64,000 bases of DNA from Chrysophaeum taylorii (lineage: Eukaryota > Sar > Pelagophyceae > Pelagomonadales > Pelagomonadaceae). Shown in pieces: positions 1-64,000 of this stretch; the stretch's first letter is position 1; each line of letters starts with the position of its first letter. Where the stretch lies: contig JAQMWT010000531.1 in NCBI GenBank assembly GCA_029834535.1, forward strand, positions 1-64,000, read 5' to 3'. The position numbers and the translations under genes were made by a program. The notes beneath the pieces are model-generated. The model saw only the letters and a program-made list of their open reading frames with translations, was not told the origin of the DNA and ran no database searches.

Positions 1-3000
1 GGTATTCAGCTCTGGTTCATCAAATGCCGGAAACAGTGGTAACCTCGCATTGCCTCAGGCACCGCGACAGTAGGTCGCGGAGGCACCGTGCGCGTTGTGG
101 TTGGAAGTGGGACTAGCAACGCAGGTGGCGAACTCACTGTTCACGCCGGGCGTTCAACGTCTGCGAGTGGCGGCAGTGTGCTGCTTTCTTCTAGTGAGGG
201 CACTGCAACCAGCAGCGGGGTGGTCGCCTTGAGCACGGCAAACAGCGGCGCCACGGGTAGCAGTGGCGTGCTACTTTTCAGCTCGGGCTCAGCCGTCTCT
301 GGAAATTCCGGCACGGTTGCTCTCGGTACCGGAGCTAGCACGGGTGGACGAAGTGGGCGAGTTATCATGGGAGTTGGAAGTGGCACCAGCGGGCATGCAA
401 GCTGCGTTGCCTTTTACTCGGGGCGCAGCACGATCCACAGCGGTGGAAAACTTCTGGCTTATTCGGGCGAAGGAACTGCTACAAGTAGTGGTGGCGTCAT
501 AATTCTAAGTGCCAACTCTGGCGTTGGTGGCGTGAGCGGGCGTCTAGTCTTTAGTTCGGGCACAGGCGCTTCAGGAAATAGTGGCCTTTTGTTGCTTGGC
601 TCCGGAGCATCGTCTGGGGGTCGTGGTGGTTGCGTCACACTTGCAGCTGGAAGCGGGACCAGCGGCGTGGGCGCCACCATGGATGCCACGTCGGGGCGCA
701 GTACGTCTGTCACGGGCGGGAAGGTCGTTGTCGATGGGGGTGAAGGAACTGCGTCAAGCAGTGGCCAAATTTCAATTCAGTCTGCAAACTCGGGCGTCGC
801 AGGTTGCAGCGGGCACCTCGTCTTCAGCAGCGGGTCGGCAAATTCGGGAAACAGCGGGAGCTTAATGGTGGGTACCGGAGTTTCAACGGCAGGCCGCGCC
901 GGAGCGGTGATGATAAGCGTGGGTAGTGGCACGAGCGGCAGCGGGGCAGAGGTCGTCATAGTTTCTGGCCGCAGCACGACTCGAAGTGGTGGCTATATCT
1001 CAACATCAACTGGCGAAGGAACAGCCTCGAGTAGTGGAGCAGTCGCGATCGTGTCACCAAACAGTGGTGTCAATGGTGTGAGCGGATTGCTGGTGTTCAG
1101 CTCGGGATCTTCGCAGTCTGGAAACAGTGGCGCGGTGATGATTGGGTCGGGCGCTTCGTCTTTGGGGCGCGGTGGGGCGGTGAGGCTAAGCATAGGCAGT
1201 AGTACAAGCGGATCAGGAGGATCAATCCAGATGCATTCTGGCCGAAGCACGGTGCTCAGTGGCGGTTGCCTCGCGATAACGAGCGCAGAGGGGACGCATT
1301 CGAGCAGTGGGTCCATTTCGATCCGCACGGCAAACTCTGGAGCTCAAGGCTCGAGCGGTCTTCTGGTGTTCAGCTCGGGCACTTCAGTCAGTGGGAACAG
1401 CGGCGTGGTGCTCGTCGGATCGGGCGCTGCCAGCGCAGGTATTGGCGGAGGCCTAAGTGTGAGCGTCGGCAGCGGCACGAGTGGATTCGGAGGTGCTGTA
1501 TGCTTGGTTTCCGGGCGCAGTACGGCCAAGTCGGGTGGCATCATTGTTATCGAGGGCGGTGAAGGAACTACCAGTAGCAGCGGCGCGCTGCACGTGAACA
1601 GCGCGAATTCCGGCGCAGGGGGCGTCAGTGGCCATCTATCGTTTAGTTCTGGCACGACCAAGTCGGGCAATAGCGGAGTACTGTGCATTGGTACAGGCGA
1701 CGCCACTGCCGGACGTGGAGGTGCGATCAGCATTACTGCTGGCAGCGGAACGAGTGGTAATGGTGCTTTGATTAACGTATATTCCGGGCGAAGCACCGTA
1801 CACACTGGTGGGCACCTAAGCGTGAGCGCAAGTGAAGGAACGGCTGCAAGCAGCGGTTCAGTGTGCATCCATACGGCAAACAGCGGAGTAGGGGGGACGA
1901 GCGGCCTTCTCTCGTTCAGTTCAGGGTCGTCGCGCACAGGAAACTCCGGTGCGCTGTGCGTGGCGTCGGGTGTGGCATCGGCTGGTCGCGGAGGCTCTGT
2001 GAGTCTGAGTGTTGGGAGTGGAAGTAGCGGACATGGGGGCATTATCTCGTTGGCATCGGGTCGCAGTTCATCAGTCACAGGAGGTGCATTGCAGCTAGAG
2101 TCAGGTGAAGGCACCGCGTCAGCAGTGGCACCATCATGTTGCAAACGACGAATAATGCTGGTTTCGGCGGAAGCAGCGGCCTGCTCGTTTTCAGTTCCGG
2201 GAGTGCAGTGACCGGAAACTCAGAACTGTCGTGATCAGCACAGTCCTGCTTCTTCTGGCCGTGGAGGCACAGTCCGCCAATCCGTAGGCAGTGGAACAAG
2301 CGGGGCAGGAGGAATGTCGTATTCCTTCCGGGAAGAAGCTCACTGATGTCAGGAGGCCAGCTATCATTCCTGTCTGGTGAAGGAACGACGACAACCAGCG
2401 GAACTCTTTGTCTCCAAATTGCGAATAGTGGATCATCCGGATGTAGCGGTAGGCTTTGTTTTAGTTCTGGCTTCTCCTCTAATGGAAATTCTGGTAATAT
2501 TGCGCTTGACTCTGGTCCAAGTGCAGCCGGACGAGGTGGCGCTATATTGTTGGCTGTGGGGAGTGGAACATCCGGCGTTGGTGGCCGGGTTGTTCTTGCG
2601 AGTGGTGCTAGTACTGTTGCGACTGGAGGTTTGCTGAGTGTTTTCGGCGGCGAGGGTACAGCAACTTCTAGTGGTGTTGTTTGCATTGTCAGCGCAAACT
2701 CAGGTGCGAACGACGCGGTGAGCGGATACTTAACGTTCAGCTCGGGGTCGTCCACCTCGAAAAACAGTGGCTCTATGTGCCTCGGTACCGGCACGGCATC
2801 CGGGGGATCTGGCGGCATCTTAAACTTATGTGTCGGCAGCGGAACGAGCGGAGCTGGTGGTAACATCCGTGGGAGGGGTGGACGAGCGATCGCGAAGAGC
2901 GGTGGCGCAGTTCGGCTGAGCAGCGGAGAAGGTACAGCATCAAGCAGTGGCAGCATAAGCATCACGAGCTCGAACGCGGGAGTGTCAGGGTGCAGTGGAC

Positions 3001-6000
3001 CGCTCGTCTTCAGTTCGGGAACGTCGAAAATGACAACTCGGGTGGTGTCCATCTGGCACATCACCAGCATTTGGGGAAAGGCTGGTAGTATCAGCTTGAG
3101 TTTGGGCAGTGGTGCGAGTGGTGCGGGATCGCCGAGTCAGTTGTTAGCTGCGCAGTACCACCAGCACCGGTGGACTTCTCGTCTTCTTCACCGGCGAAGG
3201 AACCGTGTCTAGCAGTGGGTCGATCTGCATTTTAAGTGCTAATGCTGGGTTGGGCGGCGGAGGTGGACTTATGTTCAGCTCTGGCGTGGCAACTGCTGGG
3301 AATAGTGGCTCAAACCTAGTCGGTTCCAAGAGGGAATCTACTGCTGGTCGCGGTGGCTTTGTTTTACTGGCCGTAGGGAGCGGAACAAGTGGTGCTGGCG
3401 GATCTGTCAGCGTGTATTCTGGTCGGACACCTCACGAACAGGTGGGTGCGTTGACATCGCTGGCGGAGAGGGTACCGTGTCGAGTAGCGGAAGCATACTC
3501 GTTCGTACGACCAACGGCGGCGTGTCAGGAGCGAATGGTGCTCTCGTATTCAGCTCAGGATCTGCATGTAACAGTAATAGCGGCGGGGTCTCGATGGGTT
3601 CAGGAACTTCGACGTCTGGTCGTGGTGGCGCAGTCTATATTAGTAGCGGCAGTGGCACTTCCGGTTCGGGCGGGGCCATATCGCTATTCGGCGGAAGATC
3701 AACAGCGAAGACTGGCGGTGCCATCTCAATCCGTGCTGGCGAGGGCACGGCATCCTCTAGTGGTGCAATTTTCATCAGAGCAGCAAACGTGGGCACGGAC
3801 GGTACCAGCGGCATCCTAACATTCAGCTCTGGAATCGGAACCGCTGGTAACAGCGGTGTGGTGACGTTCGGAACCGGGGTAGCAACCGAAGGTGTGGTGG
3901 CAGCGTGCGGCTAATGTGGGGAGTGGCACGAGTGGAACAGGCGGTCAGATGGAGATTCTCGAGTGGCCGTGCGACATGCGACTGGTGGCACATTGGAGTT
4001 ATTGAGTGGTGAAGGGACCGCGACAAGTAGCGGTGCAATTTTGATGACGACATCAATGCTGGGGACTCTGGTAATTCGGGCTTTCTTCGATTTAGCTCTG
4101 GTACCTCGGTAACCGGCAACTCCGGCTCCATTAGATTTGGCTCGGGTCGGCATCATCTGGGCAAGCTCGAGCTCACCATCAGTGTCGGTAGCGGCACGAG
4201 CGGAATCGGTGGCACGTTTGGTACTACAGCTGGACGTGGCACTCAAAGTACGGGGGGTGATGCTCTTCTCGAGCGGAGAAGGACGGCGACGAGCAGTGGT
4301 TCGTTGTGGATCACCACGGCAAACTCTGGTGTCGGCGGTGGTAGCGGGTATCTTTCATTCAGCTCTGGTTCGAGCACGACCGGAAACAGCGGTGCGTCGG
4401 TCGCATCGGAAGCCGCAACTGATGGAACCAGTGGTTCCGTTTGCATCGCCATTGGCAGTGGTACTAGCGGCACAGGAGGCAATACTCAAGTTCTCGGAGG
4501 GCGAGCATCCGAAATGACGGGAGGGCGTATTGTGGTTCATGCTGGCGAAGGCACAGCGTCAAGCTCTGGCATGGTTAGAATCTTCACTATGAATAGCGGT
4601 CAAGCGGGATTGAGTGGCCGATTAGTCTTCAGTACTGGCTCGTCGCGCTCTCTGGCAACAGCGGTCGTATCGCTGCAGGTTCCGGTTCGAGCACGGTCGG
4701 AAGAGGCGGCGCTATCCTCTTGACTGTGGGGAGTGGAAGTTCAGGTGTTGGTGGCCGATGTTTTTGTGCGAGTGGCGGTAGTACTATCGCGATGGTGGGT
4801 CATTGAGGTTTCTTAGTGGCGAGGGCACGGCAACGTCGAGTGGCACAGTTCGTGTTTTCAGCGCGAACTCTGGAGTGAACGGGGTGAGCGGATACTTGGC
4901 GTTCAGCTCGGGAGCTTCCTCGGAAACAGCGGTTCTGTGTGCTTTGATTCCGGTGCGGCCACAGGTGGAAGTGGCGGCACCATAAAGTTATGTGTCGGCA
5001 GTGGAACGAGTGGCGCTGGCGGTAGCATTCGCACCAGTAGCGGGCGTGCGACTGCAACGAGTGGTGGGTTGGTTCGGCTGAGTAGTGGAGAAGGAACGGC
5101 GTCAAGCAGCGGCAGCATCAGCATCGTGAGCTCAAACGCTGGAGTATCTGGGTGCAGCGGACTACTCGTCTTTAGTTCGGGGACTGCAAAAACTGGCAAT
5201 TCGGGTGACCTGCTTGTTGGTTCGGCTTCGGCGCGGGCGCAAGGCTGGCGACGTTACCATAGGTGTGGCAGTGGCACGAGTGGTGTTGGTAGTGCAATCA
5301 CATTGTTAGCTGGTCAAGACGCTGTCAATACTGGAGGGCATTTGGAATTAGCAAGCGGAGAAGGGACGGGGACAAGCAGTGGCTCGATTTTGCTTTCGAG
5401 CGCAAACGTTGCATGCGCTGGTGCGAGCGCTCTCCTAGTATTCAGCACGGGCGTGGCCCGAGGAGGCGGGAACAGTGGAACTACAATGCTCGCGTCGGGG
5501 GTGTCGACTGGTGGACGCGGAGGCAGCCTTATACTCACTGTTGGAGCGGCACAAGTGGTGTCGGCGGTACTATCAGCGCGTATTCTGGTAGAAGTACTTC
5601 ACAGTCGGGTGGGCGTGTCGACACCACAGGCGGCGAGGGTACCGCGTCGAGTAGCGGAAGCATAATCGTTTCGACGATCAACGTCGGCATATCGGGAACG
5701 AGTGGTGCTCTGGTTTCAGCTCAGGATCCGTCTGTAACAGTAATAGCGGAGGAATAATGTTTGGTTCTGGAGCTTCGACGTCCGGTCGTGGCGGCGCGAT
5801 CTTTATTAGTAGCGGGGTGGCACCTCCGGTTCGGGCGGGGCCATGTCGCTATTCGGCGGAAAGATCAACGGCGAAGACTGGTGGCGCCATCTCAATCCGT
5901 GCTGGCGAGGGCACGGCATCCTCGAGTGGTGCAATCTTCATCGGCAGCACAAACGCAGGCTCGGCCGGTACCAGTGGCATCCTAACATTCAGCTCCGGAA

Positions 6001-9000
6001 TCGGAACCGCTGGTAACAGCGGTGTGGTAACGTTCGGAACCGGGGTGGCGACCGGAGGATGGTGGTGCAGGGTGCGGGTGAATGTGGGAAGTGGCACGAG
6101 TGGAACAGGCGGTCAGCTGGAGGTTCTCAGTGGCCGTGCGACATCCGCGACGGGTGGCACACTGGAGTTATTGACTGGTGAGGGGACGGCGACAAGTAGT
6201 GGTGCAATTTTGATGACGTCATCAAATGCTGGAGACTCTGGTAATTCGGGCTTTCTTCGATTTAGCTCGGGTACCTCGGTGACCGGCAACTCCGGCTCCA
6301 CTAAATTTGGCTCGGGGTCGGCGTCGGCTGGGCGAAGTGGAAAGCTCACAATCAGTGTTGGTAGCGGCGCGAGCGGAATCGGTGGCACATTTGGTACAAC
6401 AGCTGGACGTGGCACTCAAAGTACAGGAGGCGTGATGGTCTTCTTGAGCGGAGAAGGAACGGCGACGAGCAGTGGTTCGTTGTGGATCACCACGGCAAAC
6501 TCTGGTGTCGGAGGTGGAAGTGGGTATCTTTCATTCAGCTCTGGTTCGAGCACAACCGGAAACAGCGGTGCCGTGTCTGTCGCATCTGGAGCCGCAACTG
6601 GTGAAACCAGTGGTTCCGTTTGCATCGCAATCGGCAGTGGTACCAGCGGCACCGGAGGCAATACTAAAGTTCTCGGAGGGCGAACATCAGAAATGACGGG
6701 AGGGAACATTGTGGTTTATGCTGGCGAAGGCACAGCGTCAAGCTCCGGCGTGGTCAGCATCTTCACCATGAACAGCGGTCAAGCGGGATTGAGTGGCCGA
6801 TTAGTCTTCAGTACTGGCTCGTCGCGCGCTGGCAACAGTGGTTGCATTGCTGCAGGTTCTGGTTTGAGCACTGGCGGACGAGGTGGCGCTATATTGTTGG
6901 CTGTGGGGAGTGGAACATCCGGCGTTGGTGGCCGGGTTGTTCTTGCGAGTGGTGCTAGTACTGTTGCGACTGGCGGTTTGCTGAGTGTTTTGGCGGTGAG
7001 GGTACTGCAACGTCTAGTGGTGTTGTTTGCATTGTCAGCGCAAACTCGGGTGCGAACGGGGTGAGCGGACACTTAACGTTCAGCTCGGGGTCGTCCACCT
7101 CGAAAAACAGCGGCTCTATGTGCCTCGGTACCGGCACGGCATCCGGGGATCTGGCGGCATCTTAAACTTATGTGTCGGCAGCGGAACGAGCGGAGCTGGT
7201 GGTAACATCCGTGGGAAGGGTGGACGAGCGATCGCGAAGAGCGGTGGCGCAGTTCGGCTGAGCAGCGGAGAAGGTACAGCATCAAGCAGTGGCAGCATAA
7301 GCATCACGAGCTCGAACGCGGGAGTGTCAGGGTGCAGTGGACCGCTCGTCTTCAGTTCGGGGACGTCGAAAAGTGACAACTCGGGTGGTGTCCATCTTGG
7401 CACATCACCAGCATCTGGGAAAGGCTGGTAGTATCAGCTTGAGTTTGGGCAGTGGTGCGAGTGGTGCGGGATCGTCGAGTCAGTTGTTGGCTGCACGCAG
7501 TACCACCAGCACCGGTGGACTTCTCGTCTTCTTCACCGGCGAAGGAACCGTGTCTAGCAGTGGGTCGATCTGCATTTTAAGTGCTAATGCTGGGTTGGGC
7601 GGCGGAGGAGGTGGACTTATGTTCAGCTCTGGCGTTGCAACTGCTGGGAATAGTGGCTCAAACCTAGTCGGTTCAAGAGAATCTACTGCTGGTCGCGGTG
7701 GCTTTGTTTTACTGGCCGTAGGGAGCGGAACAAGTGGTGCTGGCGGATCTGTCAGCGTGTATTCTGGTAGGAGCACCTCACAGACAGGTGGGTGCGTTGA
7801 CATCGCTGGCGGAGAGGGTACCGTGTCGAGTAGCGGAAGCATACTCGTTCGTACGACCAACGGCGGCGTGTCAGGAGCGAACGGTGCTCTCGTATTCAGC
7901 TCAGGATCTGCATGTAACAGTAATAGCGGCGGGGTCTCGATGGGTTCAGGAACTTCGACGTCTGGTCGTGGTGGCGCAGTCTATATTAGTAGCGGCAGTG
8001 GCACTTCCGGTTCGGGCGGGGCCATATCGCTATTCGGCGGAAGATCAACAGCGAAGACTGGCGGTGCCATCTCAATCCGTGCTGGCGAGGGCACGGCATC
8101 CTCTAGTGGTGCAATTTTCATCAGCAGCACAAACGTGGGCACGGACGGTACCAGCGGCATCCTAACATTCAGCTCTGGAATCGGAACCGCTGGTAACAGC
8201 GGTGTGATGACGTTCGGAACCGGGGTAGCAACCGAAGGATGTGGTGGCAGCGTGCGGCTAAATGTGGGGAGTGGCACGAGTGGAACAGGCGGTCAGCTGG
8301 AGATTCTCAGTGGCCGTGCGACATCCGCGACTGGTGGCACATTGGAGTTATTGAGTGGCGAAGGGACAGCGACAAGTAGCGGTGCAATTTTGATGACGAC
8401 ATCTAATGCTGGGGACTCTGGTAATTCGGGCTTTCTTCGATTTAGCTCGGGTACCTCGGTAACCGGCAACTCCGGCTCCATTAGATTTGGCTCGGGGTCG
8501 GCATCATCTGGGCAAGCTCGAAAGCTCACCATCAGTGTCGGTAGCGGCACGAGCGGAATCGGTGGCACGTTTGGTACTACAGCTGGAGGTGGCACTCAAA
8601 GTACAGGGGGCCTGATGCTCTTCTCGAGCGGAGAAGGAACGGCGACGAGCAGTGGTTCGTTGTCGATCACCACGGCAAACTCTGGTGTCGGCGGTGGTAG
8701 CGGGTATCTTTCATTCAGCTCTGGTTCGAGCACGACCGGAAACAGCGGTGCCACGTCGGTCGCATCGGGAGCCGCAACTGATGGAACCAGTGGTTCCGTT
8801 TGCATCGCCATTGGCAGTGGTACTAGCGGCACAGGAGGCAATACTCAAGTTCTCGGAGGGCGAGCATCCGAAATGACGGGAGGGCGTATTGTGGTTCATG
8901 CTGGCGAAGGCACAGCGTCAAGCTCTGGCATGGTTAGAATCTTCACTATGAATAGCGGTCAAGCGGGATTGAGTGGCCGATTAGTCTTCAGTACTGGCTC

Positions 9001-12000
9001 GTCGCGCTCTGGCAACAGCGGTCGCATCGCCGCAGGTTCCGGTTCGAGCACGGTCGGAAGAGGCGGCGCTATCCTCTTGACTGTGGGAGTGGAAGTTCGG
9101 GTGTTGGTGGCCGATGTTTTTGTGCGAGTGGCGGTAGTACTATCGCGACTGGTGGGTCATTGAGGTTTCTTAGTGGCGAGGGCACGGCAACGTCGAGTGG
9201 CACAGTTCGTGTTTTCAGCGCGAACTCTGGAGTGAACGGTGTGAGCGGATACTTGGCGTTCAGCTCGGGAGCTTCCTCATCAAGCAACAGCGGTTCTGTG
9301 TGCTTTGATTCCGGTGCGGCCACAGGTGGAAGTGGCGGCACCATAAAGTTATGTGTCGGCAGTGGAACGAGTGGCGCTGGCGGTAGCATTCGCACCAGTA
9401 GCGGGCGTGCGACTGCAACGAGTGGTGGGTTGGTTCGGCTGAGTAGTGGAGAAGGAACGGCGTCAAGCAGCGGCAGCATCAGCATCGTGAGCTCAAACGC
9501 TGGAGTATCTGGGTGCAGCGGACTACTCGTCTTTAGTTCGGGGACTGCAAAAACTGGCAATTCGGGTGACCTGCTTGTTGGTTCGGCTTCGGCCGCGGGC
9601 GGCAAGGCTGGCGACGTTACCATAGGTGTAGGCAGTGGCACGAGTGGTGTTGGTAGTGCAATCACATTGTTAGCTGGTCAAGACGCTGTCAATACTGGAG
9701 GGCATTTGGAATTAGCAAGCGGAGAAGGGACGGGGACAAGCAGTGGCTCGATTTTGCTTTCGAGCGCAAACGTTGCATGCGCTGGTGCGAGCGCTCTCCT
9801 AGTATTCAGCACGGGCGTGGCCCGAGGAGGCGGGAACAGTGGAACTACAATGCTCGCGTCGGGGGTGTCGACTGGTGGACGCGGAGGCAGCCTTATACTC
9901 ACTGTTGGGAGCGGCACAAGTGGTGTCGGCGGTACTATCAGCGCGTATTCTGGTAGAAGTACTTCACAGTCGGGTGGGCGTGTCGACACCACAGGCGGCG
10001 AGGGTACCGCGTCGAGTAGCGGAAGCATAATCGTTTCGACGATCAACGTCGGCATATCGGGAACGAGTGGTGCTCTGGTTTTCAGCTCAGGATCCGTCTG
10101 TAACAGTAATAGCGGAGGAATAATGTTTGGTTCTGGAGCTTCGACGTCCGGTCGTGGCGGCGCGATCTTTATTAGTAGCGGAGTGGCACCTCCGGTTCGG
10201 GCGGGGCCATGTCGCTATTCGGCGGAAGATCAACGGCGAAGACTGGTGGCGCCATCTCAATCCGTGCTGGCGAGGGCACGGCATCCTCGAGTGGTGCAAT
10301 CTTCATCGGCAGCACAAACGCAGGCTCGGCCGGTACCAGTGGCATCCTAACATTCAGCTCCGGAATCGGAACCGCTGGTAACAGCGGTGTGGTAACGTTC
10401 GGAACCGGGGTGGCGACCGGAGGATGTGGTGGCAGGGTGCGGGTGAATGTGGGAAGTGGCACGAGTGGAACAGGCGGTCAGCTGGAGGTTCTCAGTGGCC
10501 GTGCGACATCCGCGACGGGTGGCACACTGGAGTTATTGACTGGTGAGGGGACGGCGACAAGTAGTGGTGCAATTTTGATGACGTCATCAAATGCTGGAGA
10601 CTCTGGTAATTCGGGCTTTCTTCGATTTAGCTCGGGTACCTCGGTGACCGGCAACTCCGGCTCCACTAAATTTGGCTCGGGGTCGGCGTCGGCTGGGCGA
10701 AGTGGAAAGCTCACAATCAGTGTTGGTAGCGGCGCGAGCGGAATCGGTGGCACATTTGGTACAACAGCTGGACGTGGCACTCAAAGTACAGGAGGCGTGA
10801 TGCTCTTCTTGAGCGGAGAAGGAACGGCGACGAGCAGTGGTTCGTTGTGGATCACCACGGCAAACTCTGGTGTCGGAGGTGGAAGTGGGTATCTTTCATT
10901 CAGCTCTGGTTCGAGCACAACCGGAAACAGCGGTGCCGTGTCTGTCGCATCTGGAGCCGCAACTGGTGAAACCAGTGGTTCCGTTTGCATCGCAATCGGC
11001 AGTGGTACCAGCGGCACCGGAGGCAATACTAAAGTTCTCGGAGGGCGAACATCAGAAATGACGGGAGGGAACATTGTGGTTTATGCTGGCGAAGGCACAG
11101 CGTCAAGCTCCGGCGTGGTCAGCATCTTCACCATGAACAGCGGTCAAGCGGGATTGAGTGGCCGATTAGTCTTCAGTACTGGCTCGTCGCGCGCTGGCAA
11201 CAGCGGTTGCATTGCTGCAGGTTCTGGTTTGAGCACTGGCGGACGAGGTGGCGCTATATTGTTGGCTGTGGGGAGTGGAACATCCGGCGTTGGTGGCCGG
11301 GTTGTTCTTGCGAGTGGTGCTAGTACTGTTGCGACTGGCGGTTTGCTGAGTGTTTTTGGCGGTGAGGGTACTGCAACGTCTAGTGGTGTTGTTTGCATTG
11401 TCAGCGCAAACTCGGGTGCGAACGGGGTGAGCGGACACTTAACGTTCAGCTCGGGGTCGTCCACCTCGAAAAACAGCGGCTCTATGTGCCTCGGTACCGG
11501 CACGGCATCCGGGGGATCTGGCGGCATCTTAAACTTATGTGTCGGCAGCGGAACGAGCGGAGCTGGTGGTAACATCCGTGGGAAGGGTGGACGAGCGATC
11601 GCGAAGAGCGGTGGCGCAGTTCGGCTGAGCAGCGGAGAAGGTACAGCATCAAGCAGTGGCAGCATAAGCATCACGAGCTCGAACGCGGGAGTGTCAGGGT
11701 GCAGTGGACCGCTCGTCTTCAGTTCGGGGACGTCGAAAAGTGACAACTCGGGTGGTGTCCATCTTGGCACATCACCAGCATCTGGGGGAAAGGCTGGTAG
11801 TATCAGCTTGAGTTTGGGCAGTGGTGCGAGTGGTGCGGGATCGCCGAGTCAGTTGTTGGCTGCACGCAGTACCACCAGCACCGGTGGTCTTCTCGTCTTC
11901 TTCACCGGCGAAGGAACCGTGTCTAGCAGTGGGTCGATCTGCATTTTAAGTGCTAATGCTGGGTTGGGCGGCGGAGGAGGTGGACTTATGTTCAGCTCTG

Positions 12001-15000
12001 GCGTTGCAACTGCTGGGAATAGTGGCTCAAACCTAGTCGGTTCAAGAGAATCTACTGCTGGTCGCGGTGGCTTTGTTTTACTGGCCGTAGGGAGCGGAAC
12101 AAGTGGTGCTGGCGGATCTGTCAGCGTGTATTCTGGTAGGAGCACCTCACAGACAGGTGGGTGCGTTGACATCGCTGGCGGAGAGGGTACCGTTTCGAGT
12201 AGCGGAAGCATACTCGTTCGTACGACCAACGGCGGCGTGTCAGGAGCGAACGGTGCTCTCGTATTCAGCTCAGGATCTGCATGTAACAGTAATAGCGGCG
12301 GGGTCTCGATGGGTTCAGGAACTTCGACGTCTGGTCGTGGTGGCGCAGTCTATATTAGTAGCGGCAGTGGCACTTCCGGTTCGGGCGGGGCCATATCGCT
12401 ATTCGGCGGAAGATCAACAGCGAAGACTGGCGGTGCCATCTCAATCCGTGCTGGCGAGGGCACGGCATCCTCTAGTGGTGCAATTTTCATCAGCAGCACA
12501 AACGTGGGCACGGACGGTACCAGCGGCATCCTAACATTCAGCTCTGGAATCGGAACCGCTGGTAACAGCGGTGTGGTGACGTTCGGAACCGGGGTAGCAA
12601 CCGAAGGATGTGGTGGCAGCGTGCGGCTAAATGTGGGGAGTGGCACGAGTGGAACAGGCGGTCAGCTGGAGATTCTCAGTGGCCGTGCGACATCCGCGAC
12701 TGGTGGCACATTGGAGTTATTGAGTGGTGAAGGGACAGCGACAAGTAGCGGTGCAATTTTGATGACGACATCTAATGCTGGGGACTCTGGTAATTCGGGC
12801 TTTCTTCGATTTAGCTCGGGTACCTCGGTAACCGGCAACTCCGGCTCCATTAGATTTGGCTCGGGGTCGGCATCATCTGGGCAAGCTCGAAAGCTCACCA
12901 TCAGTGTCGGTAGCGGCACGAGCGGAATCGGTGGCACGTTTGGTACTACAGCTGGACGTGGCACTCAAAGTACGGGGGGCCTGATGCTCTTCTCGAGCGG
13001 AGAAGGAACGGCGACGAGCAGTGGTTCGTTGTGGATCACCACGGCAAACTCTGGTGTCGGCGGTGGTAGCGGGTATCTTTCATTCAGCTCTGGTTCGAGC
13101 ACACCGGAAACAGCGGTGCCACGTCGGTCGCATCGGGAGCCGCAACTGATGGAACCAGTGGTTCCGTTTGCATCGCCATTGGCAGTGGTACTAGCGGCAC
13201 AGGAGGCAATACTCAAGTTCTCGGAGGGCGAGCATCCGAAATGACGGGAGGGCGTATTGTGGTTCATGCTGGCGAAGGCACAGCGTCAAGCTCTGGCATG
13301 GTTAGAATCTTCACTATGAATAGCGGTCAAGCGGGATTGAGTGGCCGATTAGTCTTCAGTACTGGCTCGTCGCGCTCCGGCAACAGCGGTCGCATCGTTG
13401 CAGGATCCGGTTCGAGCACGGTCGGAAGAGGCGGCGCTATCCTCTTGACTGTGGGGAGTGGAAGTTCGGGTGTTGGTGGCCGATGTTTTTGTGCGAGTGG
13501 CGGTAGTACTATCGCGACTGGTGGGTCATTGAGGTTTCTTAGTGGCGAGGGCACGGCAACGTCGAGTGGCACAGTTCGTGTTTTCAGCGCGAACTCTGGA
13601 GTGAACGGTGTGAGCGGATACTTGGCGTTCAGCTCGGGAGCTTCCTCATCAAGCGACAGCGGGTCTGTGTGCTTTGATTCCGGTGCGGCCACAGGTGGAA
13701 GTGGCGGCACCATAAAGTTATGTGTCGGCAGTGGAACGAGTGGCGCTGGCGGTAGCATTCGCACCAGTGGCGGGCGTGCGACTGCAACGAGTGGTGGGTT
13801 GGTTCGGCTGAGTAGTGGAGAAGGAACGGCGTCAAGTAGCGGCAGCATCAGCATCGTGAGCTCAAACGCTGGAGTATCTGGGTGCAGCGGACTACTCGTC
13901 TTTAGTTCGGGGACTTCAAAAACTGGCAATTCGGGTGACCTGCTTGTTGGTTCGGCTTCGGCCGCGGGCGGCAAGGCTGGCGACGTTACCATAGGTGTAG
14001 GCAGTGGCACGAGTGGTGTTGGTAGTGCAATCACATTGTTAGCTGGTCAAGACGCTGTCAATACTGGAGGGCATTTGGAATTAGCAAGCGGAGAAGGGAC
14101 GGGGACAAGCAGTGGCTCGATTTTGCTTTCGAGCGCAAACGTTGCATGCGCTGGTGCGAGCGCTCTCCTAGTATTCAGCACGGGCGTGGCCCGAGGAGGC
14201 GGGAACAGTGGAACTACAATGCTCGCGTCGGGGGTGTCGACTGGTGGACGCGGAGGCAGCCTTATACTCACTGTTGGGAGCGGCACAAGTGGTGTCGGCG
14301 GTACTATCAGCGCGTATTCTGGTAGAAGTACTTCACAGTCGGGTGGGCGTGTCGACACCACAGGCGGCGAGGGTACCGCGTCGAGTAGCGGAAGCATAAT
14401 CGTTTCGACGATCAACGTCGGCATATCGGGAACGAGTGGTGCTCTGGTTTTCAGCTCAGGATCCGTCTGTAACAGTAATAGCGGAGGAATAATGTTTGGT
14501 TCTGGAGCTTCGACGTCCGGTCGTGGCGGCGCGATCTTTATTAGTAGCGGGGGTGGCACCTCCGGTTCGGGCGGGGCCATGTCGCTATTCGGCGGAAGAT
14601 CAACGGCGAAGACTGGTGGCGCCATCTCAATCCGTGCTGGCGAGGGCACGGCATCCTCGAGTGGTGCAATCTTCATCGGCAGCACAAACGCAGGCTCGGC
14701 CGGTACCAGTGGCATCCTAACATTCAGCTCCGGAATCGGAACCGCTGGTAACAGCGGTGTGGTAACGTTCGGAACCGGGGTGGCGACCGGAGGATGTGGT
14801 GGCAGGGTGCGGGTGAATGTGGGAAGTGGCACGAGTGGAACAGGCGGTCAGCTGGAGGTTCTCAGTGGCCGTGCGACATCCGCGACGGGTGGCACACTGG
14901 AGTTATTGACTGGTGAGGGGACGGCGACAAGTAGTGGTGCAATTTTGATGACGTCATCAAATGCTGGAGACTCTGGTAATTCGGGCTTTCTTCGATTTAG

Positions 15001-18000
15001 CTCGGGTACCTCGGTGACCGGCAACTCCGGCTCCACTAAATTTGGCTCGGGGTCGGCGTCGGCTGGGCGAAGTGGAAAGCTCACAATCAGTGTTGGTAGC
15101 GGCGCGAGCGGAATCGGTGGCACATTTGGTACGACAGCTGGACGTGGCACTCAAAGTACAGGAGGCGTGATGCTCTTCTTGAGCGGAGAAGGAACGGCGA
15201 CGAGCAGTGGTTCGTTGTGGATCACCACGGCAAACTCTGGTGTCGGAGGTGGAAGTGGGTATCTTTCATTCAGCTCTGGTTCGAGCACAACCGGAAACAG
15301 CGGTGCCGTGTCTGTCGCATCTGGAGCCGCAACTGGTGAAACCAGTGGTTCCGTTTGCATCGCAATCGGCAGTGGTACCAGCGGCACCGGAGGCAATACT
15401 AAAGTTCTCGGAGGGCGAACATCAGAAATGACGGGAGGGAACATTGTGGTTTATGCTGGCGAAGGCACAGCGTCAAGCTCCGGCGTGGTCAGCATCTTCA
15501 CCATGAACAGCGGTCAAGCGGGATTGAGTGGCCGATTAGTCTTCAGTACTGGCTCGTCGCGCGCTGGCAACAGTGGTTGCATTGCTGCAGGTTCTGGTTT
15601 GAGCACTGGCGGACGAGGTGGCGCTATATTGTTGGCTGTGGGGAGTGGAACATCCGGCGTTGGTGGCCGGGTTGTTCTTGCGAGTGGTGCTAGTACTGTT
15701 GCGACTGGCGGTTTGCTGAGTGTTTTTGGCGGTGAGGGTACTGCAACGTCTAGTGGTGTTGTTTGCATTGTCAGCGCAAACTCGGGTGCGAACGGGGTGA
15801 GCGGACACTTAACGTTCAGCTCGGGGTCGTCCACCTCGAAAAACAGCGGCTCTATGTGCCTCGGTACCGGCACGGCATCCGGGGGATCTGGCGGCATCTT
15901 AAACTTATGTGTCGGCAGCGGAACGAGCGGAGCTGGTGGTAACATCCGTGGGAAGGGTGGACGAGCGATCGCGAAGAGCGGTGGCGCAGTTCGGCTGAGC
16001 AGCGGAGAAGGTACAGCATCAAGCAGTGGCAGCATAAGCATCACGAGCTCGAACGCGGGAGTGTCAGGGTGCAGTGGACCGCTCGTCTTCAGTTCGGGGA
16101 CGTCGAAAAGTGACAACTCGGGTGGTGTCCATCTTGGCACATCACCAGCATCTGGAGGAAAGGCTGGTAGTATCAGCTTGAGTTTGGGCAGTGGTGCGAG
16201 TGGTGCGGGATCGTCGAGTCAGTTGTTGGCTGCACGCAGTACCACCAGCACCGGTGGACTTCTCGTCTTCTTCACCGGCGAAGGAACCGTGTCTAGCAGT
16301 GGGTCGATCTGCATTTTAAGTGCTAATGCTGGGTTGGGCGGCGGAGGAGGTGGACTTATGTTCAGCTCTGGCGCGGCAACTGCTGGGAATAGTGGCTCAA
16401 ACCTAGTCGGTTCAAGAGAATCTACTGCTGGTCGCGGTGGCTTTGTTTTACTGGCCGTAGGGAGCGGAACAAGTGGTGCTGGCGGATCTGTCAGCGTGTA
16501 TTCTGGTAGGAGCACCTCACAGACAGGTGGGTGCGTTGACATCGCTGGCGGAGAGGGTACCGTGTCGAGTAGCGGAAGCATACTCGTTCGTACGACCAAC
16601 GGCGGCGTGTCAGGAGCGAACGGTGCTCTCGTATTCAGCTCAGGATCTGCATGTAACAGTAATAGCGGCGGGGTCTCGATGGGTTCAGGAACTTCGACGT
16701 CTGGTCGTGGTGGCGCAGTCTATATTAGTAGCGGCAGTGGCACTTCCGGTTCGGGCGGGGCCATATCGCTATTCGGCGGAAGATCAACAGCGAAGACTGG
16801 CGGTGCCATCTCAATCCGTGCTGGCGAGGGCACGGCATCCTCTAGTGGTGCAATTTTCATCAGCAGCACAAACGTGGGCACGGACGGTACCAGCGGCATC
16901 CTAACATTCAGCTCCGGAATCGGAACCGCTGGTAACAGCGGTGTGGTGACGTTCGGAACCGGGGTAGCAACCGAAGGATGTGGCGGCAGCTTGCGGCTAA
17001 ATGTGGGGAGTGGCACGAGTGGAACAGGCGGTCAGCTGGAGATTCTCAGTGGCCGTGCGACATCCGCGACTGGTGGCACATTGGAGTTATTGAGTGGTGA
17101 AGGGACAGCGACAAGTAGCGGTGCAATTTTGATGACGACATCTAATGCTGGGGACTCTGGTAATTCGGGCTTTCTTCGATTTACCTCGGGTACCTCGGTA
17201 ACCGGCAACTCCGGCTCCATTAGATTTGGCTCGGGGTCGGCATCATCTGGGCAAGCTCGAAAGCTCACCATCAGTGTCGGTAGCGGCACGAGCGGAATCG
17301 GTGGCACGTTTGGTACTACAGCTGGACGTGGCACTCAAAGTACGGGGGGCCTGATGCTCTTCTCGAGCGGAGAAGGAACGGCGACGAGCAGTGGTTCGTT
17401 GTGGATCACCACGGCAAACTCTGGTGTCGGCGGTGGTAGCGGGCATCTTTCATTCAGCTCTGGTTCGAGCACAACCGGAAACAGCGGTGCCACGTCGGTC
17501 GCATCGGGAGCCGCAACTGATGGAACCAGTGGTTCCGTTTGCATCGCCATTGGCAGTGGTACTAGCGGCACAGGAGGCAATACTCAAGTTCTCGGAGGGC
17601 GAGCATCCGAAATGACGGGAGGGCGCATTGTGGTTCATGCTGGCGAAGGCACAGCGTCAAGCTCTGGCATGGTTAGAATCTTCACTATGAATAGCGGTCA
17701 AGCGGGATTGAGTGGCCGATTAGTCTTCAGTACTGGCTCGTCGCGCTCCGGCAACAGCGGTCGCATCGTTGCAGGTTCCGGTTCGAGCACGGTCGGAAGA
17801 GGCGGCGCTATCCTCTTGACTGTAGGGAGTGGAAGTTCGGGTGTTGGTGGCCGATGTTTTTGTGCGAGTGGCGGTAGTACTATCGCGACTGGTGGGTCAT
17901 TGAGGTTTCTTAGCGGCGAGGGCACGGCAACGTCGAGTGGCACAGTTCGTGTTTTCAGCGCGAACTCTGGAGTGAACGGTGTGAGCGGATACTTGGCGTT

Positions 18001-21000
18001 CAGCTCGGGAGCTTCCTCATCAAGCGACAGCGGGTCTATGTGCTTTGATTCCGGTGCGGCCACAGGTGGAAGTGGCGGCACCATAAAGTTATGTGTCGGC
18101 AGTGGAACGAGTGGCGCTGGCGGTAGCATTCGCACCAGTGGCGGGCGTGCGACCGCAACGAGTGGTGGGTTGGTTCGGCTGAGTAGTGGAGAAGGAACGG
18201 CGTCAAGTAGCGGCAGCATCAGCATCGTGAGCTCAAACGCTGGAGTATCTGGGTGCAGCGGACTACTCGTCTTTAGTTCGGGGACTGCAAAAACTGGCAA
18301 TTCGGGTGACCTGCTTGTTGGTTCGGCTTCGGCCGCGGGCGGCAAGGCTGGCGACGTTACCATAGGTGTAGGCAGTGGCACGAGTGGTGTTGGTAGTGCA
18401 ATCACATTGTTAGCTGGTCAAGACGCTGTCAATACTGGAGGGCATTTGGAATTAGCAAGCGGAGAAGGGACGGGGACAAGCAGTGGCTCGATTTTGCTTT
18501 CGAGCGCAAACGTTGCATGCGCTGGTGCGAGCGCTCTCCTAGTATTCAGCACGGGCGTGGCCCGAGGAGGCGGGAACAGTGGAACTACAATGCTCGCGTC
18601 GGGGGTGTCGACTGGTGGACGCGGAGGCAGCCTTATACTCACTGTTGGGAGCGGCACAAGTGGTGTCGGCGGTACTATCAGCGCGTATTCTGGTAGAAGT
18701 ACTTCACAGTCGGGTGGGCGTGTCGACACCACAGGCGGCGAGGGTACCACGTCGAGTAGCGGAAGCATAATCGTTTCGACGATCAACGTCGGCATATCGG
18801 GAACGAGTGGTGCTCTGGTTTTCAGCTCAGGATCCGTCTGTAACAGTAATAGCGGAGGAATAATGTTTGGTTCTGGAGCTTCGACGTCCGGTCGTGGCGG
18901 CGCGATCATTATTAGTAGCGGGAGTGGCACCTCCGGTTCGGGCGGGGCCATGTCGCTATTCGGCGGAAGATCAACGGCGAAGACTGGTGGCGCCATCTCA
19001 ATCCGTGCTGGCGAGGGCACGGCATCCTCGAGTGGTGCAATCTTCATCGGCAGCACAAACGCGGGCTCGGCCGGTACCAGTGGCATCCTAACATTCAGCT
19101 CCGGAATCGGAACCGCTGGTAACAGCGGTGTGGTAACGTTCGGAACCGGGGTGGCGACCGGAGGATGTGGTGGCAGGGTGCGGGTGAATGTGGGAAGTGG
19201 CACGAGTGGAACAGGCGGTCAGCTGGAGGTTCTCAGTGGCCGTGCGACATCCGCGACGGGTGGCACACTGGAGTTATTGACTGGTGAGGGGACGGCGACA
19301 AGTAGCGGTGCAATTTTGATGACGTCACCAAATGCTGGGGACTCTGGTAATTCGGGCTTTCTTCGATTTAGCTCGGGTACGGCGCACGCTGGGAACACGG
19401 GAGGGGTGTTTCTCTCTTCCGCCACTGCAACCGCTGGGAAAAGTGGGCACGTGAGACTGACCGTCGGCAGCGGCACGAGCGGGACAGGTAGTTTGTTCCG
19501 CGTGTCTGGCGGTCGTAGTACCATACAAAGCGGCGGGGCTACTGTTGTGCAGGGCGGCGAAGGGACGGCCTCTAGCAGCGGCTTTGTTTGCGTCGCCAGC
19601 GCAAACAGTGGTGTGGCTGGGGGTAGTGCAGCTCTCGTATTTAGCTCTGGAACTGTTCGATCTGGGAACAGCGGCAATTGGGGAATCAGCTCTGGAGCTG
19701 CGACGACCGGGCGAGGTGGTCTGGTCTCTCTCGTTATCGGAAGCGGGACCAGCGCTGTAGGCGGCAGGATTTCCATTAATCCAGGCCGCAGCACTGCGGC
19801 TACAGGCGGCCGCATCTCTGTGGAGACCGGTGAGGGCACTTCTAGGAGCAGCGGGCAAATATTGATCCTCACTTCGAACGGTGGCCTGTCTGGCACAAGT
19901 GGCCAACTCGTGTTCAGTTCAGGGTCATCCAGTTCGAGCAACAGTGGTCTCATTGCACTGGGCACTGGTATGGCTACTGCAGGACCTGCTGGAAGGATTC
20001 AGATAACATCAGGAAGTGGCACATCAGGCATAGGAAGCGAAATGTTTTTGCGAGGCGGTAGAAGTACGGTTCTGACGGGAGGCGTCGTCGTTGTTCGGAG
20101 TGGCGAAGGCACGGCAACCTCGAGTGGCATGATATCCATTGGCAGCGCAAATACAGGGTCGAGCGGAAACAGTGGCGTTTTAGTCTTCAGCTCTGGATCT
20201 GCAACCACGGGTAACAGTGGCACTGTGACATTTGGCACTGGTGCATCGATCGGCGGGAGTGGCGGGAATGTCAGGCTTAGTGTGGGAAGCGGCACGAGTG
20301 GCGCAGGCGGTCAGCTGGAGCTTTACGGTGGGCGTGCGACGGCGGCAACGGGTGGCACGTTGGCGCTATCGACCGGTCAGGGGACGGCGACGAGTAGTGG
20401 TGCAATTGCGGTGAGGACTTTGAACGCTGGGGATTCTGGTTCAGCGGGCTTGCTTCGATTTAGTTCAGGAACGTCGATAACTGGAAACACGGGAGGGTTC
20501 TTTCTCTCTTCCGCCTCTGCAACCGCTGGGAAAAGTGGCCACGCGAGACTGACCGTCGGCAGCGGCACGAGCGGGACAGGTAGTTTGTTCCACGTGTCTG
20601 GCGGTCGTAGTACCATACAAAGCGGCGGGGCTACTGTTGTGCAGGGCGGCGAAGGGACGGCCTCTAGCAGCGGCTTTGTTTGCGTCGCCAGCGCAAACAG
20701 TGGTGTGGCTGGGGGTAGTGCAGCTCTCGTATTTAGCTCTGGAACTGTTCAATCTGGGAACAGCGGCAATTGGGAAATCAGCTCTGGAGCTGCGACGACC
20801 GGGCGAGGTGGTCTGGTCTCTCTCGTTATCGGAAGCGGGACCAGCGCTGTAGGCGGCAGGATTTCCATTAATCCAGGCCGCAGCACTGCGGTTACGGGCG
20901 GCCGCATCTCTGTGGAGACCGGTGAGGGCACTTCTAGGAGCAGCGGGCAAATATTGATCCTCACTTCGAACGGTGGCCTGTCTGGCACAAGTGGCCAACT

Positions 21001-24000
21001 CGTGTTCAGTTCAGGGTCATCCAGTTCGAGCAACAGTGGTCTCATTGCACTGGGCACTGGTATGGCTACTGTAGGACTTGCTGGAAGGATTCAGATAACA
21101 TCAGGAAGTGGCACATCAGGGAAAGGAAGCGAAATGCTTGTGCGAGGTGGTAGAAGTACGGTTCTGACGGGAGGCGTCGTCGTTGTTCGGAGTGGCGAAG
21201 GCACGGCAACCTCGAGTGGCACGATATCCATTGGCAGCGCAAATGGGGGGTCATGTGGAAGCAGTGGTATTTTAGTCTTCAGCTCTGGATCAGCAACTAC
21301 GGGCAACAGCGGAATGATGCACCTTGCCTCGGGTTCTGCAACTGGTGGAAGAGGCGGGAGACTGTGTTTGGTGGTGGGCAGCGGCACGAGTGGGGCTGGT
21401 GGAGTGTTGTCATTGACCACAGGCCGAGCAAGTGCAGCCACTGGGGGGGAGTGCTGCTTTTGCAGCGGCGAAGGTACGGCAACAAGTAGTGGGCACCTGC
21501 GCATCGTGACTTCCAATGCGGGGGTATCAGGATCGAGTGGTGCCTTGGTATTCAGCTCGGGCACGTCACAGTCAGGAAACAGTGGTTCGTTGCTTATCGG
21601 TTCGGCATGGACACGTGGAGGCAGAGGAGGCGCAATTGTTGTTTCAGTTGGAAGTGGTACGTCCGGGATTTCTGGTAGCCTGACGCTGGCCCCTGGACGC
21701 AGCCGCGTTAGCACAGGCGGGTGCATGTTAGCGTGTAGCGGTGAAGGGACGGCTAGTAGCAGCGGGTATGTTACCATCGCAACTTTGAACGCAGGGGTGC
21801 TCGGAGCCAGTGGGCTGCTTACTTTTAGCTCTGGCTTGTCCATTGATGGGAACAGCGGACTGATTTCCCTGGGTACGAGCTCGGCTTCTGGAGGACGGGG
21901 TGGTGGCGTTTCGATGACAGTGGGTAGTGGGACGAGTGGCGCAGGAGGGCAGATCCGGGTGCTCGCAGGGAGGAGTACAGCTTCTACTGGGGGCGAGCTG
22001 CTAATGATGACCGGCGAAGGAACGTACTCGAGCAGTGGCAGTATTATCGTATGTTCTTCAAATAGCGGACTTTCTGGCACGGTTGGGCTCCTCTCTTTCA
22101 GCTCGGGGACTGCTAACGGCGCCAACAGTGGGTCCGTATGCTTGGGGTCTGGTCCTTCTACTTACGGCCGTGCTGGATATGTCGCGCTGACAGTTGGCAG
22201 TGGGACGAGCGCTGCAGGCGGCTGCGCATCGCTCGTTGCTGGTCGCAGTGCGAAGGCAACAGGTGGGGTGCTCTTTGTGTCATCAGGTGAGGGTACTTCC
22301 TCGAGCAGTGGCTTTGTCGTCATCAAAAGTGCCAACGCTGGACTTTTTGGAACGAGCGGTAGGCTAACTTTCAGTTCAAGTGTTAGCAGTAATGGCAACG
22401 GCGGCCATATTCGCTTTGGCACGGGTGCTTCATCGGGTGGTAGGGCCGGAACCATCAATATTGTAGTTGGTAGTGGCACCAGTGGCGCTGGAGGCCAGCT
22501 GTTCGCTCGATCTTCACGGTCAACCGTGAGTACCGGAGGGCTAGTCTGTTTTGGCACCGGCGAGGGCACTGCTTCGAGCAGCGGAGCCGTGATAATCTTA
22601 TCCGCCAACGCCGGAATAGCAGGCGGTACGGGAGCCTTGGTATTCAGCACTGGCAGCGCTTGTTCTGGCAATAGTGGTTCCATGGTGCTTGGCTCAGGAG
22701 CAACAAGTGGCGGTCGCGGAGGCAGGATCAGTCTGGGTGTCGGGTCGGGGACCAGCGGATCTGGCGGAAATGTTTGTGCCAGTGCCGGAGGCTCCTCCGA
22801 GGCGACGGGTGGAAGCATCGCCCTTGACACCGGGTACGGTTCTGCATCCAGCAGCGGAAGCTTGTGCGTCCGGACCGCAAATGCTGGTACAAGTGGCGCG
22901 TCTGGCTGCATTCACCTAAATACCGGGACGTCTAGATCGGGAAACACCGGTGCAATCGACCTCGCCACGGCCGACGCGACTTTGGGAGCTGGCGGCGTAA
23001 TAACATTGAGTGTTGGCATTGCAGATTCTGGCAGTGGTGGTGCTGTGAGCATCCAAAGCGGGGAATCTGCAACCGGAGGTGCCGTGCTTATAGATGGAGG
23101 CGCCTCTACGGGCGGGGGTCTCGGAGGCGGCGTCCTCATCAATGCCGGGGCGAGCTCGAGCGCAACAGGTGGCGTCACGCTACTCGCATCTGGAACATGC
23201 ACAACATGCACGAGCAGTGGTGCTGTTGTTGTCCGAAGTGCGAACGCCGGCACTGCAGGTTGCAGTGGGCGTCTAAGCTTCAGCTCGGGGTCTGCAAAGG
23301 CTGGAAATAGCGGAAGTATGTCCCTGGGGACAGGAACCGCGAGCGCGGGCGTAGGAGGTAGGCTGCAGGTTAGCGTTGGCAGCGGCACGTCTGGCGCGGG
23401 CAGCAGCCTCTCTCTGTTTGGCGGCAGAAGCACAGCAAACACCGGAGGCGGAGCAGTCGTGGCGAGTGGTGAGGGCACGGCGACCAGCACTGGCAGCGTC
23501 ATGATTCGAAGTGCGAACAGTGGCTCGTCAGGACACGCGGGGTGGTTGGCTTTTAGTTCGGGGACAGGAAAGTCCAGCAACAGTGGTCAAATATGCCTGG
23601 GGACTGGGGCATCATCAGGCGGTCGTGGAGGAGAGGTGCGAGTAGCGGTTGGAAGTGGCACGAGCGGAGTTGGAGGTTGCTTATCGTTTGGCGCGGGGCG
23701 AAGCACAGCGCGAACAGGAGGCACAGCTTGTTTGAGCACCGCCGAAGGTACGGCGTCGAGCAGTGGTTCCTTGTTGATCGCAAGTTCCAACGCTGGGATT
23801 CAAGGCGTCAGCGGACACTTGGTGTTCAGCACTGGCGCAGCGCTCTCGTCGGGTAACAGCGGTGCATTCTTCGCTGGATCGGGCGTAGCGACTTCGGGTA
23901 CCGCTGGCGCCGTGCGTCTGACAATAGGAAGTGGCACCAGTGGCGCAGGTGCCTGTATGGGGTGCAGTGCAGGAAGAAGCACGGTAGATTCTGGAGGCGG

Positions 24001-25081
24001 GGTGTGGCTCATGTCGGGCGAAGGCACGGCTACGAGCAGTGGTGCTGTGAGTATCAAGACTGCCAACGGCGGGGCGTCGGGGGTGAGCGGAAGACTAGTT
24101 TTCAGCAGCGGCACCTCGAAGACGGGGAACAGTGGAGCTCTCATGATCGGCGCTGGCGTGTCGACCGCTGGAAAAGCGGGCTACGTGGCCGTGGGCGTAG
24201 GGAGCGGAACGAGTGGGCTCGGCGGGTCTATTCAGACATACGCGGCTCGGAGCACGTTAGCGACGGGAGGATCCGCACTCTTGTTCTCAGGAGAAGGGAC
24301 TGCAACAAGCACTGGATCCATAGTGTTGATGAGCTTGAACGCAGGAGATGCCGGTTCGAGTGGACGACTAATCTTCAGCTCGGGCACCGCAGTTAGCGGA
24401 AACAGTGGCGTCGTGCTTATTGGGTCTGGAGCTGCGACGGGCGGCAAGGGCGGGCTGGTTAGTGTCACTGCTGGTAGCGGGACGAGCGGTCTCGGTGGTG
24501 GCGTTTTGCTGTACGCCGGTGCTTCCACGGGCACGAGCAATGGAGGCAGCATCTACGTCACGGGCGGGATAGGAAGTGTCGCGGCAAACGACGGGTCGGT
24601 GCGTATAAACGCGGGGTCTGGGTCTGCCGTCGTGACCGTGTCAGCAACGTCTGTCACGGTATCTCATACGACCGGCGATATCCAAGCTTCTAGTACGATC
24701 GACATCAGTGCTGGCACGACGCTGACGCTCTCGGGCACGAGTGGTGTCACATTTAACTCGAACTATGTCAGCGGCTTTGAAGTTACGACGACGGCCGCGA
24801 CCGTCAGTTCGTCGTCTGCCACGGTCAACACGATGGGTGGGACGCTCGTGAGCGAGTCAAGTAATCTCGCAGCAGGGAGCTCGGAGACAATCACCTTGAC
24901 GAACTCGAGGATTATGTCGTCGAGTCTCGTTTGGGTGACTGTCAAATCGGCGTGTAGCTTTGGCTACGTCGTTGTCGTCGGCGCCGCGGCAAGTTCTGGG
25001 AGCGCCACCATCACGGTGATGAATGCCGCTGGGACAGCTTGCCAAAGCACCTACTCGTTATTCTTCTTGGTTCTCAATTGA
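1..25081 (+). CDS. Giant Gly/Ser/Thr-rich repeat protein (5' partial, many frameshifts before 13.1 kb)
   Basis: One coding region runs from the left edge to the TGA ending at 25081. The clean part, about 13101 to 25081, is a single frame of about 4,000 codons; 1 to 13100 encodes the same repeats but changes frame some 30 times. Each 91-residue unit holds six sub-repeats of about 15 residues marked by VGSGTSG, GRST, GEGTASSSG, ANSG, FSSG with GNSG, and GRGG, each followed by alternating hydrophobic residues. This pattern suggests a beta-solenoid made of short strands and Gly/Ser turns. The C-terminal 170 or so residues are not repetitive. Almost no charged core, no transmembrane segment and few Cys are visible. 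A secreted or surface, adhesin-like or wall role is inference only. The N-terminus, any signal peptide and the promoter lie off the window. Alternative: a pseudogene in its 5' half, but the frameshift pattern argues for sequence error. Confidence 0.8.
2531..19380 (+). repeat. Higher-order tandem repeat, about 4.37 kb x 3.9 copies
   Basis: The block starting with acgaggtggcgctat at 2531 recurs at 6878, 11243 and 15613. Spacings are 4347, 4365 and 4370 bp; the shorter ones reflect lost single bases. The copies look nearly identical on reading. The fourth copy stops matching at 19380/19381, so there are about 3.86 copies. A full block is 4370 to 4371 bp, or 1457 codons, equal to sixteen 91-residue units plus one residue. 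Units 1-8 and 9-16 match in order (for example the AKTGG plus ISIRAGEG unit near 10230 and again near 12410), so the block is itself a diverged dimer of roughly 2185 bp. Confidence 0.9.
19387..21312 (+). repeat. Tandem duplication of a four-unit block, offset 1092 bp
   Basis: The segment 19387 to about 20220 reappears at 20479 to about 21312, shifted by exactly 1092 bp, which is four 273-bp units. The copies differ by scattered substitutions only and the frame is kept. The remaining unit of the first copy (20221-20478) resembles neighbouring units. Upstream and downstream units are clearly more diverged, so this is a separate, older amplification than the 4.37-kb blocks. Confidence 0.85.
24571..25081 (+). 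other. Non-repeat C-terminal domain of the giant repeat protein
   Basis: After the last glycine-rich unit the protein changes character: about 170 residues rich in Thr, Val and Ser with alternating hydrophobic residues, ending in FFLVLN just before the stop. The last 60 residues hold a run of predicted strands around ITLTNSRI, VWVTVKS, YVVVVG and ATITVMN, and two Cys that could pair. From memory this layout recalls C-terminal tip domains of phage and viral fibre proteins; that is a resemblance of pattern, not an alignment. Confidence 0.55.
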
Positions 25082-25132
25082 CGGCGTGGTCTTAGAATGC
25101 AGCGAGCAGCCACATCTAAGGAGGGGCCAATC

Positions 25133-25138
25133 AATAAA
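25133..25138 (+). terminator. Possible polyadenylation signal of the repeat gene
   Basis: An AATAAA hexamer lies 52 bases past the stop codon at 25081. It is the only such hexamer in the near 3' region. Whether this organism uses AATAAA is not known from the window. Confidence 0.35.
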
Positions 25139-25758
25139 GCACAATACGACACGACACCGAGAGCGCACGATACCGTACCATACCATACCCCTCGAGACGG
25201 CGGCAGACATGTCGAACGAGGAGGATTTTTGTTGAAAAAAAATTATTGCCAATCTTCTCGCTCCTCGAGGAGGGTGGGTGTCCGGTAGCGACATGCTGTG
25301 CCGAGCGCCGAAAGAAATTCCGCTTTTTGTGAGAAGCAATCACGACGCGCGGCCGGCCGGCGTCGCGCACATTCCTCTGGCTCGTATCCCGCACACATTC
25401 TCCCTCCCGGCGCTCGCTCGCTCGCAGGAGGAGGGCGGCACCTCATAACGAAGGGGGGCTTAGGATGATATGGGCCCAAATTGGCTTTTTCTCGAAAGCA
25501 TGATGACGGTTGCCAAGTGTTGTGCCGACGAGCAGCATAACGCAACGTCAGAATAAGGGAAGTGCAGCGACCCAACAAAACGAAAACCAGACATAGATAA
25601 ATTAGATGAGAGATAGATCCCCATACCCATAAGGCCAAGAGACGCGAGGCACGTCCGTCACTAGATAATAATTCGGCAGGCTCTTGGGGATCGGACCCCC
25701 AGAGAGAGAGAGAGAATGCGAGGCCGCGGGTCGAAGAAGAATGATGAGGGCCGTCCAG
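25139..25758. other. Intergenic region, no gene seen
   Basis: About 620 bases between the convergent ends of the repeat gene and the OPA3-like gene. Open frames here are short and have skewed composition. A short (ag)n run sits near 25700. Nothing else could be supported. Confidence 0.5.
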
Positions 25759-26265
25759 TCATCGGGGGCGTCGCCAAAAGCCATAGGCGCGGGATTGTTC
25801 GGTGGCAGCGGCGAGGTCGTCGATGGCCTGTCTGTTTTCTCTGAGGGCTCGCTCGATCGCGAGGAGGCGCGCGTCCTGTCTCGCTTCCGCCTCGGCCTGT
25901 TGGGCCCGGCGTTTTTGGTCGTCGAGCGCTTTCTTCTGATTGGTCCTCGCGTATTCGAGGAGCGCGACGGAGACGGCGGTCGCGAGGACCAAGGCCTCGG
26001 ACACAATTTCCGCGCCGTTTTTGAGGGCCTCGGACTTTTTGAGCTCGACGAAGCGGAACTTGTGGTGATTGAAACCCTCTGCCGTGAAATGGGACATCCG
26101 TGCGACGACGTAGCTCGTCGTTTGGCCAATCCAAATGCACGAATTCCGCAGAAAACCGATGTCGCCGGCCACTTCCTTGAGTTGCTTCGCCATGGGTTTG
26201 GCGAGCGACTTGACCACCAGGCCCGACAGCTTGAGAAAAGGGATGCCTGCGACGTTCATCATCAT
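25759..26265 (-). CDS. OPA3: OPA3-like mitochondrial protein
   Basis: The 168-residue product matches the OPA3 family, small mitochondrial membrane-associated proteins (human form 179 residues) linked to mitochondrial morphology and lipid homeostasis. Visible family features in order: the N-terminal stretch GIPFLKLSGL, then KSLAKPMAKQLKE at about 19-31, the middle block with FVELKKSEAL at 72-81, the hydrophobic segment ending in ALLEYAR at 90-107, and a charged coiled-coil tail to about 153. Three ATG codons in a row (26265, 26262, 26259) could start it; the frame is open further upstream but that part overlaps the divergent TFB5 gene and has no family character. No intron is seen. The start is 97 bp from that of TFB5 on the other strand, so the two probably share a promoter region. 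Confidence 0.85.
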   Translation of the reverse strand: MMMNVAGIPFLKLSGLVVKSLAKPMAKQLKEVAGDIGFLRNSCIWIGQTTSYVVARMSHFTAEGFNHHKFRFVELKKSEALKNGAEIVSEALVLATAVSVALLEYARTNQKKALDDQKRRAQQAEAEARQDARLLAIERALRENRQAIDDLAAATEQSRAYGFWRRPR

Positions 26266-26362
26266 ACGAATAAATGACCAACGAGCGCGCAGCACGCGCA
26301 CCTTGAACCATCTTCTTCGAACAAGAAATTGAGGAGTCCGTTGTTGTTGTTGATTGAACGGA
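26266..26362. promoter_or_regulatory. Divergent promoter region between OPA3 and TFB5
   Basis: The 97 bp between the two divergent start codons must hold both 5' untranslated regions and the promoter elements. A (ttg)n run lies at 26337-26352. No TATA box is evident. Confidence 0.4.
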
Positions 26363-26584
26363 ATGAGCCAAGGGACCAGCACCTTTACTCGAGGCGTCCT
26401 CGTGACCTGCGACGTCCCGACGCGGGAGTTCATTCTGCACTTGAACCAGCAGCACAAGTTCGTGATCGAGCGGCTGGACGACACCCACTTATTGATCGAT
26501 TCGAGCTTCGAAGATATGGTGCGCGAGGAGCTGCAAAGGGCGCTGGAGAAGAACGTGTTCGAGGGCGAAAAGAACAACAAATAA
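26363..26584 (+). CDS. TFB5: TFIIH core subunit TFB5 / GTF2H5 (TTDA)
   Basis: A 73-residue protein, the usual size for TFB5 (human form 71). It carries the family layout: GVLVTCDVPTREFILHLN near the start, then KFVIERLDDTHLLID, and the tail ELQRALEKNVF. TFB5 stabilises the TFB2 (p52) subunit of TFIIH and is needed for nucleotide excision repair and basal transcription in the nucleus. The ATG at 26363 is the first in frame; the TTG nine bases upstream is not a likely start in a eukaryote. No intron. The stop is followed by repeated taaa, and the next gene on the same strand starts only 12 bp later, so its polyadenylation site must lie inside the next gene, or the two genes are co-transcribed. 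Confidence 0.92.
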   Translation: MSQGTSTFTRGVLVTCDVPTREFILHLNQQHKFVIERLDDTHLLIDSSFEDMVREELQRALEKNVFEGEKNNK

Positions 26585-26596
26585 ATAAATAAATAA

Positions 26597-27859
26597 ATGA
26601 TCGTGGTCTTCGCGCACGAGGAGCTGAGTTTGAAGATCGGCGTGCCGGAGGCGTGGCAGGACCGGTGCGTCGGGGACCTGTTCCGGGCGTTCGCGAAGCG
26701 GGCCGCCGGGCGGATCGACGTTTCGCGAGGGTTAACGTTGTCGACTCTCGCGGGCGAAGAGGTGCCGCTGTCCGCGGGGATCGCCGAGGTCTTCGCGGGG
26801 AGGAGCGAGGTGCACCTGCGCGTGGAAGCGCCGAGAGTGCGCGCGGCGATCGTGTGCCAGCTCAGAGACGCCTCGAAGCGCCTCGAGTCTTTCGTCCGGT
26901 ACCACGTTCGCCTCGGGTTCGAGAAGGTCTACCTCTACTTTGACGACTGCGGGGAGGTCGATGCGATATCCCGCGCCCGGGTACTGGAGGGGGCCGTCGT
27001 GACGGTCCGCGACCGCGACCTCGTGGCGCGGTGGCGGCGTCTCGACGCGTGGGCCAAACTCGGTCCGGCCGCCAACGACGACGTCCAAGTCAGGCAGATG
27101 TTAAACGCGCTCGACGCTCTCGGCCGCGCTCGCCAAGACGGCATGCACTGGCTCCTGCACATCGATTCCGACGAGCTCTTCTACCCCGGACCAGCCTCGA
27201 CCTCGATCGCCTCCCATTTCCGAGCCCTCGACGATTCGGGCTGTTCGATATTCACGTATTACAACTTCGAGGCCGTTCCCGAAAGGTCGCCCGTCGACGA
27301 GGTCGACCCCTTCCGCGCCGTCTCGCTCTTCAAACGGCCCCTCGCGCTCGTCCCGCGAGACGCCCCTCTCGACTTTTGGCAAAACCGCGCCCCCAACCGC
27401 GAGGTCTTCTTGTTCTACCAAAACGGCAAGTCGGCCGTGCGCTGTTCGGTCGATGCCGTGCCGACCTCGGTCCACCTCTGGGCGCTACGGCCCGGCGCTG
27501 CAACCACCGCCAACTTCCATCGCACCAACGACCCCCGGAACGAGGGCATTCGCCGCGACGCCTCGGTCCCCTGCGCCGTCCTCCACTTCGCCTGCACCGA
27601 CCCCGTCATGCTCTGGCGCAAGTACGCCACGCTTGGCGACTTTCCCAACGACTGCGTCGCCCAAACCCTCCGCCACCAACCCGACACCTTCCATTGCCTC
27701 TGCCGGGACGTCTACCTCGAGCACCGCGCCGACCCCGACGCCGGCCGCGAGGCCATGCGCCGCCTCTTCGAGGTCCACATCATGCTCGACGATCCTGCGG
27801 AAATCGAACGACAACAAGCCGCTCGAGTCCTCGAGCGCCTCACCCTAATCCCGTTTTGA
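26597..27859 (+). CDS. Glycosyltransferase (GT2/GT92-like), putative
   Basis: The 420-residue product has a glycosyltransferase core of the kind assigned to GT92 or the GT2-like Glyco_tranf_2_4 group. Support: the opening strand RAAIVCQLRD at 82-91, SFVRYHVRLGFEKVYLYFDD at 98-117, the metal-binding type DSD in HIDSDELF at 188-195, and the late block AVLHFACTD with a Trp and Lys soon after. The nucleotide-sugar donor and acceptor cannot be told. Residues 1-77 precede the core and read like a beta-grasp (ubiquitin-like) fold, which is not a usual partner; that reading is weak. No signal peptide or transmembrane segment is seen, so a cytosolic enzyme is possible. Intronless, 12 bp after TFB5. 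Confidence 0.7.
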   Translation: MIVVFAHEELSLKIGVPEAWQDRCVGDLFRAFAKRAAGRIDVSRGLTLSTLAGEEVPLSAGIAEVFAGRSEVHLRVEAPRVRAAIVCQLRDASKRLESFVRYHVRLGFEKVYLYFDDCGEVDAISRARVLEGAVVTVRDRDLVARWRRLDAWAKLGPAANDDVQVRQMLNALDALGRARQDGMHWLLHIDSDELFYPGPASTSIASHFRALDDSGCSIFTYYNFEAVPERSPVDEVDPFRAVSLFKRPLALVPRDAPLDFWQNRAPNREVFLFYQNGKSAVRCSVDAVPTSVHLWALRPGAATTANFHRTNDPRNEGIRRDASVPCAVLHFACTDPVMLWRKYATLGDFPNDCVAQTLRHQPDTFHCLCRDVYLEHRADPDAGREAMRRLFEVHIMLDDPAEIERQQAARVLERLTLIPF

Positions 27860-28158
27860 TTTGTACTTACTAGTATTTTAGCTCTATTGACCTCGTAATA
27901 AGTAAATAACTACCTATCTAACCAACTACATAAATAACTCTAGCTACGGGCGGACCTGCTGCTCCGCGGCTCGGCGATGATGAACCCCGGCTAGGCCCCG
28001 CATACCGATCTACACCCGGCCATATTATGCCCCCACGCAAATTATCCCACACCAAAATTTGGCCCCCACCGACCCCCTATTATTATTATTATTATCGACC
28101 TTATTATCGCGTCACCTTTATTAAAAACCCGGACACCCACCCTCGTCCCCGTTTTCGA
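27860..28158. other. Intergenic region, no gene seen
   Basis: About 300 bases, AT-richer than the genes, with a short (tta/tat)n run at about 28078-28096. Nothing else is supported. Confidence 0.5.
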
Positions 28159-28610
28159 ATGACGGACATCTCCAGCGCTCTCGTCGCCGGCAGCATCTCG
28201 GGCGCTGTCGCCGACGTCGTCGGCCCCGACGAGGGCGACGTTGAGCCGGGCCGTCCGGGTCCTCGCGGCCGGTCGGGCGCACCAATCGTTTGCCCGTGCG
28301 CGTCGCCCTCGGGGTCTCGGCGAGTGGGCGACCGCAACCGAGGGCGTCCGCTGCCCTCTTCCGGCGGTCGGGCCTGGAGTGCGGTGGGCACCGCCTGGCT
28401 TTCCGATCCGCTCGACGGCATCGCCGGCGCGGCCGGCCGTGGTAGGGCCTCGCAGTACCGCGCAGCCAGTCGCGGCGCTCGCGACCCGGGGCGGGGCGCG
28501 GCGCGGCGGACCTCTTCGACGGGCGTCGACGGCCCGATGCTGGCATCGACGCCCTCACGATGGTCGAATGAAGTGATCGATCGACCTCCTGGCCGCGAAT
28601 GATTGTGTAG
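28159..28610 (+). pseudogene. Mitochondrial carrier (SLC25)-like relic, frame-broken
   Basis: The ATG at 28159 begins a stretch reading SSALVAGSISGAVADVV, typical of the first helix of mitochondrial carriers. The PxD motif expected next is not intact. In another frame, near 28333-28405, comes ATEGVR followed by VGPGV and PGF, matching the block EGVR-x-LY-x-G-VGPGV in the matrix loop and second helix of carriers. The two parts need at least one frame change. Downstream no second or third carrier repeat is recognised. I read this as a decayed or badly sequenced first third of a carrier gene; it may equally be chance in a GC-rich stretch. Confidence 0.3.
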
Positions 28611-29267
28611 TGTCAACCAACCAACGAGGCGCCGAGGCCGTCGGCCGTAATTTACCGAGTGCAGCGCGGGGCGCCGAGAGCCAGTCAACATAGTAAGACA
28701 CCGATGCGCAGCGGTCGGTCGCCGTCACAACGGATCGTCCGGCGCGGCGGTCGCTCGCTCGTCGATCGTCCGGCGGAAGAGCTGCTCGACCCGACGGAGC
28801 ACGGCCAAGCTCGAGTGCTCGCGTGCATCCGCAACGGTGAGAAGATAGAATAATTGCGTTTGTTGGGAAGGACGGGTTGGTCGCAGGAGCGCGGATCGTG
28901 GCGGCGCAAATCGTGTGCTGCGACCAGCCGCTCGATAGCGCCCACCCGCGGGCGTCGGCGGCGCTGTGGATCATGGACGCCAGGCAGCCGCAGTACGAGC
29001 GGCAGCCTCACTGCCTGCTCCAGGGCGAGCTGCGGACGGTGAACGAGAGAGCGCGCGAACTCGATCAAAGCCTCGCGGCGAGGATCGTTCCGAGCGTTGA
29101 CGGTGCGGTGTGGTGTGTGCCCGCCTCACACCAGATGTGCAGCGGTGGTCGCGATCAGCGCGGACGCGCGGCGCGGTGGCGCGAACGCGGCCGTGCTCCG
29201 GGCCGCGGGCGCGCGCCGCGCGCCCGTCGCAGGCACCGGAGGGAGCTCGCTCTCGCTCGCGGCCGCG

Positions 29268-30500
29268 ATGTACGGGTGCGAGCTTGCTGGAAACGCGGGC
29301 GGCTCGGTCGCGACGACGGCGCGGACCAAGGCGATTGGCGTCGCGGCATCGCTCGCGGGCGTCTGGCGAGAGCCCTACGCTCCGAGATACGTCGGCCCGG
29401 CCGCGCCCTTGCGGTCCGTCGTCAACGAGTGCGTGCCGGCGCTGGTGTGCGTCGCGTGCGCGCGCGCGGCCTCGAGCGCCGCTCCGGCGATCAACGAACT
29501 GCTCGGGTCCGGTCTGCTCGTCGCGCCCGCGGTCGGCGCGCTCGCCGCCGCTCGCCGCTCCGACCTCGGCAGCGTCGCGACGCTCGCCGGCGCCTCGCTC
29601 GGCGCTTTCTGCCGCGGCTCGAGCTGCTGCGCCCTCGTGGCCTGCGGGGTCGTGTTCCCCCTCGTCGCCCCCCATGTGCTCGCCGTGTGCGCGCGATACG
29701 GCGTACCCGCTACATCGTCGAACATTGCCATCGCCGGCGCCGTCCCCGTCGTGCTCGGCGCGGCGTGCTACTGGATCGTGGCGCCGCTCGCCGTCGAGCT
29801 GGCCGACGCGGCGCGCTGGCTCATCCGCTCCGTGCTCTCGTGGTGGGTCGCCTCGGCCGCCGTTGGCGTCGCAATTAACTACGGCTCGAGAAAAGACTGG
29901 TACCACGCCTACTTCCTGCCGCTCGTTGCTCTCGAGCACGAGAAGGGCGACATGTCGACGATCGGCGCCCTCGACTGCTTGTGTTTGTGCGTCTGCGGCG
30001 CTGGCGCCTGCGCCGCGCAGCTCCTCGTCGACCGCCTCCGGGCCTCCTATGCCCACCTGCACACCCCGACCCCGAACCCGACCCACCAGCAGCACCAGCA
30101 GCAGCAGACGTACGCGGTAGATCGCTCGCGTTTTGGGGTCGAGCCCGCCGCGCCGCGAGCCGCGGCCGCTCCTCGCCAGGCACCGTCCGGCGCCGACGTC
30201 GCTCTCGCCCGTCGTGGCTTTTTCATCAATCTCCTCTGCGGCGACTACGTCGAGGCCTGCCACCCCTTCCTCGACCGCGACTCGACCCTCGACGCTGCCG
30301 TCTACCTCGCCTCCTTCCTCGCCGGCGCCATTTCCGCGGGCTCTCGGAGCTCGGCCTACCTCCCCTTGCCCGTCTCCATCTTGTTGGCCGACGAGGCGCC
30401 TCGCTTCGCGCTCGCGGCCGTCGTCGCCCTCGTCCTTCCCTTGCTGGTCGGCGTCGCCTCGAACATGTACCACCACCACCGCCGCCGCAAAGTCAGCTGA
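29268..30500 (+). CDS. Multi-pass membrane protein, unknown function
   Basis: From the ATG at 29268 the frame gives 410 residues with about eight hydrophobic segments rich in Ala, Val, Leu and Cys, for example around VVFPLVAPHVLAV, IAIAGAVPVVLGA and FALAAVVALVLPLLV, and an Ala/Gln/Pro-rich hydrophilic loop with a His/Gln run (30080-30115). A conserved-looking block is DWYHAYFLPLVALEHEKGD with GALD next. I do not recognise the family. The start is uncertain: the frame is open back to 29097, and a GT-AG intron at 29103-29232 would add an upstream exon beginning at ATG 28877 or 28973. The product ends in a basic tail. Confidence 0.55.
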   Translation: MYGCELAGNAGGSVATTARTKAIGVAASLAGVWREPYAPRYVGPAAPLRSVVNECVPALVCVACARAASSAAPAINELLGSGLLVAPAVGALAAARRSDLGSVATLAGASLGAFCRGSSCCALVACGVVFPLVAPHVLAVCARYGVPATSSNIAIAGAVPVVLGAACYWIVAPLAVELADAARWLIRSVLSWWVASAAVGVAINYGSRKDWYHAYFLPLVALEHEKGDMSTIGALDCLCLCVCGAGACAAQLLVDRLRASYAHLHTPTPNPTHQQHQQQQTYAVDRSRFGVEPAAPRAAAAPRQAPSGADVALARRGFFINLLCGDYVEACHPFLDRDSTLDAAVYLASFLAGAISAGSRSSAYLPLPVSILLADEAPRFALAAVVALVLPLLVGVASNMYHHHRRRKVS

Positions 30501-30629
30501 GCAAAAAAACTTGTTTACCCCCCCAGACACAAGTTGTTGTGTATCGATCGCGATCGACCCCCCCCGTTCGACCCCGTCCTCACTGCTCGTGGCAAGCCCC
30601 TAATAATAAGAACAAACAAACTTTCGGCA

Positions 30630-31489
30630 ATGGAACGCAAGCACGTCCTCATCACGGGGTCGTCGCGCGGTCTAGGGCTCGAGTTCGTGCGACAATTCCT
30701 CGGCCGCGGGGCCATCGTGCATGCGACGTGCCGGTCGCCGAGCAGCGCATCTGCTCTCGAGGCGCTCAAGGATGAATTCGGCGACAAGCTTAAAATCTAT
30801 GCCCTCGACACGTCCGTGGAAGGGTCCGCGGTTGGCGTCGCGAGCCAGATCGAAAGCTTGGACGTGCTCGTAAACAATGCGGGGATCGCCACGAAGCACC
30901 ATCCCGTCGATCCGATCGTCGAGAATGACATCGACGAGCTCATGACGGTCGTGCGCACCAACGTCGGCGGAAACATCGCCACAACCAACGCCTTCCTCGA
31001 CGCGTTGCGACGCGGCTCGAAGATCGTGGTGAACTTATCGTCGGACCTCGGCTCGATCGAAAAGACGTTCCAAGCGCAATCGACGACAGTCAAGGCGGGC
31101 GGCGTCTCGAGCTATCGCATATCTAAGGCTGCGAGCAACATGGCAACCCGAGTGCGTGGCGCGTGGGCGAGAGTTACGCGCTGCAGATCTTCGCCGCCGA
31201 GCTGGCGTCAGAGAACTTCAAAGTTATCGCGTGAGTTCCCTTTGTGTTGCATTTTATGTGGTGGGCACCCAGGCTATCTCCCGGATGGGTGGCGACAGAC
31301 ATGGGCGCCTCGGGCGGCCGCGCGCCGCCGCTCACTCCCGAACAGTCCATCCGTAAGAATAAGCAATAGCCATGTTGTTATTGCTACAGCGAGTTCCCAA
31401 TAGGCGGCTGCATCGACGTCATATCCAAGCTCACGTCCGAGGACAACGGCAAGTTTTTCGGCTTCGACGGCGCCAACTTGCCGTGGTGA
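30630..31489 (+). CDS. Short-chain dehydrogenase/reductase, spliced
   Basis: Four coding segments, 30630-31151, 31172-31230, 31273-31352 and 31404-31489, give 248 residues of a classical SDR. Visible: the NAD(P)-binding ITGSSRGLG near residue 8, NNAG for the central strand, the Ser block NLSSD, the active-site YxxxK in SYRISKAASN, the loop SPGWVATDMG, and the C-terminal GKFF with LPW. It looks like the cytosolic sniffer/carbonyl-reductase-like branch; the substrate is unknown. Introns of 42 nt (31231-31272, donor gtgagt) and 51 nt (31353-31403, donor gtaaga) are well supported because they restore SPGW and the tail. The first gap, 20 nt (31152-31171), has GT and AG ends and restores the frame, but could also be a sequencing error or a local insertion. 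Confidence 0.8.
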
Positions 31490-31960
31490 GGAGTATCCCT
31501 TTCATCACACCAGCGAGGCTCGACCGTTTGTGGTGATTTAAAGGAGGGAGGCCGCATGGGAACGGGGACCACCCCTGATTCAAGTGCGATCTCTTCATGA
31601 AATAAGAATCACATTCGCATACCTTATGTGGGGCTGCTGCGACCTTAAAAACATGTTGTTGTTTTTTTTTTCGGGGGGGGGCTTTAAAAGTAGTTGTATT
31701 GGGGGGGCGGGCACCCATAGCAGGCTCGACGAAGAGCTCCCGATCGTCGTGAAGAGGGGTCGAAAGGAGCATCGGCCGCGGAAGAAGCACCTGATTTGGG
31801 AGGTGCAGCAGCATGACCCGGTGCTCCCAGCGTCCACGCGACGCCATCGCCGCCTTCGCGCAGACGATACCTTTACCTCGAAGCGCTTCTCATCTTAAAC
31901 CCCCTCTTTCTTTCAACCAAATGCCCTGCCCGCCGGCCACTAATAATTTACAAGTATTGT
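31490..31960. other. Intergenic region, no gene seen
   Basis: About 470 bases with long T and G homopolymers near 31660-31684 and 31700-31707. No frame here has plausible protein composition. Confidence 0.5.
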
Positions 31961-32124
31961 ACACAGGGGTATATATAGCCCCGGGCACTCGCACACACCA
32001 GGACCGGCATTCCTACCCTTCCTTTTGGTTATGGGCCCTTAAAGCGCTCGAGGTGGAAAAAAGGAAGGGTGGGAATGCCGGTCCTGGTGTGTGCGAGTGC
32101 CCGGGGCTATATATACCCCTGTGT
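31961..32124. repeat. Foldback element (66-bp inverted repeat, 32-nt loop)
   Basis: The left arm 31961-32026 and right arm 32059-32124 are reverse complements over 66 bp with one mismatch seen (cctacc against ggtggg). The spacer is 32 nt. Both arms carry tatatata next to gggg, so the element is TATA-like in each direction. Transcription would give a long, nearly perfect hairpin. It could be a small non-autonomous foldback transposon, or a hairpin RNA precursor. No clear target-site duplication is seen at the ends. Confidence 0.85.
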
Positions 32125-32350
32125 TGTAAGCTTTCTATTACACTCTCGTAGTAGGAGGAAAAGTCGAGGGAGCAATTGAATGTCGACGTTGTCGCGCGCG
32201 CCCTTCAACAAAATCTGACCTTCGAAAGAGACGACCGAGGCTTTCATTCCTGCCTCGAAGTTCCAACCAAAGCCTCGTAGTATTGCTCGACGACAAATTG
32301 TTGAGCTTCTTCGTTGACCTTCGCTTGGGGGCCCGTCTGGCGAACACACT
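32125..32350 (-). pseudogene. NTF2-like domain fragment
   Basis: On the minus strand the sequence reads NEEAQQFVVEQYYEALVG and then, after a change of frame near 32273, ASVVSFEGQILLKGARDNV. This is the order of the N-terminal half of nuclear transport factor 2 or G3BP-type NTF2 domains: helix ending in QYY, then the strand with FEGQ and G. The second half of the domain is missing: the frame runs straight into the foldback element at 32124 and stops within it. The upstream side meets the 162-bp duplication, so no start codon is assignable. Probably a truncated copy; a spliced gene with unseen exons is not excluded. Confidence 0.4.
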
Positions 32351-32388
32351 GCCCGGATGTCAACGACGCGATACGGTCCTGGGTCGAT

Positions 32389-32712
32389 CTTGTTATCATT
32401 ATATTCTTCGCGCAGCAGCAGCTTTTGAAAGGAAAGGAAAGGAAAGGAAAGGAAAGGAAAGTTTTAGGAAGTACAAGGAGGAAAAGTACTACTAGTACTA
32501 AAACCACCAGAACAGGCACTGCGTCGTCGAGCGGGACAGGGCGGGTGGAGCTTGTTATCATTATATTCTTCGCGCAGCAGCAGCTTTTGAAAGGAAAGGA
32601 AAGGAAAGGAAAGGAAAGGAAAGTTTTAGGAAGTACAAGGAGGAAAAGTACTACTAGTACTAAAACCACCAGAACAGGCACTGCGTCGTCGAGCGGGACA
32701 GGGCGGGTGGAG
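32389..32712. repeat. Perfect 162-bp tandem duplication containing (GAAAG)n
   Basis: 32389-32550 and 32551-32712 appear identical base for base. Each copy contains a pure GAAAG run (32427-32461 and 32589-32623) and the palindrome-like agtactactagtact. As 162 is a multiple of three, both strands stay open through it, giving repetitive frames that I do not regard as genes. Confidence 0.9.
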
Positions 32713-32838
32713 TGCAGAAAGCGGGGTGATCGTCTGTCTGTGGCGATGCGACAGGATTTTGGGCGAGGCGCTTTCGAGACCGCGTACAAGAAGGCAAATC
32801 AATAAAGGTTAGAGGTGAAGCCCATGCAAGCCGCATGT

Positions 32839-35086
32839 TTAGGATGCACCTTCGTCCATCGCAGCGTTGGGCAATAATCTGTGGGGGGGCAGAAAAACGC
32901 CGGCGGGATGCGAATTCGAGTCGTTCGAACGGGCATGATCAGGCCGGAGTAGCGGAGGGTGCGGCAACATTTGGTCGATGATCGCTTTCAGCGTGTCGGC
33001 GGCGACGCCGGCCTCGAACAAGCGCCGGACGATGTCATTGAAATGTTGCCACGCCTGTGGAAAAGAAGTCAGACGTCTCACGACACAACAAAACACGCGC
33101 CTCGTTCATAATCTGGGGGGGGGCGGTCGCCGTCGAGAGAGCCGTCGTTCGAGAAGTGGTCGTCGTGAGGTCCATCGCAGATTCGGCACCCGTCGAGAGG
33201 ACGCCGGGGTTGTTGGCTGGAGGGACGAGCGCGGTCATCGCGTCTTCTTCTTCCTCTTCGGGCGCGTCGAGGATCTTCGCGGTTTGGGGGGTCGTCGGAG
33301 GTTGTTCTCTCTCGGTAACGACGACGAGGTTACTCCTCGAGGATCGTCTCGGGGACTGTCGTCGGCGCTCGGGGGGTTGTTGTTGTTCGTCGTTGTTGTC
33401 GACGTGTTTTCTCCTCGGGGATCGTCTCGGGGACTGTCGTCGGCGCTCGGGGGGTTGTTGTTGTTCGTCGTCGACGTCGTCGTCGTCGTCTCGAGGCGAG
33501 CGGGGGCTAGGGCGGGGCGAGCGGCGATCGACGTGGTCCGCGGCGTTGGGCCTCGGAGGGGTCTCGGCGCGCCTGCGCTTGGCCTGGTTGACGCGATGGT
33601 CCTTGAGTCTTCTCGCTCTTTCCTCGCGGTCCAACTTGGCACGGACTTGCTTCTTGCAAAAATCGTTGAGCTTTTGGCCGAGAATTTGCTTCTTGAAACT
33701 GCCCATCGCGTGGGTGGATTGGAAGCCGTCCTTGTTGGTGTTGGTGACGAAGCTCTTGATGCCCTTTGGAAGCTCGACGAGGATGCACGAGCCCAGGCCC
33801 AATTGCAGGCGATCGATCGCGCCGTTTTTTTGCCAAACCTTGCGGTTGATGTGGTCGCGGTTGAAGACGTCGACGACTCTGCCGGCGACGCAGACGAGGA
33901 GACCGAACGGTTTGAAACCTGGGCGACGGTGCGTATTCCGCGAGGCGCCCGGCTCGTTGTCGAGTTTGTCGGTGTGCCCCACGAGCAACGCGAGGTCGTG
34001 TCGTCCGCGCGCTCGGAGTTGGGCGCCCAGCGACTCGTCGCCGTTGCCTTGAGGCCGATACCTCTCTTTGGTCGACTTTCTTTCGTTCCCCGTGTACAAC
34101 AGTTCGTCCCAGTTGTACCGCCGCACCGCGACGCCGTTGACGTGGATGCCGAAGCTCTTGTGGGCGTCCGTCGACGGCCAGGCGGACGATACGCTGTAGA
34201 CGGTCGCCAAATACTCTCTCAAGGAGGTCTCGAAGAGGTAGTTTTCGTCGACTTCGTCGCACGCGAATCTCACGTCGGGTCCCGGAAGTTGCGGCGTCTT
34301 CCATGGATGCTCGGAGGGCATCGATTCGACGCCTTCGATAAGCCCCGGCGTGAGATTCCACATCTCGACGTGCGAGCCGGTGCGGTCGTCGCCGAATATT
34401 CGTTCGAACGCGGCCGCCAACGCGCTCTCCAAGCGGTCGAACCGCTCGTCGTCGTCGGCCGCCGGCTCCGTAATAGCAGCGCCGCCGTACCGCGCGTAGA
34501 GGTGGTCGTAGGCGTGCCGGGAGATCATGCGACGGTTTCCGGTCGCTTCGCCGCCGTCGGGACCGCCGCCCGTAAGCGACTTGCGCGACTCGAGCAAAGC
34601 CTCGGTCGCATCTGACCACCCGGTCTCGCCGAGGCCTTTCCTCAGGTATAAGTAGGGCGTGTAAAGGTCCTCGAGGGCGTCGCGCTCGTGGAGTGTCTGC
34701 GACAAAAACCCGACCGTCCGGCCCATCGTCTTGGTCCCGCAAGGATGCCGGAACTTCTTTTGCGACAACACCAGGACGTCGTCGGCGAGCTTCATCGTCG
34801 ACGACTTGAAGCCTTCGCCGTATTCCCCGATCTCCTCGGAGCTGGCCGTGCTGAACCCGAGGCCCAACATCTTCTTGAGATCGTCGGGGCTGATCCCTTT
34901 CCCGTCGTCCCGCACCGTCAGGACGCGATCCTCTTCCGAGAGATCAATCCATATGTTTGCCGCCTTGGCCTGGCCCATCGCGTTGTCGACGAGCTCGCCG
35001 AACGCAGTCCTCGGGTGGGGGTGACGCTTCGACTTGGTCTTCAGCTCCCGCGACGACACGAGCGCCCGCGTCCCTCCTCGGCTCAT
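32839..35086 (-). CDS. MORC-family GHKL ATPase
   Basis: Two exons on the minus strand, 35086-33095 and 33054-32839, with a 40-nt intron between, encode 735 residues. The N-terminus holds the GHKL ATP site: ELVDNA at 31-36 (Mg-binding Asn35), DDGKGI at 60-65, and the lid GEYGEGFKSS at 87-96. The MORC S5-type domain follows, with the block HVNGVAVRRYNWDELLYTG. Residues of about 500-640 form a low-complexity Arg/Ser/Pro-rich, Asp-rich tail holding two near-identical copies of an EQQQPPERRRQSPRR segment. No CW zinc finger is seen. MORC proteins compact chromatin and silence genes or transposons in the nucleus. The last exon adds a short helical segment with AWQHFNDIVRRLFEAG, which could be the dimerising coiled coil. 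Start is the only ATG before the ATPase. Confidence 0.88.
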
Positions 35087-35197
35087 GATGATAACTGTAC
35101 TTCTTTTGCTGCGGGCGGCTAAAACAACAAGACTACTACTACTACTGAAAGCAGTTCAACGCTTTTTAGGTGGTGGGGCGCGTCTCAACCGAATCAA

Positions 35198-36238
35198 TCA
35201 ACCACCGAGGAGGAGGTAGACGATTAGGAAGGAGAGGAGCATGTTGACCGCGAAGAGAAAGTCGCAGAAAGAAGAAGAAGAAGAAAAAAAAAAGGGACCG
35301 CGCCTCAAGCGGGCGCAGAGGATGGCGACCACCAGGAGGAGCGCGGCACTTGTCACCAAGACGACGAACTCCAAGGACCAAACCCCGCCTTTCCGGGCTC
35401 TCAGGACAAAAATGAAGAGGTCCCACGCGCCATCCCGGACGACGAGAGACATGGGAATGGGGAGCCAGGGGGGCGGGGCATCGAGGAAAAAAAGCCGGGC
35501 GTCAACGTCCTCGCGAACCCTAAACGACGCAGCCCTGGCCGCGGCGTCGATTTCGCGCTTGCGTCGCTTGGTTTCCTCGGAAACAGCCTTCCTCGCGGCC
35601 GCGGCCTTCTTTTTAAAGGCCTTTATTCTTCGTTTCTTGTCGGTCGTCGTTCCTTTCGACTTTTGTTGTTTCCTAGAAACCCCCTCGACGGGGGGGGGCG
35701 GCGGCGGCGGCGGGGCGGGGACCTCGGCGAGCGTCGAGCACGCCTCGTCGTCGCCCTCGTCGTCGAGTCCCCCCAGAGCCTCCTGCATGTCGAGCCACAG
35801 GGCCGAATTCGAGGGCATTGGGAGACCGCACTCGACGAGCCGCGGCCACTTGAGCGCCGAGGTGGCCGCCTTTCCGAGCGCGAGCGTTAGCCTTCCCGCC
35901 GAAACCGAGTCCGCGTCTCTATAGACGCCATCGACCTCGCCCCACAATCGGTCCAGCGCGAGCTCCCAGCGCCCGCGCTTCGACGTGGCCGACACTTTCA
36001 AGCCGCGCGGCTCGACCACGACGCGCTCCACCGCGGCGTCCGTCGCCGCCGGGGCCGACAGCGTGTGCGAGAACTTGATTTCGACGAATATTCGCGACGC
36101 GTTCTGTGCCCACCGAAACGCGGGCCTCAGCCGCTGTTCCGTTCGGAGGGATATCAACTCGCGGAGCGCGGCGCGGTGGGCTTCGCGCGCCGCCTCGTCG
36201 CCGAGGACGACAGCGACAGCAACAAAGACCACCCACAT
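35198..36238 (-). CDS. CS/p23-like domain protein with signal anchor and two C-terminal membrane segments
   Basis: Starting at the ATG at 36238 the product has 346 residues. Residues 1-14 (MWVVFVAVAVVLG) look like a signal peptide. About 40-125 resemble a CS (p23/alpha-crystallin-like) domain: FRWAQNASRIFVEIKFSH, then VSATSKRGRWELALDRLWGEVD. A Pro run (8 or more) and a basic Lys/Arg-rich coiled segment follow. Two hydrophobic helices close the protein, around FVVLVTSAALLLVVAILCA and FAVNMLLSFLIVYLLL. This predicts an ER or secretory membrane protein with the CS domain in the lumen; CS domains commonly bind chaperones or clients, but the role here is unknown. The frame is open upstream to 36364, but that part overlaps WDR55 and contains no domain. 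Confidence 0.65.
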   Translation of the reverse strand: MWVVFVAVAVVLGDEAAREAHRAALRELISLRTEQRLRPAFRWAQNASRIFVEIKFSHTLSAPAATDAAVERVVVEPRGLKVSATSKRGRWELALDRLWGEVDGVYRDADSVSAGRLTLALGKAATSALKWPRLVECGLPMPSNSALWLDMQEALGGLDDEGDDEACSTLAEVPAPPPPPPPPVEGVSRKQQKSKGTTTDKKRRIKAFKKKAAAARKAVSEETKRRKREIDAAARAASFRVREDVDARLFFLDAPPPWLPIPMSLVVRDGAWDLFIFVLRARKGGVWSLEFVVLVTSAALLLVVAILCARLRRGPFFFSSSSSFCDFLFAVNMLLSFLIVYLLLGG

Positions 36239-36284
36239 TCCGACTAGTTTGTTTTTCAAATAAAAAACCCCTCGTGCGCGCGCG
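36239..36284. promoter_or_regulatory. 46-bp divergent promoter region (CS-domain gene / WDR55)
   Basis: Only 46 bp separate the divergent start codons. It is AT-rich in the middle (tttgtttttcaaataaaaaac) with no other element recognisable. The 5' untranslated regions must be tiny or overlap the opposite gene. Confidence 0.45.
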
Positions 36285-37415
36285 ATGGACGACGACGATG
36301 AGACCCCCGACGACCTCTCTCTCGACGCGACCCCGTTCTCCCTCGATTTCCACGGGTCGCGCAACGCGCTGGCCGTCGGCCTCGTGACAGGCGAGGTGTG
36401 CGTCCACGATCTCGCTGCCGCCGAGGTGCGTCGGTTCCCCGCGGGCAGCGGCAGCTGCCGGGTCGTTGCCTGGCACCACGATACGGTGCTGACGGGGTAC
36501 GAAAGCGGCGCCGTGGTCGCCTGGGACGTCGCCCGCGGCGCCCGCGTGTCTCACAAAAAGCTCGACGGGGCCGCGAGCGCGTGCTTGGCATCCGAGACGG
36601 CCTATTGCGTCGGCGACGACCTCGGCAACGTTTACGTGTGGGACGCGAGGGCCGGCGATATGCTCCGCGCCAAGCCGCACGAAGACTTCGTCTCAGGAAT
36701 CGCGGCGCACGACGGCCTCATCCTCGCGTGCGCAGCCGACGGCCGCCTCTCTGTCCTCGAGCCGCGCCGTAATCTCGATCGCGTCTCAACTTCCGACCCG
36801 CAAGACGACGAACTCCTCTCTATCCAGGTCATCAAGGGCGGTCGGAAAGTCGTCTGTGGCACGCAAACCGGTGCCCTCGTTATCTGGAGTTGGGGGCGCT
36901 GGGGTGATTCGAGCGACCGCGCTCTCGGACACCCGGAGTCCGTCGACGCCATGCTCAAGGTCGACGAGGACATCCTCTGCACCGGCTCCTCGGACGGCCT
37001 CCTCAGGGTTGTCAGAGTCCAGCCCGGCCTCCACCTCTTGGGTGTCCTCGGGGACCACGACGGCTTCCCGATCGAGCGCCTCGCCTCCAACCACGACCTC
37101 TCTCTCGTCGCCTCCCTCTCCCACGATACCGTCGTCCGCTTCTGGGACGCGAGGGAGTTGAATACGCTCGGGGCGGATGACCACGCGACCGACATGGCTC
37201 CTGCTGCTCCGCATCATCAGCAACGCGCGAACGTGGACACGGACGACCTCCCCGACGACGATGATAGCGACTGGGACACCGACGACGACACCGATATGGA
37301 CAACCCGACGCGCCACGTGCCACCGCAGCAACGACAAAAACAAAAACAACAACAACAACAACAACGAAGACGGCTCAAGACTAAAACGGAGCAGTTCTTC
37401 GATGGCCTGGCGTGA
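36285..37415 (+). CDS. WDR55: WD-repeat protein WDR55 / Jip5-like
   Basis: A 376-residue WD40 protein. The family signature is clear: HPESVDAMLKVDED, GSSDGLLRVV, GDHDGFPIERL and SHDTVVRFWD in order, preceded by KVVCGTQTGALVIWSWG. WDR55 (yeast Jip5) is a nucleolar or nuclear factor for ribosomal RNA production and large-subunit biogenesis. After the propeller (about 15-295) comes an Asp-rich stretch, a Gln run encoded by (caa)n near 37340-37370, a basic segment, and the end EQFFDGLA, matching the acidic then basic tail of the family. Intronless. The tail repeats are unstable-looking but in frame. Confidence 0.9.
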   Translation: MDDDDETPDDLSLDATPFSLDFHGSRNALAVGLVTGEVCVHDLAAAEVRRFPAGSGSCRVVAWHHDTVLTGYESGAVVAWDVARGARVSHKKLDGAASACLASETAYCVGDDLGNVYVWDARAGDMLRAKPHEDFVSGIAAHDGLILACAADGRLSVLEPRRNLDRVSTSDPQDDELLSIQVIKGGRKVVCGTQTGALVIWSWGRWGDSSDRALGHPESVDAMLKVDEDILCTGSSDGLLRVVRVQPGLHLLGVLGDHDGFPIERLASNHDLSLVASLSHDTVVRFWDARELNTLGADDHATDMAPAAPHHQQRANVDTDDLPDDDDSDWDTDDDTDMDNPTRHVPPQQRQKQKQQQQQQRRRLKTKTEQFFDGLA

Positions 37416-37813
37416 TGGCCAGGGGGAAGTGCTTAGGTCTTTTTCTTCCGTGGCGTTATAATGTTCGGTTTATGAAAGTATTTATTCTCGATCATCATCG
37501 TCGGCGGCGCCAGCGGCTGTCGTGGCGGGTTCTTTCGAGCCCCACTTCTCCTACAACCTCTTTTATTACCTCTTGTATTCGTCGTCTCCAGACTGATTTT
37601 CCGTCGTCAAAAAACCTGATCATTCATTATTATTCATTGTTTTTCTTTCCTTTACCTTTGTACAAGAGTACTCTCTGGATATTCTTGTGGAATGTATCCA
37701 TGATGACGTCGTCGGAACAACGACGATGCAGACAGAATGCGGCAGCAACACACAATATGATTCAACCCGCGCGCCAGCCAACTCTACCCTGAGCACAATG
37801 CGATGTTGACTTC
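37416..37813. other. Intergenic region, no gene seen
   Basis: About 400 AT-richer bases with ttatt clusters near 37560-37640. No plausible coding frame. It holds the 3' region of WDR55 and the 5' region of the next gene. Confidence 0.5.
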
Positions 37814-40086
37814 ATGGCGCCATCTATCGCAGTGCTGTGCGACAAGGCGCCACCAGTCGAATCCATCGATGAGGTTGACGCCATCATCGCGCGGAGCAAC
37901 AAGTACTTCCCGAAAGGTCGCCGCGACAAGAAGCGTAAGCGCACCACATTGCGTGGGCCCTATGGTGCGGTCGTGGGAAGAGTGCCGGGCGTTACCCTCC
38001 AAAAACGTCGCTCGAAGAGGCTGCCGACGCTGTCACCTCGCGAGGCGCCTACCTCGCTCCTCGAGCAAGCTCCGACCGTCCCCCGCAGCGTCCACCAGTC
38101 GATAATTTTCGTGACGTGACTCCGCAGGCTCCTCCGTTCGAAGTGGGTACCGCCTGCATGTACAGCTTTCCCAGCCAGCAGTCGAGCCGAACCATCGAGA
38201 ATCAAGGGCGCCAGGTCGCTTGCAACGCAAAAGAGACGGCAAAACGGAAAGCTCTGCTTCCATATTTGGACGACATCTCATTGACAGACTTGCGCTTGAC
38301 AGAGCTCAAGCAGTCGCTGCACAAAATCAATCAGGGTGTGGACGCCTTCAAGCGAGAGTACACGGTGCCCTTGTGGGAACAGGTGAGTGCGCGAGAAGAC
38401 AAAAAGGCGATGGCGGCGGCTCTAATAAAGGTCGACGGCGATGAAGCGCAAGGAACCACCGCTTCGACGTGGGTTCGAAGGCAGTTGCTTGATGAGGCGA
38501 CGGATGTTGACTTGCTGCGCGAGTGCGCCGACGAACTGCGCGCGCGATACGAAAAGAGCGTCGAAGCCGAGGAGGCGAAAGCACGCGGCCTCGAACCAAC
38601 GCGGGCGGAGACCGTCGCGTCTGAAACGAACACGTTGTGCACCCAGTTTCCGAGATTCAGCGAGCTTGTCCGCTTAAAGGAATTCGGCGCGGCGTTGCCC
38701 GACGACCACGATTTGGCGCGCGGCCCCGCGTGGTTGGTGCGCACGATGGAGGAGGTATACGATGCCCTCGCGGTCGCCTACGCCGCCGGCGGCCCGGGTG
38801 GTGCATCTCGACGCCACGTCGTGATTCCTTCGCGAGCGCCTCGTGCACCCGACGTAGCGGCGGCGTTTTTCTGGCGAAAATTTGGGACCTTGGCCCCCTC
38901 GTGTGCGTTCAGCCTCGCGAGGGAGCTCAACCGCGCGTCATTAACGGGAAGCTCCGACGCGCTGCTGTTCAAAACGATCCTTTCCGAGAGGCGTAGCAAT
39001 GAGCCCTTGGCCTTAGTTTTGCATGCGCGCGGGCTCCTTGAAAGCTGCTTTGGCCTGTTGCTGCGACGTGTGACGCAGCGCGTGATAAACGGGGCCGATG
39101 GTCGCCTGGGACAGCAAGGATTGTTGCCGCGCCGAGAGGAAGCCCCGCTCGTCGTGCCGCACGCCACGTACGGCGGTGATGCATTGAAAGACGCGCGCAG
39201 TCCGCTCTACGATCCCACAATCGTCTCCGTGCTCCTCCCCAGAGCAGCCGTCGCGAAAATTGCCCGAAAGCTCGTAGGCGGTCGCGGAGGGGCCGAACGC
39301 GCGGCTTCGGACGAGCTAAAATCCCGCGGAAAGGCAGCGCGCAAGGCACACGAAATCACCATTTCCAACGACGAAGCTGCGTCTGATGATGACAACAAGG
39401 AAATGTGCGCAGTGATCGCCAACGCGACGACGCCCGAGGCGCTTGCTCGCGCGCTTGTCCAAAAGCTCGAGACGACGTACTTCGCTAAAAGCAAGCGAAC
39501 CTCGGCGCTGTTTGCGAAGCCTCGAGACAACGCCAGGGCAGCTTTCCCCGCTGTCGCAGATGACGATGGTCTTTCACGACGACTCGAGTACGCCGAAGTT
39601 GCCAATATCCTCCTCGTGCTCGCGGACATTGTGTCGGAGGCGCCCGAAGATCTCGTTTCTTACGTCGCGTACGACGACGACGGCTCACGGCTCACGATGC
39701 TCGAGTCGTTGCACAAGGCGCAAGATGACGCTACCGCCGCCGAAAATCTGAGTGTAAAGGTGAAAGACGCAGCAAGCGCGGCGACACAAGCGAAATCGAT
39801 GGTGTCTTCGATCAAGGCGAAGCTCGCGCGCCTCGAACGGCAGGATGGTGCACGGCACCGCGCGGCGGATAAGGCCAAATTGCTTCGAAATAGAACAAGT
39901 TTGTTGCTGGCAGAAGGCGATTTGGTGCGTGCGAACACACTTTTCGCCGAACGTCGGTCTCAATTGGATGCGCTCGAGCGCCGCATAGATATGGTTTGGA
40001 ACACCACGACGACGTCGAGCTCGAAACACGATCCCGCGTCGCACGACGACAACCACCACCACCATCACCACCACGTCTCTCCTCCC
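37814..40086 (+). CDS. 5' exons of a large coiled-coil/IQ/ankyrin protein (probably one gene with 40169-45409)
   Basis: Exon 1 starts at ATG 37814. A short intron removes an in-frame stop: either 38090-38127 (38 nt) or 38111-38127 (17 nt), both ending in ccgcag. Exon 2 runs from 38128 to a gtgagt donor at 40087, phase 0. The roughly 750 residues have no domain I recognise. The start is basic (KGRRDKKRKR); the middle is mostly helical; about the last 150 residues are a coiled coil (AKSMVSSIKAKLARLERQ region) followed by a His run from (cac)n at 40050-40072. If the donor is not used, translation stops at 40137. I favour splicing into the next frame, because that frame has no early ATG of its own and has a matching phase-0 acceptor at 40168. 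Confidence 0.6.
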
Positions 40087-40168
40087 GTGAGTGTCCTGCC
40101 TACTACTACGCTTCGTCTCGACCAACGTGCCATTTAAAAAAGCATGAGCGTCAGCAGTGTGCTCACAG

Positions 40169-43100
40169 GTGGACTGCGCTCTTCGAATATTGCGTGCATA
40201 CGCCGCGCGCGAGAGTATCGTAGAAGCCACGCGGCGACGCCGAGAGCGAGACGCGAAGCGCCACATGTTCGCAGCGGCTGCGTCCGACGAAGGTTTTGTT
40301 TCAGACCCTGGGGTTTTCCAGTCCGAAGAAGTGGACTCCTTTAAGGCAAAAAAACACGTCCTCGAGGACCACAGTGATATTCTCGAGCCCTTGATCCGCG
40401 CGCAACACGAAAGCGCGGGGAAGATTCAGTCGTGGATGCGCGAAACACTCGCGCGGCTAAAGGGGGAGACAAAATCGTCCGTCGTAGCATTGGTTGGGCA
40501 GCGCGACAAAATCCGCTACGTACAGGTGGTCCAAAAGAAGCGGGAAGAAGGAGACGAGCGCGTTGCCGCGAGTCGCGACTTGGTACGGGTGATGCGACTT
40601 CGAAAAGTCGACAAAGATGCCGCTCGGTCCTTCGCGGAATCACAGGAAAAAGTGGCTCACAAGCTTCGCGAGCACGAGGCTGAGCGCCGAAAGCGAAACA
40701 AGGATATGCTCGCCCTCCGCGAGCACGAGCGAGCCTGGCGCGCACTCTCGCGAGCCCGACGTTTTTCCCTCGGCCGCGGCAAACGACTCTTGCGCGGAAT
40801 CTTGCGCGTCTGGCATGCTAAGGCACGAGAGTCCGCGCTCGCTTGCCGAAGCGCGACGTTCATTCAAAGCGCGTGGCGACGTCGGGCCGCCGGACGCGAA
40901 CTCGACAGATTGCGGCGGCTCGAACATCGGAAACTGAACGCTGCGATGATATGCTACGGGCGCGCGGAGCAGCGGCGAATGCACCGCATAATCGTCGAGT
41001 GGTGCCGGCGATCAAATGTAACCGCCAGTGCTGCAAGAATGGCGGCGAAACTCGAGATGCGCTTGCTGGAGAGAATCGTCACCTCGTGGTTTGCGCGGGC
41101 GAAGTTTGGCGAGCGTCGACGGCACTACGCGGCTCGAGTCCTGCAGCACCACATCCGTGCAATGGGCGATGCGAACTTGATAAAACGGCGGACTTCAATT
41201 TCGGCCTCGACTACGGTCGCCGCGGCTTGGCGCGGACACAGCGCGAGGCGCTACGTCGCGGGTCTCCGGGTGGATCTCGACCTTCGACGCCGAGAATTGC
41301 AACAACGGGAGCGGGCTGTCTTGGATCTCAGATCCAAGATCAGTAGCCAATACATGAGTGCGGTGTGTCGTGCGTGGTATCGTACGGCAAAGCTTCGCGC
41401 TCTGGCTCTCAGTCGCGGTCGGCTGAGAAAATTGCGGTGCGTGCTACGAGGATGGCGCGAGCGTACGGAGGAACTCGTCGCGGAGCGCGCGCGACGCTTC
41501 GTGGCGTGCGAAGATCTCCTGCGACGTTTTGTGCACGGGTTCGTAGCTCGTCAGAGATTTGTGCGCGCCTTGCGGCCGTACCGCGCGGCTCGCACGATTC
41601 AAACACACCTAGCGCGACCGCACTCGGCACTCTTACGATACGCGGCAACGCGCGAGCTCCACGACGCCGTCGTTTTTACGCAGAGATGGCGTCGCGGAAT
41701 CTTGGGCCGCAGGCGCGCGCGTTTGGAAAACCTTGAGCGGCTTTTTGTTGCCGCTTACGTCGACGACGCCGATGCTCTCATTCGTCGGCATACGGCTGCC
41801 GTCGCGCTGCCCGCGCTGGAGTCGACGAGCGCGACGGTCGCGAAGCACGCGGCAGCAGGCGATCTCGCGCTTCATCGAGCTGTGCGCGGTGTGGCTGTCA
41901 GCGCCGTGGAGACGTGCCTGACAATGCTAGGCCTCGGCGGTGATTGGTGCAATGACTCGGGGAGCACGCCGCTCCACGTCGTTGGCGAGCCACTCGAGCC
42001 CCCGCGGAACGCCGCGGAGGAGATCGCTGAAAAGAAGCGCAAGCGCGAAGACGAAATAAACTTCTACGCGGGCAAGAGCACGCTAAGTAGTAGTTTTTTG
42101 CAGTCGAAGATGCTTACCAGTGCTTCAGGATCGAGGACGCCAAGAGCGAACAAAAAGCAAACTAATTCTGAGAACCTGATTCTCGCGGCGGGCGCGTCGC
42201 TCGTCGACGGCGGAGAGAGCTGCGCGGTTGCGGGATTGCTGCCTGTCAAAATCACGACCGACTTCTTTGGCGAGTGGTTTGAATCGCAAGCGACAACGAA
42301 CGTCCTGGTCCTCGGTTCATCACCACACCGCACGTACATCGATTCCGACGAGTCAGAGGCCGGAAGCATCCCGTCCGAGGCGTCGGAGCGCGAGGCACGG
42401 CTTGCACTTATGAGCGCGGCCGAAGTGGACGAGATGACCAGCCAGGAGTCTTCGAAGGTTGGGGATATTGTTGAGATGCTTCTTACTCGCGGGGCCAACC
42501 TCGAAGCACTGGACGCGCTCGGTCGCACGCCGTTGATGAGCGCCGTCGAGCGGCGCGACGTCGGTTTGGTCGGCGCGTTGTTGGACCGGGGCGCTCGAAC
42601 CGACGTGACTGACTACGCCGGCGACACGCCGCTGACGCTGTCTGCGCGCTGCGGGTGCGTCGCAATAGGACGCCTGATTCTGAGATCCGGGACTGAGCCC
42701 GACGCGTCCGGACGGAACGGTCGCGCCGCGATTCACGAGGTGTGCCGGCGAGCAAATCGCGGATTCGCGCCGCGGTTTGCCCGCGCCTTGTTGGCGTCCG
42801 GCGCTTCGCTCGAGGGGCTTGACGACCGAGGCTGGACGCCGCTCGCGCACTGCGTGTCGTGTCCCCACCACGAGAGGCAGAATACCGAAGATCTCGAGGA
42901 TCGCGTCGACGGCCGGTCGACGGGCTCGCCCGAAGAGGCCGTGTTGCAACTGCTGCTGGAGCGCGGCATCAATCTAGACGAAAAATACGAGGACGGGTCG
43001 ACGGTCTTGCATCTCGCCGCCAAGGCGAATCGCGTGGACGCGGTGTCGGCGATCATCGACGTTGGCGACGCGGACGCGTCAGCGAGAGACGGTTCGGGAG

Positions 43101-45074
43101 AGACGCCGCTCCACATTGCGGCCCGCGCCGGCGCGACACACACGCTTCGGGCGTTGCTGCGGCGCGGCGCCGACCTATACGTCTGCGACGACAACGGGAA
43201 TCAGGCGATCCACGCTGCCTGTCTCGGCGGCCACGTCGAGACGATCGAGACGTTGGTCGCGTACGAGGCCCCGCTCGGGTGCCGGAACTGGGCCGGGCTC
43301 ACGCCGCTGGGGATCGCGCGCATGTACGGAAAGCACCGCGTGATTCAGTACCTCCTCAACACGATCGCCTCGACATCGCTTGGAGTTGTCGGCGACGACT
43401 CGACCGACGACGCCGTCGCGGCGTGGTCGCGACCGGTAGCTTCGGCGGCGAGGAAATGGCGCCAAGTATGGAGCGGCGAAGAGGGGCTCAGCGAGCGGAC
43501 GTGGCACCACGCCGACACGGGCGAAGTGCGATCTCTACCGCCGCCGGACCGGGCCGAACACGTTGCCGAGCTTTGTCGTCGAGCGTGGCCCGAGATAGTA
43601 CTCAAGCGTGAGTTGGTCGTCGCCCGAGTCGAGGACCGCGAAGACGACAAGACGACGATCATCGGGTCGGCCGAATACGAGCTCGAGCGGAGCCAACACG
43701 AAACCCAGGTGGTCCGGCTGCGCCAAGAGCACGAAGCTGCCATTGTCATGCAGACGCGGTGGCGGCGGCTGGACGCGATCAACCTCGCGGCGTCGAACCG
43801 GGAGCGTCGAGACGCGTCGCGCAGGATTCAACGCGCAACGCGCGTCCTGCTGGCCGAAAAGAAGCGGCTCGGCGATGAGCGGGAGGCGCGAGCCGCCGCG
43901 CATCTCCAGCGCCTTTTCCGGGGGCGCGAGATGCGCCGCGACCTCGAGAACTTCCTGCGGGAGCGCGCGTGGTGGCATCGCGCCGAGCTCCGGCTCGCCG
44001 TGCAACTCCAAAGACTTTGGCGGGGCCACGTCGCGCGAAGGTTCGTCAAATGCTTGCGTCTTCGCGCCAACGGACCCCGCGGCTACGGCGACTGGCACGC
44101 CGTCGTCCGAGCGAGCGGAAAGCCACGTCGCGTCTTCGGAATCTACGAGGAAAGATTCTTCCCGCCGCACCGCGACGTCAGGTTCTACCACAACCGCATC
44201 ACGGGCGTGTGCTTCTGGGATCAGCCGTCGGATTGGGTCGCGCTCGACCGCGAAGCGTACGAGGAGCGCGAGCAGCTTCGGCTCCAGGGATTTACCAAGC
44301 GCGATGACGCGGCCGCCGCCCGTCTTCAGGCAATCTGGAAGGGGCGCGGGGAGCGGCGGAACCTCCGCGCTACCCTCGAGGGTGCCAAGCTCATGCGCGA
44401 ATGCGAAGCCGAGTACCTCAAAAACCCGCGCGACCTTCGTAAGCTCGCGCACTACCTCCTGTATCTCCACGCGATGCGAGAGGACGTCGAGCGCGCTCGT
44501 CCGCTCTACCACCACGCGATCGAGCTCATGCAGCGCCGAGGTCCCGACGACGCGTGGCTGTTGTGTTCGTACGCGGTGTTCCTCGCGGCGACGGGCGAGG
44601 ACGACTGGGCGACGATCGCGGATCTCGCAGATCGCGGTCGGCGAGCGCGCGACGGGCCGGCTGGCCGAGGCGACCAACGGAGCTACGACCTCGGGCGAGG
44701 CTTCTTCCGGTCTGCGATCGCGCAGCGCCCGCGGTCGGGCTGGGCCTGGCACAATTATGCGCTCGTCCTCCAGCTCGTGTACTTGGACTTCTCGGGCGCG
44801 GAGGAGAGCTACGTGCGCGCCGTGCTCGTCTCGCCGCGCGACAATGTCCTGCAACGCAACTTCGACACGTTTCTCGCGCAGCGAGGGAGCGAGAAGACGT
44901 GCTTCGACGCCATACGCAACTTCATGACCAACGAGATGCTTCGCGAAAAGGCGATCGAGAAGAAGCAGCTCGACGCGCTTCGTCGCGACCCGAAGATACA
45001 GGAGATGGCGCTCAGGGTGCAAATGGCCTGGCGTCGCCGCGAATTCCGACGACTCGTATTCGAACGCGCGCAGC

Positions 45075-45107
<33 letters not shown>

Positions 45108-45409
45108 GCGTGTCACACCCGGGAAGCAGCGAGTCGCAGCTCACGGCGAGCATAGTCGACGAGCCGCCGTATTCTGCGGGAGATTCCTCCTCCTCCTCCT
45201 CTTCGTCACAAGAAGAGCCTGGGGCCGTACTTCGGTGGGAGGTCGGCGAGACGGCGGACGGTCGGAGGTACTACTTCGACACGGTCAACGGCGTCGCGCA
45301 GTGGGAGGAGCCGGCGAGCCTCGATGAGGTCGTGGTCTTGGCGGCCCGCCCGATGACGGTGGAGACGGCCGCGGGCTCGTGGAGACAAGAGCAGGAGGCT
45401 GATTCATAA
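40169..45409 (+). CDS. Large IQ-motif, ankyrin-repeat and WW-domain protein (3' exon)
   Basis: This 5.2-kb open frame encodes about 1746 residues. In order: helical, basic N-part; an IQ/calmodulin-binding-rich zone at nt 40840-41720 (for example AATIQ-type segments with WRRR or WRG); ankyrin repeats at nt 42460-43400 (DALGRTPLMSAV, DGSTVLHLAAKAN, SGETPLHIAARAG, NGNQAIHAACLGG); a WW-like segment at about 43490; a second IQ zone at nt 43730-44390; a TPR/HAT-like helical part with ARPLYHHAIELM and WHNYALVLQ at nt 44480-44900; an Asn run of ten from (aac)n; and a C-terminal WW domain (LRWEVGETADGRRYYFD to QWEEP) at nt 45225-45315. Likely a cytoskeletal or axonemal scaffold that binds calmodulin; function is inference. 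If independent, its first in-frame ATG is at 40265. Confidence 0.75.
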
Positions 45410-45589
45410 TGATGATGGCTTCAATATCATCCCTGCAGGGTTGCTAGGTGGTGGTGGTCGTGGGTATCGTGGGTATCCGGAGTATTTATTGGGTGTCATC
45501 AGGACGAGAGTCTTAAAAAACCGTCCGTCGAACGTCAGATCGCAGAGCGACACGAAGAGAAGGCGCGAGATGTTTGAAGCGGCTGCATA

Positions 45590-46903
45590 ATGTCTCGGTC
45601 GTTGCCGGTGTTGTTCGAGGACATCGCCCGCGCGGCGACGCGGATTCGCGGGGGCGTTGTGAAGACGAACCTGAGCCATTCTCACTGGCTCTCGCAGATA
45701 TGCGGATGCGAGGTTTACCTCAAGCACGAGCAGACGATGTTCACCGGGTCGTTCAAGGAACGCGGCGCGCGGAACGCATTGATGTGCTTGACGGAGGCGC
45801 AGAAGCGCGAGGGCGTGGTCGCGGCGTCGGCGGGGAACCACGCGCTCGCGTTGTCGTGGCACGGCAAGCAGCTGGGAATTCCGGTGAGCGTGCTGATGCC
45901 GACGGTCGCGCCGCTGGCGAAGCGCGAGAAGTGTCGGGCGTTCGACGCGAACATCGTGGTGCACGGCGCGAACATCGGAGAGGCGAAGGCGTTTGCCGAG
46001 TCTTCGCCCGAATTTTCGAAGATGTCGTACGTGAACGGGTACGACGACGTTCCTATTATCGCCGGAGCCGGAACGTTGGGGCTCGAACTCGTCGACCAGT
46101 TGACCGACTTTGACTTCGTGATGGTGCCGTGCGGCGGCGCGGGCCTCCTCGCGGGGGTATCTCTCGCAGTCAAGACGCTGAGGCCCAAGACGCGCGTCGT
46201 GGGCGTCGAGCCGGCCGCGTGCGCGTCGTTCACCGAGGCGCTGTCGGCCGGGAAGCCGGTGGCCGCCGCGACGACCTCGACCCTCGCGGATGGGCTGGCC
46301 GTCCCCACCGTCGGGGGCAACGCCTTCGTGGTGGCCAAAGAATACACGGACGACGTCGTCATTGTCGAAGAGCGCGAGGTCGCGCTGAGCGTCTTAAGAT
46401 TGCTCGAGCACGAGAAGATCGTAGTCGAGGGCGGCGGCGCGACGGGCCTCGCCCCTATCCTGCCGGGGGGGCAGTACCACGACATTGTCCGCGGGTCCAA
46501 GGTGGTCGTGCCGCTGTGCGGCGGAAATATCGACACGACGACCCTCGGCCGCGTCTTGGACCGCGGTCTCGCCGCCGACGAGCGCCTCGTCAGGTTCGTC
46601 GCCGAGGTCTCCGACAGATCGGGCGGCCTTCACGGTCTCACCACCATCTTGAAGGACGTCGGGGCCTCGGTCAAGGACGTCTTCCACGAGCGCGCGTGGC
46701 TCCACTCGGCCGTGGACCGCGTCCAGATTAAGATTATCATCGAGACCACGGGCCCCGACCACGCGAAACAAGTCAAGCAAGCCCTCATCGACAGCGGCGT
46801 CAGCCTCCTCGTGTACCAGCGCGAGGTCTTCGGCGGCGCGGCCGATTCCCGCAGGCTCGCCGACGCCAACAAAGGACCCGCCGAGCCGGCGCCTTTCGAG
46901 TAA
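45590..46903 (+). CDS. Threonine dehydratase / ammonia-lyase-like PLP enzyme
   Basis: A 437-residue fold-type II PLP enzyme. The PLP lysine is Lys56 in GSFKERGA, followed by the AGNHALA loop at 81-87, the phosphate-binding CGGAGLLAG at 181-189 and the late PLCGGNID block. It matches the catabolic threonine (or serine) dehydratase group, which makes 2-oxobutyrate and ammonia from threonine. The last 90 or so residues (RFVAEVSDRSGGLHGL onward) look like a C-terminal ACT-like regulatory domain, as in the bacterial TdcB/IlvA-type short enzymes with one ACT unit. Serine racemase is an alternative for the core. No targeting peptide is evident, so probably cytosolic. Intronless. The gene ends 41 bp from the convergent fusion gene. 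Confidence 0.85.
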   Translation: MSRSLPVLFEDIARAATRIRGGVVKTNLSHSHWLSQICGCEVYLKHEQTMFTGSFKERGARNALMCLTEAQKREGVVAASAGNHALALSWHGKQLGIPVSVLMPTVAPLAKREKCRAFDANIVVHGANIGEAKAFAESSPEFSKMSYVNGYDDVPIIAGAGTLGLELVDQLTDFDFVMVPCGGAGLLAGVSLAVKTLRPKTRVVGVEPAACASFTEALSAGKPVAAATTSTLADGLAVPTVGGNAFVVAKEYTDDVVIVEEREVALSVLRLLEHEKIVVEGGGATGLAPILPGGQYHDIVRGSKVVVPLCGGNIDTTTLGRVLDRGLAADERLVRFVAEVSDRSGGLHGLTTILKDVGASVKDVFHERAWLHSAVDRVQIKIIIETTGPDHAKQVKQALIDSGVSLLVYQREVFGGAADSRRLADANKGPAEPAPFE

Positions 46904-46944
46904 TGTGGCGGTCTCTGGACTCTCGGTGGTGAGGAGGAGGAGGT

Positions 46945-47265
46945 TTAGTAGTGGTTGTTGTTGTTATCGGCCGCCGCCGCCGCCGCCCCGAAAAAAAAGG
47001 CGAGGTTGGTGCGGTAGGTGGCGTAGCCGCCCATCTTGAAGCGGATGGGCTGGGTCCGATGGAAGAGGGTCGAGCGGAAGACGACGCAGCGATTCTGGCG
47101 GTACGACACGTTGATCGAGGCCGCGTCGGCTTGCGCGTGGCCCCCGAGTTTTTCGTCGATGAGTCCCCGGATGTTTGCGCCGTGCTGGTTCTGCGCCCGA
47201 AAAAAGTCCCAATCGCGCGGCTTTGCGACGGGGAATATCTGGAGGCCGCTCCCGGGCTCGGGAGT

Positions 47266-47310
<45 letters not shown>

Positions 47311-49779
47311 CGCGGCGTTGAGCCAGCAGTTGATCGTGACGCGCGCGTGGTCGGCGTGGTAGTCGATGCCCCCGGGCGGGCGGAGGTACTTGTATGCCCA
47401 CATGTTGACGAGGTGATCCCGATCGACGATCTCGGGCAACCCGAGTTGGAACTCGCGCGCCGCTTGAAGGAGGAGCCCGGACACAAAGCCGTCGTGGAGG
47501 TAAGCGCCGACATACCCCGGTTTCAGGTCTACATAGGTCGTCGTTTCGACGCTAAAGAGCCGGAGCTCGTCGAGCGCGCGGGGCGCGAAGACGTCGTCGA
47601 GCACGGCGACGCCGCGGCTCGCGAACTCGCGCTGGGCTTCGTCCCAGCGGTGCCGGGCGAGCGCCGCCTCGCGCGTCGCGGGGCTCTCGCGAAAGTAGAA
47701 CACCCTGTTGTGCGATCGACGCGCGGCGTCCTCTCCGAGGGGAATGTCGAAGAGGGGCATGTTGCCTCCCCGCTCTTTCCACGCCGAGTAATGGGGCGCG
47801 TGGTCGCGCGCCATGCGGTCGGCGGCGGCCTCGAACGCCGCGGCGAGCTCGAGCGTCGATCGTTCGACTCGGCCCGCGTCGACGAGGTACCTGAGCTGCG
47901 CCGCGTCGTGCCTGAGTTTGTCGGGCGATGATTTCGTCGCCCACTCGACGTGCCGGAGGCCGCGCTCCGTCGCGACGTGGTACCGCGGCACGGAGGACGG
48001 GTCGGCAACGGCGTCCTCGAGCTGCGGCCCGCGCCACGCGCTCAGCATCGCGCGAACGTGTCGTCGGTAGTACCTCGCTGCCTCGTCGAACTCGTCGGCG
48101 AGGCGGCTGCACGCCGTCGCCGCGAGAGCGAGACAGTCGAGACAGTCGGGAAGATCGGCCAGCACGACTCCCGAGAGGAGCGCGATGCCCGCGTTTGCGA
48201 ACTCGTGGCCGGAGGCGGGGGGTCGTTTCTCCGCGAAAAGGCCCGCGACCCCGAGAAGCGCGGTGGCGACAACGTACGCCGCGACCGCCGCGCGAAACTC
48301 GGGCGCCGCCGCGACGTCGCAGAACGTTGCTTTTTCGCCCGAATGGTCGAGGATTTCGCCGGCGCAAAGATCGACGATGGCGCACGCGCTCGCGGCGTTG
48401 CGGCCGCCAATCGCGGCCGCCATCGTGTCGTGCAGGGAGGCCGGCTCCTTCGCTCTCGTGATCCGCGCGCATGCCCCGACCGCCATCGCGTGCGCGCGCC
48501 GACGTCCGTCGCTTCCTTTAAACGATGATGATGGAGAATAGTCGTCGCCGCCGCCCTCTCTCGCCGCCGCCGACGGCCAAGAAGAAAAGGGCTGACGGCG
48601 CGGTATCGCGGTCGATCCTCTTTTCGCGCGCCCGACCTGTCGCTCGGTGGTCATCGTGTCCTTGACCAAGCCCTCGCAGTCTTCGCCGCTCAACGCTCGA
48701 TACGTCGAAAGCATACCGCAGAGTGTTCGCGCTTGCGGGCCGAGGTCGGCGCTCGCGTTGAACGTGACGTGGTAACTGACACCGTCGAGCAACACCTGAA
48801 TCGTCGCCGCCGCCGCCGCCGCCGCTTGGTCGTCGTCGTCGTCGTCGTCGTCGGCACTCTTTACGACGTGTTGTCGCAGCCAATCCTGGCGACGTCGCTC
48901 GACGAGTCGTGCTTTCTTGAGGTCTTCTCGAGCGGCGTCGACACTCGATGGCGGTGCTGCTGCCCGGAGGTCTCGATCGAATCGGTCGACCGCGGTCTCG
49001 TAGAGGCTTGTGTCGAGCTTGGAGTGCATTCGCAAAAAATCCAAGTCCCTACCTCCGAGGCCGCCGCCGCCGCCGCCGCCGCCGCCTATTTGGTCGGCGA
49101 CGTCGTCGTCGAGGTTTCGATGCTGGCACTGCTTGACGCCGCCGCAGAATTCGTCCGATATTTTTGATTTGTCGACCTCTAGCCAGCCGAGTCTCGATTG
49201 GAGCATCGCAATGCCGTCGTCGAGGCGCTCCGTTATCAGCACGAGATCGAAAGAAGCCAAGATTCTTCTCGCGGATTCGAGATCGGCGATCGAGAGCGTC
49301 CCGAGGTCGGCGGCCCAGGCCGTGCCACCGACCAGGAAGCGCACGTACAAGTTGTCCGCATACGGTGTCATTTCCTCCACGAAGACCCGAGCGGCCGAAC
49401 CGTTTCGAGATCTCAAAAAGGCATCGACGTCGCGCATCTGCGAGAGCGCGCGAGAAACGGGTTCGCGGAGCGTGACGACGCTGACGAACCCTGCGCACGG
49501 GAACGCCGGCATCTCGACGTTGAGGTAAAAAGTACCGACGCGCTCGGCCGCTTCGCGTCGTTCGGCGCACGAAAGCACGCGCCGGTCCCCTTCCAACAAT
49601 CCGAGCCGTTCGTCGTAGGGCGCCATGTCTTCGGCGAGTTGGCACCGCGACAGCAAGGGTGGGACCACGACGTTGTGCCTCGCCACGGCGCAAAGCCGAG
49701 TACCGCCCGTTTTGGGGGGGTGAACGTGCATCACGCGCGTCCCGCGAACAACAATGCCCAAGACGAGCAACATCATCAC
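46945..49779 (-). CDS. Fusion: sulfotransferase domain plus 2-oxoglutarate/Fe(II) oxygenase-like domain
   Basis: One 944-residue frame. Residues 1-13 form a signal anchor. Next comes a sulfotransferase PAPS loop, HPPKTGGTRL at 20-29, and a 3'-phosphate site type segment, LREPVSRALSQ near 107; this part continues to about 290. The middle (about 300-560) has Asp and Ala runs and then helical TPR-like sequence. The C-terminal 180 residues look like a prolyl-4-hydroxylase-type oxygenase: HADHARVTINCWLN carries the HxD pair, and VVFRSTLFHRTQP carries the distal His, with an Arg-rich FKMGGYATYRTNLAFF next. A Golgi protein that both sulfates and hydroxylates substrates is inference. It could be two genes: a second start at the ATG of MAVGACARITR (about 48483) would give the oxygenase alone. 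But no stop interrupts the frame. An Asp run of about 15 is encoded at 47263-47310. Confidence 0.7.
47276..47310. repeat. (GTC)n trinucleotide run inside the fusion gene
   Basis: A pure gtc run of 35 bases. On the minus strand it encodes a block of Asp residues within the oxygenase domain, between the HxD strand and the next strand. In-frame and so tolerated, it lies in a loop by this reading. Confidence 0.85.
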
Positions 49780-51477
49780 GAGAATGGGCGCTGGGTCCGC
49801 CCGAAAATAAGGGTAATAATGATGTTAAGCCGACTCGAAATGGGGGACGAGGGTTTTTCGTTTTCAAAAAGGCGCCGATGAGAGAAGCTGTTTGGGAACG
49901 TGTGAGTGGGAACTAGCGTTTTCAACAACAACAACAACAAAAGTCGATTGTTTTTGCGGTCGTGTGCAAGGGCGTTTATGGGCGACTAGATTGGGGAAAA
50001 GAGAACCTGAATAGAACTGTGGGATGGGTGTGCGGCAGTGCGGAGTGCCGCACAGAGGAGAGGGTATCAGGGGCGGGTGTAGCGGCAACACCCGTGCTAA
50101 AATCCTTAACCCATACCCCTCATCTTCAATTGAGTATTATCTTGGTCGCACCCCCTGTCCACCCAAAGGGGAGTCGGGGAGGGGGAAAGCGTTGTAGGAC
50201 GTGAAGCTCCGAGGTTCGGCGTCATGAAGGCGCTTAAGTACGAGGCCGTGTCAGGTGAGCCCGGAGTCTCTAGTTGCTCCGCCATGCGGGCACCCGGAGG
50301 GCGTCAGAGGCTGGATGGACTCCGTGAGTGCTAAGGTGGAGGTCGCCGCCGAGCCGGGGGTCAGGAGAAGAGAGGATAGAGCCAGTCCGCAGGGCGCAAA
50401 CTAAGGGCTAATCAACAACTGGGGAGGTGACCTAAACAACATATAGACTGGGCCCATGCACCACCAATTCCTCGTGTTTGGATCCTACTACGCCAGCGGT
50501 GGCGATCTTCTGCACTCTCCAATAATGCACGAGTGCGTACGAGACGACGACGCAAAAACTTGTTCGTGTTCACAATCCCCTTTGCCGACGACAAAGTTGA
50601 AGAGGATGGATAACTCTCGCGTGTTTTGACCTGACCTAACCAAACAAAAATCCCGGCGAACGCCGCCTCCGACCAGAACAGATGCCGTCATCATACGCCG
50701 CGCGCTTAGTTTCACCATCATACACAAGAACATGCAAGTTTTGTGAAGCGTGATTCTCCGAATTCCGACCACACGACATCGGCGATGTTTGTCGTCGGCC
50801 GTTCTTTTATTTTGTACCAAAATCGCCGAGGACATTATTACCCGAGCGTCCTGCGAGAACTCGATTTCTGACATCCTTGTTGAAGTCGAAGACGACAAGT
50901 GGGAACCAACCGGCGCTGTTAGCAATCCCGCGCACTTCAGCAGCAAGCCCCCATCACATCAATCATCAAGAACACCTACCCCCTACTCAAGTCCGCAGGC
51001 TCGAACTCGCGTTTAAGCATGAATGTTGTTTTCCCGCGCTGCGCTTCATTCCCCCGGCAGACGGAGGCACTGTTTGTTTGTACTCAGCGGGAGCTGGTCA
51101 CGCCGCGTCTGACACGGGCGGGGTGGTCATCCTCGTACCTTGTGGACCTGCGGGGTTGTTGGGTGGAAAGTGGTTTGTAAATTGTCACGGCCCTCTACCA
51201 TCCGACGAATGGAATATAGGTTAAACATGGACTCTCGAGGGGATGTTAAACAAAACGCCAGCTCCACCCCGACCAATGTCCCTCGATGTAGAGCGCGTCC
51301 CTTCGCGGCTTGTGGCTGCACACGTAAAGAGAAACCGCCCCGGCGTTATCTCGATGGATTCGATGCCGATTTTGCCACTAGGAAGGAAGGCTTTTCGTCG
51401 TCGACTGCTTGTGTTTGATTGGGTAATAATAATAGGTAGGACCTACCACCACCCCCCTGGTGAAGCAAAAACAAAAA
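49780..51477. other. Gene-poor 1.7 kb with two small hairpins
   Basis: No frame here looks coding. A (caa)n run lies at 49923-49940. Two short inverted repeats sit close together: 50030-50037 with 50046-50053 (8-bp arms) and 50074-50080 with 50088-50094 (7-bp arms). The following 350 bases are GC-rich and of even composition with few homopolymers, like a structured RNA or a retroelement end, but I cannot identify it. The last part is the upstream region of the C69 peptidase gene, with a (taa)n run near 51423-51433. Confidence 0.4.
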
Positions 51478-53265
51478 ATGAGAGTGTGGTTGGTCGCTTT
51501 TGTGGTGAGGTCCGTGTCGAGTTGCTCGAACATTCTGGTGACGAAGGGGGCGTCGAGCGACGGGTACGTCCACACGAGCTACAACGCCGACGACGCGGCC
51601 CTTTTCGGGGCCGTGCCGCGGTGGGGCGCCGCTTTGCACCCTCCAGGAAGCGTTCGCGAGGTATGGTCGTGGGATCTCGGGATCAAGCTCGGGGAGGTGC
51701 CCGAGCCGCCGCAGACGTATAACGTGATGGGGAACGCGAACGAGTTCGGCGTGGTGATCGGGGAAACGACGCACGGTGGCCTGTCGGTGCTGTCGAACGC
51801 GGGAAAAACAGAAGCGAACGGGACGCGGATCGACTACGGATCGTTGATATGGATGACCCTCCAGCGCGCTCGGAGCGCGCGCGAGGCCGTGTCGACGATG
51901 GTGGATCTCGCGACGACCTACGGGTACGCGTCGTCGATGGAAGGATTTTCGATAGCGGACGCCGACGAAGTCTGGTATATGGAGATGCTCGGCAGGGGAA
52001 ATCTGGGGGAGGGCGTGTTGTACGTGGCGCTGCGTATTCCCGAGGGGTACGTCGTCGCGCACGCGAACCAGGCGCGGATCAGGGAGTTTCTGCCGTGCGA
52101 TGATCCAGAGTGGTGCCGGTATTCCCCGGACGTGGTCGAGTTCGCGACCAAAAACGGGTTTTACGACGGGACGGTTCCGTTTTCGTTTTCTGACGTTTTT
52201 GATCCGGTGACCTTCGAGGGCGCACGATTTTGCGAAGCGCGGGTCTGGTACGTGTTTTCGCACCTTGGCAAAGACTTCAACGCGACCTACTACCTTCCGT
52301 ACGCGCGAGGGGACGACCTCGCGCGTCGCATGCCGTTGTGGGTCGAGGCGTCCAACGTCTCGGCGAGGGACGTCCGGGCGCTCATGGCCTCGCACTACGA
52401 GGGAAGCTGGTTCGACCCCTCGGTCGACGTCGGCGCGGGCCCCGAACACTCCCCGTACCGCTACAACGGCCTCGAATGGACCTTGAAGAACCAGACGTTC
52501 GTGAACGAGCGGCCCGTCGGTACGCAGTACACGGGCTGGCACTTCGTGTCGACGATCCGGGCCGACGTCCCTCCCCCCATGAAGGCGCTGTTGTGGTGGG
52601 GCGCCGACGACCACAGCTGGTCCCCCGCGATACCGATTCACGGCGGCGCGACGGAGGTCCACCCCTCTTACGACGGCCAGGACTGCGCGGGCCGCAGCGA
52701 GTGCCGGCGCGCGAGGGGTCTCCCGGGAACGGTCACCGACTTTGACGTCGAGGCTGCCTGGTGGGTCAACAATCTGGTCGCCGATACCGTCTACACGCGC
52801 TACGACCGCGCCGCCCCCGTGGTGGAGGCGGCGATGGCCCGCCTCGAGGCGACCCTTTCGGCTAAGCTCGAGGTCGCCGAGGATGAGGCCTCTCGTCTCG
52901 AGGAGGAGGGCCTTCGCTCGGAAGCACTTCAAGTCCTCTCGCGCCACGCCGTGGAGGCGGGCGCCGTGGCGACCCAAACCTGGACCGCCCTCTGGCAGCG
53001 ACTAGTGGTTCTGTTTATCGACGGAAAAATCACCAAACCCGATCCGACCGACGGCGTCTGCGGTTGCGTCAAGGATTCGGCCGAGTTTTCCAACGAATGG
53101 AAGCAAAAGGTTGTCGACGACACCGGCAACAAATACGAAGAGCCGCCGACCCAAGATCCCATGTTGCGCGCGGCGAAGGGTCTCCGCCGTCGCGCCTCGC
53201 GTCGCCCCATCCACAAGCTCGACATCAAGGGGGTGGCCGGCGCAACTCGTTCGACGATTCAGTAA
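51478..53265 (+). CDS. Peptidase family C69 (dipeptidase/secernin-like), secreted
   Basis: From ATG 51478 the product has 595 residues. Residues 1-15 form a signal peptide; Cys16 follows directly in SSCSNILVTKGAS, the N-terminal nucleophile (Ntn hydrolase) context of C69 dipeptidases, where the mature protein must begin with Cys. Family blocks continue: HTSYNADD at about 32-39, the NEFGVVIGETT region, DYGSLIWMTLQRA, and GFSIADADEVWYME. The enzyme would cleave small peptides in an acidic or extracellular compartment. The tail (about 470-595) is helical with an added basic end. Several potential N-glycosylation sites are present. The GTG 18 bases upstream is not a likely start. Intronless. Confidence 0.88.
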   Translation: MRVWLVAFVVRSVSSCSNILVTKGASSDGYVHTSYNADDAALFGAVPRWGAALHPPGSVREVWSWDLGIKLGEVPEPPQTYNVMGNANEFGVVIGETTHGGLSVLSNAGKTEANGTRIDYGSLIWMTLQRARSAREAVSTMVDLATTYGYASSMEGFSIADADEVWYMEMLGRGNLGEGVLYVALRIPEGYVVAHANQARIREFLPCDDPEWCRYSPDVVEFATKNGFYDGTVPFSFSDVFDPVTFEGARFCEARVWYVFSHLGKDFNATYYLPYARGDDLARRMPLWVEASNVSARDVRALMASHYEGSWFDPSVDVGAGPEHSPYRYNGLEWTLKNQTFVNERPVGTQYTGWHFVSTIRADVPPPMKALLWWGADDHSWSPAIPIHGGATEVHPSYDGQDCAGRSECRRARGLPGTVTDFDVEAAWWVNNLVADTVYTRYDRAAPVVEAAMARLEATLSAKLEVAEDEASRLEEEGLRSEALQVLSRHAVEAGAVATQTWTALWQRLVVLFIDGKITKPDPTDGVCGCVKDSAEFSNEWKQKVVDDTGNKYEEPPTQDPMLRAAKGLRRRASRRPIHKLDIKGVAGATRSTIQ

Positions 53266-53335
53266 TGCCTAAAAGCAACACTCCTACGACGGCGAGACGC
53301 GCTACATTTTGTTGTTGTTGTTGTGTGCAGCACTT

Positions 53336-53368
<33 letters not shown>

Positions 53369-53566
53369 ACCGTGTATAACACGAGGTCTTCTAGCAGCGT
53401 CTGTATATATCCTGCTGCTGCGCCTCTCAATCCACGACGACTTGTGCGCTCCTCCGCAAGAAGCGCGCGCGTTTTTTCTACTCTGATGATGACAAGGCAG
53501 GCATCACACTCGCCTTTTCCTCGAAGAGAGTAATAAAATAATAATGAGTCGGGCGCCGAATACCAC
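53266..53566. other. Intergenic region with (TAC)11
   Basis: About 300 bases between convergent genes. A pure tac run lies at 53336-53368, and a (taa)-rich stretch at 53531-53545 near the 3' end of the minus-strand gene. Nothing else seen. Confidence 0.55.
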
Positions 53567-55626
53567 CTAGTTGATGAGCTTGATGCCGGAGCTCGTCGCC
53601 CACTTGGTGATGATGCGGACCATATACTCAACCTGCGGATTGGAGGTATTCCTGACCATGGTTAACACGTCCCGAAGATCATCCTTGGGCGCCTTGCCGG
53701 CGACGACAAGCTGGAAGACGCCGACGCAGGCGCCGCGCTTCCCTTCCCAGAACTCGGGGTCTGGGTCGAGGCGTTCCTGTGGACGGGTCACAGAAACACA
53801 ACACGGCGACACGAACCAAGACGTCGAAGGCTTTGGCCGCGTAGAGAAATTGACCCATCCGATAACAGTCGTTGGCAATGAGCTGCAGAAGATTGAAGGA
53901 TTCGTTCGACGTGTCCATTTTCAGGTAAAGCTCCCACGCGTTCTTGGGCTGCCCATTCATGATGTAGCACCGCGCAAGCCACGAAATGTAGCAGTACTCC
54001 GCCTTGTAGCGCTCGTTTTGCACCAACAGCAGCGCTTCCTCGGCGGCCTTGTAGTTGCCCGTCTGGGCGAGCGAGATCTGCGACGACGACGAGGTTTGAG
54101 GTTGTGTCTGAAAAAAAAATACGGCTCGGCTCGGCTCGGCTCGGCTCGACTCAACTCACGCCGTGGTTCCAATTGAAATCGTCGTCGTTGTACATATAAG
54201 CCTTGATGGAGTTGAGGTAGATGTTGACGTCCTCGAACTGCTTGAGCAAGAAGAAGCACGAGGCCATGCACTGTCGTCCGGGGATCGTGTCGCACTCGGA
54301 CGCGGAGGAGCCAACCAGCTGGAAGAACTGCTGGGCCATCTTGATGTGGTCGCGGAGGCCGAGGGCCTGGCCGACAGAGGCGTTGACGACGCCCTTGAGG
54401 ATGTATTCTTGGGGTGTCGACGGTTCGACGTCCTTGATGAGCTCGTAGGCTTCCTGCATACCGTCGTGGCGGAGATAGTAGATAACGAGGTTGAGCCTCG
54501 CCTCCGGGATGAAGTCGCTCAGCTGCGGGAGAACCTGGAGCGCCCCTTCTCCCTGCGAAAAGACGACCCTGTTGTGGCGTATGAGGTCGTTAGTGTGGAG
54601 GGCGTGGCCCTGGTCCGAGAGGACTTTGAGCTCGGCCTCTGCCGCGCGGCCGTTGTAGAGCCGGAAATGGTTGCACGCCTTGAGATTGACGGCGATGGCC
54701 GAATCCGGGTGTGCTTGGAGGTACACCGCGAGAATCTCGAGCGAGACGTCGTAGTAGTCGAGCTTGTAGTAGCACATCGCGACGTAGACGTTCAGCGCGA
54801 GGTCGTCTCGGTTCTCGAGCAAAAGGCGTTTGTAGATGTCGGTCGCCTCCTGAAAATGCGATCTGAGGTAATGGATCGCTGCGAGAGACAACTGGTCCTC
54901 GTTGGTGTCGGTCAAATCCTGGTGCCGCATCATGAGGTCGTCCTGGTTGTCGCGTTTGTGCGCGACGTGGAACAACAACCGATTGCGAAGCGCGCGTTCC
55001 GGCGCACGTTGCGTCTGGTCCTCGAGCCGGACCTCCTTCTCGATGCGAGCTACGACGTCGTCGTCCGTCACGAGGCCGCCCCCTCGTTTACCGTCGGCAT
55101 CTTGTTGGAAGAGCCGGCGCCGCCTCGCGATCTCGGCCGGCGTCGTCGCCGCCCTGACCTTACGCTCGATGGCCCCAGCAACCGCGCCGTCGTACTTTCC
55201 GACCGTGTCTTCCGCCTCGTTGTACATTTGCATGTAGTACAAACAACACGCCGAGTAGAGGTGGACTTGGTGCGGTGTCTCGACGTTCTCGTCGTCGTCG
55301 TCGTCGCGCTTGCCGCCGTCCTTGCTCTCTCCAGATGATGACTCGCCGTTGCCCACGATCTCCTGGTAGGCCTCGTAGGCTCGTTGGTAGTTGCCCAAGT
55401 GGCACGCGCAGTACCCAATCCACAGGAGCGCCTCCAACGTTTCGCGCGCGTCAGCGCCTTTCCTGTTAAACTCGAGCAACGCAAGCGCGCCCGTGTAGTC
55501 CCGCTTCCTGACGTACTCTTCGAGCCGTGTCAGCTTCGCCGACTTGGACTCGGGGGTCGCGGACGTCTTGAGCCCCGTTCGCAACCGGCCTCCCGGTCGC
55601 ACCCCTGGCTGCCGCGACATCAACAT
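53567..55626 (-). CDS. IFT56: Intraflagellar transport protein IFT56 (TTC26/DYF-13)
   Basis: Three exons on the minus strand, 55626-54160, 54077-53817 and 53776-53567, encode 645 residues. The match to IFT56 is strong throughout: [104 protein letters not shown] and the end [17 protein letters not shown]56 is a TPR-protein of IFT complex B that carries motility components into flagella. The product is longer than the human form (554) because of an acidic insert near residues 90-120 and a second near 150-190. Introns are 82 nt (54078-54159) and 40 nt (53777-53816). The chosen acceptor of the first intron gives a gapless join with the human sequence; an upstream acceptor would add ten residues. 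Start is the first ATG (55626). Confidence 0.93.
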
Positions 55627-55707
55627 CGTCAATTAGTTTGTTTGTCTACTACTACAGCGCCGTTGTGCTAGTGACGCAGACCACGTGGTGGCGGGGGGAC
55701 GCACGAG
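55627..55707. promoter_or_regulatory. 81-bp divergent promoter region (IFT56 / JmjC-like gene)
   Basis: The start codons of two divergent genes are 81 bp apart. No known motif, such as an X-box for ciliary genes, is evident by eye. Confidence 0.4.
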
Positions 55708-56799
55708 ATGTGGTGGTGCGGGAAAGCACAAGAAGAAGCAGCACCGTTGTCGGCGGACGTCATCTCGGACGCGTGCCAGCAACAACGCGCGGCCGTATCG
55801 CGGGGCGTGCTCCCGGAGCGCATGAGGGGCTGGGACGGCGCGTTGGCCAAGGCGTCCTCGCGCACGATTATGACCTTCTTTCCCGCCACGCGGGTTGACC
55901 AGACGGCCTTCTCGCAGCAGAAATGCCACGACGACCACGCCGCCATCAAGCCCTCGTTGGCCTTTTATCAATGGCTTGTCTCCCAACCACGACAGGCCTG
56001 GCAGCTTCGCGGCAATCTGAACCTCGGCGACGACGAACTCGGCGACGCGCTCGGCGAGTTAAGCGACGTCCTTCGTATCACGTCCGCCTCGCTGTGGGGC
56101 GGTATTGGAGGTTCGCGCACGCCCTTACACGCCGACGCCGTTCACGCACTCGTCCTCCAAGTCGCCGGGACCAAAAAGTTCTTTCTGTGCTCGCGCGACG
56201 AAATATCCGACGCCGTGGACGCCGGAAAACTCCCGCGGGCAGTCCTCGACGACGCCACAACGGAGAGCTATTGCGTACGTCGCGTCGTATTTTCGGGAGT
56301 ATAACATGTTCTTTTAGGTCGACGGCTCGCTCGCCTCGGTGTACGGCCTCGATGCCCCGACGCCCAAGGGCCCTTCCGGGCACCTTGCCGTGCTGGAGGC
56401 TGGCGACTGTCTCCTGCTCCCATCAGGGTTGTACCACGATGTCGAATGCGACGATGACAGTGCAGCTCTCTCGTTGACCGTCCGATTCGAGTTGGATGAG
56501 CCGATCGGCGCCGTCGACGCGCCTTGCCATCGAGAGGAGAATGACGCTCGGCGAAAAAAGGGCGACGACCTTCGCAAACTTCTCTGGCGATTAGCTTTGA
56601 AAAAGGCCGCCATTGTGCAGAAGCAGCGATTGCGCGACAACCCACCACCGTCGGACAGGTAAGGGTGTCGACGACCGCTCTCGTCGTGGTGGTGGTGGTG
56701 GTGGTGGTGGTGGTGAACATTCGCTCGCCGTCGACCCGCAGGCCGTTCAGTAGCGATTTTTTTCCTCCTGGCGGCGGGGACAAACAACGCGCTGCTTGA
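55708..56799 (+). CDS. JmjC/cupin-8-like 2-oxoglutarate oxygenase
   Basis: Exons 55708-56274 and 56318 onward are joined by a 43-nt intron (donor gtacgt, acceptor ttttag), restoring one frame. The product has a JmjC (cupin 8) core: GGSRTPLHADAVHALVLQVAGTKKF, with the metal-binding His and Asp in HAD, then the second half with GDCLLLPSGLYHDVE, where the distal His lies in YHD. A later Arg of the strand LTVRF may bind 2-oxoglutarate. Such enzymes hydroxylate protein or RNA side chains; the substrate is unknown. The 3' end is open to choice: an intron at 56659-56741 (cag/gtaagg donor) leads to 321 residues ending at 56799, whereas reading through stops at 56662 (303 residues) because the donor itself spells the stop. 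I chose the spliced version because all lengths agree in frame. Confidence 0.72.
56686..56715. repeat. (GTG)10 trinucleotide run
   Basis: A pure gtg run of 30 bases, inside the proposed last intron of the JmjC-like gene or just past its stop. Confidence 0.85.
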
Positions 56800-57351
56800 C
56801 TTTGTCATCATCTCCGCCCTAATAATATTTTATATAGTAACGAAGCTCGAAGAAGCCCGTCCGAACAGAACAGGCGGTGTCATCGTTACAAGTGTTGACC
56901 TCGTAATTACTCCTACTGAGCTGCGCACCGCGACTCTCTATCACAAGAGTGTGCGTGCGCACGGCGGTCCTTTAGTTGTTGCTTGAAAAAAAAAATACAA
57001 CTGAAAAAAACGCAAAGAAAAAGGACGGGACGTATGTTCACCGGGGTTAGCGCGCGAAGAGGAGCAAAGGTGCAATTTACTGAAAACGACGACGACGACG
57101 ACGACGACGAAAACGAGATTCGGAGAGAGAAAAGGTCGAACGATAAGATGGCGGCTACGAGTGCGCAGCCGGAAAGCAGCGCACTAGGTCAGTGGCGGCG
57201 GAACGCGACATCCGGAGATTAAAAGTAATCAGTTCGCGTTCGCCGCCAGAGAGCATCGAAAGGGCTACCACCGCGTCGACAAATGGAGGAGAAGCACAAC
57301 AACATGTTGTGACGCGGGGGGGATCAAGAGGAAAAGTGCGCACGTAATTAA
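56800..57351. other. Intergenic region, no gene supported
   Basis: About 550 bases between convergent genes. It has A-rich tracts at 56986-57025 and a (gac)n run at 57089-57110. One frame (56983-57222, 79 residues) is highly charged and low-complexity; I do not accept it as a gene. Confidence 0.5.
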
Positions 57352-58800
57352 TTAAATAACGACCTTCTTGGCAAGGCCAGGAATGGGAACTATATCCTTG
57401 TAGGCGAGCGTGCCGTACTGCGAGAGAAGAACGCCGTATATATATAGAAAGACACAAAAAAAAAAGTGAGTGCTGCGAACTCACCACCAACAGGAAGAAG
57501 CCGAGAAGCTCGAGGTACGAGAAGACGTCCCACTTTTCGCCGCTGTCGTGGTCGTCGAATCCGTACCAGATAACGATACCTACGGAAGAAGTCGAAAACA
57601 ACAGTCAGTTGAGTGAGACACAAACAAGCAGCCCGACTCACCGGTGATCCAAACGCCGAGAGTTCTGCAGGACTCGAGAATCGAGCGCATGACGGCGGAA
57701 AGTTGCTTGGTGACCATGTTGCCGACGAGGTTGTAGACGAGGAGGGCGACGCCCGAGATGGCGGTAAGCAAAATGAGGGCGTCCGAATTAGTCAGTTGGA
57801 CCCAGGTGTCGACGAAGTCTTCGTGCCAGATGTCGGAGGCCGCGCCGCCGCCGAGCTTGGGCGAGTAGGTGAGCGCAGGCGCGAGAACGACGAAGTACAG
57901 GACGCCCCAGATGCCCTCCCAGCCGACGAGCAAGGTGGGCGTGACGTTCAAACGGACCATCAAGTGCTCCTCGAGGACAAACTGGACAGCTCCCACGACC
58001 TGGCCCAAGAGGATGAGACCGATACCGAGGATGTAGGTGTCGGCGCTCGCTCCGCTCGTGTCCTCGCCCAGGAGTCCAGCGACGCCCACGACGACGATAG
58101 CGAGGCAGACGACGGCGATCGCGGCCCAGCGGGTCGGGGTCATGACCTTGCCCATGTAGCGAATCGAAAGCGCGCAGGTGAAGATGATGACCGAGCCGCG
58201 CATCATCTGGTAGGTCGAAGACGTGACCCACAACAGACCCGCCTGCGCGAGGACCGTCTGGACGAGATCTGTGAGAGCGGGATAGGCGATGAGGCGGATG
58301 GCGCGAGCCGAAGGCTCCTGTTGCTTCTTATCGGGGACGGGAGAGAGGAGCGGTTCTCCGAAGTCGCTCGGGATAGCTACCGGCGCAGTTCGGGCCTGCC
58401 GTTCGCGGTACCACTTGGTGACCTTTGCAATCACAAAGCACAGAGACATGGCGAGTTTCATCACGAGAGTCTGGAACCACGGCTTGTCGAATTTGCAGTT
58501 TTTCCACTTTTCGTCGTCGTCGTAGTCGTCGTCGTCGTGCTTATCGCATCGGTCCGTGCCCTGGGACCGCGTGTTGTATTGGAGCTTGGAGGTGATGGTC
58601 GAGGCCGTGCCGCAGACGACGATGAGTACCGACAACAACAGGGGTCCGAGGAGGCACCCGAAGTCGGGATCATCTTCGTCCTTGACCAGGGCCCCGCAGC
58701 ATAACGTTTCCTCCACGATCACCTCGACGTGCGGCGCCTCGGGCATCGCGACCGTCTCGACCTCGGCCTCCTTCGTCTCGTCGGCCTCCTCGTCCCTCAT
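57352..58800 (-). CDS. SLC35F6-like membrane transporter
   Basis: Three exons on the minus strand, 58800-57642, 57579-57485 and 57417-57352, encode 439 residues. Introns are 62 and 67 nt, both with gtgagt donors. The family match to SLC35F6 (C2orf18, drug/metabolite transporter superfamily) is clear: SSTYQMMRGSVIIFTCALS, GQVVGAVQFVLEEHLMVR, and NMVTKQLSAVMRSILESCRTLGVWI, then a last helix YLELLGFFLLV. About nine or ten membrane helices are visible. The first 100 or so residues add an acidic cytosolic segment and a hydrophilic insert rich in Asp between helices one and two. In animals this protein is lysosomal or mitochondrial; the substrate is not known. The end is a short hydrophilic tail, ending VVI. 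Confidence 0.85.
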
Positions 58801-58969
58801 TGGGTCACGAACGACTCGTGAAACTCAACCTTAGACCTAGCGATCGATCACTTCTCTCGAGAGTTGACACCACCACCACCAACCACCAAGGAGGGGTAAG
58901 CAATAATAATGTAGTCGTTGTTGACCTTGTTTTGATTGAAAACCCCCCTCGACCTTCTTCCTTCCCACA
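58801..58969. promoter_or_regulatory. 169-bp divergent promoter region (SLC35F6-like / GNB1L)
   Basis: Separates two divergent start codons. It has (cca)n-like and (taa)n runs. No TATA box is recognised. Confidence 0.4.
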
Positions 58970-60034
58970 ATGAAGCCGCCCGAGCCCGAATATTGCTTGC
59001 GTGCGCACAACGAGTCGGTGACGTGCGTGCGGTTCGTGGGGTCGAAATTGGCGTCGGGCGACACCGCGGGGCAGGCCAAGTTGTGGGATCTCGTGCTGCA
59101 GCGACCTATCGTGGAATGGGCGTCGTCGACGGAGGGTCTGCTGGAGGTGTTCGAGCACGCGGGCGGGCGGGAGGTGTTGACGCAGGCGCGCGACGGGAAA
59201 ATCAAGTTGTGGGACATCGAACGGCTGTCCTCGCCCGAGACGGCTCTTTCGAGGTCGATCCACACCGACGCGTTTCACTTCGCGCGGTGCAGCGTCGCGA
59301 GGCGAGGCGCGGTACCGGATGGCGCGTCGAACGCGGCTTTCGACGCTCCCGACGCTTCGGACTACTTGGTCCTCGCGCCTTCCGAGCCCATGGAGTCGAT
59401 GACGCTCTGGGACACGCGGTGCGAAACGTACGCGCAGCGACTGGTGCTCTCGGAAAGCGACAACAAGGCGCTCGGGATGGTGATGAGCTCCAAGCTGTGG
59501 CTTCCGGCCGCGCGAGGGGGACGACCGCTCGCCCTCATCGGCTACGAAAGCGGCGATGTCGTCGCCTGGGACCTCACCAAGATGATGCCGCACCTCCACT
59601 CGCGGTGCACGGTCTTCAAGTCGCCGGTCATGGGTCTCGATATCGACGAGGCTGGCAGCCGCCTCTTCGCCGCCGGCATCGAACCAAAGGCGCGGGTGTG
59701 CAGAATAGACGACCACCGCATCGTTCCCCGCGGGCCGGCCCTCCCGGTGAACTGCGAGGCTTCCGAGCACGCGAAGGACGGCGTCGGCCAACTTGCGCTC
59801 CGTCCCGACGGCAAGCTCTTCGCGACCGGGGGCTGGGACTACCGGATCCGGCTCTTCTCGGCCAAGCCCCCCAACTACAGGCCCCTCGCCGTGCTCCGGT
59901 ATCACGACGCCTCTGTCAACGCCCTCGACTTCTCTCCGGACTCGGCTCTCCTCGCGGCGGGCTCGAAGGACACGAAAATCTCTGTCTGGCGACTCTACCC
60001 CCCCCCTTGTGTCGAAAAGAAGAAGAAGACGTAG
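58970..60034 (+). CDS. GNB1L: WD40 protein GNB1L / ASA1-like
   Basis: A 354-residue seven-bladed WD40 protein. Family marks: [14 protein letters not shown] at the start, [31 protein letters not shown], and the end block [50 protein letters not shown]. This is the GNB1L (animals) or Asa1 (fungi) family, a partner of the TTT (Tel2-Tti1-Tti2) complex and HSP90 pathway that matures PIKK kinases such as TOR and ATM. The length is close to human GNB1L (327). Intronless. Its stop is 35 bp upstream of the next ATG. Confidence 0.88.
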
Positions 60035-60069
60035 TAAATAATAATAATAATAGCCCTAGAATTGTACGG

Positions 60070-62586
60070 ATGTTGATGTTCAAGTTGTTGGTGGTGGTGG
60101 TGGTGATCGGCGGCGGCGCCGCGGTCGAGAGAACGCCGCGACGGACCGCAGCGCGCGCCGTCGGCAAAGAAGGGTTTGAAGAGGAGGAGGCCAAGAAGAA
60201 GAAGAAGAAGAGCGTCGGGTGCTTGATCGTGGGGCTCGGGGGGAACAACGGCGTGACGGTGGTCGCCGGGCTGGTGGCGAACCGGCGCAAGGTCGAGTGG
60301 GAGGGCTCGAAACGGAAGTGCGAGGCCGACTGGACGGGGTGCGTGACGCAGCAGGCGTCGAGGCGCGAGGCGTACGAGCTGTGCGCGTTCGAGGACGCCA
60401 AAATTGGAGGTTGGGACGTTCGGGAGACGCGATTGGGCGACGCGCTCGTCGAGGCGCGGATTCTCGACCCGACGCTCGCGTCGGAGGTGCGGGACGAGAT
60501 GAACACGATGGGCGTGTGGCCGGGGGTCTGGGACCCCGAGTATATCGGGGAGACGCAGCACGCGACGGCGACGCGGACGATCGAGGGGTCGATTCCCGAG
60601 AAGCTCGAACGCGTGAGACGAGACATCCGCGGCTTTCGGGAGGGCGTCGACGGACACACGACGGTGGTGTGGTCGGCGAGCGTCGAGGCCCCCTCGGCCC
60701 TCGACCCGGAGCTCGTCTCGACGGCAGATCGGCTGCTCGAGACGCTTTCGGATTCTCGAATCGAACGCGTCCCCCCGAGCCTCGTCTACGCCGCGGCAGC
60801 CGCGCTCGAGGGCTGCAGCTTCGTGAACGGCGGATCCCAGGACACGATTTGCCCCGGGCTCGAGGAGTTGTTTGCGCGGCACGGCGGGTACTGCCTCGGG
60901 ACCGATTTCAAGGCCGGCCAGACCAAGTTCAAGTCGGCGGCCGTCGAGTACCTCCAAGCTCTCGCCCTCCGCGTCAAGGTGGTCGCGAGCTCGAACCACC
61001 TCGGGAACAACGACATGAAGTCGCTCCTCGGGCGCCCCCAGCGCGACGCCAAGCTCCGCGTTAAATCCGACATCTTTCCGCCGGACTCGACGATCGAAAG
61101 TCACGTCGTATCGGTCATGTACGCGCCCTACGTAGGCGACGAAAAGCGAGACTTTGTCGAGTATACGAGCGAGGCCTTTCTCTCGCAGCTCCACACGATG
61201 GTCACTTACACGCGCTGTTCGGATTCGGTGCTCTGCGCGCCCCTCATAATCGACGCCTGCGTCTGGTGCGACGCCTTCCGACGTCGCCGAGTTCCCCGCT
61301 CCGAGGTCGAGAAAGCTCTCGCTTACCTCTTCAAGGTTTCTTCTTCTTCTTCTTCCGAAAACAGCTACTACTTTTTTGCCCAAATGCGCGACCTCGAGGA
61401 GGCGTGCCGCCAACATCTTCGTCGACGACGCGCGACGACGACGGCGGGCGAGCCCCCTTTGGTCGCGTGCGCGGGGCTCGCGTGCCTCGACCTCGAACTC
61501 GGGAGAGCGTCGACGCCGTCGTCGCTCGAGAGCATCGCGACCTTCCGGGGCACGACGGAGAAACCGGGGGGTTCCGCGCCCCAGGTCGCCACGGCCCTCG
61601 CGGGCCTCGGCCAGCGTTGCGTCGTCGTTTCCAACCTCGGCGACGACGCGCCCGGAGCCAGGCTCCGAAGCCTTCTCGCGGAGATCGGCGTCGAATGCCT
61701 CGGGAGGGGGGGGTCGACCGGGGTCGCCGTTGTACCCGTCTTCGAGGCAGGCGGCCGCGGCTGTTACTTTGATCCCGGCGCCAACGCGGACTTCGGCCCC
61801 GAGGACGTCGCCGCCGCCCTTAAAGATCTCGAAGACGACGACGTCGCGGCGCTTCACGTCGGATACCCTCACCTCCTTCCCTCGCTCTGCGGAGACGCGC
61901 TCGCCGACGTGCTCGTCGACTCTGCTGCCAAATCCCTCCTCACGAGCCTCGACCTCAACGGCATCCAGCCCCACCACCGCCTCGGCGACGCCGTGCTCCC
62001 GAAGAGAGCCACGGCCGCCGTCGACGTCCTCCACGCGAACCGCCGAGAGGCCGCCACCCTCCTGGGCCAAACCGACGCGAACCTCTCGGACCTCGCGCGC
62101 GACCTCGCGCGCCAAAGCGGCGCGGCCCTCGTCTCCGTCACCGACGGCGCCAACGGCGCCGTCCTCGTCGTCGCCGACGCCGACCGACTCGGTGCCTCGT
62201 CCATCCCGCTCGCGTGGGCCTCCTCCGAAGCTCGCGTCCCTGCCTACTCGCCCGCCGGGGCGACCACCGTCAACGCCAACGGCGCCGGCGACGCCTTTGT
62301 CGCGGGACTCATCACCGGCGCCCTCCGCGCTAAGTCCGACGACGCGACCTCCTTTTCTCTCGATCACGTCGGAAAGCTCGCCGCGCTCGCGGCGTACCTC
62401 CGCGTCGTAAGAGCCCCGCCGATGCACCTCTCCGACATCGTCGACGCCCTCGACGCCGCGGACGCCGGCAACCGCTCCATCCTCCTCGACGACGAGTCCG
62501 CTCATTCCTCTTTCGTCCTGCCTCCCGAGCTCCCCATCGCCGAACGCCCCCCTCCGCGCCAGGACGCGCCGCCTGGCCTCCCCTAA
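60070..62586 (+). CDS. Fusion: inositol-3-phosphate synthase plus PfkB-family carbohydrate kinase
   Basis: One 838-residue frame with no intron. Residues 1-18 form a hydrophobic signal; 19-47 are basic and acidic low-complexity. At about 48-445 is a complete inositol-3-phosphate synthase: NAD site GLGGNNG at 55-61, then [45 protein letters not shown], and the late block [18 protein letters not shown]. It converts glucose 6-phosphate to inositol 3-phosphate. From about 465 a PfkB-family kinase follows: [37 protein letters not shown], and the signature NANGAGDAF with catalytic Asp741. PfkB kinases phosphorylate sugars or inositol; plant myo-inositol kinase belongs here. The two domains are linked by about 20 residues with a Ser run. 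The signal suggests the secretory route or plastid. A single transcript is not proven, but no stop or splice site separates them. Confidence 0.85.
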
Positions 62587-64000
62587 CTTACCTTCCTTCG
62601 CCCTTGTGATGACTCATCCATCCGTGGCCGCCGCCGCCGGAACGCGGGGGAATCGGGATTGTATCTCATTCCAGATGCTTGCTCGCTTCTGCATTCGCCA
62701 CGCGGCCCCTTGAGACAACGACGGGTCTCTCCGTCCGCCACATCGGATTTCTCGCTGTGCCTGCCGTACCAGAGCTCGCGGCTTTTGGCCAAGGACGCCG
62801 CGCGCACGCTCGGTGCGTATGTCGGACAGATTCAATGCGCGTCGTCGCCCGCAGTCGCCCACCCCTTGAACTTTTATTATTGTTTCTGGACAGAATCCTG
62901 TCAGAGATTTTTAATGCTGCTTGCTGCTGGTGCGCACATCAATCCGAACGAAGGACACTTCACTATATACGCGTCCCGGTGTGTGAGATAGCCATGAGCC
63001 GCGCTCGCACGGCACCGGCGATAAGCGCCACCGAAAGAATATTGATATGTCTAGTCCAGTGCGCCTAGCTCCGAACGAAACAAGCCAACTCCCACTTGTG
63101 AGAGGATGAAATCGCGGACGACACGACCTTGATTTTCTTCTTTCGATATGGAGTGTCGCAGCAGACGAATCGAATAACACGGTAGCGCGAATGCTGGCGG
63201 CTTCAAGGAAGCTCGGCCGCACGGAAAGAAGGCACCGGAAGTCTTGATGTGGGACGACCAACCCGGCGATTCCGTGCCTCGGAACCACAACCCGCGGTTC
63301 GCGAAGCGAAGCCGCCCACGAGCAGCGCTCCAAAGAACACATCGATTTGGGTTGTTGGGCTGTCGATCGTCCGGTCGACCGCGCGTTCACGCATTGGGGG
63401 ACCACCGTAGACTGCGCGCATCAACCACTCGCGCCACGGGTCTGAAGAAAACGACAAAATGACGCGCGGTGACTTGTTGTGCGCGAGCATCCGAGGCAAG
63501 GCTGGGCGCGATGGACCTTGCTCGACGAAGACGAGCTGCCGAGGAGGAAGAGAGGAGGATGACAACGCCGCGATCGAGATCTGAGACGCAGCAAGTCATT
63601 TCAAACCGGCGGTTGGACGGACGCGGAAGAGTAGACGAGTCGTGACGACGATAGCACAGCCATATTCTGAAAGGACTCTATGGGCTTGGACGGAAACAAG
63701 GGAAGATCGTCTGCGCGACGGGGACGGTTGGTGGTGCTTCCGTGAACGTGTCAGAAATCACCTATCTCCAGAAGCTCAACGACGACGATCCAAAAGCGTA
63801 GCGGCCGTTGGCCCGCGGCCGATAAGTCTGCAGCGACGGACGGAGCAAACTCTATATTCCTTCGACGAGTTGAACAAGTAGAATCCGAAGTAGTATCACC
63901 ATCGCCGCGGTCTGATCTTGCCGTGCTTGGGTGTTCGCCCTTTCTTATAGTCGTCGACCGTGAAGTGAAGGAAGGACCCCTGGCTACGGCTGGCTAATTT
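62587..64000. other. 1.4 kb with no recognisable gene
   Basis: Base composition is close to that of the coding regions, yet open frames on both strands are short and none shows a known domain. No tRNA-like cloverleaf or repeat was noticed. A gene may start beyond the right edge. Confidence 0.45.

Follow-up and report, generated by a model that had tools for sequence, protein, structure and literature searches.

A single reading frame of Chrysophaeum taylorii joins an inositol-3-phosphate synthase (MIPS) to a kinase of the PfkB family, and this fusion is real as far as the DNA can show. It was found in a window of 64,000 nucleotides, the whole stretch of contig JAQMWT010000531.1 that was analysed. 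The reading that we favour, at about even odds (probability approximately 0.5), is a two-domain protein in which the only detected, fast-evolving MIPS carries a ribokinase-fold (PfkB) kinase at its C-terminus, both halves being active and coupled. The fusion would be made as one polypeptide. Its MIPS half, a putative synthase, would still turn glucose 6-phosphate into inositol 3-phosphate, and the C-terminal kinase would use ATP to phosphorylate some other small substrate, be it a polyol, a sugar or a nucleoside. Such an arrangement would hold two steps at the hexose-phosphate/inositol node close together and in a 1:1 ratio. Inositol lipids and inositol phosphates both depend on MIPS for their committed step; with the only detected MIPS welded to a sugar-type kinase, this step would be coupled to a further phosphorylation, and knowing the kinase substrate would tell which one. 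The features of the locus are listed in Table 1.

Table 1. Features of the fusion locus, in window coordinates; residues refer to the fusion protein
Feature	Residues	Position	Strand	Basis or remark
WD40-repeat gene upstream of the fusion		58970..60034	+	stop 35 bases before the fusion ATG
MIPS-PfkB fusion coding sequence		60070..62586	+	838 aa and a single terminal stop; translation, Pfam
N-terminal segment	1-48	60070..60213	+	hydrophobic run, then basic stretch; signal-like by eye only
MIPS NAD-binding/catalytic domain PF07994	49-447	60214..61410	+	Pfam
Inos-1-P_synth domain PF01658	283-386	60916..61227	+	Pfam
NHLGNND	309-315	60994..61014	+	N309 and D315 correspond to yeast N350 and D356
QRDAKLRVK, KEISK-loop counterpart	324-332	61039..61065	+	two alignments
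Val363, at the yeast D416 position	363	61156..61158	+	Asp in 85/85 reference MIPS
Ala437, in place of the K489-type lysine	437	61378..61380	+	alignment
Linker	448-464	61411..61461	+	stretch separating the MIPS and PfkB domain matches
PfkB kinase domain PF00294	465-757	61462..62340	+	Pfam
GGSAPQ	500-505	61567..61584	+	GG kept; Gln instead of the Asn of most relatives
NRRE (NXXE motif)	657-660	62038..62049	+	alignment
GAGD (GXGD catalytic motif)	738-741	62281..62292	+	alignment

The initial annotation had described one uninterrupted synthase-kinase frame, and the translation bore this out: the 838 residues contain all four motifs quoted there. A domain search of each half (hmmscan, Pfam) agreed, with the MIPS domains and PfkB all above the Pfam cut-offs. 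NAD_binding_5 matched residues 49-447 over its entire length (7.1e-57, 193.7 bits, cut-off 25, profile positions 1-321 of 321), as did Inos-1-P_synth residues 283-386 (1.2e-18, 67.7 bits, cut-off 27, positions 1-107 of 107). PfkB matched residues 465-757 (9.2e-26, 91.3 bits, cut-off 25.8, positions 4-275 of 302).

The putative start codon is at 60070. An open frame alone is weak evidence here, because the stretch is GC-rich, the fusion frame stays open upstream to 58936 (1216 aa in total) and an open frame of 836 aa (59995-62505) runs on the minus strand, opposite most of the fusion gene. The antisense frame, which had no Pfam match at E ≤ 0.01, is probably a by-product of codon bias. The fusion goes beyond chance because the two domain matches share a frame and are separated by only 17 residues (51 bases), which contain neither an in-frame stop nor an ATG, and GC3 is high throughout. 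Calculated in bins of up to 60 codons, GC3 was 0.68-0.92 across all 14 bins, the minimum (0.68) falling in the bin of the joint. Ten frame-preserving GT...AG pairs (>30 bases) were present within 61290-61480; an intron in this interval is not favoured, since all ten would delete sequence from the MIPS domain match.

The WD40-repeat gene and the fusion gene are arranged head to tail with 35 bases from stop to ATG, and a dicistronic transcript is possible. Scanning the locus for promoters and terminators with bacterial patterns gave nothing useful. Elsewhere in the window, positions 1-25081 contain Ser/Gly/Thr-rich repeat frames of up to 3946 aa, a GC skew of about 0.2 and repeated blocks.

In the 70.8 Mb genome (697 contigs), which fits a eukaryote in size and gene content, PF01658 and PF07994 had one match each, both at the fusion locus, in six-frame searches made exon by exon, by which an intron-rich second MIPS could be missed. 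We infer that the MIPS half would still be active, since it is the only MIPS found and a eukaryote making its own inositol could not do without one. The PfkB profile had 13 matches, the fusion included. With the kinase half as query, only the self match appeared at E ≤ 0.01; single-sequence phmmer was too insensitive for neighbouring or paralogous kinases, and profiles were used instead. The genome holds a second PfkB fusion, L005 (769-3384): its single 871-aa frame encodes a ribokinase-like domain and, after it, a TIM barrel resembling xylose isomerase (PF01261). L010 (1441-3126, minus strand) is a 562-aa frame in which, by eye, a pseudouridine-phosphate glycosidase seems to be fused to a PfkB kinase, a combination known from eukaryotes.

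A second example of the MIPS-kinase fusion was not found among the bacterial/archaeal and viral sequences searched. Viral contigs, searched with each half and with a MIPS alignment, contained no copy of the fusion; they had one MIPS locus (L211), whose flanks were without a PfkB match. A MIPS search of bacterial and archaeal genomes confirmed at least 582 stretches, the best 80 of which were kept, and in one of these 80 loci a PfkB gene lay within the flanks. At least 11 kb was available for this test in 55 of the 80 loci, and the PfkB profile recovered all 14 known PfkB loci that served as positive controls. In the open-licence literature, no MIPS-kinase fusion was named in the titles or abstract beginnings found.

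Judged by its sequence, the MIPS half resembles the eukaryotic enzymes but has diverged strongly from them. It is 39% identical to the Thermochaetoides enzyme, 37% to that of rice, 36% to that of C. elegans, 32% to that of yeast and 29% to the Bacteroides enzyme; the four solved eukaryotic MIPS are 58-65% identical among themselves. The predicted fold (prediction input, 34 of 80 loci) matches solved MIPS structures. The deviating columns, three of them at positions that are the same in all references, may mean that MIPS activity has been lost or changed. In the alternative built on this, the main rival, which we consider unlikely, the N-terminal half has ceased to work as a synthase and serves the active kinase as a scaffold, sensor or oligomerising arm, the inositol coming from outside or from a missed synthase.

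Conservation was assessed against 85 reference sequences, 80 bacterial and five solved, and a column was called nearly invariant if it was at least 98% conserved. The fusion deviates at 12 of the 49 testable columns, compared with 0-3 for each solved enzyme and 0-3 for each bacterial sequence (leave-one-out). A stricter count required all four eukaryotic references to be present and therefore left out three of the 12 changed columns (412, 414 and 424), which lie beyond the eukaryotic reference segments; here the fusion deviates at 9 of 43 columns, against 0-3 in the solved enzymes and 0-2 in the bacterial sequences. Both counts argue for the loss of synthase function, as do the replacements T247V, G357M and D416V (yeast numbering), which affect columns invariant in 85/85 references, and the contrast with the kinase half, which deviates at just 2 of its 14 conserved columns. 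On the other hand, a number of the replacements are mild (V/I, I/V, A/C), and column 324 counts as changed or not depending on the alignment. The intact frame with its high GC3 and the lack of any other MIPS match in the genome likewise speak against a retired synthase.

At the active site, the alignment shows that the fusion keeps the equivalents of yeast D320, N350, D356, K412 and D438, five positions that we take to be catalytic, and this speaks for a working enzyme. K359, the K412-type lysine, is K in 85/85 references. The K-x-x-x-K pair (yeast K369/K373) is kept as KLRVK in a gap-free alignment; the 86-row alignment places Q324 at K369. The pLDDT of the MIPS model is below 50 around residues 310-327, the region of this lysine loop. 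An early reading that two catalytic lysines had been lost was dropped, as the gap-free alignment keeps the K-x-x-x-K pair, with the other alignment in disagreement.

A further lysine appears to be missing. Its position, which we take to be that of yeast K489, was placed from the yeast sequence, the eukaryotic reference segments ending before this point. The fusion has Ala437 in its place and no lysine nearby; also gone is the C-terminal tail of the eight bacterial MIPS rows displayed, where the fusion has the linker and kinase. The two losses fit the notion of an arm without synthase activity, but the first is shared by some bacteria: K occurs at 437 or 441 in 77 of the 80 bacterial MIPS and at neither in 3. 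In rice MIPS, about 72% of the activity remained after deletion of the homologous K468 and about 7% after removal of the KEISK pentapeptide; the authors note that this conflicts with a study of yeast (Jin et al.), where altering single lysines did more harm (PMC5614600). The same lysines line the active site of the Thermochaetoides enzyme (PMC11348189).

The earlier statement that both halves keep their key motifs thus stands for the motifs listed and has to be qualified for the MIPS half, given the changed columns and the alanine at the K489-type position. The MIPS half is apparently under weaker or different constraint and may still work. It offers a test case of an enzyme with the core of the active site largely kept and roughly one in five to one in four of its nearly fixed positions changed.

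The kinase half was assigned to the PfkB/ribokinase family by a PF00294 match above the cut-off together with the GXGD and NXXE motifs. The initial annotation had suggested that this kinase could be a myo-inositol kinase and share one phosphate pool with the synthase. Were it a myo-inositol 3-kinase, a single protein would make inositol 3-phosphate by both the de novo and the salvage route. In favour of this, the fusion kinase retains the generic N-terminal Asp (GLACLD), and a bacterial gene pair described below is a parallel for the combination; the proposal is nevertheless improbable on the evidence of the substrate pocket and the tree. The inositol contacts of the T. kodakarensis myo-inositol 3-kinase are Q136 and R140, four residues apart (Q141/R145 in the TM0415-type pair; PMC5931981). 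In the alignment with that enzyme these columns are N and P in the fusion kinase, so the Q...R inositol pair is absent. Grouping the fusion kinase with the T. kodakarensis enzyme and its bacterial relatives was rejected (p-AU 0.0129), and the fusion kinase falls outside the 97/97 clade of five rows that contains the T. kodakarensis enzyme. The tree was built from 23 hand-picked rows (22 references), with one characterised inositol kinase, as a segment, and TM0415 left out; it took in 9 of the 12 other PfkB matches of the genome, L012-L014 being left out. In all likelihood the kinase half does not belong with the inositol 3-kinases characterised in archaea and bacteria, and the caveat attached to the original proposal, that another substrate was just as possible, has become the better reading.

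Grouping the kinase half with the ribokinase clade was not rejected (p-AU 0.465), but its place in the tree is without support and, because of the long branch, unsure. Against the NCBIfam ribokinase model it scored 47.3 bits, far below the cut-off of 299.65; an NCBIfam check of the other PfkB matches of the genome covered 6 of the 12. The nearest matches of the kinase half are sugar or nucleoside kinases, and the best fold matches of its model (prediction input, 19 of 72 PfkB open reading frames) are of the ribokinase/YdjH type. No inositol 3-kinase was among the 50 fold matches listed, an absence that carries no weight.

The one PfkB gene found in the flanks of a MIPS locus belongs to L076 (4980-7124), from a member of the Saprospiraceae. 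The PfkB frame begins at the base directly following the MIPS stop and is in the same reading frame. The L076 kinase has a match to the structure of the T. kodakarensis inositol 3-kinase at E 1.4e-12, its best match being an uncharacterised Chlorobium PfkB protein (6.1e-15); it has the motifs GHVCHD and QGWMR, with the Q...R pair present. Upstream of the pair there is a gene that resembles a CDP-alcohol phosphotransferase by eye, and the pair may allow free inositol to be salvaged for bacterial inositol lipids. L076 indicates that MIPS beside an inositol-type PfkB, in the same order, does occur, and that it is rare, with 1 of 80 MIPS loci and 1 of 14 carriers. The carriers were the 14 of 298 genomes of the same order that had an inositol-kinase-like gene at E ≤ 1e-20, and 2.9-3.8 kb was viewed around each. 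A common bacterial operon of MIPS and inositol kinase was considered and rejected, as the only carrier locus with MIPS was the query's own. In the tree the L076 kinase is on a different branch from the fusion kinase.

If the kinase fed the synthase instead, hexose 6-phosphate would be made beside the MIPS active site. The nearest kinase matches, as sugar and nucleoside kinases, are in line with this, and so is the MIPS substrate, glucose 6-phosphate (PMC9246714); pocket evidence for glucose is absent, however, from a comparison made without members of the hexose-6-kinase family, and we hold such substrate supply to be quite improbable. Very improbable is a relay in which glucose 6-phosphate is converted to inositol 3-phosphate and the synthase's own product then receives a second phosphate from the PfkB half, with the MIPS half reshaped for docking. 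We know of no member of the PfkB kinase family that phosphorylates inositol 3-phosphate. If such a relay were true, it would provide a one-polypeptide, lipid-independent entry into the inositol polyphosphates. That the gene model or assembly is an artefact, two separate proteins being divided in the linker by a splice, a stop or a base error that went unseen, is highly improbable: the GC3 minimum and a serine run in the joint bin and the presence of GT...AG pairs could point that way, but the 51 bases between the domain matches are free of ATG and stop and all ten frame-preserving pairs found cut into the MIPS domain.

A two-domain protein with both halves active and coupled, the reading that we prefer, resembles several known systems in part. 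With eukaryotic MIPS/INO1 the fusion shares both Pfam domains, the predicted fold, the GLGGNNG, GQTK and NHLGNND motifs and the five catalytic positions; it differs in its identity of only 32-39%, the replaced K489-type lysine and the attached kinase. Among relatives of the ribokinase family are ribokinase itself, E. coli YdjH (3h49/3in1) and a Rhizobium sugar/adenosine kinase (4e3a). Where ribokinases have N, K and N as ribose contacts, the fusion kinase has C, S and Q. The myo-inositol 3-kinases (T. kodakarensis, 4XF6/4XF7; T. maritima TM0415, PPi-dependent) belong to the same PfkB superfamily and have the generic N-terminal Asp. GAGD is common to the T. kodakarensis enzyme and the fusion, whereas the Q...R inositol pair and membership of the clade are not. 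The L076 pair is like the fusion in its two families, their order and the reading frame, and unlike it in the stop codon that parts the two genes and in its kinase, which is of the inositol-3-kinase type.
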